A stretch of DNA of 64,000 nucleotides from Phlegmacium glaucopus (taxonomy: Eukaryota > Basidiomycota > Agaricomycetes > Agaricales > Cortinariaceae). Below the pieces are notes generated by a model. That model was given only the letters and a program-made list of their open reading frames with translations. It had not been told where the DNA came from and did not search any database. How positions within the stretch are numbered: the stretch's first letter is position 1; each line of letters starts with the position of its first letter. The stretch is taken from assembly GCA_015039465.1 (NCBI GenBank), contig MU130299.1, positions 577,942 to 641,941 on the forward strand, in the 5' to 3' direction. Positions 1 to 64,000 of the stretch are shown in pieces. Position numbers and translations under genes: made by a program.

Positions 1-142
1 TCCAAGGCTATTTGGAGGAGGTTTGAAGCAATAATCAGATTTTTCCCAAAACTGGAGGGTACAAGTTTGGTTTACAGCATTTAACCAAACAACCTCTTAC
101 CTTGACGCGACCGTGACTCTTTTTTCACACACACAACAGGCA

Positions 143-1324
143 ATGCTCAGTCGACATGCATGTCTGGCCTCCTTCTCCTCCCCACGACTCGTATTCTCAA
201 AACGCCCTCACTTGTTACATGCGTTGTCTCGACATCTCCCGGGCCATGCTTCAATAGCATTGCGCTGTAATCATAGTCTTTTAGTCTCAACATCTCCCAG
301 TCGACATAACGTTGACCTAGCAAATAATGCCCCCTATTCTGACCTTGGCCTTCGCTCTCAGCGGCCCCCAGATTCCTCACGTGATCCTAGACAAGAAACA
401 CCCGAAGTGCCAGACCAAGAGTGGGAAATCCGAACGGGTGGGCGAGACTCCTGCTAAATCGGCTATCTGACTTGAACTCAGAAACTACCCGACTCTCTAG
501 GTCGCGCTATCTTCGTTATACAGGAAACCTTACCTAATTTCTTTACATCCGGGCTTATCACTTCGATTGATAAAACCACCGGTTCTCCTCACCCTTCACC
601 TTCGACTTCTGATCCTACTGCAAACGCGAACTTCTTAGAACACTACATCATCGAGAATTTAGATGAATGTATCTACAGCCCCAGCATCCGATTGTCCTAC
701 ACACCACCTGTTGCGCTCCCTGCACCCTTTCCCAAGACATTGCATGTCGAAGGTATATAAACTCTACCGCTCGTTGACTTGGTGACATCAACTCACCAAC
801 CCTACCAATTAGGCTTCCAATTATATCTCGCCTCTGCCAGTTTCGTCAAACATACCATGAATGCGATCTACTCGGACCTCACCGTAAACATCACTAAGAT
901 GGTTGTCAACACGCCTAAGGGCCCCTTGCTTCCACCAGAACTAGACAATCGCGGGTACTCTACGAAGAAGCGAAGGATAAATAGAGAGAAAAGCATTCGT
1001 ATACGGCAAGTAGTCAATGGGGTCGGACGAGTCAGCGGCAAACCTGCAGAATGGGAAACGTCAGTTATCACTAGCCCCTGTCTTTTGTAACATCGAACTT
1101 ACACTTCGCTCAGTGAATCCACATATATATTCTCGCCAGTAACGGGGTTGATTCATGAGCATGTGGTGAACTCGATACATCCTGCACCTCATCAGGCGGT
1201 ATACGATTCCTTGCGGTTGAGTCTAGGGAAAGTGTTGGGCTTAGGATGGAGTGGAGGGGCTGGCTCAGGCTCTCCTAACGGCGCTGCATGTAAAGGCAAG
1301 ATCCTGAGTGAGAAGAGTAGCTAA
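143..1324 (+). CDS. Conserved mitochondrial-type protein, possibly C6orf136/DUF2358-like
   Basis: Four exons join in frame (143-437, 501-752, 813-1059, 1114-1324) to give 334 residues; all three introns are GT..AG and about 54-63 nt. The first ATG opens an N-terminus rich in Arg, Ser and Leu and nearly free of acidic residues for about 60 residues, as in a mitochondrial presequence. The body contains EWEIRTGRA, an IYSP..RLSYTPP block, HTMNAIYSDL and a C-terminal HVVNSIHPAPHQAV block. The general shape (helical start, a mid 'iYs' block, a late strand with 'H.v..I.P') recalls the NTF2-like C6orf136/DUF2358 family, but I assign that only tentatively. The function is unknown. It converges on the Utp22 gene, with 365 bp between the stops. 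Confidence 0.7.
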
Positions 1325-1689
1325 ATGACGAATAATGGTGCGCTCTAAGCTGTTCTTGTGGTCTTGCCCTGTCGTTCCGATTCCATCCGCTTAGGAGGTG
1401 GGGAAGAAAAAAAGTAAAGAAAAATTGTAGCAGTAGTTATGTCATGCAAATGTAGTAAGTAAATCCGTCCAAACCTTCGTCCTAATTCAATGGAAGGATA
1501 TTCGCCATGTTTCTTTTTGAAATTAGCAGGATACTTAATCAAACCTGAACGAAGCAATGCATAGCGTACAGGGCCCGCCTCATGTTCAACGGTAACAAAA
1601 CCATCCGACCTCTCCAATTTCATGAAAAAGTTTTATGTAATCCACGAGGAAAGAAAAAAGAAACATGATTCCATCGGGCATGAATGGTT

Positions 1690-4600
1690 TCAACTTTGAA
1701 TCGTGACCTTTCGTACAAGTCCAGCTCCAACTCGCTCAATTTCCGAAATGATGCCATCCTGGTTGAGAGTTACGAGAGCCTTGTCTTTAGCCTTGTCGTT
1801 TTCCTATAAAAAATATTTTAAATGAAAAACAACATGTGAAAGATAGACAAGGAATTACCTTTTTGACTGGTTGACTAGAGAAGCCACCAAGCACTCGGAA
1901 TGGTCGAGGCTCCTTCAGGGATGGGTCCCACACCACACCGAAACGATCACCACCAAATGGATCATAAAAAATCTTAAATGTATCAGCATACATTCGCTAA
2001 GGAAAAAAAGGAGGGGAGGTATCACGAAATCAACGATCAAAAATTAAAAGGCACAAGGGATTTAATCAATCACATACTTGCAAGTCGTCGAAAAGAAGCC
2101 ACGCAGGGTCGAATCCTGGAAGAACGGAGATGCCTTTCTGCTTAGGTTTATTAGCGTATTTTCCACGTTTTAAAAGCAAGTTGTTATCGGCATTGATGTT
2201 GTGGAAGTAGCGAGGCAGGACTGTCGGATCCAATTGGACAAGGAAATCGTAGTCGTCAGTTGGGTGCAAGAACATCACCTGAAAGAAGGGAGAGTTTTAG
2301 TACAATTTTTTTAAAGTGTTGTTGCTTCAAACCTTACTTTAATATCAATTTGGGCTTGTTCTAATGATTGTAAACAACTCCATGTCGCATTTGCTAGCGA
2401 GCGTACGCGGTGTGCCACTACGAGGTCAGGCCCATTACATGTCCAAACGCGTCCTTCTTTGTCGTGCTCAGTAGAAACCCTCCATACACCTTTATGTGTC
2501 ACATTGTTTACCGAAGGTGTAGAAGCATCAGAAGAGTTCGCAGGTCCATAAAGAGGAACTACTAGCCCGTCCTCCCACTTCCACTCTTTCAAGAATTGAA
2601 CAACAGCTGAGAATCCTCGTTCTTTACTACCAGGTACGAGATGTTGAGAAGTTTGTTCGGCGTCCATACCGGCGATCGAAGCTTGACCACCACCGCCTAC
2701 AAAAAAGGATGCGCATATAATTTCAACCACTTCTTCGCTGATGTGACTCCGGAGAAGCCAATGCGACGCAAGCCATCTCTTAACAAGACGAACAGTCCCA
2801 GAAAATGCAGAGTAGTGATGATAGAGCGCGGCAATAGCTCGATGATGCCGAGGCGCATGGATAAAACGTCGCAAATATATCTCCTTGGCTTCCAAAGCCT
2901 CAAAATACTCTGCTGATTTTTTGTTCGTCTTGTTTTTGACAACAATATGAGGAAGATTTCCGTTTCCTGAGATAATCCTATCGAGAAGGGTGACTTCGCG
3001 ATCATGCCAGATATGTGCTGAGAATGCCCATCCATCTGAAGTGATTATCTCAAGACAGGCTTTGTCGAGAATCTCGGATATATGCACTCCGTCTCTGACG
3101 ACTACAGTGGCCTTTAGACCGTCGACAGCGTCCATGAGTGCCGTTGCAAGACATTCGAAGAATGCTAGTTTGATGGCCTGAATCGCTTTCAAGTCATCAG
3201 GCCATTTGGACGACTTCTCAAACTCGATGATGAAGTCCATTGGCGCTAAATATCGGGCATTTTCAGGGAGTGAGGCAGCGAGGGTAACTGGGAGAGGCAC
3301 CGGGCTGAAAATACTGGTGTATCGAAGGGATTCAGAGGTAGGACTCAAGTTGAGAAGCGCCAGTGGAAGGTCATCGCCCAGTTTTTTGATAGCTTTCACT
3401 AAATTGTCATATGCTGTCAAAGCACCCTTGAAGCCAGTTGATATTTTCGAGGTTAGATATTCTTGGGAAATGGATTGAGGAAGTCGGAGCACGGAATCAA
3501 AAGAGGTCTGCCAAGTCTCCACATCGCCTTCGTCGATATTGAAGTGACGCTTGAGGAGATGGCGAATTATCATTGCAGGAACATGCGCCATTTCATCAGC
3601 CGTCGACACCTCCCAAACCACACTTTCCACAATTCGACCATCTTTGAAACGTCGTAGTTCAGATTTATCACCCCAAAAGTCACGGAATTGTTCAAGCGCA
3701 ACTTGATCTTGGTCGTCTGCTGCAGGTCCATGATCAACTAAATGGAATGCATGCTGCGGATTGTGAACGATTCCTATAAAAATCACATCAGGAGTTGATG
3801 GATGCGCCTGTGAAGTTGGACGGGAGGTCGATGAGGGATGAAGAACTGCTACAGCCCGAGATCTCTCTCCAAGACCTCGCCGAATGATTGATGTCAAGGA
3901 AGATAAAAGCGCATTTTGTGGAGATCCAAAATCAAGGGTGGCATGTATTGAAGATTGTCTTGGTTTGGCTGAAGACAAGTTGACACTGGTTCAAAAACGC
4001 CTAATAAGACAAAGGTTATTTTGTCACAAGGGGCAAATATGGACGAACCGGAGGATTACGTCAAAGCGGGTCACAAGATCCCGACTGTCTTTCAGAAATA
4101 CTCCTGTAAATGGGTCTCCAGAAAATGTAGTGTGGTTGAGTGATTCTAATGTTTTGGCCGCTTCATATCTCAACTGTGATCACTGTCAAAGTGATGCTCA
4201 ATATTTGGAATGTAGGTAAAAGCAACTAACCAGATCGAGTGAGCCAAGTGGTATACCTGCAAGAAGATTTGTTAAGGAAGAGGAATCGACAAAAACAGCC
4301 TCTCGATGCTCTGAGTATTCCTCGTGGGAAAACTAGGAATAACATGAGCATCTGCCAAGAAAATAACAGAGTACTGGGTCGTAGACTTACACGATGGCCA
4401 TCGGTCGTTTTTACAAAGACGTGTTCCTTCTCGAAGTCATGTTTGGCTAGAAGGATGTCATCGACTTAGCATTTAGACCATTCCCACAAGGATTCACATA
4501 CCTAGGAACTCCAATGCAGCCTTGAAGAGCTGGTATGAACTGACGCCTTTGCCAACGGCTTTCCTTTTATTGGCTTTCGTTGCGCCAGGTCGTGATTCTT

Positions 4601-6060
4601 CTCCAGTCAACAGCAAAGCCAACACCGACCACCACCAAGGTCCAGAACCTTCAAAACCTCTGACACACATCCTCGTTCCTTCACTGTAGCCCCGTTGGTT
4701 AGCCCATATGCGTAACAAAGCAAGTGCGTCTGCAAATGAAGCGCAATCCTTCTGTAAAGTGTGAACGGCTAAAAGTTGGGATTTTGGTGTAGAATTTCGC
4801 AGGATGGCATTGTTGTAAAGGGGCGTTGGTTTGTTGTTAGATGGGTGGATGTCAGTATTTGCGGTGTCACTGATGGCAGTTGTGCGGATATTGGAGTGCG
4901 ATGGAGATAGACGCTGGATGATGATAGGCGAAGTAGACGACAGGACAGGTAAAATGCAAATTTTTGCATTGAGCTTTGTGAAATCAGTTTGAGAATCATC
5001 TGAAAAAGTAAGTCACTTGAGTTTTCAGAGCAAATAATAGATAGAAATGAACAAAAAAAACATACTATTTCTTGGTGTGAGGACAAGCTTGGTTAACCGA
5101 GGATCACCAAGCCAAGACTCATATGAAACGTCTACATCGAGTTTTGACTTTGGATTTTGAATGGCTGCTGCAATAGTGGCAAGATAGAAGGAACGCTTGT
5201 GGAAAAAACGACCATTGAGATAATCCTTCTCTTGAAACAAATTCTGTCATAATGGTCGGGCATCACTATTAGAGGCAAAAGACAGGAAAAGGTCGACCAA
5301 AACGCACGTCGGGCATCTCAATAGCAAGGTCCACTCCCAATTTTTGATCATCCTTAGGTTTGACGCTGACCTTATTGGCCCAGCTCCCAACGAGAATGAT
5401 GTCACTCGGAGGATCAAAAGCAACTTTCCAGTTTGTGTCCTCTGTGGGGAGTGGTAGAGAATATGGGACCGCAACACCCTTTTTTAATAGTTTACGAGCA
5501 CCCTCTAATGGATGTTGTGGGGTCGTCGATGGAATACCCATAATAAATGAGTGTAAGGTGAAGAGAAAACGTTCGAGAGGTGGCACTCTTGAGGGTTTTG
5601 GTCGAACATTAGGCAGCAAGGCATCAATCTGAGAAGAGTAATATAAGCATTGGAACGAGGACTGTCGATAATGACTAATTCACACCTGGAGTTTGAAAGA
5701 GCTTGATTTGAACAAGTCTGTTGCATCCTTGATAGCTCGCAACTCTTGTCCAGTTGGCGGCTTCTTCGGTTTTGTTCCTGTTCGATGCTCGTAGGTTGCT
5801 GCTGCTGCCTGTTCACCACCGATTCCTCCCCATGCCTCTTCATGCTGATCATCTTTGTGTGTCAGGTCATCATCTGAATCAGACTGGTCGTCTCGATCTA
5901 TATCTATTGAAGAAGCTTCATTATTGATGTCCTCTGAAGGGTCTTGAAGTTTTTGTGTCTGTCAGGAAGTTGTTTATTACACCTGTTATCCTCTCTTCAA
6001 TTAGCATACCTTTCGTGGGCCAGACTTTTCTGTCCTCTTTCGCTTCAGACTTTGAACCAT
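1690..6060 (-). CDS. utp22: U3 snoRNP / SSU processome protein Utp22 (NOL6, Nrap family)
   Basis: Multi-exon minus-strand gene. It starts at the ATG at 6060 (MVQSLKRKRTEKSG, a basic nucleolar-type start followed by an acidic stretch) and ends at the TGA at 1690-1692 after ISEIERVGAGLVRKVTIQS. The largest exon (2311-3978) carries the Nrap-type repeated nucleotidyltransferase-fold domains. LLRIWANQRGY near 4690 and the VILVGSWANKVSVK stretch near 5390 are typical Utp22 blocks. In yeast Utp22 works with Rrp7 and the UtpC complex in early 18S pre-rRNA processing in the nucleolus. The total length, about 1.1-1.2 kaa after splicing, matches the family. All frame changes that I checked coincide with small introns, so the gene appears intact. 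Confidence 0.9.
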
Positions 6061-6415
6061 GTCCGTTCTGCCAAAACGATGGTCAGAGGTTGCGGGTGAT
6101 GGTCAGGGAAGTCGTAAAATTTGCACAGCCACGGATAATTTCGATCAGTCAAGAATCACTCCGCATGGAAGGTGGTCTCCCCAAGGCTCAGGTTTGTAAA
6201 ATGACCTTGAGAGTGCGCACTTGGAACACTATTTAAAAGGAGTGCAGTTTTTGCATATATTACAAATTAGCAAAGCGTCTGTCGACGTACATAGAAGTCC
6301 AACGATAGATATACATTACAAGATAGATGGCTAAAAAAAGGGAAAAACCACTCCCAACAATATATCTTACAGAATATTTCGCATATAGTTTGCAATGGCG
6401 AGGCGAAGGGGGCAT
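6061..6415. other. Intergenic region between Utp22 start and P450 end
   Basis: About 350 bp holding the Utp22 5' flank and the P450 3' flank. I see no ORF that continues across plausible splice sites, and no clear repeat or TATA box. Confidence 0.5.
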
Positions 6416-8809
6416 TCAAGAGAACTCCGTTTGTTCAATCAAAAAACTTGCAAAATCTCCTCTTGGTTTCATCGAAAACTTGAATGGCAAAGGATGGCTA
6501 AAAAAAACGAACGAGGTCAGAAACTACATCGTGAAACAAGCAAAGAACGTACGAGATCATCCCAGCCGAGAAAGCAGGTGTAACCTTGATAGGTCTTCCC
6601 AATCCATCAAATGCAGTACCAATATCGAAAACGCTCAACATGCAAGCAATGGAGATCCACACTTGTGCTTCGGCCATATAACGACCAGGACAGATCCTAC
6701 GTCCATACCCAAAAGTAACGGAGAGTGGGTCCATTGAGGAGAGATGTTGACTATCGTTTTCGCCCATGAATCTGTCTGGATTAAATCGGCTTGGGTCGGG
6801 ATAAGTATTTGGGTCGTGAAGGATTCCCCTGTGGACCGTTGTTCCTCGCCTGAGCCCACTTTTTGACGCGAAGGAAAGAGATGATCAACGTACCAAGAAT
6901 TCCCGACGATCATAGTCCCAGCAGGGATAAAGTAACCGTTAATCTCATCATGATGAGTGGCCATATGAGGAAGTCCTATAACAATTTTTGCTTTAATACA
7001 ACCAAAATCCCATTTAAGATATGTGCCAACCAACCAAGGGGAGCGACGGGGTTCCATCTAAAATCAGTAGTAGGCTTTTCAGTCCGTACCGAAGAGGGGG
7101 ACAAAGTTTGGAAATCAAACCCTTACCGAAGAACTTCCTTGAGAATAGCGTTTATATATGGTAGAGACTGTCGATCGCTAAACTCTGGAAGCCTATCGCG
7201 ACCAACTACACTGTCCAATTCCTTTTGAGCCTTGACTTGCACCTCTGGATGGGTGACAATAGCGAGGACAAATGTTGCTAATGTAGATACAGTCTATCGT
7301 CAAAAGCACAAGATATGAGGTCAAACGTGCGATAGTGCTTAGGAATCTTGACGACTTACACTTTCGGCTCCAGCTGTTGACGGAGATAGGGATCAGCTCC
7401 ATCGTCAACCTGATAAGCATAGCATATTTACCAGCGTAAGCCATGCCAGCGCAATTCTTGATGATCTCCACTTCATCATTGATAGTCTGCTTTGTCTCAA
7501 GTTCACTAAGCAGGTTAGCAACAAATGACGGTTCTGCCTTCCCCTCTTTCTGTCAATTCAATGAGTCAAAAGTCAGTCAAAAAAAAAAGAGGTTATCATA
7601 CGAAATTCTTGACGGCAGTTGCGAAGGGAGCATCCTTCATCTCCATTACGGCTTTACGCCATTCACGAGCTTTTCTTTGAAATGATGCGCCAGGAACCCA
7701 TTCACTGGTAAAACCCCATGATGTGTAGACTATCAAGAAGAGAATAGAAGAAAACCGTACGGCACATGCTTAACTGATCCGAAAAAGCAAAAAGGCAAAA
7801 TCAGAAAACCGCAAAATAAATAAATGCCCAGCTGAACAAGAAAAAAACATACGAATAGGGATAAAATCAACAAAAAAGGCGCCAGGACTGGCAGCCTTGC
7901 CCATTCCGTCCATTGCTATCTCCGCGACAGCGATATGGTGGTCATCCTTGGGAGCAATAGTTATTCCATATGAGATACCCATTATGACGGCGGCGGCATT
8001 GCTACACAGAGGTAAAAAGGCAATCGGTAACCACCACCCCTTTGTAAGCTTCTATTTGCTACTTACTGGCGTAAATGGTAAACGAGGTCATCTGGAGTTT
8101 GAAGAAGCCGGCGAAGCAATGCATGAGCTTCTCGCCTTTGGATCGGCCAGTAGACAGGAGCTACAGATTGTTGAAATTGACGATGGAACATACGACGATG
8201 AGCCTTCCAACGATCGCCTTGTTATTTGGAGAGTAGTTAGTTTAAAAGAATGGCTCAAGCCACGAATATTATGGCTCACCGTATCGCATATGGCCAAAAC
8301 TGAAATCCCAGCCCATTCTTGGGGAAAGATGTGAATAAATCTGGAAAGAAACTTTGTGATGGGAAGACATACAGCTCGTTGCTCATGACTGACTCATTGC
8401 GATCCGAAAAATTGACAGAACGTTTCTCGAATAACTCATTGGCCATCTGGAATGTGTTTACGAATAGGACGTTCTTCCCGAGTACACTAAGAAAGACCAA
8501 ATCTCCTGTTTAGAGTTGTGAGTATAACGGATGTTCTAAAGGCACTCTTAATAGAACGTAAGACTCGCCATATTGTTTGGCCAGATGTTGATAAGCAGAC
8601 GATTGGTTGTCAGGTGCTACATCAAAGATGTTTCCGACAATAGGAAGAGGCTTGGGTCCAGGTGGGTATGGGAGGTTTCGAGGATTGGCAAGTTTGTGAA
8701 TGCGTCGTCTTCGAATTAATTCCACACCAAGTAAAAAAAAGAGGCCAATAGCAAGGAAAGCAGATAAATGATGAGCGGTGCAAAAGTCGGCTAGAACAGA
8801 TGCTGCCAT
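6416..8809 (-). CDS. Cytochrome P450 monooxygenase
   Basis: The ATG at 8809 opens a hydrophobic ER anchor (MAASVLAD...[15 protein letters not shown]) followed by RRRR and the proline-rich hinge [15 protein letters not shown]. Spliced blocks then read [20 protein letters not shown] (helix C, WxxxR), KEVLRWNP (ExxR of helix K), [16 protein letters not shown] (PERF-like) and the heme loop [11 protein letters not shown] with its Cys ligand. The C-terminus [13 protein letters not shown] is typical of fungal microsomal P450s and ends at the TGA at 6416-6418. The length is about 500 residues, normal for the family. The first intron appears to be GC-AG (8506-8568). The substrate cannot be inferred, and no other biosynthetic genes surround it. 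Confidence 0.92.
8506..8568 (-). other. Non-canonical GC-AG intron in the P450 gene
   Basis: With a GC donor (exon ..TATG, intron GCGAGT) and the acceptor AACAG, the exons join as [11 protein letters not shown], the expected P450 sequence after helix A. The only nearby GT donors, at GTTCTA and GTGCCT, put the next exon out of frame or run into a stop. The assignment rests on reading frame and family conservation. Confidence 0.65.
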
Positions 8810-9488
8810 GGTAGTGGGTAAGCAAAATCCAAAGCGAAGGGCGGCATTCACGCGAAGCCCTTCAGACGGGCTTTTATAACAAAATCCTACCCTCAGCATG
8901 GTCATGATATTTCCATAAGGTAGAAGGCTAATCATTGTGGCTTTCCGAGCTAATGTCTTTTCGTCAAAACCTTGCATCCGTTCTTCGGCGCAAACCGAGA
9001 GAGATCCGACACGACAAAAATGCGTGCCTATCTATGACCATAGTCTCCTCATGGCTAAGTACGGCACGCCATGTGCGGCATCCTGCCCGTCCAGTGAATT
9101 TCGGTTCACTTGACAGTCTACATTTTTAGAAGAACAGTTTGAGAACAGTGTGCAGGACGCCAAGTGGAGATGTTTTAGCGGAGATAATAAGGTGACCGAA
9201 AAAAATGACGATTGACTTAAAATATTCCTCATCAATCTTCATGGAATGGAAGAGGGTGTGAGGTGTATGATCTCGGAAAGCGTGGGATGGATGAAGCCTG
9301 CAAGCATCAAATTGCACATCGTATATCGGAAGCCTATATCTTTGATAAATTCAAAACATGTTGGAGAAAGACGCACACCTTTTTTTCGCTACATGTTGCC
9401 GTCCTACTTCTAAATTAACCACGCCCCTTGCTGTATTCAATCGTTTTGATATTTGAAATTTATTCAATGGAGTCACGGTCTTCTTCAT
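8810..9488. other. P450 upstream region, no gene seen
   Basis: About 680 bp with only short ORFs that have no composition or splice support. It presumably contains the P450 promoter. No clear regulatory motif could be assigned. Confidence 0.4.
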
Positions 9489-9746
9489 TCATGGCAGTTC
9501 TATCTCTTTAAATGAGCGAAAAAAAGGGACGTGTAAGAAACGGAATGGGCGTACGTGAAGTAAAACATACCGAATCCATGAAGAAAGCATAATTGTCAGT
9601 GGCCGCAGGGACGTTATATATTTCCTCTCTGCTAGGCTTGTTTCAGTTAAGATGATGATTGGGAAACGTACCCCGTAACAATAATGTTATTCAGTGCAAT
9701 ACTCACGCCAGGTTAATTCATCAAAGTTAGGAGGTGGATTTGGCAT
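9489..9746 (-). CDS. Possible tiny spliced protein (~40 aa), unrecognised
   Basis: The ATG at 9746 gives MPNPPPNFDELTW. A GT..AG intron then leads to SREEIYNVPAATDNY and FFMDS, and a second intron leads to a stop near 9489. Both introns have good donors (GTGAGT, GTATGT) and pyrimidine-rich or T-rich acceptors, unusual for random sequence this short. The last acceptor is ambiguous: two AGs in a row give an ending of either SR or SIELP. I do not recognise the protein. It could be a conserved micro-protein or a chance run. Confidence 0.35.
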
Positions 9747-10265
9747 GAGTCATGGCGGTTGAACTATGTAAGCACTCCACACAATTAAAAACACAAGACA
9801 AGAAGCTATACTCATTCTGGGGCTAGACAGTTTAAGCTAGACTTTATCAGGACTCCCTTATCAAGAGGATCTTCAAGGATGGGCGCCCATTCTTGAAGAT
9901 TCTCTGAATGGCGTGAAATCTGCTGACAGTTATCTGTAGGCCGCTCATGAAAGTTTGCTTGTCGACTGTCTGGTGTTTTCCGAGTGGGCGAGGGCAGGCG
10001 AGGTGAGCTGATCACGTAATGTTCTCTGTCTTCTTCCAGTCAACAAGCTGGAAGCGCGGTTGGCTTGAAGCACCTCCCCAGAACAATCTGCTCCTCCGTC
10101 AGACAGCGTTTTGCATCGTTGTCACTATAATATAAAGGCCTATCTAAAACAAAAGTATTACTGATATGTTGAATGCCTCTAGAAGCACGCCGGTCCACAA
10201 AAAGGCTGCGATGGTTAGAACTTAGAAACTAAAGAGGAATAGGTAAGGAGTCACGTTACGACCAA
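9747..10265. other. Intergenic, no gene seen
   Basis: About 520 bp downstream of the AIG1-type GTPase gene. A 67-residue open frame at 9812-10015 has no recognisable features or splice partners and is not called. Confidence 0.4.
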
Positions 10266-12629
10266 TTACACTGACCTAAACAAGGAAGATCTGTGAATCA
10301 TTCGTAACAACCGTTTCCCAAGGGGAACCTTCAACCTCCGCATCTCGCTTACCGTTGCGTCCAGCTGCGTCTTTAACCTCTGATACTCTTCCTTCAACAG
10401 CGGTAAAGATGTCTGGAACTCGGTGGAGTGCTTCATAGCATTCCGTATTCGCTCAAGAACCGCCTGGCGCTTTTTGACAAGATCCTCCAACTCCGTACAG
10501 AGTCTCAGTGCAGAGGACGTTTCAGGAAGCTTGGTGCGCATATCCACTAACTCTTGCTGAAGGAGAAGTGAGCTCTTGGCATTGGCTGCGTCAATCAAAG
10601 GCTCGATAACCTCAAGAGCGGATTCACGAGTCCGCAAAAATCGGCTGATCGTGGAGCCGCGGTCGAACATCGATCGCCAGTTCTTCGACTTCAGAACATT
10701 TTCTCTTAAGCGACCTGTTTCTTCATCAACCTCGTTCCACCACGTCGTTGTCAATATGATATTGTGGAGTGCATTCTTTCCACAAAGTTCCTCGAACAAG
10801 CGTAAATTCTTTAAAGGCGTACCAGCCATTCGGTTATCGGTTATCTGGTGGAGGTAGAGAAGACCGCTCAGTAATATCTCTTTCTCATATCTGCGATGGA
10901 AATGTGAGACCAGTTCATTCGATTGAGATTTAAGAGACATACGTATTTTTTAGCCAATCAGCCACCATTCTGAGGATATCAACATCGGATTTCTTTGTGT
11001 CATCGAATCCTGGAGTATCAACGAAAATGACGTCGCAGTCAGCCAATTCTGGGACGGACAGCTTGAAAGTGTTGATCTTGCTTGTGCAAGACTGCAAGTT
11101 GTGACCCACGCCGGTGTCGAGGCCAGTGGCAAGTTTAATGAACTATGACTGATATAGGCCATTGTACCTGTGACGAATATGCCGAAATACGCACTGTGCT
11201 CTTGCCAGAACCAGTTGGGCCCATGACCCTAGAAGTTTTGGAAATCAATAAATACAACAGAATGGCATCAAGAAGCGACTGACGCAATGATCACATCGTC
11301 TTGCGACAGCTTCGCTATTGTCTCCTTCAAAGAAGCGAAAGGAATTTTCTTCTCAAACACTGAAAGTTATTGAGGTATAAATAAGTCATAGATACTAAGC
11401 TTACCTTTGGGTTTACAGACGGCTTTCCGTAATTCCTGTATAATGAAAGGCTTTACATGTCAGGCGATGGACAGTTGCTTTGAGCATACGCACATTTTTA
11501 GGCTAGTCAGAGGATTGATAAGTCTAGTCTTCGACTCTGAAGGCTTGAAGGACTGCTGAGAAAGAGATAGCTCAGAACCAGGACCGTCTGACTTTATAGG
11601 TACGTCTTGAGGCTTGACTTCCCGAGGCTCGATCTCTTCCTTCTCTCGATGCTTTGAAATGCATATGTATGGTCTCAAGCTGTGGTCTCAAACTCAAACT
11701 CACATTTGTTTTTTCGGATAGATTTGTTTTTGTGCTGCATAATCTATGTCAATCGATATGAACTCAATGCGACCTATGAAACGCTTACGGGTGTTGGCCA
11801 GGCATATTGCAATGGACCCGCCGCGCTATAGGCTCGCCTTGGTCATGTGTGTATCTCTCAGGCTTGATGTCTTGAGGTTTAGTAATGAGTTGACTCAGTT
11901 GAGCGGTTTCTTCGCTAGATCTGATTTCTTGAAGCAGACTTTCTTGAGTTTTCTAAAATATATATTATACATGTCAAGGTTTGATATGATTTAAAGCTAA
12001 CAATGGATGAAGGAAGCATGAATTTACCTGTAGTTTCATGAGCTCGTCGATACGCGACGACTGCGTACATCGTTCTTGTTTAAGGCGAACAAAATGTTCC
12101 TCCCGGTTCCGCGACTCGTTCTTCCATTGCCTGACTTCCCGCTGGAGTTCGGCAATCGTTTCACCTTGCGACTTTGCTTGGTGCGCAATCTGTGACGAAA
12201 AATTAGTCCCCGTTCACGACATGTCAAGGACCATCACATACTATTATTTCTACTTGTGCCAGCTATATGAAGCCCCAGTCCTCGGTCAGACAGACATGTC
12301 AACGTGTAGGAAGAGGGTAGATTTACAGCAGCCTTAGCGTCAGCAGCCTCTTGTTTCCATCTTTGAGCTTCTAGAGTGGCCGCATACAGTTCTCTAACAA
12401 GTTTATCGCGCTCGGCTCTGACTTCCCGTGTCTCTTCCCTGGCTCGTCGGGTTTCTGATGCAGCACGAAGTACTTCTATGCGTGATTGAGACTCGATCTC
12501 GGTGAACTGTTGATGTTAAAAACATTTCTTTAGTTTACCCGATTTCAAACTTACAGCATTATGTGCGGCTTTGGAGAATTGAGCAAGGGAGTCCGCCAAT
12601 ATCGCCGGTGGATTTTTCGTGCTTGTCAT
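10266..12629 (-). CDS. AIG1/septin-type P-loop GTPase with N-terminal coiled coil
   Basis: Starts at the ATG at 12629 (MTSTKNPPAILADSLAQF) and ends at the TAA at 10266-10268. The N-terminal third is a charged coiled coil (RRAREETREVRAERDKLV and RIDELMKLQ regions). A low-complexity linker follows, then a G domain: Walker A GPTGSGKST (~11210-11230), switch II DTPGFDDT (~11000) and a G4-like ILTTTWW (~10750). The C-terminal part is helical, with DLVKKRQAVLERIRNAMKH. This architecture is common in agaricomycetes, where AIG1-like GTPases are expanded and mostly uncharacterised; roles in membrane or stress responses are inferred from plant and animal relatives. Its start lies about 45 bp from the palindrome cluster that precedes the helicase element. 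Confidence 0.8.
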
Positions 12630-12671
12630 CTGGGAAGGAGCTGTATGTGGTGTGCAGTGTTGTCGAAGCCA

Positions 12672-12864
12672 GTGGATATCCACATGGCATCCACGAAATC
12701 CACAAATCGTGGATGCGTACACACCAGTGGTGTTGCCGTATCACCTTGCTGTTACAGCAAGGTCTAAATTACACCATAAAACAAATAAGATACGATGTTG
12801 TCTAGACCGGTGACCGTCTGTATATGAATTTGTCGAAGATGAACCTGTCGATATACAGACCGGT
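12672..12864. repeat. Cluster of palindromes/hairpins left of the RecQ gene
   Basis: Perfect palindrome gtggatatccac at 12672-12683. Ten-bp arms gcatccacga / tcgtggatgc at 12687-12696 and 12707-12716. Ten-bp arms accttgctgt / acagcaaggt with a single-base loop at 12743-12763. An imperfect inverted repeat at 12813-12825 / 12851-12864 (accgtctgtatat against accggtctgtatat). Four strong inverted repeats in under 200 bp exceeds what I see in ordinary intergenic DNA here. Confidence 0.7.
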
Positions 12865-13054
12865 ACATTTGGTAATAATTTCACGTTGCGCCCGATTAGC
12901 ACAGCCACATCCATTTATAGTAACCTCAAATCCGCCCGACCCTAAACTCTATGGTCACGTTCCATTCAACAAACTGCGTTACTACAGCGTTAGCCCACAT
13001 TCAAACGCTGCCATCTGTTTTTCTAGTGCTTTATTCTGATTTTATCTTCAGTTT

Positions 13055-15294
13055 ATGGTTCCTATGGATTCTCCAGAGCTTCAGGATATCCGAAATCTTG
13101 CACCCAATGTACTGCCACTTGTGTATTTAACAATGATTCCGGAGGATCGTCGTTTGGTTTCTGAGGCTTTCTGGGAGGAATTTAGCGAGAAAGAAAGGGC
13201 TATCGGATATCGTGCATGCTTGCTTCTATGGGTACTCTCGAAATCTATGAAGGTCCCTCGGGAATTTCAAATACGTGGAACAATTGCAACACTTTCGAAC
13301 AGGGACTCGCTGCTTGATGTTGGGACCAATGCTGGCAAGACTTTATGTATCGTTCTGCCATGTCTCGTTTCTCCGGATACTCTGGCTGTTGTTTTCTCCC
13401 CTCTGAAGCATCTACAAGCTGTTCAAGTCCTCACCTTTGAGGAATATGGTGTCAAAGCAATTGCCATAAATGAGGATACTCCTAATGACTCGGATCTCTG
13501 GAAGGTCTGCTTGTTGCTGGATCTCTTTCGTCTGATCTATAACCCCCTGGTACCCATAGAACATACAGAAAGGAGCGTATAACATGCTCATTGTCCAGCC
13601 TGAACAGCTTTGCGTGATGCACGGCCATAAGCCTCGGCTAGCATGTCTAATCGACGAAGACCACAAATTCACCAAGTTAATCAGACACTTACACATTGAT
13701 GAGGCTCATTTTATCCATACTGCTGGACTTGGGCACTATGGACTTCCTGCTTTCCGCCCTGCCTGGGGTCGTCTCGGCGAATTTCGTATTAAAATTGGAC
13801 GAGATGTCCCAACTCAGGTGCTCTCTGGGACTCAGCCTGAACACATCAAGGCGACAATTATCAAAAGCTTACTCTTCAACGAGGATACCTTTCTGTCAAT
13901 TAAACTGACCAGTAACCGGCCAAACATTGTCTATGCAACACATCCGATTGTTGGTGTACTCTCAAATATGCAGAATTTAGACTTTCTCATTCCTGTTCCA
14001 TACCCTGCTGGCTGGATCATGCCAAAAACTGTCGTCTTCCATGACAACATCGACCTGGCTACTGATGGTGCAGCATATCACGAGCGACGGCTACCTGAGG
14101 AGCTTCAACAAAAGGACCTCGTTGCACACTATCATGGTGGCATGTCGAAAGAATATCTCACTCAGGTTTACGAAGACTTCAGGAAGGCTGATGGAAAATG
14201 CAGGCTACTGCATGCTATGGAAGGCGCTTCTATGGTATGGGCTCCTTTCCTCTGTCAGTAATCACTAACCCATATTATGCAGGGATTGGACATACCTGAT
14301 ATAGAGATTGTCATTCAATATGGCATCTCGCGTGATGTCCCAACAACATCCCAACGAGGTGGTCGAGGCGGCCGTGGCTCAAAGGACGCATTGTTTCTTA
14401 TCATGTATGAGCCATGGGTGGACCAAATTGACCTCTCGGAAATCAATTTCAGTGCGGATTTGGACCCAGATCATCCAAATGTCAGTGAGCTCTCCCTTCA
14501 CTTGATGAAACAGGCTTGGCTTGGACTTGCCATGATAAAGATCATCCAACTTGATGAAGTCTGCCTCCGACTGCTCTTTGCAGTTTACCTCAAAGATCAA
14601 TCATTTGAAGGCTTGTCCATTTCCTCACCTGGTCAACAGTCACTCTCACTTCCTGTATCTAGCTTGTCATTTTACAGCGCGTTGGTGTTGTAGTCGCCAT
14701 GAAGACACTGACTTTCACCTCAAGCATTTTTTCAAGGGTCGCTTATTGTACTGAGACACAAAAACAAAGAAGCTTTACTATGGCGACGATGATGAACCAG
14801 ATCGTGAGGAGATTCTGCCAGAGAGAAAGAAGCGAAAGGCTGGTATCAAGGTTTGTGCGACTGCTTTGCGTCAACCCCTCATCTCTCGCATTACTGCATG
14901 GCGCTTCAACACATACACCCGGGACGATCTGCGCTCAGTACGACCTCCCTCTTTCATCATTGATGATAAGGGCATCAAGAAACTTGCACGGCTCCATCCT
15001 TCAAACATCACCTCTCCCGCTCAGGTCACAGCAGCACTCAACGAGACTCCGGAATGGGACATAGAATGGTTGAAGCTCATTCACAAAATTATCCGAGCCT
15101 ATGATGAAGAACTTGCTACACTTCGAAAGGAGACAGCAGTAGCCAAGAAAAGTCAGCAGAAGCGAGCCCGAGTAGCACAAGACCATGCCATGTTCGAAGA
15201 GGCATCAAAGGAGGTTATGAGACGGCATGCAGGGATTCTCGGAGAAATTGGAAATGGATTACGGTGTAGCGCTAGACTTCGAGCTGGACCATAA
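13055..15294 (+). pseudogene. RecQ-like superfamily 2 DNA helicase with one in-frame stop
   Basis: Spliced product starts at the ATG at 13055. Helicase motifs appear in order: Walker A VGTNAGKT, VVFSPLKHLQ (Ia), HIDEAHFI (DEAH-type motif II), VLSGTQP (motif III), AHYHGGMSKE (motif IV/V region), EGASMGLDIPDIEIVIQYGI (across an intron) and QRGGRGGR (motif VI). An RWCCSRH block and a basic tail to 15294 follow. A TGA at 14752-14754 interrupts the frame after GRLLY, and the same frame continues as DTKTKKLYYGDDDEPD. The core helicase could therefore still be made as a truncated protein. RecQ-like helicases of this kind are found in repeat-rich and subtelomeric parts of fungal genomes. The stop lies 20 bp from the converging DUF6589 stop. 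Confidence 0.8.
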
Positions 15295-17052
15295 ACTGTA
15301 AATTAACACTTAATTTATGATTCGTTTTCTTCCTCTGGGTCTGCAACTTCTGAATCCTCCAAATTGGTTGCAGTTGCGAGAGCAAATTGAGGGAGTGAGT
15401 CCTGTTCTTCATCGTAGCGCCGACCCTCCACCATTGCACAAACCTTCCGGTTAAATGTAGCCAGTGACGATGATTTGAGCTTCTCCTCGCCAATATCGAG
15501 GATATCCAGTGTTGGGACCACCTTGGCATTTCCCGGTCGGTTCTCCCTGTAGACATGGAGTTTCTCGTTATGAATGTGGTCAGCAACAATCCAAACCAAG
15601 TGATCAGTGTTTGGGTTGGTATGCGTGGTGCTTTGATAGGATGCACTCATTGCAAGGGCAACTTGCTTCTTGAGTTTCTTCAGAAAATGAATTGCTGCAG
15701 ATATATTTCCGAGTCGATCCCAAGTTGACTGAAGTCCTTTTGCTTGTAAAAGCATCTGCAAGTTGTTAAAAAAGTGATATATATCAGCTTGTATAAGTAC
15801 CATACCTTGAGTTCCCCAATCAAGTGCTCTATGTTGGTGTCGATTGGCATGGCATGGCCCTCGAGCCCAGACACATTAACAAGCATGTTGTCGCGCATGA
15901 TATTTCTGCTCGTTCGTTATTATCAGCTTGACTGAGTCCTGAAAGCGCCACTTATGCAAATTCTTCAGTCCACACATGTTTGAGATTCAAAATGAAATGC
16001 AAGATTTCGGTACAGTAATTGTTCCCCCCTGCTCCACGAAACATCATTGCAAGTTGAGGGAGAAAATCTTCCACACGTCCAATGTCACCATCAGAGATTG
16101 CACGGATGAGCTCAGCAACATAAAGGAGGTCGCGAGCAAGAACACGAAGATTCTGGTGTGTCGTATCTTTGCTGGGATCTGGGATCTGCATAGGTGATGG
16201 TTTTGGGACTGCTGGTATGAAGTTAGGTACTGATTCGGGGGGCTGATCAGGCTCTGCCTCCGACTTGTCACTGGGTTCATCGTCTGAAGACTCCTCTTTC
16301 AGAGGAGATGCTCGCTCCGGCTTGACCATTGGCGTAGCGTGGTTTAATAGAATGGTGCCTGCCACGTTGAGTAGTGTTTCTGTAGCCGGCTTGGTGGCAG
16401 CAAAATTTGCAAGATCTTGATGACCTGTTTCATGGCGCCAAGCATTTATAAGAATACCATCCAAGATCTGGGTGAGAGCAGAGAGGAGGGTGTGATAGTC
16501 TGGATGATCAGCGCCAAGCCGTTTCTTGTCCATGAGCGTGAAGAAGTATGTGAGACTTCCAGGAATATTAAGAGACCCACGATGGACGTGTAATAATGCC
16601 CAGATGAGGTTCATGCTCAGATGGAAGAGTCCAAAGCCAAGCATGAGAACCTCCCGTCGAGTCCATGAGTTCACGTCGCGAGCTCGCATAATCTGACCTG
16701 ATCGGATCCGTGAGTTTGTCAATTGGTCATTGTACGTTGGAATGGCATATTCGCATAGTTGTTCTGGTGTTCTTTTGAGCTGGTTCAAGAAGACATCGTC
16801 GTGGTATAAGAGGTTGCCTCGGACTGTAGCCTCTTCAATTGTAGTTGCACGGATTGGGAACTGTTCAGTAACATATCCAAGGGGCATTGGATGCCGGGGG
16901 ATGTGTTTCAGGGCAGGGTCTTTAGAATAGGAGGAGAAGTCAGAGCAGTATTTTGTCAGAACTCGAACGATAATGGTTTTCAGTTGTGACTGAAAGAAAC
17001 AGAGCTGGTCCTTTGTTGGCCGAATATCACGGTGATAGGACTGAAAGTTGAA

Positions 17053-18474
17053 TACCTATGGATTATTCAATTTTTCATAATATTATTCTTCAATTGAATC
17101 AACAAGATCAATAACCCAACCATGAATTAATCTACAAATTGATATTGTAAGGGTCAAAAGTGTTGACTACACTTGTTGATTAAACTGGAAATTGCATAGT
17201 AATAAATGTTAAAGCAGCAGATAACTATGATCTGAATTGATCTATTTATCATACTGTTAAACAACACTACAAAAAGTTCAGACTCTAACCATACAAAATC
17301 CATAATGGTCAAATGAACTACTTGCAATCTAAAGTAACTATCAAAGTCTACAACTATGAAGGATTGTTATACAAGTCCTAAGGATAACATCAGTAAGTCC
17401 AATATCAATATAAGGTCCTAATAATGAAGCATGTGATATCATGTGACATCATGTGACACCATGTGACACCATGTGACATTTGTAACATTTTTGTAACATT
17501 TTGTCACATTTTGTCACATTATGAAACATATGACATCATAAAACAATGCTCAGTCATCTAGAAACAAGACATGACATCATAAAACAATGATCAGTCATCT
17601 AGAAACAAGACATGACATCATAAAACAAGACCTGACATCATAAAACAAGGATTTATCATCCAAAAACAAGACATGACATCATAAAATAGCATCAATAATC
17701 ATAAAACATAGACATCACATCACAGACTCTTACTTAATTTTGTTTCTCATTTATGTATAAAAGTAGTTAGAAAGCACCAGTAAAATTAGTGAATTTGCAC
17801 TCTTCCTTTCTTTCCCAAGTTTCAGCGCTCTGAATTGGCACAAGTTAGAATTGGAATTACAAGTGGACTTGCTTTGCTTCACTCAGTTCAAAGGGTATTA
17901 AATCCTAAAGGGGCTTACCTTTGTTCTGTGTAAACCAAGAATATTAAATCCTTTAGGGACTTGTCTTGGAAGCAGGGATATTAAATCCTTTGTCAGAGTC
18001 TGAGGATAAAACCTTGTACTATAAAGCTGTCTCACAGTCTGCCTCAGGGACTTTAAATCATTTGTTGTGGATAGTCAAAGAATATTAAACCCTAAAGGGG
18101 CTTGTCTTTGTACTACCAAAATTGGTTATCATATAGACAAAGGATATTAAATCCTATAGGGACTTGCCTTTGTTCTATCAAAAAGCACTATATAATAGTC
18201 TAAGAAATTGGACTATAAACTTGTTATCAGAATCATAGTCTGGAGAAATTTGGACTTTAAACTTGAATCATAGTCTAGAACATTTGGACTTAAAAAGTGT
18301 ATTGTTGTTTTATTCAAGAGTATACTGGTTATACTTTCAAGGAAACCCCAACTTGCACAAAAACAGAGTTTGTTGGTCATCAAAAGTTATTGGTTTCTGG
18401 ATTTGTTGTAGACAAATTCCTAAAAACGGTAATCCTTTGATTACCTTGCAAAAACAAACTCAATCACATCAACG
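17053..18474 (+). mobile_element. 1.42 kb insertion, probably a solo LTR, with 6-bp target duplication
   Basis: The hexamer gttgaa occurs at 17047-17052 and again at 18475-18480. Removing the intervening 1422 bp and one hexamer copy restores the DUF6589 reading frame (GLEFN then FQSYHRD). The insert has no ORF, has internal short tandem repeats (17430-17700, catgtgac and gacatcataaaac units), a TATA-like tatgtataaaag at ~17752, and a run of related 'tattaaatcct..gggg' units (17895-18170). This resembles a long LTR with promoter, R and U5. The ends are not TG..CA, so the class is uncertain. Confidence 0.6.
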
Positions 18475-18860
18475 GTTGAACTCTAGCCCTTTGACCTTCC
18501 TGAACCGTTCCAGAATTGGAGCGAGTTTCATGTCTTCTGGCCTACCATTTCGAACCTTATAAACAACTCCAAAAGTCCCAGAAGTCACCTTCGCTGGCCC
18601 TTTAGACCCACGCTGCTCAACGAAGATCGAGGTACTAATGTTCATGTTGTCATAACAGAAAACATGAATGCCTGATCCAACTTTCACTGCCAGCTGGATA
18701 CAGTGATCAGCAAGTAGTTCAATTCCCTTGAGAACTGAGGTGTAGCTGGTGCAGAGGCCGCAACGATGGAGTGAATCAATGGTTTGTCGGGAGCAACCGC
18801 TCGTCCAGAGAAAGAGACCAAGGATGGACTGAAACCCAAGTGAACGATTTGATCATTCAT

Positions 18861-19029
18861 CAGTAAATTCAGGTTTTCAGGGTCAAAAAATGGCACTATG
18901 GGAAACTGCCAAGAGCTGTCAAGCACTATATAGAGTCCCATAGCAACCTATAGTGACATAGCAAAGGGTCTTTGATTGACAGCGCTGGACAGCGCTCCAT
19001 AGCACCCATAGCAAAACCTGAACTTACTG
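18861..19029. mobile_element. 169 bp MITE inside the DUF6589 coding sequence
   Basis: Left end cagtaaattcaggtttt and right end (reverse complement) cagtaagttcaggtttt form terminal inverted repeats. The inner sequence (tatggg, gctatgg, agcgctg) is also largely self-complementary. AT occurs on both sides as a possible 2-bp target duplication. It separates LSYQH from the block leading to GFQSILGLFLW, which are neighbours in the family. No coding capacity. Confidence 0.7.
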
Positions 19030-20151
19030 ATGTTGGTAGCTTAGCTGCTTCATAATCGTGTTACAGGTCTAGATGCAGCACCTTAGTATCCAATGCCGCA
19101 ATGCGGTAAAGTTCTGCAATACATACTGCATTGGGTCGCTTTTTCTTGTTATTTTCTTTTGCTCGAGCAGTCTCTGCAGCGGAGAACAGGATGTCCATAA
19201 GGACTGGCGCTTGTTCTCGGCTGCTCTCAACACTCCACGACTCAATATACTCAGGAGTTATTGCAGCAATACCTGGGAGAATGTTCGCACCATTGACGAC
19301 ATCCATTTCTTCAGCCACAATTTCTTGAACAAGTTGAAGAGCATGTGGGCACATCCACGTCCAGAGTTTGTGCTTCCCAGCAAGACTTCCAGTGATGCAC
19401 TCCAGTATCAAGGCAAGTTTTGAGCTCTTTTCTTTATAGAGCTCATGACGGTAGCTCCAGTATTCTGGATTGTACTCATCCAGAATTTCAAGGATCATGT
19501 CAAACGGGCTCAGCCCACCCTCCTTTAGCACTTCAAGTACCGTTGAAATTCTATTGGCACGTGAGATTCTCACAGGTGGAGGCGTGTCAATTTCAATTGA
19601 GTTGAATGGAAACGAGGTAAAGCTAAAAATAAATATATTCAGGATAAGATTTAGTACTTAGTACAAGATGAGCCAACGTTGCATCAGATTCTGTAGCACT
19701 TATGGTGTCCATGTATTCCTTTGATCCACTAGTACTGTCCTGCTGCATTTCATCCACTAACTGCATTTGGTCTGAGGGTGTCCTTGGAGGCTCGAAGCGA
19801 AAGGCAAATTCCAATGTAGATTCTGGGTGTCCAAAGACAGGGTGATTGTCGTTGTGTTTGATAGAGGAACTCAACTCGGAGCAGAGACTGGGAGAAGAAA
19901 AGGAGACCAGCTGGCCTCCAAAGGCAGATACAGTGGGCTTTTTGCGCTTGAATTTGACCTTTGCTGTGGCCAGAATATTGGCAGAGGACCGGGGTTGCAT
20001 TGGTAGCAGAGACAAGTTTGCGAAAACTACTTTCACCACAGTTTTAGCAGAGAGCCGGGCCAGTGAAAGTTTAGGGTAGGGCAGATTCAGGGTTACTATA
20101 TCAGGGAGTGGCTGTGCTAATCAGACGCAACAGGAAAATATTCCCAGACGT

Positions 20152-20434
20152 ACCAGCCTGAATATCGATTCTCATATTCAGGCTGGTCACGAGCCTAGAT
20201 GTTGTCGTTGATATCTACCTTTGTACTTGCTTGGTCACGTGGATTGTATTCACATGATGTGAATATCTCTCCCATCCCGGTCCGGTATTTCGATCACATA
20301 TTACATAATGTGAACATGTGCGTGACGCGCAACAAGTTCGAAATATGTTCTCATCAGCAGGCAAGAGTTTTCCCTGCCGTTTCAGAAGTTGTCACTTACA
20401 AGGGGGCACCGGGATCAGAAAAAAATACCCGGTG
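20152..20434. repeat. Cluster of palindromes/hairpins right of the DUF6589 gene
   Basis: Perfect 14-bp arms accagcctgaatat / atattcaggctggt at 20152-20165 and 20174-20187. A 19-bp palindrome with 9-bp arms, tattcacat g atgtgaata, at 20237-20255. Arms caccggg / cccggtg at 20407-20413 and 20428-20434. This mirrors the cluster on the other side of the helicase/DUF6589 pair. Confidence 0.65.
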
Positions 20435-21268
20435 TCAATTTTTTTTGTTAAGGGCTTTCTGGCTGGACTAACTACACTGCCATTTGGGCCACACATCCTA
20501 TCCACATGTGATACAATGATGGCTGTCACACAGCAGCCAAGCATGACCGAGAGCTAGCAGTGATGTCACAGAATCCTGGGAAGACTTACCTTGTGAGAAT
20601 ATCATTGCCAAGGTTGCCTCACCCTCTACCGCATCACATGTAGATGAGGTATGAGCTGACACCAGGTTTTTGCCAAACCTGTCAGAAACCTGCAGCCATG
20701 GTATTTTCTATGTAACCAATAGGTATGTACAACCTGTCCACTATCCAAAAATTTGTCTTGATCCTTGACATCTCTTTTGACAAGGTTCTCTGGTACTAAG
20801 GGCTACTAAGGGGAGTATTAAGCTATTACAGTAGTACTACTGATCTCCAGGCTCTTGAACACTGTCATTGTTAGCGAGGACATCACTACACCCAGCCACA
20901 CTCACATCTCATTTGCGCTTTTTACCTGTCGCTGTGGCGGTCTCAGTGTTCTTTTCTGCAGCTTTCAATGCCATAGCAGTCCGTTTTGTGTTCTGGGAGG
21001 TCCAAAGGTCGGTTGCTATGCGCTCATGGTGGGCTTTGCAATCAAGAGTGTGTGGGGTTGGAGCAACGAGTTGCCTTGGAAGGATGGCTCGAATAAGGTG
21101 CAAGTTATGGAATGCATGCGTGTTGATCAATACTCATCAAGTGGTTTGTGTTTGATAAAGGCCTCCTGATTTTGAACTTCAACATGTTCTTGGACAACAG
21201 CTTGCCTCCCTGATGCTGTACAATTGGCCTGTTGGCAGTCGTGCTGTGTGTTGTATTCGAAAAGAATG
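20435..21268. other. Repeat-derived DNA with a minus-strand coding-like fragment
   Basis: No intact gene. On the minus strand 20909-21130 encodes a basic, Ala/Thr-rich run (ILPRQLVAPTPHTLD, DLWTSQNTKRTAMALKAAEK) that looks like a piece of a mobile-element protein but has no flanking continuation. Other short frames here are not supported. Confidence 0.35.
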
Positions 21269-21416
21269 CATCAGGAAAAATGACTTCTGCCCTAGGCTGT
21301 CCTGAAATATCCTGGGGTGCCCCAGGCAGCTCAGGGCGCTCAGGTCAAGAGGTCGCCCTGGGGTGCAAGTTACCTATGTATGAAAAGTCTTAGGCTGTCC
21401 TGGGGCAACCTGAAAT
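21269..21416 (+). mobile_element. Truncated copy of the catcagg-type TIR element
   Basis: Starts catcaggaaaaatgactt and runs through ctaggctgtcctgaaat and the tgccccaggcagctcaggg block, nearly identical to the left 148 bp of the element at 29842. The opposite TIR is not found downstream, so this is an end fragment. Confidence 0.75.
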
Positions 21417-21530
21417 AAAATATAATTGTAAGAGTGGGTTTGCTGGTGTCATGGTTGTAGGCTATAAAAATAAAAATAAAAATTTAAACAAAACCTGGGT
21501 GAGGTGTTGTGGCCGTTGTTGTTGTCATAC

Positions 21531-21735
21531 ATGCCTATTCATCATCATATGCACCCATTCATTGTTATACCCACCTACTGGTTGTTGTATGTGCCTATTT
21601 GTTGTTGTATGCACCTATTCATTGTCAAATGTGCCTATTCATCATTGTATGCACCTATCTGTCATTGTACATGCCTATTTGTTGTTATACATGCCTATTT
21701 GTTGTTGTATGTGCATATTCCTTGTTGTACAGGTG
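21531..21735. repeat. Minisatellite, 20-bp unit, about ten degenerate copies
   Basis: Units resemble gtgcctatttgttgttgtat, varying at the second half (atcatcatat, attgtcaaat, gtcattgtac). Open frames across it are periodic repeat translations, not genes. Confidence 0.85.
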
Positions 21736-22440
21736 TGAAATGGGTGGGCTGAGACAGGTGGTGGGTTATGGGCAGTGTGATGTGGTGAGGTGGTGAGGTG
21801 GTAGGGGAGATGGTGGTGTCGTTGTCAGTGTGCTGAGGTGGTGATGTTGTGGCGGTGGTGGGTTGTTGTGGGGTAGTTGTTGTTAGTTGTTGTGGTTGTT
21901 TGTTGTGGTTGTTCAAAGCTAATAAGTAAAAAATTAGTATAGTGAAAAAAAAATGAAAAAAAAACAAACCCACCCCCCTAGCAAGGGGTAGAGCTGTCTG
22001 TCGTTTGACATGGCAGGGGAGGTAGAGGTGGTGTCGTCATTATTAGCCATGGTCATTGTTCATCATGGTTGTCCAAAACTAAAATTAGTATAGCAAAATA
22101 ATAATAAAAAAAAAACACCCCCTAGTGGGGAGGGGGAGAGCTGTGTTATGATGTGGCAACGTAGCAGGGGCGGTGGTAGTGGCATTGTTGTTGTCAGTGT
22201 GCTGGCGTGGCAGGGTGGTGGTGGTGGGTTGTCATGGGGTTGTTGTTGTTAGCTGTTGTTGTTGTCATTAGTGAAATAAATAAAAATAAAAATAAAAAAC
22301 CACCCCCCTAGCAAGGGGGGTAGAGCTGTCATTGTGGTCATTAGCCATCATTCAAAGCTAGTCAGTAAAAATTAGTATAGTGAAATAAAAAAAGAAAATA
22401 AACATACCACCCCTAGTGAGGGGTAGAACCATCATCATCA
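21736..22440. repeat. Degenerate tandem array: GT-rich segment, A-rich tract, CCCCTAGNNNGGGG hairpin
   Basis: A recurring block runs: gtggtgg/ttgttgtt-rich DNA, 'aaattagtatagtgaaa', an A-rich tract of 15-25 nt, then a short stem-loop cccctagcaagggg or variant followed by tagagctgt. Stem-loops lie at about 21973, 22117, 22303 and 22409. Copies differ in length by tens of bases. No coding capacity. Confidence 0.75.
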
Positions 22441-22651
22441 TCATCCAGTGTCATCCTCCATCATCTCCAATCATCCATCATTGTGCTCATGCTTGTTTGT
22501 CTTTGTTGTCATCATTGCAGTGGTGAAGTAGTGGTCATGTGGTGGTGAGGCAGCAGTTCATGTGGTGATGAGGTAGTGGTCATGTGGTTGATGATGTAGT
22601 GGTGGTGTGGTGGTGTGGTGGTGGTGGTAGTGTTGTAAAGGTGGTGGGGAT

Positions 22652-22731
22652 GGGTTGTGATGACAGGGCAAAGGGTTGTGATGACAGGGCAAAGGGTTGT
22701 GATGACAGGGCAAAGGGTTGTGACATGGGAA
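22652..22731 (+). repeat. 21-bp tandem repeat, three copies plus partial
   Basis: The unit gggttgtgatgacagggcaa(a) occurs three times without change and then decays into gggttgtgacatgggaaa. Perfect copies suggest recent slippage. Confidence 0.9.
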
Positions 22732-22796
22732 AATATATCTTGTTTAGGTACATGTTCCCAGGTGCTAATATATTAACTAAGCTCTGACACCTAGAA

Positions 22797-22880
22797 AGTG
22801 CTGCTATGGCTCAGGTGTTATATTGCTGATTGTAATTGCTACTATATCAATGGTTTGACTCCCGGTATATGTGATTTTTT
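22797..22880 (+). repeat. tRNA-like relic with pol III A and B boxes (possible SINE head)
   Basis: An A-box-like tggctcaggtg near 22807 and a B-box-like ggtttgactcc near 22852 lie about 44 bp apart, followed by a T run (tttttt) near 22873. A full cloverleaf does not form, so this is not called as a functional tRNA. Confidence 0.3.
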
Positions 22881-23540
22881 AAAAATTAGTAAGCATAACC
22901 TATTAGGGTGTAACATTAATTCCAAGTGGAATGTGTTCCAACCAAAGTTGCAAATTTGAGGGGGTTACCTGCCAGAAAATATTCCACTTAGAGTCCAAAT
23001 AGGCTCCTCAGAATGCTTGGAATCTGCTTGGATTCCATTCGGATTCTGAGTGGAAACCATGGGGCACTGTAAAGACCTTGAATATATGACAAATTAGTAG
23101 CAGGCATTTACTATACCAAATATGGGCTTGTAGGAGTTTGTTCTTTCAACAACACCAAATTTTGAACTTTCAACTGCTAGCAATCAGAGTAGGAAAATCA
23201 TGAGACAATTGTTTTTGCTCCTTTATTTAACCCTTGACAAAGGTCTAGGGACTTCTAGGACCAGGAGTGAATTGTGAAGAGTTCATTTTGTAGGTAACCA
23301 GCAGAATGTTCCTTTTTTTATGAAGTCTAGTCAGTTCAATATGGCCAATGAGTTCAATGGAACCCAAACTTTCTTGTAGAATCAGATGTGACTAATCAAA
23401 ATGAGTCAATTGCACTATTTTTCCAACTATTCCAGATGGTGTGGTCAAAAATTTGAGGTATCTGAACCAAAAATTTCGGGGTAAGGAAACCAGTAGAAAT
23501 GTCTTCATTACAGGGTTTTGCATAATATAATGAACACTCG
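22881..23540. other. Non-coding, repeat-like, no gene seen
   Basis: Contains several near repeats of 'ttccaagtgga' / 'tccacttagag' type around 22920-23055, suggesting an old element. No coding sequence is supported. Confidence 0.3.
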
Positions 23541-24159
23541 TTTTTTTTGTGGCAGTCACGTGTAAGCTTTCCCACAGCCAAACAAAGGCCATATTGGGGA
23601 TTTTTGATCAGTTAGATATGCTGCGACTCCCTCACCTTTTGAAAGATCTACGTGATCGCATTGTAAAATGGCAGAGTGACCGCGGTTACATGTACCGAAA
23701 GCTGGCAGATCTCGCAGGATGCTCAATAGGAACTATCACAAATATTTTAACATATCATAATCATTATGGTACATTGGTCAATCCCTTCTATTACTAAGGG
23801 GAATATACCAAGAGCAAGCAAAATTTTGGGATTTTTGCATGCACAATGTGCTCTTAATATCTAACTAACTTGGATGCTACTGAACGATACATGTAATGAT
23901 ATCGATCCAAAGGTTCAGGATGAGAAATGAGGCAGACATGTGGTCTTGATATCAAGGGTGATGTTGCATAGGGTCCAACAGGCAAAAAAATGGTGAAAGT
24001 AGCAGTATATGTGGTGGACTGCTATAGGAACATATTTCTGAGTTTACGAGAGGATAGGATGTGTCTGGAAGGTGAGTGAGTTCATCGAGGTTGAGCCAGA
24101 TTGATCAGTTGATAAGATTTGGCTGTGGGAAATCTCACACGTGACCGCCACACAAAAAA
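23541..24159 (+). mobile_element. Tc1/mariner-type element relic with ~40-bp TIRs and a transposase HTH fragment
   Basis: The left TIR (23541-23583, ttttttgtggcagtcacgtg ... cccacagccaaa) matches the reverse complement of 24118-24159 (tttggctgtggga ... gccacacaaaaaa). Between them 23609-23795 (+) reads LPHLLKDLRDRIVKWQ and YRKLADLAGCSIGTITNIL, the N-terminal helix-turn-helix of Tc1-like transposases. The frame then stops (NPFYY) and no DDE catalytic domain is present. The right end abuts the assembly gap. Confidence 0.65.
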
Positions 24160-24901
24160 NNNNNNNNNNNNNNNNNNNNNNNNNNNNNNNNNNNNNNNNN
24201 NNNNNNNNNNNNNNNNNNNNNNNNNNNNNNNNNNNNNNNNNNNNNNNNNNNNNNNNNNNNNNNNNNNNNNNNNNNNNNNNNNNNNNNNNNNNNNNNNNNN
24301 NNNNNNNNNNNNNNNNNNNNNNNNNNNNNNNNNNNNNNNNNNNNNNNNNNNNNNNNNNNNNNNNNNNNNNNNNNNNNNNNNNNNNNNNNNNNNNNNNNNN
24401 NNNNNNNNNNNNNNNNNNNNNNNNNNNNNNNNNNNNNNNNNNNNNNNNNNNNNNNNNNNNNNNNNNNNNNNNNNNNNNNNNNNNNNNNNNNNNNNNNNNN
24501 NNNNNNNNNNNNNNNNNNNNNNNNNNNNNNNNNNNNNNNNNNNNNNNNNNNNNNNNNNNNNNNNNNNNNNNNNNNNNNNNNNNNNNNNNNNNNNNNNNNN
24601 NNNNNNNNNNNNNNNNNNNNNNNNNNNNNNNNNNNNNNNNNNNNNNNNNNNNNNNNNNNNNNNNNNNNNNNNNNNNNNNNNNNNNNNNNNNNNNNNNNNN
24701 NNNNNNNNNNNNNNNNNNNNNNNNNNNNNNNNNNNNNNNNNNNNNNNNNNNNNNNNNNNNNNNNNNNNNNNNNNNNNNNNNNNNNNNNNNNNNNNNNNNN
24801 NNNNNNNNNNNNNNNNNNNNNNNNNNNNNNNNNNNNNNNNNNNNNNNNNNNNNNNNNNNNNNNNNNNNNNNNNNNNNNNNNNNNNNNNNNNNNNNNNNNN
24901 N
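24160..24901. other. Assembly gap (742 N)
   Basis: The run of N falls inside the WD40-repeat array of the STAND gene. The true length is unknown, since near-identical 126-bp repeats commonly collapse in assembly. Confidence 0.95.
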
Positions 24902-26140
24902 CTGCCTCACACTCTCCTGTGTCTGCATTCCAGATCCGTGCAGTATGATCCCAAGATGCAGAGAGAATATACATACCACTAGGAGAAAAGACAGCAGAGA
25001 TGACTATATTTGTATGTCCTTTGAGCTCTGCCTCACACTCTCCTGTGGCTGCATTCCAGACACATGCCATGTGAGCATCAGATGTAGAGACAATATGCAT
25101 ACCATCAGGAGAAAAGACAGCAAATTTGACCCAATTTGAATGTCCTTTGAGCTCTGCCTCACACTCTCCTGTGGCTGCATTCCAGATCCGTGCAGTGCAA
25201 TCATTAGATGCAGAGACAATATGCATACTATCAGAAGAAAAGTTGACAGACCTGACCAAATCTGAATGTCCTTTGAGCTCTGCCTCACACTCTCCTGTGG
25301 CTGCATTCCAGGTCCGTGCGGTGCAATCATTAGATGCGGAGACAATATGCATACCATCTGGAGAAAAGACAGCAGAGTTGACCCAATTTGAATGTCCTTT
25401 GAGCTCTGCCTCACACTCTCCTGTGGCTGCATTCCAGATACATGCAGTGCAATCACCAGATGCAGACACAATATGCATACCATCAGGAGAGAAGACAGCA
25501 GAGTTGACCCAATATGAATGCCCTTTAAGCTCCGCCTCACACTCTCCTGTGGCTGTATTCCAGATCCGTGCAGTGTAATCACCAGATGCAGACACAATAT
25601 GCATACCATCAGGAGAGAAGACAGCAGAGTTGACACCATTTGAATGTCCTTTGAGCTCTGCCTCACACTCTCCTGTGGCTGCATTCCAGATCTGTGCAGT
25701 GCAATCATTAGATGCAGAGACAATATGCATACCATCAGGAGAGAAGACAGCAGAGTTGACCCAATCTGAATGTCCTTTGAACTCTGCCTCACACTCTCCT
25801 GTGGCTGCATTCCAGATCTGTGCAGTGCAATCATTAGATGCAGAGACAATATGCATACCATCAGGAGAGAAGACAGCAGAGTTGACCCAATCTGAATGTC
25901 CTTTGAACTCTGCCTCACACTCTCCTGTGGCTGTATTCCAGATCCATGCAGTGTGATCATAAGATGCAGAGACAATATGCATACCATCAGGAGAGAAGAC
26001 AGCAGATGTGACTGGGGATGAATGTCCTCTGAGCTGTGCCTCACACTCTCCTGTAGTTGTATTCCAGATCCATGCAGTGTGATCATCAGATGTAGAGACA
26101 ATATGCATACCATCACAAGAGAAAACAGCGGAGTTGACAC
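24902..26140 (-). repeat. Ten tandem 126-bp WD40 coding repeats
   Basis: Each unit encodes the pattern (W/G)VNSAVFSPDGMHIVSAS, then xDxTAxIWN, then ATGECEAELKGHS. Two neighbouring units around 25741-25992 are almost identical in DNA. Differences cluster at a few codons (N/G/Y before D, C/Y/H after D, Q/R/W/C before IWN), while the framework is constant. Confidence 0.9.
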
Positions 26141-29100
26141 CTGTAGAATGTCTCAGAACTGCTTCAGACCAACTCCATGCCTTTCTCCTTCCCAGACAGA
26201 GCTTCCATGGACAGTCCATCTTATCTCCATATGCTCTCCAGATATCAGATTTTTCAGGCAGCCAAGCTAGGGCTGAAGGACATCCTTCAAGACTGGTATT
26301 TTTAATGAAACCAAAACTTTCTTTCAAAAACTGTTTTGCATCAATCATGGTTGTTGCCAAGGTCTTTTTGGTCTATTTTCTATTATTAGTGTAATCCATC
26401 TGCAGCAACAAGATCACTTACATTTGCCCAATTTTCTAGTTTTTGCAATGAATGCATTGCAGTCTCCAATTTGCCTAAAATACTCAAACAATCCATCCAT
26501 CGCAGAAGATGTCTTTGAAAGAAATTCTTCAACTCAACACATTCATTGTTTTTGTTTCCATGGGTAAAATGAATGGCCCAGCTACCACAAGCATATGCAA
26601 GAGCTTCAGAAATTTCTTCACATCTCCTCTCTCCCAAATAAAATACTCTTTCTTTCCCTGACCATTCTTTCTCCATCAAGGACAGACACTGAAGTGCTAG
26701 ATGGTTATGTGAAACACAAGGGTCAAGATAATGTTTTGAGGAAAGAGTGTGATTACTGATGAAATCATAAAAGGAAGCATGGAGTACTGAGATCTGCTTA
26801 GCAGAATGTTGATATGATGGAATATGTATCAATGAATTAAGGGAAGCAAGGGCTGCATCCACCTGTTCCATGGGTATTTCCATCAAAGAACTGATGGCAG
26901 TCATAGAAAGAGGGTTATATACATATACAACAGCTGTCAGAACCATGTCTATACTCCAAACCTCCCCACCAGTTGCAGATTTATAAGCAGCTTCCAAAAT
27001 TCTTTCATAAAGGACATGTAGTGGTTGGGTTACACCAGATGTAGTTTCCGATGCACAATTGACCACATCTGAAAGACGCCTAGGCATGCTAGGGCTACCT
27101 CTCTGAGAAATATACTTGCAGACAGTTGCTGCATAAATGAACAAAGTACCAGACATCTTAACAAGGCTTTCAACTTCAGCCTGGGGTGGCCAATTATGCC
27201 TATTGTACTTATTTTTCCCACCAACCAAACAAGCTTTAATGTAGAGCTCAATATCAGCTTGCACAATCTCCTTTTCAACCTCATGAAGGATGAAATTGGA
27301 ATGATTCAAAGAACCATCAAAAGTCTCCATCACCACCATTTCTGGGCGACTAGTAATGAAGAACTTTACTGGAAGAGATTTACTGTGCTTCAATATCACA
27401 GAAAGCAACTCAGCCACAAGGGACTGGTCAGAGCACTCATCCAGAGCATCAAGAACAATAACTGGGACAATTACTCCTTCTCTACTGTCCCTGTATGCAG
27501 CAGTGAGTGGTCTAACAATGAAATTCAGGAATTGTTTGGCAATCCTCCAAGATTTGCAGTCAGGATTGGCTTCTACTGCATCTAGGATCAGTTGGGACAG
27601 ACAGGGAAGATACCCACTGGCAGCCAACTGAAGGCAAATAGTGGGGATGATGCAACGGACATCACTGGTATCAACCTGGAGATGAGAAGAGAAGAAAGTA
27701 CCACCAAGGGATTCCCTTTCATCAAGGATTTGACTGAATGAGTAAGCAATTGTAGTTTTACCAGTTCCAGCCATCTGTTAATTTTAAAACAAGGAAGTCA
27801 CGTCGGAGTTACTCCGGAACGGACGGAACGGAACTGGAACAGTAAGCGGAAAGGACGTTGGCCTCAGCGTGTGTGCTGTGCCGCCCAGCTCCTAAGATGT
27901 CCTGATTTCGGAACGGAAGAAGAAGTAATAAGACGGAAGACCTCAGTGACTTTAGAGGACGAACAAGAGGAGGAAACAAAGTTGATATTCGAACTAAGGG
28001 AAAACATACAAGTTTGAGTACTTTAAATATAAAAGGAATTGCAACCGAAATATAGAATATAAATATAAGTGCTGCGTTCTGCTCCCGGAAAAGGTCCTGC
28101 ATTCTTGGGTGAATAATCCATGGCTGGTGTGCTGACTGATGATGGGAAAGATGATGACAAAGAATAGTGGTAGTGGCGAAGAAGTGATAACGGGTTTGGA
28201 GTATGGACGGAGGAACCGGAATGACACGGAGACGTCTTGGAGTTGAACATAGGGAGAGTAGTTCGGGATATAAGGGAAGGCACTGTACGGAGTACGGACT
28301 ACCGGAAACAGCTCCGACGGAGCCGGACCGGAGTAACGTATAACGGAATGTAACACCATCCCATTGAGCCAGTATACCTTTGTAGCCGTATTATCACCTG
28401 CCCACACTTGCAGTGCATCAAGGATTGCCTTGCGAGTGTTCTCCAAACATGCATTTCGTGGAGCAGGAGATGCTGCGTCGTATTCTGCAAACTCAGCGCG
28501 AGGTAAGAGATTATCACATAGTGCAGCCTATAAAGTAGATTTTAGCGATGATTATCCCAGTATGAAGACTAAACACACTCACTATGATTCGAGACCTAGA
28601 TTGTTTATTTCCATCAGGATTGGATGGTGCGTGGAAGTTGTTGATCTAACACGATGATAGAATTGTCATTACACAGATTGGTTTTTATGCAAATGGAATG
28701 ATGCTTACAGTATTGGCCATGTTGATTGTCGAGTGATGCAGAGTCACATCGTGAGCACCTTGGAAGACAGTCATTGGAGTTATGCCCTATATGAGCATTT
28801 ATTAGTGACGACGGTCGTGAGCGCAAACATGGATGCTGACCGTGGGTGGGCTTTCTGGTGCTGAGTTTCTAACGGAACTGGGTTGCCTGTGCACAACAGC
28901 CATCGACGCCGAAACAGGTAGGTAAATGGGAGGGGACACTGCTTCCGCACTTGCAACCACTGTGGCAGGGGCGTGGTCGACGCCGACCGCAGAGACCATA
29001 TTGAGTGGTAAATTACTTGAAAGTATGAGGAGGTTTAGTAATAATCGATAAATTGCGGACGACACGATACAGGTTACTCACCTCGTTCCTGCTGCGTCTG

Positions 29101-29251
29101 TCATTGCCATATGATCATCAGAGCTTGAATCCACCTCGATCAACGATGGTTTGGACGGGGGCAACCGATTACCAAGAGGAGTTAACTTCTGCTTGGAAGA
29201 TCGGTCAGCATCGTCTATGGGATCCCTCTCAAATGGCCTCTTGCTCAACAT
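24902..29251 (-). CDS. NACHT-WD40 STAND receptor (NLR-like), C-terminus in the gap
   Basis: The ATG at 29251 starts a disordered N-terminus (MLSKRPFERDPIDDADRS). GT..AG introns link it to GITPMTVFQGAHDVTLHH, INNFHAPSNPDG, AALCDNLLPRAEF and LENTRKAILDALQVWAG. The NACHT domain follows: Walker A NGM-MAGTGKTT, Walker B VIVLDALDECS, and sensor ITSRPE (27774-26386). After a short linker exon, ten 42-residue WD40 repeats are visible before the gap. NWD-type STAND proteins in fungi (HET-D/E class) act in allorecognition or non-self sensing; the WD repeats bind ligand and the NACHT oligomerises. The effector domain is not recognised. A 580 bp solo LTR sits at the Walker A codons and must be spliced out for function. 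Confidence 0.85.
27776..28355 (-). mobile_element. Solo LTR (580 bp) acting as a candidate intron in the STAND gene
   Basis: The element starts TGTTAC and ends TTAACA on the minus strand (TGTTA/TAACA ends) and is flanked on both sides by the 5-bp target duplication GATGG (plus strand CCATC at 27771-27775 and 28356-28360). The body is rich in accgg/ccgtt-type motifs and has a TATA-like tatatttaaag near its 3' part, in the same orientation as the gene. Excising one duplication copy plus the LTR restores the codons for LNGMAGTGKTT. No internal retrotransposon genes are present, so it is a solo LTR. Confidence 0.85.
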
Positions 29252-29605
29252 GATGATGATAGTCAAGAGCAACGAGGCTGTACGAGTTTGCTTTTCCCAC
29301 CATGTCGTCCAAATATAAGGTAGATGTCGTGCAAATACAGCAAGGTCACGTGCACACAGTGTGACACATTCTAAAAAGGCAATTTTGCCGTCAATATGAC
29401 TGAAAGCCACTTTAAACACCTTCATCAATGAGTTATTAAAGATTGGGTCAATAGCAATTGTAGAAAATAGCCCTAGTTAGCGAAATTCCTTTGTAGTTTT
29501 ATTTTAGTCCCAGAGATGAAGATGGAATTTCCACAATAAGACTCAGTACTTGAGAGATTGCACTAATTATCTCTTTGAAGACACTCATCGACCTCACCTC
29601 CAGCT

Positions 29606-29878
29606 ATGGGACGGAAGCAAAAAGCCCCTAAAGCACGTATAGGAAACTTACAAGTTACGAGAGGGTCATTACCAGACAAAAGGTGGAAATCCACCCCAGC
29701 AGAATCAGATTTATCGGATGGGAGAACATCTGACGACAAGATTGTACATCTTAAATCTTTTAAAACCCACCAAAACTGCTACATAATATCCCAAATGGAC
29801 AGCAGGAGCAATGAGGATATACCAAAAGCATCGCATGGGTACATCAGGAAAAATAACTTCAGCCCTAGGCTGTCCTGA
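29606..29878 (+). pseudogene. Truncated ORF interrupted by a TIR element
   Basis: Begins MGRKQKAPKARIGNLQVTRG and stays open to the insertion site of the TIR element at 29842, after which the frame is supplied by the element. The basic start resembles the beginnings of agaricomycete mobile-element proteins, but I cannot name the family. No continuation is obvious beyond the element. Confidence 0.35.
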
Positions 29879-30809
29879 AATGTCCTGGGGTGCCCCAGGC
29901 AGCTCAGGGCGCTCAGGTCAAGAGGTCGCCCTGGGGTGCAAGTTACCCATGTATGAAAAATCTTAGGCTGTCCTGGGGCAACCTGAGGCAACCTGAGAGC
30001 GTCCTGAGGCAACCTGAGAGCGTCCTGAGGCAACCTGAGGCAACCTGAGAGCAACCTGAGGCAGCCTTAGTCCCTTTGGATCTGATGCTAGAAAACATAT
30101 ATAAACCAGATATTTGAGTGGTCTCACAACAGAATAATAATAATAATAAAATTATATTCAATTATTCTAAACATCATATATACTAGTAATAAAATAATAA
30201 TAAAATAGTGATACATAAATATACTAGTATAATACTGGGGAAGTAGGGAATAAGAAAACAAAATTGTGGGTGGTTTATATATCTTTTGGATGGCGCACAG
30301 ACCATTGGTCACATGATCACAGATAAGCATGATTTCAAGCATATGGTGCTGGGTCAGGGTAGATTACATAAATTCCAAAAAAGGAAATTTTTTAAAGATG
30401 GTAGAGAATTGTTTTAAGACCCTGAATATGTTTAAATTATATTAATAGCAGCTCTCCTTATTGAGAAAACTGCAAAATACTTTCCTGGACACGGCGGTTA
30501 AAGATTTTCTAGCAAAATTCATAAATTCTAAGGGACTCCCAGGGCCTCCTGATGTGATTTAATCCAGATGGTCAATGCACCAGGATACACTAAAGGTGTC
30601 CTGAGAAAATGGGTGACACTCAAAACTTTATCTATGCTGTCCTAGGTTGTCCTGAGGTGTCCTTGGATAAGTGTGTAACACTCAAATTTTACCTGTGCTG
30701 CTCTAGGATGTCCTGGGGTGTCCTGGGGTGTCCTGGGATGTCCTGAGTAGTGATGTGATACTAACAAATTACCCAAGGCTACCTAGGGCCAAAATCATTT
30801 TTCCTGATG
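29842..30809 (+). mobile_element. 968 bp non-autonomous TIR element with TA target duplication
   Basis: The left end catcaggaaaaataactt..gccctagg matches the reverse complement of the right end (..cctagggccaaaatcatttttcctgatg). TA flanks both sides (29840-29841, 30810-30811), as for Tc1/mariner-type insertions. Internal tandem units (gcaacctgagagcgtcctga; tgtcctggggtgtcctgggg) fill both sub-terminal regions. No transposase. A partial second copy lies at 21269. Confidence 0.8.
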
Positions 30810-30811
30810 TA

Positions 30812-31751
30812 GTTAGGCAGTTGCTGCTGTTGTTTGACATTCCGAGGGAAATTCCTCATGATCAAGCCTTCTGATAAGCACAAAAATTCGCAGGCATATC
30901 AAGAGTGATAATGTGAAGAGTTCCTATTGAACGGATTCCTCGATTTTACTTGTGAGCCGCGATAATCAAGCATTTAAAAGTAATTTCCCAATATATTCAA
31001 AGGGCTGTGTCACAAGTAGTCACGGCACATGACCTTGCTGTATTTGCACGACATCTACCTTAGGTATTTACAAGTTATGGCAACGACCTTCAAACACTAG
31101 CCACAATAAGGCGCTGTAGTAGTACAGAGGATCCTGAAATACAATTGTGATGATGCAGCGACCGACGATTTATTTAAACCATTGCTCAAGGCTCAACGAA
31201 GCAACGGTGCTTAATCCATGAGACCTGCAAGTTCCTCAATAAACAGTTCATGAAAAAGCAAAAATGATCAGCGAACGGTCAATTGGATAAGTGATGCAAC
31301 ACAACATAATATCAGCTGTCTTCCTAACAGCAATTTTGATTTTGATAGCCTCGATGGCATCCTGACTGTTACATGGCCTCTTTGAGTTGACGACTCGGAG
31401 AAGGCCTCCATCAGCGGTCTGTTTTCATCGGAGTGACCCAAACTCAAACGCAATGGATTGATGTAAGGAATATACTCGCTGAAGCCGTAGTAACGACTGC
31501 TGCGACATATGCGCCACTGACCAGACTTTGTGACTTTCCGAGGTTGACAGCCATCTCCTTATGCATCAGAATTTTAAATATAGCCTGGCGATTGGATACA
31601 GTGCCACTGTATGGGTTTGAAGTATATTATACACAGTAAGGTTTGTTTGTTCATCAAAATATTTGTATTATGTTTGTACACTGATAAAAACACTGCTTTG
31701 AGATGAAGCTCCCTCGAGCGATACGAGCGTGCTGGTTTTAGTGGAGGTGAA
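30812..31751. other. Non-coding with a short inverted duplicate of the STAND 5' region
   Basis: About 37 bp around 31025-31062 (ccttgctgtatttgcacgac..) is the reverse complement of ~29318-29355, upstream of the STAND gene. The remainder shows no supported gene. Confidence 0.4.
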
Positions 31752-33010
31752 CAATCCCCGGTAACAGCCTGACCCAGTCACACTGTGTGACACAGCCATT
31801 GGTGTCACATTTACTGATACAGTTGCAGTTCCTTGAGTTATTGACTGTTTCCCTCCATTTTTTTTGCAAAGTATACATAGTATAGTGTATATAATACAAT
31901 AATCCTGAATATTACCCCTAAATAAATGAAATATTCTGGGAAAATTGCAATATTATGACCAAGATCTTATACATTCTGATGTCAATCATCCACATCCTCC
32001 CAATCCTGCTCATCATCTCAGCAATATGTCTCCCCAGTCTTACTAACCTCATCAAGGATGAGCTTACAAGTGCCAAAGAGGCCTAAGTGAAGGATATGAG
32101 GAACAAGGTAAGGGTATGGATATTCAGATCCTTCTAGGAATTGTCACAAGGAATTTTGTGTATTTTCAACAATTTTCTGCTTTGAGCCATGTAGCTCTTT
32201 TTTTTCTGAATTTTTTGCAATTTGTTTTATCAAAATCCATTGAGAAATGACCTGGCTACACCTCCTGCATGGTGGCCCTGCTTCGTCAAATATGTCCAAA
32301 TTAGGCAACTCAACTTGCTCACATCAATTATTGATCTACCATGGTGGGCCCACAGATTACTCATTTCTTCACCATTCTGGACAAATAAAATTGCAAAATG
32401 TAGAGAATGTTTAGATGTACATGTCCATGGGTCCAAACCCGGAAAATTTTATAGTTTACCCATGACAATCACCAGTGCATCTCGTGCTTCCACCTGTGCC
32501 TTCTTGGGCTATTATCTTCACAACAGATGGGATTTAGGATTATATTTGCAGAGATAAAATAATCTACTTGTATATGGCTTCAATTCTACAAGTTTAAAAT
32601 TTTAATTACTGGCCCCTAATCATGTTAAAGTGCACATTTTGAGGGTCTATCTTGACATAGGGGGGACTAATTAAAATTTTGGACTCGTAGATCGATTTGA
32701 ATTTAAATTCTAAGCAAAATCCTTCTGCAAATCATGCTCATAGGTGCTGTGGTTGAAGGGATAATGTCCAATCTCTTTGGAGCCTCATATTTGGCAGGCA
32801 ATTGACATTCATTTCGCATTTTTGGGTCAAATATAATGTTTTTCCTGTAAGGAATATCTTAGGCATGTATAATTACTTCTTATTCTTAAATACAGCACAA
32901 ATTATTTTGTATCTCAGAGGTGTGGAGAGCACAAATGCGATGTCTCAAGAATTTGGCTGTGTCACACTGTGTCACCACATGTGACCGGGTGTCACACATA
33001 CTGAGGATTG
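31752..33010. mobile_element. ~1.26 kb element with imperfect TIRs rich in tgtgtcac motifs
   Basis: The left end caatccccggtaacagcc..gtcacactgtgtgacacagc and the right end read in reverse (caatcctcagtatgtg..gtgacacagtgtgacacagc) align over about 50 bp with small gaps. The interior has no transposase; short frames at 32222-32557 have no support. The target duplication is unclear. Confidence 0.5.
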
Positions 33011-33315
33011 TGCAACCCCAGTTTTAGGAGCCTGGCATCTATGGAGCATAGTGTTGAAACATGTCCTCGTCGACAATCTTTATTGAAATGTACAGAAGAT
33101 AAATTAGTACAAACTACTTTCATAAAGAAGGTCCCGAAGCAAGCTCAAGCAAGTACAACAAGGTTAGAAGGAGAAAAAACACAGATACAGAACACAATTT
33201 TTACAACAACAAAACCCACAAAAGGGTTCAAGAAAAAAATAAGATAAAAATTAACCTTTAGAAATATCATATTTTACCACATTTGGGTATTGAAAAAAGA
33301 AAAAAAATCGCAAAT
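33011..33315. other. Downstream region of the GTPBP-N-like gene
   Basis: AT-rich, with A-tracts. No gene seen. Probably the 3' flank of the minus-strand gene that follows. Confidence 0.4.
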
Positions 33316-34830
33316 TCAGGTCAAGGAGAAGCCACCAAAGTCTAAGAACGCTTCTTCCATGGACATCTTGCGAACCACGAGCGCCTCTACGATCAACCTA
33401 GATTGTTGTTGTTCCTTCTCTCCACCAGAGATGGCCCCCATAGCACCAACAATACCAATCACAGCTGCGTCTAAATGCGATTCGGCTGTATCAGAAGCAG
33501 AAAAGGTAGGGAATGAAGGGATAGCGGTCATTGGTGTTGCGAATACATCGTTATCGTCATCGAACTCGTCAATGTTGCCCATGGGAGCTAGTCCAGAGGC
33601 CTTATTTTCGTTCGTGAGCGGCTCAGGCTCTTCAACAACGCCGACATGGAGGGACTCCAGGCCAAGGATTAAAACATCAGCATCGAGGGTGGTGGTGATG
33701 GTAGAAGAGGTAGGCATTAATGTATCTTGACGAGACAAATCATCGTCATTTGCAGCATCGACGACCTGCGTCGCATGTACCTCCAACGTTTTCCTCTTCT
33801 CTTCTCGTCGCTTATCTCTTCCCTGCCGCCGATTGTGGCCTTTATGATTGGAGCTCGAATGCTCAGGCGCATGACATTGGGAATGACGATCATCTTGCTC
33901 ATTTGTCACATAGGTGTTGTTAGATGATAACATACTCAGATGTTTATATTTCTTCGTCTTCTTGTTCTTGCCACCAGATAGATGAGCATAATGAGGGTTA
34001 TTGTGGATCCGCGTACGGACAGGGCGAGGCTTGAAAACGGAGAAGATTTCGAGATCGATAGAAAACCGGTTTTGGATTGGTAGCCGTTCATCGTCTGCAG
34101 CATCTGCTGGGTCAAAGTCTTGATCCGAGTCCATGGGAAACATGGGTATCAAGGAAGAAGATGAATCGCTATGCGACGGACGACGAGATGAATTGGCGTT
34201 TTTCTCCAGTACAACAGTGGCTGACAGGTCCTCTGTGTCTTCGGTGCTAAGATCCAAGTCCGTCCCCGAACATGAGTCTGTCTCCGTTTCCGTTTCCGTT
34301 GTACCAGGGTCGGTGGTTGTATCTCCGCCATCCAGATATAACGAATTGCTCTGTCTTCTAGCTCGCCTGCTTGCAGCCCCTGCCCATTCACCACTTCGTT
34401 TCGCTAAGCTAGCCAATGCAGCTGGCACCTCGATCTCCTTTACCACGATGACACTAGCACCTATTTCACCTGCCATCATCTCCAAAGTCTCTAAACTCCG
34501 TTCAAGCTCCTCCCTAGGCAACCCAATAAGATCTCCAGAGTCTGCCACGCCGAGTTCATAGTATGCCTGTCCTCCTCCTTCAAGGAGGCGCCATTTCATT
34601 TGGGTAACCAAGCGAGCGAAACGTGCAGGAGATGGAGCGAGTAGTTGTAGTTTATATTCGACATTGCCGTCGTCAGCCTCAGGGACTAATCTTGGAATCA
34701 GCTCGGCTGCCAAAGGACTAGGTGTGTGGGTTCGGTGACTTTGGCCCTGCATAGGAGGGGAAGGAAGGGATATGAGGGAATCCCAAGGGCTGGGAACACG
34801 AGGACTCTCTGATTCCGATTCACCAAACAT
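33316..34830 (-). CDS. Protein with a GTPBP1/GTPBP2-type N-terminal domain but no GTPase domain
   Basis: Single exon, 504 residues, ATG at 34830. Residues ~55-165 read NVEYKLQLLAPSPARFARLV, QMKWRLLEGGGQAYYELGV, GDLIGLPREELERSLETL and GASVIVVKEIEVP. This is the conserved N-terminal block that precedes the G domain in GTPBP1/2 (GP-1) translational GTPases. The rest is acidic and Ser/Thr-rich, with TETETETDS, basic KNKKTKKYKH and DKRREEKRK clusters, and hydrophobic patches. No Walker A (GxxxxGKS/T), DxxG or NKxD motif is present. In the family, GTPBP1/2 act in ribosome quality control and mRNA decay. Here a regulatory or partner role is inferred only. No frameshift is seen that would hide a G domain downstream. 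Confidence 0.7.
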   Translation of the reverse strand: MFGESESESPRVPSPWDSLISLPSPPMQGQSHRTHTPSPLAAELIPRLVPEADDGNVEYKLQLLAPSPARFARLVTQMKWRLLEGGGQAYYELGVADSGDLIGLPREELERSLETLEMMAGEIGASVIVVKEIEVPAALASLAKRSGEWAGAASRRARRQSNSLYLDGGDTTTDPGTTETETETDSCSGTDLDLSTEDTEDLSATVVLEKNANSSRRPSHSDSSSSLIPMFPMDSDQDFDPADAADDERLPIQNRFSIDLEIFSVFKPRPVRTRIHNNPHYAHLSGGKNKKTKKYKHLSMLSSNNTYVTNEQDDRHSQCHAPEHSSSNHKGHNRRQGRDKRREEKRKTLEVHATQVVDAANDDDLSRQDTLMPTSSTITTTLDADVLILGLESLHVGVVEEPEPLTNENKASGLAPMGNIDEFDDDNDVFATPMTAIPSFPTFSASDTAESHLDAAVIGIVGAMGAISGGEKEQQQSRLIVEALVVRKMSMEEAFLDFGGFSLT

Positions 34831-35215
34831 TTTTTGAGGAAATCTATTTGGCTGTTAAGTTGGATGGATTTGTTGACCAGAGTATAAGTGTGTAAATCCA
34901 AATATTCGAGTAATCATTGTTCAGGATGTAATGGCTGGAAGGTGAGCCAGATCTGTTGAGGCCTTTTTATAAGAATATGGGATATACAACGAGCGAGTCA
35001 CTCAAGCTGTGCGAATCATATACATGGCTCCATAGCGGATGGATGGTGTGGTTGGGACTCAACATTTCTCAAACGTTTGTGAGTCAAAGCTCTTTGTTGA
35101 TTTCGATGGCTCTAGCCAAATAATGTCCCTAATGATAGCAACATTTTTTTCCCCTAATATGACTCCATACAACCTTTGTCTAAATAGCTAATGATACAAA
35201 ATAAAATACATAAAA
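34831..35215. other. Intergenic, no gene seen
   Basis: Upstream flank of the GTPBP-N-like gene and 3' flank of the OPT gene. No repeat or clear regulatory motif recognised. Confidence 0.4.
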
Positions 35216-38200
35216 CTACCATTTTGTCGCCCTGTGGTTTTTACAAAAGTCAGAAACAGAGATGTCAAATAAAACAAAAAAAGAAAGAGAATCGCACCCA
35301 AATGTTGCCCCTGGGTCAAGCTGTCGAAGCGCTGTGTTGTTCCAATCCAGTGTCTCCATAAAAACCTGATTCCCCCACCAACTTTGTATCGTATGAAGCC
35401 CGATGCTACCATTCATTGGATATTGTAAGCTGTATTGGAAAGATGAACATGTGGACACCGAATAGCGAAAGAAAAATTACAGACCAAAAGTAAATTAAAA
35501 TGAAACCAATGGCAGTCCCAGCATCGAGAGCAGCGGACAATACATCTATATCAAACACCAAAAGCATAATTTGTCAGAGAGCAGTCATCACAAAACTGAA
35601 CAACCACATACAATTATATTTAGCCCAATACGAGAAATGTTTCCGTCGAACAACATATTGGAAAATGAATCCGATAATAGCCCATGGAACATAGTTGACT
35701 GCTGTTGCTGGTGGTATTAAATCGACGCCAGAAAAAATAAGCCTTTAAAAAAGGAGTATTGTTCATACTGACAAAGTATAACACAGACAGGGATTCAACT
35801 TACGGAAAGCTGACGATGTGGTATGTGTCAACAATGCGAGACTTATATGAGAAGGAAGAAGACTGACTTTAGATAATTTAAAATGGTATTTGGATAGCGC
35901 CGAGTGATCAGCCAAAGGATAACAGGGCACGCAGCGCCGATAAGGAAAAAGAAAGTTAGGCCTAGAAGCACCCATAAACAGACTGCAGATTGTCAAGGAC
36001 ATCAGAATAACGACACACCACTGAGGAAAATACGATTAATATGGCTACAAATCAGCGAACAGAAAAATTAGAAGCTCACTAATAGATCTGTCCCTTCGTA
36101 AAATGCAAACCGGGGCCAATGACGCCCCACTACGCTTGGTGTTAGAATGCAAGTATATTCATCTGACTCTTTGCTCTCGTGCTTACAATAATAGAAGCAG
36201 TTCCAAAAACTTGTGTTGAAGCACAGCTAAAGCTGAATCATAGGACGTCATTCTCATGAACACTCGAGAACATAAAATGGATAATTACTTGTCCTTTTGG
36301 TTTGGAGTACAAAGGCCTCTGACATGACAGATGTCGTGTGAGTTTGGGTATAACGGATCGTCAAGAATTTACACACGGGATATTAGTGAACATCCTATGA
36401 GGGATGGGATTAAGAAAATGAATCAACGGTAAAGCAATATAGCACACTCACCAAGACTGTACTCCAAGTTGGACAGTTCCAGCCACGACAGTAGCAACGA
36501 TCTGGGACATTCTTAATAATTCGTATTGCTTTGAATCTATTTTTTCAGCCGTACCTGACACCAGAACATTGGCCGTGGCGGGACCTTGGCAATATTACTA
36601 TTAGCAGGGATGGGTTCAGAGGTTATCGTACCTTCATGTAACTGTAACAAAACCAATACGATGAGTGTTCGCACATCCCGTTTAACATGAGAAACTTACT
36701 GCCCCAACTTGAAGTCCGCGGTAAATTGCATAGCTATTACGCCCAACCTTTCTCAGTGGCGAACCTAGAAACAGAATGGCATTAACATACCTTGTGACAT
36801 TGTTATATATCCAAATGTCTAGATTGATAGACATTGAATACGTATGTGGAAAGAGCTTGAGAAAGTGATGACTCTAACCTTAAATCTATAACGACGATTA
36901 AATTATAATCAAATCGTAAAGAGAAAGCGGGTAACGTACATCATCATTGCATTTGGTTTTCCTTACGCTAATGTCAGTCATACAGCTTCCTGAAGATAAA
37001 GAGGAATAGGGTACCAGGAATCATGAATCCCACGACAAGCTCTGTGATAACACTATCGATTTGGGCGTTCAATGGCCGACTTATCTGATTTAATCATGGA
37101 AGCTACTCACTTGAGAGCAACTTGTCGATTCGTAACAGCTTGAATCATGCCGATAGGTATCACATAGACGAGGGCTTCCCGAAAGTAAACATCGAGATTG
37201 CTGTTTTTTTTTTGTGGGGGGGAAGAAACTCACCAAGAAGAAGTGCAATCACAAGTGCCCAAATAGTCATACCAGAAGGCCAAAGCTGAATGCACACACA
37301 AGCGAATATGAAAGTAATAACTATCAATAATAACCATCAGCATTCCGTAAGTTGGATTGATGAATGAACTTACCGAAAATGCAAGCGTAATAGTAGTCCG
37401 GAACTAGAAACCACGTAACAGCGTCAGCATCACAGCCTGACAACAATCGCCCCCCACATTCAATCCCATCACTTACCCTGTGGATAACGAGACATCAAGC
37501 GAGCATGAATGTCAGGCTGTTCCCGCATCGAACGCCTAAAATGGAGTCGGATGGGTTTGTAAAAGTGGATAGCGGCTAGATCGCAACATTGTTTGAGATA
37601 TGATCTAGGATCCCATATAAAGCTTTCGCGAGTAATGCTCTTACCGTGTGTGAGAGTAGCTGTGGAAAATGACGAAGGATAGTTAGACTGCTTGTAGGTG
37701 GAAGAGGGACGTACGCACCAGTGATGGATAGAAAGGAGAGCCCATAGGACATGGCAAAGGCTATTCTATTAGTACGGTATGGTCAACCCCCTCTTTAGTA
37801 AACGTCGAATACCGCTAAAAAAAATATGCACTTACGGAAGATACAAGGGGCTATACTCCCTGTATGCAGTGAGGTTGAGTGTATTGTCGGGATTGAGAAC
37901 CCGCGTTACATTATAGGTAAAGCCCCTATTGTCATAAGCGCTGAGTGACGATATCCTAAATTTTCCACAAATATCAATGGGATCAGAAAAATCGATCTCT
38001 GAAAGTGAAGATCAGGACTGACGGCAGGTACTGGGTATGCCACACATCTAAGTACTACGAAAAGACCAGACGTTGAGACGTGCTTCCGGAGAGCCAAAAT
38101 ATACACACATAGAAGAGTGGTGTTAGAAACCCTACAGGAATGAGCATGAGATTCTGGTTTGGGCCCGGTGTGTTCTGCTCACAATAGAAGAATATGAATC

Positions 38201-39969
38201 CGAGGACGACATTCGCTTCAGCCCACCCTTTTGGTGGCAATGACAAGTTTTTTTAGAAAAAGTAAGAAAAAACTCTGCAAGATGGAACTCACATGGTGTA
38301 GCCAAGCTGTGTATTATATCAGGGACAGTAATAAGGCGTGATAAGAGGATCACTACTCACGGACTACCGATGAAAGCAATCTGGGACCAATCAAGGGTTA
38401 TCAATGAGAACCCCAAACCGCTATGGTATCTTCATTAAAGGAGCATGTAAGCACGCAAGCAGCATGTATTGCAGGGCGATCATACCCAAATATTTGGTTG
38501 ATTTTCTGATGATGGAGTTTGAGATTCCTAGTGAGATTTCCTCAGGTAGCTCTTGAGTAATGAAATGACTTACGACATTATTCGGAGCTATCCAACACAC
38601 CTAGAATTTGACATGCCCTAGATAAGCAATGAACAGAATTCAAGTGGTGTAGGTACCTACCCAGCTGAATACGCTATGGTATGATAAAATCGAAATGTTA
38701 GTCGTGATGTTTATTTCCAAAATATACAAGGGAGATTACCTGAGAGCTTGAAATAAGTATCCTGGAACAATGGCTATACAAAAGCTTTTCAATGAGCGCA
38801 ACTCTCTCGGCGGAAATAACTATGGGGGGAAAAGATACCCACACCATATGACAGCAGCAATAAAGGCATAAAGGAAGTACTGTTCCCGAGTGGGACCATC
38901 ATGCGTGCCTATGCCGGCGTAGGTTTGCGAGTGGAGCGTATTGAATAGCGCGCAAGATACGAGCGAATTAGGCCAGACTGACAACGAACAATTAGTCAAT
39001 ACCGAGGAGTTAGCACTTGAACGACAAGTGACATACTCATAGACGGCGGCGCGACAAGGAAGCGACGAGCAACTCCTCCAATAGAGAATCCAATGAGCTG
39101 AGTGGACATCACAAGCATCCAATTGTCTAAAATCAAAATGTTCTGGTTCAGGAAGAACGGAAGCAAATTGAAGGGTGGACGCTTACAGAGAAAACTCCAT
39201 GTTTGGTGATAGATAAAGCGCTGGACAGCTACAATGTCTACAGCATAAGCGCTTTGTGCACCCACGCTTGCCATTATGGTAACCAGGACCTAAAAAGGAG
39301 ACGCGGGGTGTCAATAATTGATTCCAATACGTTGAGATTGCGACAAAATCTCACGTGTTCCTTGATAGTAAATGGACCGGGGTTCAGTTGCATTCCGAGA
39401 ATTGACACTGCTGGGCACAGTTTCACCCAAGCCCGACCAAGGGGGAACGCAAGGAGCTGGGCGACGAGCTGGGTTACCTGTTATTTTTTATTTTATTTCA
39501 TAAAGACATCTTGGCGCTCACATTCCCAATGGACACAGATGGATATCGGAAATAAAAGAATTGATTCATGCCTGAAATGAGGATAGCCCAAATAATGCCC
39601 ATTATCCATGCGCGTATCGTCGATGCTGGCATTTCTGGATCGTCAAAGTTAGCTACCGCTGAGCGAACTTCAAGATAAGGAGAGTCGTCCTCTGAAGGAT
39701 GGGTTTAATGCATTGAAAACATCGAATCAGAGCAGACACGCACCAAGCATGGAAGCGCTGTCATAGTTGGGATCAAATCCACTCGATGTTTCACTTCCAT
39801 GTCCAGAGAAGGTGGATGAAGAATCGGATTGCACTTGATTTTCTAGTCCTATGGTTAACGAAGGACTGTAACTGAAATAAAACAGTAAGGTATATCTACC
39901 CAATGACTTCACCGCATCTCTTAAACCGTAATCCAGCGGGGTTATCTCCTTGAGCTCGGGACCGCCCAT
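35216..39969 (-). CDS. Oligopeptide transporter, OPT family
   Basis: The ATG at 39969 ([16 protein letters not shown]) leads by small introns to the acidic SGFDPNYDS and [20 protein letters not shown], then the OPT signature STIRAWIMG and [49 protein letters not shown] and [15 protein letters not shown] follow in separate exons. The end contains [16 protein letters not shown] and [13 protein letters not shown], the usual OPT C-terminus. OPT proteins are plasma-membrane proton-coupled importers of tetra/pentapeptides, glutathione or metal chelates. The middle (35.8-39.0 kb) is broken into many exons of a few dozen bases; I have not resolved every junction, so the exon structure is approximate. 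No definite disabling mutation was identified. Confidence 0.85.
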
Positions 39970-42900
39970 CGCATGCTCACTTGTTATCCCACCAGTACCA
40001 GATTCCGGATCCAGCGCAATAAAGACAGAGAGACTGACAGAATTTTGGTCAAGAAGATATCCAAAATATGATTGGAAACGCAATAATTTACTGGGTTGAA
40101 ATTGTGGGAGACCGTAGTAGGTGGAGAGGGACAAGGTATTTTCAACAATCCAGATTAGTCTGAAAATGAGGTTTGCAAACTCGTAAGAACCAGAGCTGGT
40201 GGTGGTGGTGGTGGTAAACAGCGAGTAGCATCCGGATTCCGAAAGTGGACCTCGATAGTGGGGATGAAAGTCATTCACGTGACACTTAGTAATGTTACGT
40301 AAATAGAAGAACGATTTGATCTTGGCACGAGTGTATTACTGGACCAGAGTCTCCAAACTTCATCTTCACCCGGAGTCATTGGTCGCGATTGCTTTCTTCA
40401 TTCAACTTCGCATCATTCCAGAATTGGATCGATCCAATGCCTGACAATTATCTCCCCCGGCTTCGTGTGAGGAATGAGGAATAATTGTATATGTGGCTGT
40501 CACCGAGCAACACTTCCTGCGGGCTTTGAGCTCCTAACGTAGGACCAAGGCTGTACTGCTGTAAGTACCAAGACATTCAAAATATCTCAGGCACACTCAG
40601 CTATCACCGAATAAATATCCGCAATCAGTCTTGATAGGCTCTTTTTGCTATCTACATTCCTATCAAATGTGCTGCAATGAAGATCATCCTTCGCACAAAC
40701 CTATTGCTAATCACTCATTCAAGTGCACTTCAAGTTCACTGAACTGTTTACTACACGATGTATAAGTACTACCCACCATCGCTTATGGAACTTCTTCTTA
40801 CCCATGGTTGATAAGATAGTGATGCTCTGTATCTAATAAAAGATCATACTCATTCGGTCTTACTGTATTCATGAGAAATTTTTCTCTCCTTTTCTGTCCC
40901 ATTTTCCCCACCGCCGACCACGCACAGACCTAGATACTCGAAATGCCTAGTAGTATAAAGTATCTGTGCCTTGCGCACATGGCCCCCACATGCATTAACC
41001 GAGATCAACCGCCATCCTCCGCCCCTTACCCATACAGATAACCGAGCACCTTTCCATGAGTTGCTCATTGCGGAATTCTCCTTGACGTGACTCCAAGGGC
41101 TACTTAACATTTTACGCCTCTGCTATATTCACGGAGTGAAGAACACGCGATGGGCACGCATGATGGCGCAGCTCCATTTACGAGTATCCCCTCTGGGTCT
41201 GTCGCCCAACCATCAATGATCATACGAAATCATAAATCACCCGAGTCAATGTCTTGTGATCCTCCATTTAGTAGCTTTTTATTGAAAGTATCCTAACTGT
41301 CAATGTCACCTTTCTGGTTCAAACTTCACGTAGTCATTTCATTGCAAGTTATGTTTGAGATTGGCGGACCAGGATATAGAGTATATCACGTACTGCGTTC
41401 TTGCGCCGGTTACCTGGACCTGTAAGCTGTAAACGCTATCAGAATTGGCTAAATTTCGTTCGGAAAAACATCTCCTAATAGGATTTAACGAATCACTAAC
41501 ATAATGCCAGGTTCTAACCCCTACATGTTCTAAAAAATTGTTATCAACAAATTGAAAATACAATCGCAGCATAGAACGCTGGACCAGATACTTATCAGTA
41601 AAAAATACGGATCCATTGCCAATGGGCTCGGACTATTGATCAAAACGCAAAAGTAGAACCATCATTGACAATGTGCCTAGGCTCCTGTACCTTCCAGCGC
41701 TGAGTATGGATCTGAGTGACACTTAATAGAAAGACCGAAGTCGAGGTGTCTTTGAATGGATATGGCAAGTTCCTCGTTAAGAATAGGGTAATCTGTCCAA
41801 ATTTCACCGAGTTGTCAACATAGCATGGGCGGGCATGTATTCAGGACAGTTCAGGACTCAGTGGAAGACACCTTGGCCATATGTGTTCATATTTGTCGCC
41901 TCACATGACTCGCACATGATTCCACGCGTTACCGTTTACAATTACATACCACCTCTGATCGTGTAGAGAGCTCGGATCTATATGAATACCGTCTTCATGT
42001 TTATCTTAACCTCAGTTGTTCACCGTCTTATGGACATCAATGCCGAGGTAAGATTATTGTATCCTTCTATACTGTACATCATTCCTTACATTGTCATTCA
42101 CATTACCTAGACTTTATACTATTTTAGGTATATAATATATAGTTGTTCACCCTCTCATTACATAACATCAACACTGATAGACTTGAAGAATATGCTAACA
42201 AGATATTATAGCTAACTGCCAAAACGGATACAGGGCTCCACTTTTTCTTCCTGTGCCTATATTTACACCAAACAACCACTTTTAGCAGGGCACCCTGAGC
42301 AATCACCCTTCTCTGGGGTTCCGTCGGGCTACACAAGTGGAGCCACTGCGATGTTTAGTCATTGTCGATGACATAGTCTTTCTATTTAGCAGGAACCTCA
42401 AAAATGGGTGATGTCACTGATGTGGAGGCAGTTTGTAGTATGTAGTAGTAATGTTGGAGCAAGCTTCGTTGCGTATGAACGGCCAAAATATAGGTGCAGC
42501 TAGGAAAGTTGTCAATCTGTCTGCAAGGGGGTGCCAAGATTCGAAAACTACATGGGGTGGATTTTTTGCCTCAAGGTCTGGCTGGCCTGCCCCTAATCCT
42601 GCTGCCCAAAATGGCTATGTCAGACCCAAAATGGTAATTCCAAAAAAACATAAGGTTATATTGTATCTCCCCACCAGTATGCAGTACAAATGAGTGATAT
42701 TACTGGCACAGGATGGGCAGATGATTGTTGTAGAATTATTGTACTTGACTTTCTCCTTCACCTTTTGTCAACTTTCATAAATGCTCCTTACCTTTTTAAT
42801 TCCTTTCACCATCTGAGACTTGGAGTTTTTCCTTTGTAGTTTGTAGTAATCACGGTGGACGGTGAGTAAAAATACATTTTTTTTCTCTACTAATTAAGGC

Positions 42901-43014
42901 TTTGAATGAAACTTGTTGGCCTGTCCTGACTGAGAGATGTTTCCCCCCCCCCCTTTCCTGTCTATGTTTCTGCAGTTAGCTGTAAAGGACCAAAAGGTAT
43001 CATGATGGACAGAT
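39970..43014. other. 3 kb intergenic region, no gene supported
   Basis: Upstream of the OPT gene. Short frames (40850-41110, 41339-41572, 42124-42336, 42451-42693) lack splice partners and recognisable motifs. A C run (cccccccccc) sits near 42945. Likely contains the OPT promoter. Confidence 0.4.
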
Positions 43015-43290
43015 AGACGGAGTATCCTTGACACAGACAATACAGGGTATTCCTAGCTTCTGACGGGGAACAGGCCTCCACATTGTTCCTGTGGACTCAA
43101 CTTTCGTCATATACTCATTAGTCTAAACGGAGTGCTGCAATCAAATCCAAAACTACTCAGTTCTTTTTTGTATTTCTACCCACTCTCTCCGTCCTTGGCC
43201 TTCCCTTCCCGCCGTCTTCTCCATCTTTCATCCAAAGTCAAGGAAAGTAAAATTATTGTCCAACCAGAGCCAACCTTTCTCCAATTTCTA
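43015..43290 (-). repeat. Duplicated copy of the CorA gene 3' end
   Basis: The segment agacggagtatccttgacac ... ccaactctccatctttcatc-type sequence closely matches 43318-43570, which includes the last codons of the CorA gene. The copy retains ttcatccaaagtcaaggaaa and similar stretches but has no transporter core. It is a local tandem duplication. Confidence 0.75.
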
Positions 43291-43455
43291 CTACGGCTCT
43301 GATAATTCTTACAATAGGCAGAGCATCCTCGACACAGACAACACAAGGTATTCCTCGCTTCTGACGTGTTGTTCCTGTGGACTCGACTTTCGTCATATAG
43401 TAATTAATGCACACTCTTAGTCTAAAGGTAGTGCTGAAATCGAATTCAAAACTAC

Positions 43456-45169
43456 TCAGTGTTTTTTTGTATTTCTACCCATTCTCTCCATCCTGACCTT
43501 CAAGTTCCCCTCCCGCCTCCTTCTCCACCTTTCATCGAAAGTCAAGGAAAGTAAAATTACTGGCCAACCAAGTCGACCCCAAATATCCAAATCCCGTACC
43601 GTTTCCTTTTCCCCCTCTTTTGCTGTTACATGGTTTTTATAGCGGTAATGATTATAGCTATACCTCACCTCCACTAAGTCCACGCTCTCATCTTCACTTC
43701 CTACTTCATCATCATCCAATTTATCTCCTCCCTTTCCAACAGCAGGTTGACCTAGTTTAGACTGTCTCTTAGTACTGGAGGCGACCTTTCTCCAATTTGT
43801 ACGGCTCGTCCGATGCACCCTTACTTGCTTGATATCGATTTCCAATGCAATCACAATCCAAATCGTCAACATTGTCAGCGGCACCACCAACCCACAATAT
43901 TGTCCCAAAGTGGCCGTGCTGGTTGGGTTGAGGACAGTGACATTCATACCGAAAACGGTGGCAGCGAATGAGGCAGGGAAGAATACCATAGTTAGGTAGG
44001 ATATTTGTTTCATTGCTAATTTGAGATTTGTAAGGTGGGGGAATAGAAATCAAGTTTTGAGGAAGGAAAAGATGACGTACCGCCGCTGTCCTGGACTGTC
44101 GCCTCTGTTAGCTGGTACCTCCTCCTACTATCTTGGTTGTTCACTATGCTGAACCCCTACCAACAGAAAAAGGACCGTCAGAGACCACTTTTACAGGTAA
44201 CATAAAGTAAGATAGGAAGAAAACACACCAATTTCATAACATTCTTCACCCTCCCGTCGTATTTCTCCCTAATATCCCCCAATCTCTTCAGTTCGCCCAA
44301 CAGGTTCCCACATTCCCTCTTCATAACTCCCTCGCTTCGCAACCTCTCCTCCTCAGTGTACATTTCAGGACTCTGCAGGCAAGGAAATGGAGTATCTTGC
44401 ACGAACAAAATTGTTTTCTGGAAATCACGGAGGAACGATTCGTAGTGCAGGAGATGAGCACGGATGAGGTGTAGCTCTTGCGTCAAAAAGATGTCGTTTT
44501 TGACTAATATCCTCGATTCCTGTAATCGAGGAGAGGATTATTCGTTGCACCTCTATACGCGAAAGTTCCAGTCACTCACCAGAGAGCAAATATGGGCATA
44601 TAGAGTCTCCAAAGCCTCATCCCATGCATATATCGCATACCACAATAAGCCCAATACCACCAACGTCGGATCTCTTTCCTCTTTGAACATCCTAGACCAA
44701 TAAACTGAGCGGCCCATAGAGTGCATGCGAGCGTGCATGTCGGCGGCAGGTGTGGCACGGTGTTCTGCAGTGGGATGGTAGGAGATGATAGTTGAAGAGT
44801 CCGGCGAGCGAACGACATGCAAAGCCAGAAGTTCTGTAACAAGAATAAGATCGGCTTTGTTGTTTTGATAAATTAACCAAAGATGATCATTTGAGGGTTT
44901 ATATAAAACGACGAACAAGAACGTAAGAGCAAAGGCGACTGGGTGTCTATCATTAAATCTGGCGCAGCTCTGCTAGCTATACTTGGTGTGTAAGTGGAGC
45001 TTGGGCTTGGAGGTACAGTCGTGGGGTTTTGGATCGGGCGTATGAATACGAGGGTTATTGTGATATCTAGAACCCCTACGTCAGTTCGTTCATTCCAGAG
45101 GCGAAAGAGGCATATTAACGGTCTCCTCGATCGGGTACGACGTTTGATTGGTAACGCGAGGGAATCCAT
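43456..45169 (-). CDS. CorA-type Mg2+ transporter, short-N-terminus fungal form
   Basis: Exons read PTLVVLGLLWYAIYAWDEAL, LTQELHLIRAHLLHYESFL, LGDIREKYDGRVKNVMKL, VFSIVNNQDSRRRYQLTEAT, then MKQISYLTMVFFPASFAATV with the pore signature FGMN followed by a second TM segment (VVPLTMLTIWIVIALEI). The GMN motif and the two C-terminal TM helices define the CorA family, pentameric Mg2+ channels. As in other agaricomycete relatives, the large cytosolic N-domain is shortened. The C-terminal tail is long and charged (DKLDDDEVGSEDESVD, RRRREG). The ATG at 45169 is the best start, but it requires an intron near 45000-45080, so the N-terminus is uncertain. The C-terminal coding end is duplicated downstream (43015-43290). 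Confidence 0.8.
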
Positions 45170-45330
45170 CCAATAGAGGACGAAAAAAAGAAAGGCTCGA
45201 TGTTATAACGGGTACCCAACATCCGTAGCACAGGCCCAGTCAGATTTTCTACGAAAATTGCTCGGGCTCTCACTCCTGGGTCCCTCTAGACAAACGTCTA
45301 CAGTCAGTAACTAGGACCATGTAGTAATAA

Positions 45331-45818
45331 TTATATAAAGCGCACTTCTTCCTGAATAGCAGCCCAATGCAAGTCTTGGGACCTGGTGCTGACCTGTCTC
45401 ACACCAGCATTCACGAATTCACCGTCTTGCATGATATCCAAATAAAACAAGGAACTTTCACCCAGTCTCTCTATGATCTTCGTTATTCGACTTTTCTTCT
45501 GCTGCCGTGGGGTCCAATTAGGGAAGAGAGATTGCGGGTATCTGCACCAGCATATTTCTTGTAATGACCTTTTGGAATGCCTACAAGGACCGGCTGGGAA
45601 TGGTGGCTCTGGGATTCTAGTGCTCCCATCATCACTGTTTGTAATTTCGTCATCAATATCGATGAACGGCCATGGTCCTATTGGAGGTGTTCAGTTTATC
45701 TAATATTAGTCTATGTGGAAATAGATGTACCAGAAGGCGTCCCGTGCCGGTGACTAGGTGGCGGAATTCTGGGAGGCATCGCAAGTGTTGACTGAGGCAA
45801 GATGACGTTTCGGTACAT
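45331..45818 (-). CDS. Hypothetical ~145-aa protein, one intron
   Basis: The ATG at 45818 gives MYRNVILPQSTLAMPPRIPP. A GTACAT..AATAG intron (~45675-45730) joins to an open frame of about 115 codons with PWPFIDIDDEI, SKRSLQEICWCRYPQSLF, RITKIIERLGESSLFYLDIM and VRQVSTRSQDLHW, ending at the TAA at 45331-45333. A frame this long on the antisense side of AT-balanced DNA, with normal amino-acid composition, supports a gene. I do not recognise the family. Confidence 0.5.
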
Positions 45819-45941
45819 GGTTAGGGAACAAGTTTACTAATTAGACGTAAGAAGAACCTTGGAACCCCTTCTTATGAAATCTATAAATAGGTAGACCGTG
45901 CTATCGATTTCGCCGCCAGACGAGCTATGTCGGTGACAGAG

Positions 45942-46172
45942 TCATGACCATAGTAGCTTGTTTCGTCTCTTGTAGACCACAATTTCAAGTTGCTCATCTG
46001 GTCCAAGCAGGCCAGAAGCGACTACTATAGTATAACTTGGAGGCAGTGCTTGGCTGTTCTTTGGCACCATACTAGTCAGATGGGGGCAGTGCAATTTCCG
46101 AAAATTCCGATATTTCTCCCATGAAAGCAAGACCCCTAAGCTGTAGATTACAGCCATTTCATTCAGTTTCAT
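45942..46172 (-). CDS. Possible small ORF (76 aa), unrecognised
   Basis: Starts MKLNEMAVIYSLGVLLSWEK and contains SYTIVVASGLLGPDEQLEIV. It could be a short gene or an upstream exon of the hypothetical gene at 45331-45818, but I found no convincing splice connection. Confidence 0.25.
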   Translation of the reverse strand: MKLNEMAVIYSLGVLLSWEKYRNFRKLHCPHLTSMVPKNSQALPPSYTIVVASGLLGPDEQLEIVVYKRRNKLLWS

Positions 46173-46518
46173 CGACTGGATAAAAAAATTATTACATAGC
46201 TATTGAATATAAGGACGTCAAATGACTCTCAAAAAATCAAATTTTTCCCCCCAACTTGAATGATTGGCGCGGGGACTTCAAAAATGCAGATACTCAGGAG
46301 CTGATTACAATCCTCGTGTTATCCGATTCGGGATCCTTAAAAAAGGTACTTATACCACGATGTGTCTCTCTGAGTAGGTTGCCTTCGTTTTCCATTGAAG
46401 GAAGTATCGTAACCCATTCCCAAATTTCTCATCATCGTGCCGGAATCAATACTTACTGTCTCCCACGTTGCCAACTCCAGGCGGTGCATGATATTCATCC
46501 TCTCTCCTCTTCAGAACG

Positions 46519-48602
46519 ATGGTTCCAGGCTCCGCCATAGGCACCCTAGTGGTGTTCATCCTCTCTATTATATTTGTCATCTATCCTGTGTCGCTTCCAA
46601 TACCCCTGCCTTATGTAGGCCGTAAGAAGTTCCCTATCAACTTGACGACAGCACCTATCATCGCCATATTGGTTCTATGGGCTTCGCAATGCCTGGGGCC
46701 GCACGAGGTATGCTGATTTACGTTAGGACAGCTACAGTCTCCTCAGCCAGTTGTTTTTTTTCCGCCTTAGATCAGGGATGGGATAGTGTATGTTACTTTA
46801 TCGAGTTCTCAAAAATAATGAACACGTGGCGTCGTCGTCCGTCTTTTAACTGACCCCAAAATGTTCATTATAGTGGTACGGAAGGCGTCAAGCCCTACAA
46901 CATCCTCATTCTTTTCTTTTCACTGGCGTACATGGCTATCACCCTTGATATCACCGGTGTCCTCCAGGCAGCTGCTTTCTGGGTCAGCAATAAGGGAGGC
47001 TCAAATGGCTGGAAACTCTACTTGTATTTCTATATCATGTTAACGGTCATCAGTGCTTTTGTTGGCAATGATCCTGTTATTCTGTCCGGCACTGCGTTTT
47101 TGGTGTATTACACGAGAGTAAATGAGGTGAGCAAAAAATGGAATAATTTTTGAGGGTTGCTACATTTATACACTCGTACTCAGTTAAACCACATAGCATG
47201 GCTGATGTCCGAGTTCGCGGCCGCCAATACTGCCAGCATGGTCTTATTCGTCGGAAACCCCACTAATGTCGTCATTTGTGAAGGTTTTCAAGTAAACAAC
47301 GCTGGTTTTACTGGATACACCATTCTCCCTTTCTTAGCCTGCTCTCTATCATGTTTCGTCGCACTTGCGTTTCAATTCCGTGACTCCAAATACCTCCAGC
47401 GGAAGTTGGATGTCTCCGGCGATCTTGATGTTTGGGCGGTCCTTCGCGACCCAAAAGGAGCATGCGTCGGTGGCGCATTACTGGGCGTCTGCCTCATCGT
47501 CATCATCGTAGTGAGCTTTTTCAAGGTCGATGTTTGGATGATCAGTTTGCCCTTTGCGTTTGCGAAATTTTTGTGGGATTTAGGATGGGATAAGTTCGGA
47601 AATGCGGAGTGGCCCCAGAATGAAAAATCAGACGATGGAAATGATGAATTTATGGAGAGACAGTTGAGGAAGCAGAAGACCAACACAAAGATCAAAGATG
47701 ATTTGGTTCGTGGTTTACACCAAAAGCACGCGAATGGGGTTGCGAATAAAGTCGTGAATGGAACTGCCAATGCCAATGTAGATGTGGTACGAAATACTAT
47801 GGAACCCGTCCAAATATCCTCCCCGCCGCACAGAACCGTTACCTTTGACGAAGGGGCACATTCGTCAATACCAACTGCGTCAACAGACACGCGTGTAGCT
47901 TCGCGTTCAAACACCTTGAAGACACTCGTCAGCGAAGACGGTGTTGATTCCATCTCATACAACGATGGCCCCTTATCCCCTTCTAAGACCAACCTCGTCT
48001 CTTCTCTCCCAATTCCACTTTCAATCTCCAATCTGCAACCTCATTTCTGGAAATACCTCTCGACCCATTTTCCAACCCTCTACACCGCCATACCGCGTCT
48101 GCCTTTCGCATTGGTCCCTTTTGCCTTCTCCCAGTTTATACTCATAGAGGCACTGGCTCGTCAAGGCTGGATCCAAATTTTTGCGAAATGGCTGGTCATC
48201 GTGACCAAGCGAGAGATGTTCAAGACTATTTGGGTGGTGGGCGTTTTGGGAGTGCTGCTATGTAATACGAGTGGGACGAACATCGGGGCTACGATTTTAT
48301 TGACTAAAATCATGAGACAAGCGGCCACGACTTATGTTGCTCCCTCATCTGGACCCACTGTGAACATCGATGCGTTCCTTCGATCAGCTGCTATCGCCCT
48401 TGCCGTAGCTTCCAATATCGGAGCTGTGTCATTCACATTCAGCGCGTCTTTGGCGGGGCTTTTATGGAAACAAATATTGACTCAGAAAAAAATAACTGTT
48501 ACGCAGACAACATTCGCGAGGTGGAACGTGGGTCCGGTAATAGTAATGACTACGGTTGGATTGGCGGTGGTTTCGGCTGAAATGGCGGTGTTATATCATT
48601 AA
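46519..48602 (+). CDS. ArsB/CitMHS-type (ion transporter superfamily) membrane permease
   Basis: The ATG at 46519 opens VVFILSIIFVIYPVSLPIPL (TM1) and NLTTAPIIAILVLWASQCLG (TM2). GT..AG introns join to GIVGTEGVKPYNILILFFSL, SLAYMAITLDITGVLQAAAF and VISAFVGNDPVILSGTAFLV, then the large exon with NTASMVLFVGNPTNVVICEG (a conserved 'GNPTN' hairpin), a long cytosolic loop (47620-48030, charged and Ser-rich) and a second half with NTSGTNIGATILLTKIM. The two pseudo-symmetric halves with 'GNDPV' and 'SGTNIGA' are typical of arsenite/citrate/Na+ family permeases. The substrate cannot be told from sequence; arsenite, silicate or di-carboxylate export or import are all possible. The stop is at 48602. 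Confidence 0.85.
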
Positions 48603-49495
48603 AAGAAAACGCACACATGCGTACCAGGTTAGCGGGTCAATATTCAGTTATGAATCTTCTAAACTGGTGAGCGTGGTGTTGCAAAGTTACTTCGCAACGT
48701 TTACTGGGCTTGTCCGACCCGTTATGGCCATGTCAGGTGCTTATGTTGAGGAAATGTAGGAAAGCATCCGGCAGGTGCCTGGGTCAATGTGAGCGGTGAG
48801 TGTCACCGGATCCACATAAAGATTTCTATATAGAGAGGCTGCCATACATGTATACTATATATGTACGCCAGCTGCTGTGATAATAATTTACATGCATTGG
48901 GTGTTGAAATTTAGGATGTCAAATTGCAGAATGCGAAGCTAGTAGGATGACTTTAGGTAAGGGCAATCGACTAGTCAAGAAATTACCGAGTATATTGGTT
49001 CAATTCGATGGGGATTCCGGGCCCATCAAATCAGTGCTTATATATATATACATACATATTGGTCTACCTCGTAATGGTGCAAGATGGCGCGAAACTGACG
49101 TGATTAGTACCATATTTTCAATCATTGGTGTAGTGGCTGTAGCGAATGCGGCTGTAAATCTTTTGCTTGTTGCATTCCTGTGGCTCTTCGAAAGGGTGCT
49201 GTCCAAAAACACAGTACAATGCAACTATGGCACCAATGTATCCTCTCCCATCCGTTAACCTGCGGACCGTCGGAGAATCAAAATACCGCACACACTCGGC
49301 ATCAAGTTCCGCCGGGCATCACCGGCACACCACAAACGGATTACCACTGACTAAGTGCTTTAGATATAAATCTAAGAAATATATTAGCATTCTGTCTACT
49401 TATACCTATAAATGGTGCAATACCTGGTTACCTGGGGTAGGCATGTGTAGATTATTATCTACTACAAGTCATGATATATGATAGATAACTACTTG
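48603..49495. other. Intergenic, no gene seen
   Basis: 3' flank of the permease. A short TA microsatellite (tatatatata) occurs near 49040. No gene supported. Confidence 0.4.
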
Positions 49496-50156
49496 TTACC
49501 AACTTACCAACACAGTTGTCAGACCCACCACTGCTGTCCACATCCCTCTGAAAACTTTTGGTCCTGTAGCATAATTGTTCATTATGTAAAAGCCATATTT
49601 GTCTAACTTTTTTATACAAAATGATTCGTGTGTGTTCATGCCCTGAAAACACATAAGGGCATCAAATTTCCCTCTTCTTAGGCATTGGCTCTTCCCACAT
49701 GTGATGGTGGAGAGCAAAGACAACTTGAGGTCAGTGCAGATAATATCATATCCAGACTCCGAATGGTTGCCCTCTGGCACTGCGACCCCCGGTACTACGC
49801 ACGTGCGCAGGTGTCAGTTGAGCTCAAGCCTTTTAGCCTTTAACCACCAGGATTTCCAAGCCATTAACAATTCAAACACGCGTTTTTAGTATATTGCAGC
49901 TTGGTATGTTTGAAATTTCCATCATTTCACTAGCCTTGATGAATTGAAAGGCAAGATATAAGGGATTCTTGTTAAAAGTCTCAGTTTGAGTGCAAAGAGG
50001 TCCTCCTTTCATGTTTAGGAAATTTCCACATCCCTCACCTGGTCCTAGATGGGAAGCTTTACAGGGTAAGGAGTCATATTCACTCTGTAAAGTAACTATA
50101 AAATTATGAATTTCAGCTGACATCTGTTTTGACCTTTTGATTGTTGTTATCCACAG
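49496..50156 (-). other. Degenerate coding-like frames upstream of the SET gene
   Basis: Two minus-strand frames, 49496-49780 (CFQGMNTHESFCIKKLDKYG) and 49872-50231 (KQMSAEIHNFIVTLQSEYDS), have protein-like composition but are separated by stops, with no clean intron. They may be remnants of an unidentified mobile-element protein inserted next to the SET gene. Confidence 0.3.
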
Positions 50157-53100
50157 AACCTGAGCCATCAGATGATGATGAACTCGACACGGAAGATGGC
50201 GAGGTCGATACTCTTCCACAGCCCGGGTCATCCGGGTCTAGAACCAGAGGTGGCCACACGGGAGCTGCACGAGCCCCCCCTCAATCTGCACCTCCAGCTT
50301 TTGCCAGTACCAGTACTCATGTAATCAGCGATAACTCCCGCTCGCAAATGAAGAGGAAAGAGTCCGAATCTCTGTTCACCTCAAAAAAGCGTGCCCGCTA
50401 TGTTCAAGATTCCCCTAATGATCAAGACGATGCCATGGATTTAGATCCGGATGAACACGCGAAAAATAAGGGAATGATGGGGCTAATCAGCAGATCAGTA
50501 TCAGGTATGTTGTTGTATATCTTTTAGGAAAACATATCTTGATTTGTTTGTTTAGTGCAAAAAACAGCTGGATCGGGGGGCAGGCGAGCCTCCTGGTCTG
50601 TTGCTTCGATGACAATGGATAAGAAACAACCGTTGGGCGCCAGTCCAACTTCTCTTTCAACATCTACAAACACCATGCCAGAATTACTGAGAAAAAGAAC
50701 CTCAATGAAACCTCCCGCATTTCCTCCCAAGCGTTCATCCGAATCAGCAGCGGCTGAGAGTAATCGACCTGCAACTCGCGATCCCCCATCTAAACTTGCT
50801 GGACTACCTTTCGATACTTATAAACTTGCAGGAAGGAACACCGTGCCGGCATCCGACCTGCCTACTTCTCCCGTTGACAAGCCTGTGACTGTGGATAAGG
50901 GCAAGGCTCCCGTAAAACATAGACAGGTACCTCCAGGTATGGCCCAAGCCTTCGCGTCCATTCATATTCTCATTTTGTTGAAGCATCTCAAGCCACGCAC
51001 CATCCTTCTACATCTAAGCCGAAACCCATCCCTTTCGACGCAGAAATAATAGAAATTTCTGATGACTCACCGCCTCCATCGATATCCAAGGCCAAGGCCA
51101 AGGCTAAGGCTAAGTCCAAATCAATCATCCCGTCTTCTATCGAAACACTAAGCGCACCAAAGCAAACCCTACAACGCTCACGTACTGCAAGTAAAATCCT
51201 TACGTCAGGTTCAACACCCAATTCGGCCAATAAGAAATTCTTAACAAAAGCCCCTGTCGAAGTCATTGAGATTTTCGACAGTGACGAGGAACAATTGCCT
51301 TCGAAAACTCAGCCTCTGCAGCAAAAGACTGTTGGCACATCATCTACCAGCCGACTGTCAGAGCTTTTAGAAGAGTGTGCAACTGGGTCAAATGCGCGCA
51401 AAGGTCAATCTCGATACATGTCTTCTTCAGGTGGAGATAGTTTTGAGGGCAGTGATGGAGATGTTGATGGGATGAACGTGGATGAAGCGCGTAATAACCT
51501 TCACCAACCCGCTTCTGCAGTGCCCACTGTAGGGTCTGCTCATTCGATAGGTTCAGATACCGACAATTACTGCGACTACCCTTTTGATACTCTTTCAAGT
51601 CCTCGAGGATCATCACAAGAACTGCGGGTGACTGACGATACCAACGACAATCATGCCACCCGAGGCTTGATCCCCCTTCCTAGTTCAAGTCCTAGCTCAG
51701 CTTGTTTCAGTCCAAAAGACGACCATCCTCCTACTCCTCCTCCCCCCGCGATGCCACCAGCTTCTTTGTTAACAAGAGCATCGCTTTCTCAGCAACCTTC
51801 CACCTCAACAACAAGCCCCAATTCTGATAGGAAGCCTATCACTGCCAATGCCACGGCCCGTACCAGCATCGGTAGCTCCAGCAACCGGCTAGGCTTTTCA
51901 CCTGTAGCGGTACCATCTTCATTACAGTCCCCTCCTCAACCAAATAAACACGCAACGCAGTTTGCGAGAAAGATGGCCAATTCTATGCGACCGCCGATCT
52001 CAGATCAGGACGAAGACAGTTGGGAGAGTAGCAGTAAAACTTCTGAGAAAGAAGAGGCGACCCAGATAAAATCGAACAAAGGAAAGGAAAGGGAAATTCG
52101 TCAATCTTCATCTTCCTCTGAATCTATCAATATGCGTGGTTTACGGGACAATTCGGTCATACGCTCAAACAAGCCCGTCAAGCAACAACTCGGTTCGCCT
52201 ATCCGGCCCAAACAAGGGGGACAGACGTTGGCTGAAGCCATTACATCGGCTGGGCAGTTAAATCGTATGAAGAAAAAAACGGGACGCCGACTGCAAGGGA
52301 AGGGTGTGCCTACGTCGGATGTTGAAAGAGGCGTCAAGGATAGGCTGACGGTAGATGAAAACGAAAAGGCATTGAAAGCTGCTATTGGAAGCTCAAGATT
52401 GCTTGTTAACCTCTTGCCTACTTTGAAAGAAAAGGGTGGTGCCAGTGCCGGTATCGCAGCAGCAGCTGCTGCTAAAGGTGATTACATGACTTGTATTCTG
52501 CAGTCATGATGAATCGATGCTGAGATTTCCGTGATCTAGTGACCGAACCCCTAGCATCGTCATCTCAGAAAAAACGTTCATCAAGTCCACCACGTACGCA
52601 GGACGCCCACTCTACAGTCGAGTCTGCAGAGTCCCCTTCTACCAAGATTGAAAGCTTTTCTCCTTTGTCTCCCAAACGAAACGTCATGGCTCATGATATG
52701 CCTTCCCAAAAGCCTCCCCCATCATTACCTGCGGAGATGCAACTGAAGTCACCATCTGTTGGAAAATCATCTAGCGTGACCGACGCCACCGCCCAACCCC
52801 AAAGAGAGCAATCCACTGCCTTTGGATTCCGTTCTGGGACAGCTGCGATTGGATCACCTAACAGAATACCTCTTCCTAAGAGGCCTTCAGCTGCAATAAT
52901 CGAAAGGATATTAGCTGCTGCTAGTAGCGACAGCAGCAGCGCATCGCTGCAGACACCTCCTACAGGCACCATTGGCTTGTCAGGAGAGAGCGATGGTGAT
53001 GTACCAATGACCGATGTCTCTTCTCGGAAATCAATATCGCCAATGTTGGCGAACATGACTGCTACCTCTCCTTCTGTTGCCGCTGTATTGACCCCTTTGT

Positions 53101-55298
53101 CGATTCCTCTTCCATTTTCACCTTCTCAACCAGACTTGGTGAATAGTTCGGCCTTGCCAGCTAAGTCGTTCAAAAGTCGATCTCCGCCGAAGAGGTCTCC
53201 ACTTCCTGTGACCGAAACCTCGTTCGTAGCTAGCGCTCTTCCTGGCGACATAGATACCAGCGCCTTGTCACAGCAGACGCCTTCTACCAATACTGTTGGT
53301 CACTCGTCAGGAGGAACTGGGCATGATCATGCGTCCATGGCTGTTAATTCAGTCCGCAAATCGCGCTCCCCAAAGCTGGCGAATGGTACAAATGACGTAC
53401 GAACTCAATCGCCTGGCAACCAACCTACACTTTCCATGCAGCCACTGGTCCCCTCGTTGTCCGCCATTGTACCTACCAGTTCTAGCGATGCTGCTCAGGA
53501 CAGGCCCCTTGACGCCCTTGGTCTACCATCTGATGATTCGCATGATGACGAAGAAACGGAGTGTCAAGCTTTGTTACTACGTCCTTCTGGTGATATGCAT
53601 GATGACCTACAGCCCTCTTTGCAAGACAGCATGATGATCGGGCATGAGGCTCAGATTAATCTTGATGAGCCTGTCACATCGTCGAGGGCCTCAACAACTA
53701 CTTCTGCCTCTGCTAGTGTCCATAATGAACACATCTCTGTTTCGCCGCCTATTCCTGGGCCGTCCCGCAGATCTTCTCGGTCATCCACCAACGAGAGACT
53801 GGAAGCAGCATTCGATAACGACTTTGGACCATTTGACGCTGTTCCGGCCACACGCACACCAACTCCTGAAGATCAAGAACCTTCCGCTTCATTATCTCCT
53901 CCTGGCAGCCCCAAGACCTACGGTGGCTTCCGAGCTTTAACATGGAAAAACTTCCGCAAAGACCTCAACAACTTTACTCCGAAAAGCTACTATGCCAAAG
54001 ATCTACCTCATTCTCTTCAAGATCATATCAACAGTATGTCTGATTATACACAGAAGATGGGAGGCATGCGTGATCTCTTCAAAGCAACTATCCTGGAAAA
54101 CACGGTTGAAGATGAACCTAATGCACCGCCAATCGAAGTTGGGAATAATGTTGATAGTGAGGCTACACCACCTTGGGAGTTTTATTACACGAACCAGATG
54201 TGGCTTGGAGAAGGGGTACCTCCACCTGATATCAAGAGTTTGGTTAGCTGCACGTGTAAAGGAGGTTGTAATCCCAAGTCGAAGACGTGTGCGTGTTTGT
54301 TGAGACAGAGGGAGGTCGTTGGTGATCCGCTATTGGAATTCGCTTATGATAAGAATGGGAAACTCAAGATTCCTGGCTATCCAATATTTGAGTGTAATGA
54401 CTTGTGTGGGTGTAGCGACGAGTGCCGGAATAGGGTAGGTTTTTTAAGGCTTTCTCGTTACTTGTCCTTGAGCTCTGATTCTTTTGATTTGATATAGGTT
54501 GTCCAACATGGTCGCAAAGTATCTGTTGATATCGCAAAGACCGAAGCGAAAGGCTGGGGTGCGTAATTTAGCTCCTTTCCTGTTTTCTACCTTTTTGTTT
54601 GGTTTATTGAATAATGTCCTTGAATAGGCGTCTTTGCTGGTCACAAAAAGATTCCAGAAGGAACTTTTATTGGGATATATTCTGGAGAACTGTTGACGGA
54701 TGCAGTGGCTCACGAACGTGGCGTGTACGTCCCCATACATTCGCTAATCAGCCCCAAATGATTCTAACCACACTAATCGACAGCAAATACAACAAGTTTG
54801 GACGGACATATCTGTTCGACATTGACTTTCACCACCTGAAGGAAGGTAATCGTGAATGGGTGAACTATTTCACTGTTGATGCCTACCATGCTGGGAATGT
54901 AGGTTCCAAGTTCATTTGAACTTACAACTTCTGAATCTGACTGTTCCAACTCCTCTTTGTGTACAAAGTTCTCTCGTTTCTTGGTATGTTCTATATCCCT
55001 TTGTTGCAGATCTCAGTCCCTCTGATTCATATGGTAGAACCATTCCTGTGACCCAAATTGTCGGCTGTATGCATGTTACATCAACGAAGGCAATATCCAG
55101 AAACCTCTTCTCGCCATATTTTCCCGAAAGGACATTGAACCATACCAAGAGATATGCTTTAATTACCAAGGCTCATATCCAGACAACGATGATGATGATG
55201 ACAGCGATGATGACCATGACCTTGATCCTGATCATGGAAAAGACATTGTCTATGTTCCATGTCGGTGTGGAGCAAAGAATTGTACTGGCAAGTTTTGA
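50157..55298 (+). CDS. SET-domain H3K9-type methyltransferase (Clr4/Su(var)3-9, KMT1 class), 5' end not resolved
   Basis: A long disordered N-part (about 50.2-53.9 kb) rich in Ser/Pro/Lys is followed by the catalytic module. Pre-SET: nine Cys in CTCKGGCNPKSKTCACLLRQ and ECNDLCGCSDECRNR (zinc cluster). SET: KGWGVFAGHKKIPEGTFIGI, YSGEL, KYNKFGRTYLFDIDF, then across two introns FSRFL-NHSCDPNC (SAM-binding) and EICFNY. Post-SET: CRCGAKNCTGKF with three Cys, stop at 55296-55298. Pre-SET, SET and post-SET together define KMT1-type H3K9 methyltransferases of heterochromatin. No chromodomain is visible; the coding frame opens at an acceptor at 50156, so a 5' exon is missing or unresolved. Two SUMO-interaction-like motifs, EIIEISDDS (~51045) and VEVIEIFDSDEE (~51260), lie in the N-part. 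It converges on the E2 gene. Confidence 0.85.
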
Positions 55299-55576
55299 TG
55301 TTCCTCTTGAAGGGCAAATATTGCAGCTGCTGATGCTTTTTTTGTTTTTGTTTTGAAGGTACAATGTTTAAGTAAGAGATATTGATCACATTCCAAACAA
55401 GTGCATTAGTGTTAGGCAATTCAAGACAATAACATTTCATGCAACAAATAAAAGCTACACATCAAAAAAAGTGATGTCAAATAATGGAATTGACTAAGTG
55501 AGCAGTTTGTGCAGAAATTAATGACTACATGTTAGAAATAGGTGTACTGTGTGTGGAATATGGAAAGTAACCCCCC

Positions 55577-56954
55577 TCAGTCATCTTCTATGACAATCAC
55601 ATCACCCAGGTGTGTAGAATCAGGAGTGAGACTACTACCTCCAGCACCCGAGTTTCTATCAGCTCTATTTTGCGTCCTCCGACTCCGAGACTTCTTGATA
55701 GCTCTTTCCTCGTCCGAATCCAATAGATCAAGCACTTCACCTCCAGGATGCACAACGCTGGTCGAAGACCCGTTAGATACTCTCTTCCGCTTCGTGTTCT
55801 TCGCTTTCGATCCAGTAGATTGTTCAATCTCAGCGTCTTCATCAGAATCAATCATAATGACAGCGTTTGAAGTGGAAGCTGCAGGAGTAGCAATCGGCAC
55901 TGGGAAAGCTGCTCCTGCAGCGGCAGTGGATCGAGTGCTTCTCGAAGTGGAGGCGGTGTTCATGGGTTGAGCATCTGCTACCTTCTTCCCCTTGGACCTG
56001 CCTGACTTGGGTGGATCATCAGGAACGGCAGCGGGTGCTGGTGCTGGTGGAGGTGGAGGTGGGGGTTTTGCGTATACTTGCGTCCACTGACGCGCCGTCG
56101 CATCGTGTTGTTTCCGATCCCGTGTATACAAGGTCGCGATTGAAGGCACTGTTGAAACATTAATTGAAGATCAAAAATGAAGATATGCGCAAATTTTGAG
56201 AGCGTGCCATGAGGTAGTCGTCAGGTCAGTAATAATAGTACAACGCGGTATGAGGAGGAGGCGTACCCAGTGGATCTTCTATAAACGGCCACGAGCAAAT
56301 AAGCGAAATAGGGATGACTAAAGGCGCATGTACTTACTCGGATTTGGGTCCGTAAGGAGTGAAGACAAGGATAGCATCATCTTGAATAGTGACAAAGCAG
56401 GTGACCAATTCTGTTTGAGGATGTCGATACAGATGTTTCCATGTTCTGAAATCTGCATCCGATTTATTTTTTAAGTCATGGCTGTCACCGCAATGACCGC
56501 CGAAACTCACGTTCATGTGATATATTCTAATTCCCAAAAGGTAAGAAGAATATATAATCAATATTGGGCGTCAACTCACCGAGTCTTGAACAACGCTTTT
56601 GGAGCAGTAAACCTAGTGAGGCAAAATAAGTGAGTTCAACAGCAAATTAATAGGTCCATGAGCAAAGATACTTACGGATAATCTGAAGGCAAGGTGATAT
56701 CGACATTGAAAACACCGCCCTCATACACACTTCCGGGTGGTCCAGGAATACTACCCTTCCAAACATACAAGTTGTTCTCAGTCGGCTCTAGAACGATTGG
56801 ACCAAGATCTTCTTTTTTCAAATCTGCGATTTCGCGGTGAATTCGTTTCATTGTCATCTGGAATGGGAGGGTTTCGACAACGACGGTCAGTATAATGTGG
56901 ATGGGTAGGTAGTGTGTCACAGAGCTTGCTCACTGCTGATGATAATGGAGGCAT
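55577..56954 (-). CDS. Ubiquitin-conjugating enzyme E2 with a C-terminal tail carrying SUMO-interaction-like motifs
   Basis: The ATG at 56954 (MPPLSSA) joins across an intron to MTMKRIHREIADLKKEDLG, then LYVWKGSIPGPPGSVYEGGV, FNVDITLPSDYP, RIYHMN, NISEHGNICIDILKQNWSPA (active-site Cys in NICIDIL), LLTDPNP and PSIATLYTRDRKQHDATAR. This is a complete UBC fold of the Ubc4/UBE2D-E class; the usual HPN triad reads HMN. The extra tail (~150 residues) is Pro/Ala-rich, then has VIMIDSDEDAEIE, EVLDLLDSDEE with KKSRSRR, and ends DVIVIEDD. Hydrophobic V-I-x-I cores followed by acids and Ser fit SUMO-interacting motifs. It faces the SET gene tail to tail, with 278 bp between stops. Confidence 0.88.
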
Positions 56955-58342
56955 ATTGACTGGATATATGCTATCGATGGTCGTGGGTTTGAGATTGACA
57001 AGATGTGTGGTGGATGAGTCCAAGCAGCAATTGCTGAGTCCGGACTCCGATCGGAGATGGGTCTAACTAAACAAGCCAGTCACGTGCAACACGCGCAAGC
57101 GCCAGGCCCGGTCTGGCCCGGCCCAATCCTTCGAGACAGGCAACTACTTTGTTGGCTACAGAATGAGGCTTTGATAGCTATTAGCGAGGTTTTATGCCAA
57201 CCATTCTACACATTGTGCTCAATTGTACTCAAATATTTCATATAATACAATATGTATATTTGTCCACTTGTATTTATTTACTTAGACATGATCTTGAAAG
57301 TTGAGACACCATGATCCTGTCCATTCGGCTTAAGCACTGTCTATATTTGGAAATATCACAGTTTCATCACCCCGTTGTTTTTCATTTCATATTCACATTA
57401 TTGATAGAAAATTGAATAATTCGTCAGCAAGCAGCTTACCAGTAAGAGGACGACAGCAAATAAGCTTTGTCATCGATACAGTTCAAAATCGTTCAGAGAG
57501 TCCTGGCCCTGCCAATGTTTAGACTGATGTGGGAAATAGAAAGTGCTTGACACTGACAGCTTTTATGGTAGAGCAACAACCACGACCCCGAACGATACTA
57601 TTGAATGCAGCCTATACTAGAGTGATCCAGTGTTACAGTCACCATTTGCATCATGAGTGAGTGATCCTGCAAAGCCATATAGTTGTAACTAATGATGGTC
57701 AATTTTCATTCACTTTTGACTGATCTGCGGGCCGGACGCGCAAACACAAGTTCCAAACGTGCGCGCAATCAGCGAAGCTATTCTACGCACTTGATAACAT
57801 CTGGTGGTCAACCACTGGGCGCATCAGTCAAGTCAGTCAATTTGACACTTTCGCTGACTGAAACCCTTTCGATGATCCGACATCAGGCAATTGTGCAACG
57901 CTTCGAAACGTTAGAGGAAGGATCCATTGATTGAGAATCACAATCTAGAAATCCCATCGACATGATGGTAGACTAGGGGTTAGAATCGCTCCAGCTGTAA
58001 ATGTGGTATAAGTATTCGGAAATATGATGTCCATTGTCGACATCTCGCCTGGCGAATGATGGTCAAGCACTATTTTGAACCGAGAGAGACAAGCATGACT
58101 ATGTCTGCTGTTATACCTTTCTCCATGTCGGCTAGAGGTGTGGTGGGTGGAGTAGTTGCCGAGCCAGACTCTAGATCGCTTCGAGCTCCTGCAAGGTATG
58201 GTTATAATATTTACTAAGCCATTTATACATGTATGTTGGTAAGAAAGGTCCGTTAGGATATTTTTTGAGTCCGTTCGAAGGAGGTCCATTGTATGCTATA
58301 GTAGACGATCCTGTCGTCAAATTATCTTGTCGTTGGTCTGTT
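56955..58342. other. Intergenic with a decayed copy of the GNA1-like gene 3' part
   Basis: 57370-57500 aligns with the 58430-58570 exon/intron segment of the next gene (tttcatttcatattcacatt, ttcgtcagcaagcagc, taagaggacgacagcaaa, tcatcgatacagttcaaaat) but is full of changes. Otherwise no gene. 57057-57245 and 57692-57934 (+) are unsupported frames. Confidence 0.5.
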
Positions 58343-59049
58343 TCAAAGCCTGGGAGTTTGCAATGGCTTCTCTGAAACATCGGTGGTTATCGAGGGGCTG
58401 GTAGTCAAGATCTGGTATTTCACCATCTCGTTCTCCTTCTTTTCATATCCACATTTCTTGTAAAAAGCTGCAAATTCGTCAATAAGCAGCATACCAGAGA
58501 GTAAGAGGACAACAGGAAAAAAGTATAACTTACCAACATTGTCATCGTTACAGTTCAAAATGGTTTTGTAGGTCCCTAGCGCCTCGCTGATCCCAGTCAG
58601 AGCATTGATGATTCTCAACCCAAGCTTTCGGCCCTGCATACTCTTATCAACCACAATATCTTCAATATGGCCCACTTTTCCCAAGTTGCGCGTGAATTTT
58701 TGTTCCAAGAACACAGTTCCAGCGCCAACGATCGTGTCTGTAGCACGCGAAACAATCACGAGAGTAAAGTAGGTATTGGGGCATGACTGCATGGCAGCAA
58801 ATGTTTGCGCGTATTGAGTTTCCGAAACATCAGGTGCGGATGTCAAGACAGATAGAACAGATAAATGAGCACGAGAAAGGTCCGTTTTAGCTAGAGGACG
58901 TATCTAAGGATGGTAATGAGTTCAATGGTGAGAGTGAATCATGAGAGACGCACATGCAAATCCGAGCCAAGTTGTTCTTTGACCGCTGTGGGAATGAATT
59001 CTGGGTCAAAGAGGAGTTCCAGCTGGGAATCAGGCGTGAATGAAGGCAT
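58343..59049 (-). CDS. gna1: GNAT acetyltransferase, glucosamine-6-phosphate N-acetyltransferase (GNA1)-like
   Basis: The ATG at 59049 gives MPSFTPDSQLELLFDPEFIP. Introns link to IRPLAKTDLSRAHLSVLSVL, SAPDVSETQYAQTFAAMQ, YFTLVIVSRATDTIVGAGTV, VGHIEDIVVDKSMQGRKLGL (beta4 and the acetyl-CoA pyrophosphate loop Q/RxxGxG/A-like GRKLG), YKTILNCNDDN and AFYKKCGYEKKENEMVKYQ. This pattern is that of GNA1, which makes N-acetylglucosamine-6-phosphate for chitin and GPI/N-glycan synthesis in the cytosol. Length ~180 residues, normal. The C-tail after the motif is slightly extended (ILTTSPSITTDVSEKPLQTP). A degraded duplicate lies just downstream. Confidence 0.85.
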
Positions 59050-59279
59050 TATGAATATTAAGAAACTTTTGTGTGGGGCGATAGTAGTTGGGTTGACTTG
59101 GGCTTGGGCAAGAACTGACAGCTGTGAAGTTTTATAAGTAGCAGAGCATAGCCACTGCAGCGCCGACGCCGATGTCGCGTTCACGATCCGATCAAGGTTG
59201 TGACTTTATCACGTCCGTTCGTACGCTTTGTCTTCACGCCAATACATCCCTCATAAGCAGTACTAAGAGGCTATATATA

Positions 59280-60555
59280 TTACACATTCAACTCTGCGAT
59301 ATCAATACTGTTACTTCGTTGAACGCCAATATCACCATCATCTCTGCTCTCCTGGTGGACAATATTCAGGATACTTCCCGTTTTCAGAATTGAATTCGAA
59401 TCATCAGGTGCAATTTCAAAGGGCAAATTCTCGGTAATTTCTACCATGGATTTCTCATCGTGGAAAGCCGATCCCATTGCAACCAGCACAACGATGATTG
59501 TAGGTGTTATGCCCTAGCCGGGCCCATGTTATCAGTAAAAGATAAGAATTAGCAATGACCACTCTCACGTTAAACATTTGGTCGATACCAATGATCAAGA
59601 CATCAGCGTCAGACTTAGTTGGCACAATGGTAAGCACGAGCCGAAGCAATTGGACAGCAAACATTGCTGCGCCAGATTCGATTAGTACGAGTATGGTATA
59701 GCGAAAGTTGCACCCCCCAGCAGTGCAAGAATTTTGGTCGGACAGTGTGGGCTTTACTTCCCGAAACTCCCGGACGATCCTGAACACGATTAAGCCCGTC
59801 ACGATAGCATTCACGGCCAATGACATAACGAGGCTTGTCCAGGCGACCCTATACCCCAAGGCAGTAGCGTCAAGATCGCCCGATGAAGCGTACGAGTCAA
59901 TAAGCACTATCCAACTACCTACAGGCAATAATTTGAAATCAGTGGATGGCTGAAGATATGTTGACTAACCGAGGTACGTGAATGATAGAATTGAAGGAAT
60001 TATCACGATGCGGGTATCGCGATCCCACACATGCCAGCAACGGAAGATCTTGAAGATTTGGATAAATAAAACGAATGACAGGCATGGTTTAGTATGCGTA
60101 CCAGGATACATTGAGTGATAAGGTCACAACAACCACTCAATGACGTTTGAGTAACCAAAAGAATATTGAGTAATGAGGCTGCTTGTTGTGTGTCGCTGAG
60201 CGTCTGCACAACTTGATAGTATTAGTGTTAAAAAGCTATTGTTACTGATGGTCATTACGTACTTGATACAGGACAATTGTTGTATCACCAACAACGGTAG
60301 CAACAGATAGAGCATATAGAACACAAAGAGGATAGAAAAGGATATTGTGCGACTTGTTTGCGCCGCCATTTCTCGACGCCTGGAGTTGTAGATACAAGAC
60401 AAATATACCAGAATAGAGTCCTGCACCGAGGTAAAAATGGACTGCTTTAGCAGAGGATGTGAATGTTGTAGAACAGATATCTTACCGCAGAAGAAGCTTT
60501 CGATGCATACACTAATGGTGAGGGAATCAGCACTGAGGTCAGTAAGTTCAAACAT
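59280..60555 (-). CDS. Seven-TM-type integral membrane protein, tandem copy A
   Basis: The ATG at 60555 (MFELTDLSADSLTISVCIES) and small introns join FFCGLYSGIFVLYLQLQ, HNILFYPLCVLYALSVATVV, LNILLVTQTSLSGCCDLITQ, IFRCWHVWDRDTRIVIIP, SWIVLIDSYASSGDLDATAL, SLVMSLAVNAIVTGLIVFRI and LVLIESGAAMFAVQLLRLVL, followed by an acidic C-tail ending GVQRSNSIDIAELNV. The pattern of about seven hydrophobic segments with a W-D-R motif is shared by a large family of uncharacterised agaricomycete membrane proteins. No ligand or partner can be inferred. The second copy is 2.5 kb away. Confidence 0.75.
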
Positions 60556-61974
60556 GGTTTGGCGTGTGTTTGAGTAGCCCAGATCATTGAAGTTGAGGTC
60601 TGAGCTCTCTTTATATGAGTCTAGCACCAATCTCAGCCTGAGATCAGCCGTGATGCATTGATGTTTCGCGATGATCAGATCATACAAATGTCAATGTTAT
60701 CGTAAAGTTGGTATCAAGGAAGGTTGTTGACGCCCAATTGAGACTTGGTTCTAAATTATGTAAGGGTCAAAGTTCCGCACAACCGCCAGCAGCTGATGCT
60801 TCCAGTAGATGGCAGTGTACTATTGGTTTGAAGTAAAATGTTTTTTGTTTTATTTTATTCGACTTCGTGATCAGTCATTTTTCTTTGTTTTCTTCATTCT
60901 GTATTAATTCGATGAGTGCTTGAACTCTCAACCTACTCGTCCGGGATGAAATATTGATCCAGGAAGAAGAGATTGCCTTGTATGATGGAATGATTCTGGC
61001 AGACCCAAAATAGTACCCTATCAGCAGTGTACGCTCAGCCTCATTTAGTCTTGTACCAAGATCGCCATCATCACATAGGAGGGCAGTGCTACCATTAGAT
61101 ATCAAAATGTAAAATTAGCACGAAACGAGACCATATTTTCCGTCCCATTTCTTTTCACTCCCGCAAGCTCTAAAAATGTGGAAAATTGATTTTTAGATAG
61201 ATAACATGTTATAGATGATAATCTGTCTAATACGTAGCACTCAAAAGTCACTTTATTTGACAGTATAAATTAATTACTGAAAACTTGACACTGCCCTGAT
61301 GAAACCGGTACCGCCCTCGTGTGAGAAGGGATTAGGTTGAGCCTACAGCCTCATTTTCACTTTCACCATGTGTAAGATGAACATCATGATGCATCATTGA
61401 CATATTTGCACGCAATTTATATCAAGTAGTGCCAGACGTTGCGCCGGCTTCGTCTGCGGATATTTGAAAGCTGACCATGGCAGCCCGGGGGTCCCATGAA
61501 TGGTAAGATTGTCAAAAGTCCATGCTAATCCGCAATGCGGTGTATATTTTCACCCCGGTTGATACACGCGGGCCAAGTTAAGAGTGGGAATTGGTTGAGG
61601 ACGGGATTTGGCTTGCTTTAATTTTCCTCAACAATTATGCTGAGATGTGCGACGGGACCGTTAGTGTTTGAGTAACACTTTGTTCGATTCATCAGAGACT
61701 GTGTGGTGGACGATCAATTTATGTCTCGCAGATATGGTAAGTACAGGCTTATAATAATAGTAGACTCGCCTCCAGTCTCTATGGGATCAAGAGATGATTG
61801 AGTAATCAGACTGACAAATGATTCCAATTATTACTTTGTTGCATGCCAATATCATCGTTTCTGCTCTCCGGTGGACAATATTCAGGCCGATACTCCCCGT
61901 TTCCAGAATCGAATTCGAATCATAAATTAAATAATATTTTAACAAAAACTATTAATCATTTATACTTTTAGTCA
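60556..61974. repeat. Intergenic part of the tandem duplication
   Basis: Sequence between the two membrane protein genes. Its main part is repeated after copy B (63117-64000), including the actcgtccgggatgaaat block. A minus-strand frame at 60875-61105 (RVQALIELIQNEENKEK) is conserved only in part in the second unit, where it is broken by a stop, so it is not called as a gene. Confidence 0.55.
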
Positions 61975-63116
61975 CTACTTGGAGACAATTTCAATGGGCA
62001 AAATCTCCATAGTTTCTACCGTGGATTTCTCATCATGGAAAGACGACCCCATTGAAACCAGCACCACGATAATTGTAGGTGTTATGCCCTAGCCAGGCCC
62101 ATGTTATCAGTAGGGAAATAAGAATTAGCAACGACCATTCTCACATTAAACATTTGGTTGATACCAACGATCAAGAGATAGTCAGACTTCGTTGGCACAA
62201 TGGTAAACACCAGCCGAAGCAATTGGACAGCAAACATTGCTGCGCCAGATTCAATTAATACGAAAATGGTATGCGGAAGGTTGGACCCCCTAGTGGTGCC
62301 CCAATTTTGGTCGTACAGTATGGGCTTTACTTCCCGATACACCAGGAGGATCTTGAACACGATTAAGCTCGTCACGATAGCATTCACAGCCAATGACATA
62401 GCGAGACTTGTCAAACCGAGCCTGTTCCCCCAGCCAGTAGTGTTAAGTTGGCTCGATGAAGCGTACGAGTAAATAAGCGCTATCCAAGTACCTACAAGCA
62501 ATGGTTTGAAATTAGCTGATGACTGAAGATATGTTGACTAACCGAGATATGTGAATGATAGGATTGAAGGAATTATCACGATGCGAGTATTGCGACCCCA
62601 CACATGCCAGCAACGGAAGATCTTTGAAGGTCTGGATAAATAAAACGAATGACAGGCATGGTTTAGTATGCGTACCAGGATACATTGAGTGATAAGGTCG
62701 CAACAACCACTCAATGACGTTTGACTAACCAGAAGAGCATGGAGAAGTGAGTCCACTTGTGTGTTCCTGAGCATCTGTACAACTGATCAGTGATAGCATC
62801 AAAAGGTTATTGTTACAGATGGTCATTACGTACTTGATACAGGGCAATTGCTGTATCACCAACAACGGTAGCAACAGATAGAGCATATAGAACACAAAGA
62901 GGATAGAAAAGGATATTGTGCGACTTGTTGGCGCTGATATTTCTCGACACCTGGAGTTGTACATACAAGACAAATATACCAGAGTAGAGTCCTGCACCGG
63001 GGTAAGTTTAGCAGAGCCGTCAATGTTGTATAACAGATATCTATACCGCAGAAGAAGCCTTCGAGACATGTACCAATGATGAAGGAATTTGCACTTAGGC
63101 TAGAGAGTACAAACAT
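61975..63116 (-). CDS. Seven-TM-type integral membrane protein, tandem copy B, C-terminus truncated
   Basis: The ATG at 63116 gives MFVLSSLSANSFIIGTCLEG. Blocks in order are FFCGLYSGIFVLYVQLQ, CVLYALSVATVVGDTAIALY, SQTSLSGCCDLITQCIL, IFRCWHVWGRNTRIVIIP, TWIALIYSYASSSQLNTTGW, AMSLAVNAIVTSLIVFKIL and IESGAAMFAVQLLRLVFTIV, matching copy A closely. It ends EIVSK at the TAG at 61975-61977, because about 54 bp of AT-rich DNA is inserted relative to copy A; the tail homologous to copy A lies unused beyond it. It may be functional with a shortened tail. Confidence 0.7.
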
Positions 63117-64000
63117 GTCGACGGGTGTTTTAGGTAGCTCAGATCATTGAAGTCAGAGGTCTGAGCTGTCTTTATATGGGTCTAGCAGTGCCTGAGATCA
63201 GCCGTGATGTTCGCGATGCTGTCGTAGAGTTGGTGGTTGAACACTACCAACGCTTCAGTTTAGCCCTCAGCTCAGCTCGGCTATGGATCTGCGAGTAACA
63301 AGATATCAATTGAAGAGGTACGCGTTTCATTGCAAGATTCGTTGACGCCCATTTGAGATTCAGACTTGGTTCTAAATTATGTAAGGTCTTTTTAAGTTCC
63401 CATCATGCTTCGAGTAGATCATGATGGCAGTGTACTACTAGTTTAAAATAAGTATATTTTTTATTATTTTATTTTATTGGACTTCATGATCAGTCATTTT
63501 TCTTTGTTTTCTAGATCGATGAGCGCTTGAGTTCTCAACCTACTCGTCCGGGATGAAATATTGATACATGTGTCAGAAGGAATCAGGCTAGAGATTGTAT
63601 GATTCTAGCAGACCTCAAATAGTACCCTATCAGCAGTGTGCACTCAGCCTCATTTTCACCTTCACCATGTGTAAGATGAACATGCATCATTGATGTATTT
63701 GCACACCATTTATATCAAGTAGTGCCGGACGTTGCGTCGCCGGGCTTTGTCCGCGGATATGTGAAAACCGAGGGCGGCGGCGGGGCAAGTTCTCAAGAAG
63801 AAACCAAGAAGAAACTCCCTTGATTGTCAAAAGTCCATGCTAACCCACAACGTGGTGTAGATTTTTAACCTGGTTGAAACATGCAGGGCAAGTTAGAAGT
63901 GGGAATTGATTGAGGACGAGGTTTCAAGTTGGCATGCCTTGATTTTCTTCAACAATTATGCCAAGCCCTGCGACGGGACCGTTAGTATTTGAGCAAGATT
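63117..64000. repeat. Second unit of the tandem duplication, to the window end
   Basis: Matches 60556-61700 in order with small indels and continues past the window edge, so the end of the duplicated unit cannot be seen. Confidence 0.55.

Follow-up and report, generated by a model that had tools for sequence, protein, structure and literature searches.

The window analysed here, a stretch of 64,000 nucleotides from the mushroom Phlegmacium (Cortinarius) glaucopus (Cortinariaceae; contig MU130299.1 of assembly GCA_015039465.1), carries on its minus strand a gene for a NACHT-WD40 receptor of the STAND type that is interrupted by a solo long terminal repeat (LTR). The probable first coding exon (MLSKRPFERD..., 29082-29251) was placed by eye before a GTGAGT donor, and an ordinary intron recognized in the same way (GTGAGT...TATAG, 28528-28582) precedes the exon AALCDN...VYWLNGM, which was delimited by translation and lies upstream of the LTR at 28357-28527. 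Beyond the LTR, the frame restarts on the minus strand at ATGGCTGGAACTGG and translates into the NACHT exon M-AGTGKTT...ENWAN (26422-27774). An ordinary 49-nt intron, also seen by eye (GTAAGT...AAATAG, 26373-26421), separates this exon from a WD40-repeat exon (24902-26372) whose translation stays open up to a stretch of N. In the protein, the NACHT exon matches NPHP3_N (a P-loop domain of NACHT type) and the following exon matches WD40, so that the STAND (NACHT-WD40) identity put forward by a sequence-only reading of the same DNA is upheld. The run of N is 742 bp long (24160-24901), falls inside the WD40-repeat exon and adjoins repeats recurring every ~126 bp at 80-89% identity; it is likely to be an assembly gap in the repeat or a withheld stretch. 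Elsewhere in the window, a diverged direct duplication occupies 59311-63996, where 59411-60655 and 61986-63209 share 86% identity and further pieces 74-85%.

The insertion lies inside the Walker A codons, as the earlier reading had proposed: without the insert, the flanks VYWLNGM and AGTGKTT join into the uninterrupted frame LNGMAGTGKTT. Candidate paralogues of the NACHT exon were found at 314 places in the genome and 85 rows were scored. Besides the window itself, all 84 scored rows run uninterrupted through Walker A (query residues 1-3 to 505-507), and 78 are free of stops. Since six annotated P. glaucopus paralogues, which carry VYWLNGMAGTGKTT, are uninterrupted as well, the empty-site form of the Walker A region can be considered well established from sequence comparison. 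The receptor family of this mushroom is very large and mostly open, with 10 proteins among the database matches listed.

On the plus strand, the insertion consists of CCATC (27771-27775), TGTTAA...GTAACA (27776-28355, 580 bp) and CCATC (28356-28360). On the gene strand, this order becomes GATGG|TGTTACATT...TTAACA|GATGG, with the left target duplication at 28356-28360 and the right one at 27771-27775. TG..CA termini, a 5-bp duplication and the absence of an internal region identify the element as a solo LTR. In the genome (60.5 Mb in 259 contigs, the window belonging to contig C105), at least 40 scored copies of 1137 candidates are 93-100% identical to it. The TG..CA ends are common to other copies of the family, and an exact 5-bp duplication is present in 17 of the 32 rows compared, window included. 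With up to three mismatches, the 5' end pattern of the family occurs 474+535 times in the genome, against 17+22 times for a reversed control. The orientation of the LTR was set by ACAGGGAGGTAC, found before the 3' LTRs of other family copies, and pieces adjoining family LTRs match gag and the Ty3 capsid (Retrotrans_gag, Ty3_capsid; locus L016) or SH3_Tf2-1 (locus L003). The window LTR is a member of an abundant Ty3/Gypsy family and lies in the gene's own orientation. Both the TG..CA solo LTR and the GATGG target duplication on either side of it, as described from the letters alone, are confirmed by direct reading and by the other copies, which possess 5-bp duplications too. A chance direct repeat or a misassembly was considered and rejected, because the LTR family, its ends and the duplications found elsewhere provide independent support. 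The insertion is young: in a tree of 78 LTR sequences, its terminal branch measures 0.8%, or 0.5% without CpG-prone columns, and a strict count gives two private changes in 580 bases.

Putative splice sites at the edges of the LTR

The last G of the left GATGG (28356) and the first T of the LTR (28355) form a putative GT donor; the last A of the LTR (27776) and the first G of the right GATGG (27775) form a putative AG acceptor. The candidate intron delimited in this way from the frame (GTGTTAC...TTAACAG, 27775-28356, minus strand) would be 582 nt long. Its removal from GATG|GTGTTAC...AACAG|ATGG, with the GT..AG ends of a U2 intron and the frame kept, would take away 582 of the 585 added bases and leave three, i.e. 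one methionine (LNGM-M-AGTGKTT). Once this sequence and the 49-nt intron at 26373-26421 are removed, 998 codons are open up to the N stretch. In general terms, a TG..CA LTR flanked by a GnnnG duplication acquires GTG...CAG edges, and the residue left by splicing equals the duplication length minus two. By deduction, this rule is frame-neutral for 5-bp duplications, fails for those of 4 or 6 bp and is valid for either orientation of the LTR as long as the gene strand carries the duplication as GnnnG. The sequence-only reading had advanced the GT..AG pair at the insertion edges, the frame neutrality with one extra Met and the general GnnnG rule. The first is read directly in the sequence, the second follows from 585 - 582 = 3 bases and the arithmetic of the third is sound for 5-bp duplications.

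The LTR might accordingly leave the RNA as a spliceosomal intron of 582 nt with GTG...CAG edges, giving a full-length NACHT-WD40 protein with one additional Met. The exact frame neutrality and the 998 open codons argue for such an intron; the weakness of its donor argues against it, and we consider it unlikely on the whole. The U2 donor consensus is of the GTRAGT type. The edge donor G|GTGTTA lacks the G at position +5 that is present, as judged by eye, in four ordinary introns of the window gene. In a crude scan by simple consensus count, which is not a species-trained model, the edge donor falls in a tie that begins at rank 17 among 56 GTs, and the edge acceptor takes rank 14 (tied) among 33 AGs. 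The same scan detected no branch match of the CT(A/G)AY type 8-45 nt upstream of the acceptor and several sites inside the LTR that score better than the proposed pair, e.g. GTATGT and TTTTCCCTTAG. The GTG...CAG edges probably constitute a latent, weak hybrid splice pair, at most inefficiently used.

Splicing could also follow other routes, through a cryptic exonic donor located 22 nt before the LTR (AAAG|GTATAC) or through internal LTR sites that would leave part of the LTR in the transcript. Several GT and AG sites do outscore the proposed pair in the crude scan, and mixed outcomes are described for exonic ONSEN insertions in the available part of the corresponding report (PMC12112155). However, the score behind these sites is a simple consensus count and use of the exonic donor would delete the conserved YWLNG residues, which makes such routes improbable in our judgment.

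If the edge pair were used, the uninterrupted LNGMAGTGKTT of the P-loop would be replaced by LNGMMAGTGKTT. The predicted spliced product, GMMAGTGKT, has a Met at position 1 and departs from the GxxxxGK[ST] spacing of Walker A. Among 236 scanned homologues, 210 carry Gly at this position, four carry E, E, F or D and 22 are without a usable motif; an extra P-loop residue occurs in none of them. Because the first Gly of the P-loop gives way to the added Met, the spliced product would probably bind nucleotide poorly. The Met is added at a position where Gly is conserved, so that splicing at the edges would preserve the frame but probably not the function.

If the RNA is left unspliced, its reading frame continues into the LTR for about 120 codons, until the stop at 27994-27996. 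Alternatively, the LTR could act as a promoter or a terminator: transcripts would end in the LTR, or would start there and be translated from the ATG of the right GATGG. The sense orientation of the LTR is consistent with either role, the ATG is in frame and would yield a protein M-AGTGKTT without the N-terminal part, and the Crr1a transcript starts downstream of its own solo LTR according to the accessible text (PMC3559844). Conversely, the matches listed in the protein searches include neither an annotated NACHT protein starting at this ATG nor the read-through product, and we give this reading little credence. Nor do these listed matches include an annotated protein equal to the spliced window gene or to the gene of a second insertion, L083, described below, which counts against the 582-nt intron as well. 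Such a missing protein says little, since the 10 distinct P. glaucopus proteins among the matches listed are far fewer than the genomic candidates.

Further copies of the family and a second NACHT insertion

The genome contains 469 exact-match 5' ends of the LTR; GGTAC in front of 54 of them marks these as 3' LTRs. After removal of these 54, GNNNG is found before 32 of 415 ends (7.7%) and CNNNC before 49 of 415. A GnnnG duplication at one insertion is a ~1-in-13 event and unremarkable, so the fit of the window LTR to the rule could arise by chance at that rate, another point against reading it as an intron. Among 23 distinct copies with exact duplications (L001-L060), four are GnnnG, window included, and four CnnnC. 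In these 23 duplications, G or C occupies the first base 15 times and the fifth base 15 times; a possible integration preference behind this bias at the duplication ends would raise the supply of both GnnnG and CnnnC.

The 32 GNNNG-preceded copies were read, 30 as loci and two as flanks, and three of them lie in NACHT genes: the window, L083 and, in antisense, a copy on contig C62. An unselected sample was taken from the first 100 exact 5' ends, of which nine GGTAC-marked 3' LTRs were left out and 91 read (30 as loci, 54 as 150-bp 5' flanks and 7 through loci of other searches). In this sample, the C62 element is the only NACHT insertion, both its LTRs being in the sample list. Altogether, NACHT/WD40 matches occur in six of 90 loci: two represent the window place (L001, L071), three the C62 element (L007, L014, L067), and the sixth is L083. 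A further 56 flanks, of which the unselected sample supplied 54, contain none. Sense GnnnG solo LTRs in host NACHT exons number two among the copies read (90 loci and 56 flanks, a minority of the family). Since L083 originates from GNNNG-selected copies and most other copies are unread, the data do not show an enrichment of GnnnG among exonic insertions. Solo copies also cross long open frames unrelated to receptors, encoding a DDE_3 transposase (L012, ATGGA) and an integrase (L005, GGTGG, opposite strand), and two more cross long open frames without Pfam match (L002, L019). None of these four is GnnnG on the strand of the crossed frame; the family thus also enters coding DNA without any splice-site logic.

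The C62 insertion (G000:C62:555907-563257; L014, L007, L067) is a two-LTR element lying antisense in a third NACHT gene, with CAAAC as the duplication on the gene strand. Both halves of this gene read open, one stop being counted in each, at the slice start and in an ordinary-intron region. As the C62 element cannot use the rule yet interrupts a gene with open halves, open flanks are no proof of splicing; in the window they prove little in any case because the LTR is young. The argument that open flanks prove splicing was rejected on these two grounds. For the same reasons, and in view of the weak donor and the lengthened P-loop, the sequence-only claim that the LTR had been captured as an intron is not supported.

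Along the window gene (24902-29250), the CpG observed/expected ratio reaches 0.82 before the LTR and 1.21 within it, and falls to ~0.1 (0.09) in the NACHT and WD40 exons that follow. The ratio drops from rich to poor at the same gene part in the C62 paralogue and is low almost throughout in L083, a pattern suggestive of methylation of the gene body in its repeated NACHT-WD40 part. The CpG contrast across the LTR was rejected as a special feature of the insertion, since the C62 paralogue falls likewise in the same part of the gene.

L083 (G000:C169:61940-64969) is a sense solo LTR in the NACHT exon of another paralogue, which has a Pfam NACHT match and apparently, by eye, an ordinary intron at the same place as that of the window gene at 26373-26421. 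The LTR spans positions 1506-2083 of the locus (C169 63445-64022) and its duplication, GGCTG, fits the GnnnG rule. Putative removal would produce VEA-ADIELYI with one added Ala, and a 502-codon frame is open across the empty site. L083 could therefore be a second instance of the intron proposed for the window, with weak signs of greater age; against this, it came from a search restricted to GNNNG copies and the base preceding its putative donor is T, not G. All 50 homologues matching the pattern at the L083 site have the same length, so that neither there nor at the P-loop does any of the homologues scanned contain an extra residue, which also weighs against both introns.

The LTR of L083 is 85.6% identical to that of the window, its nearest copy in the genome reaching 93%. 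In the tree of 78 LTR sequences, its terminal branch measures 6.0%, or 2.5% without CpG-prone columns. The direct non-CpG difference from its nearest sampled relative, L078, is 10/431, and strictly private changes number three in L083 and two in the window LTR. The L083 insertion is perhaps older than the window insertion, with an age gap made uncertain by this 10/431 difference and by the counts of three and two private changes. In simulations assuming an indel share of 8%, a neutral 1512-nt exon escapes both stops and frameshifts in 29%, 14% and 4% of cases at 1.0, 1.5 and 2.5% change; counting stops alone, the shares are 64%, 48% and 31%. This speaks weakly for the L083 exon having been kept open once the LTR was in place. 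On a broader proposal, the TG...CA termini of LTR retrotransposons and retroviruses would be half-built splice sites completed by GnnnG, and at least two introns would have been born here in this manner, in the window gene and in L083, the latter perhaps of sufficient age for selection to have kept its exon open. We regard this proposal as doubtful and weighted it lower because the support for the age of L083 weakened on checking.

Preferred reading and known systems

On balance, the locus is best read, with some reservation, as an ordinary disruptive insertion of a young LTR with latent hybrid splice sites, the allele being most likely interrupted. A Ty3/Gypsy element would have inserted recently and in sense into the Walker A codons of one among several hundred candidate genes, duplicating GATGG. 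Its two LTRs would then have recombined into the solo LTR, the anatomy of which is observed and the order of events the standard inference. Unspliced RNA would read ~120 codons into the LTR to the stop at 27994-27996, and the edge pair GTG...CAG, each site of which is half LTR and half target duplication, would be at most inefficiently used. With so many paralogues, losing one gene would cost little, so that a young insertion could persist without splicing. The frame-neutral GT..AG places with 998 codons otherwise open, and the second GnnnG sense solo LTR in a still-open NACHT exon (L083), speak against disruption; so may, by analogy, the splicing out of exonic LTR elements as described for ONSEN in Arabidopsis in the available part of that report (PMC12112155). 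The available part of the Crr1a study, in which a solo LTR in a plant NB-LRR exon leads to a truncated product, offers an analogy that would favour disruption (PMC3559844). In-frame splicing of the window LTR is possible and has one parallel in the same gene family (L083); the window gene is most likely a disrupted or inefficiently spliced young allele. Should the LTR stay unspliced, the case would be that of an ordinary insertion striking a single gene of a very large receptor family. It is the candidate LTR intron that would be new, the LTR insertion itself being ordinary.

The origin of introns is a long-standing question, and transposon-derived intron families are mostly explained by DNA-based elements, going by the accessible portions of the introner study (PMC9860276). 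In these portions, the target duplication is described as the source of introner splice sites, in part or in whole, and some families as adding codons to the mRNA (Gozashti et al. 2022; PMC9860276), a precedent that argues for the 582-nt intron. The window LTR would resemble them in both respects, splice sites derived from a target duplication and added codons. Introner families, however, are seen as introns in many genes and are mostly thought to have spread by DNA-based mechanisms, whereas the present case concerns a solo LTR with two rule-fitting exonic copies among those read; the term 'LTR' is absent from the main text of that paper (PMC9860276). The AGGT model, as covered by the available part of a review by Yenerall and Zhou (PMC3443670), also lets a duplicated target supply the splice sites with the frame kept. 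It requires AGGT to be duplicated and leaves every codon unchanged, whereas in the window the LTR termini provide half of each site and one codon would be added; the words 'LTR' and 'retrotransposon' are absent from the text of this review (PMC3443670). A small grass LTR element is found mostly in introns when it lies within genes, according to the accessible part of its description (PMC3281118). No statement of the TG..CA plus GnnnG rule was found in the literature searched, which consisted partly of incomplete texts and took in few subscription papers.

The rule would predict frameshift-free splicing of exonic LTRs from the target duplication alone, with a sharp contrast between elements making 5-bp duplications and those making 4- or 6-bp ones. 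The putative removal of an exonic retrotransposon from RNA would have earlier parallels. The element 412, in an exon of the Drosophila vermilion gene, is reportedly spliced from the precursor RNA, as Fridell et al. are said to have described in 1990. Like the window LTR, it is an exonic retrotransposon; going by the title of that report, it is not a solo LTR. In Arabidopsis, the Ty1/copia element ONSEN inserted in an exon is removed as an intron, with cDNA evidence in the available part of the report (PMC12112155). ONSEN and the window share an LTR element in an exon that is removed by splicing, putatively so in the window. ONSEN differs in being a full-length copia element, for which the available part describes no splice sites shared with the target duplication (PMC12112155). 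As for Crr1a of Brassica rapa, a solo LTR resides in exon 1 of an NB-LRR gene, so that there too, as in the window gene, a coding exon of a STAND receptor gene harbours such an LTR. The two differ in that, according to the accessible text, the susceptible Crr1a allele yields a truncated protein and has a transcript that begins downstream of the LTR (PMC3559844).
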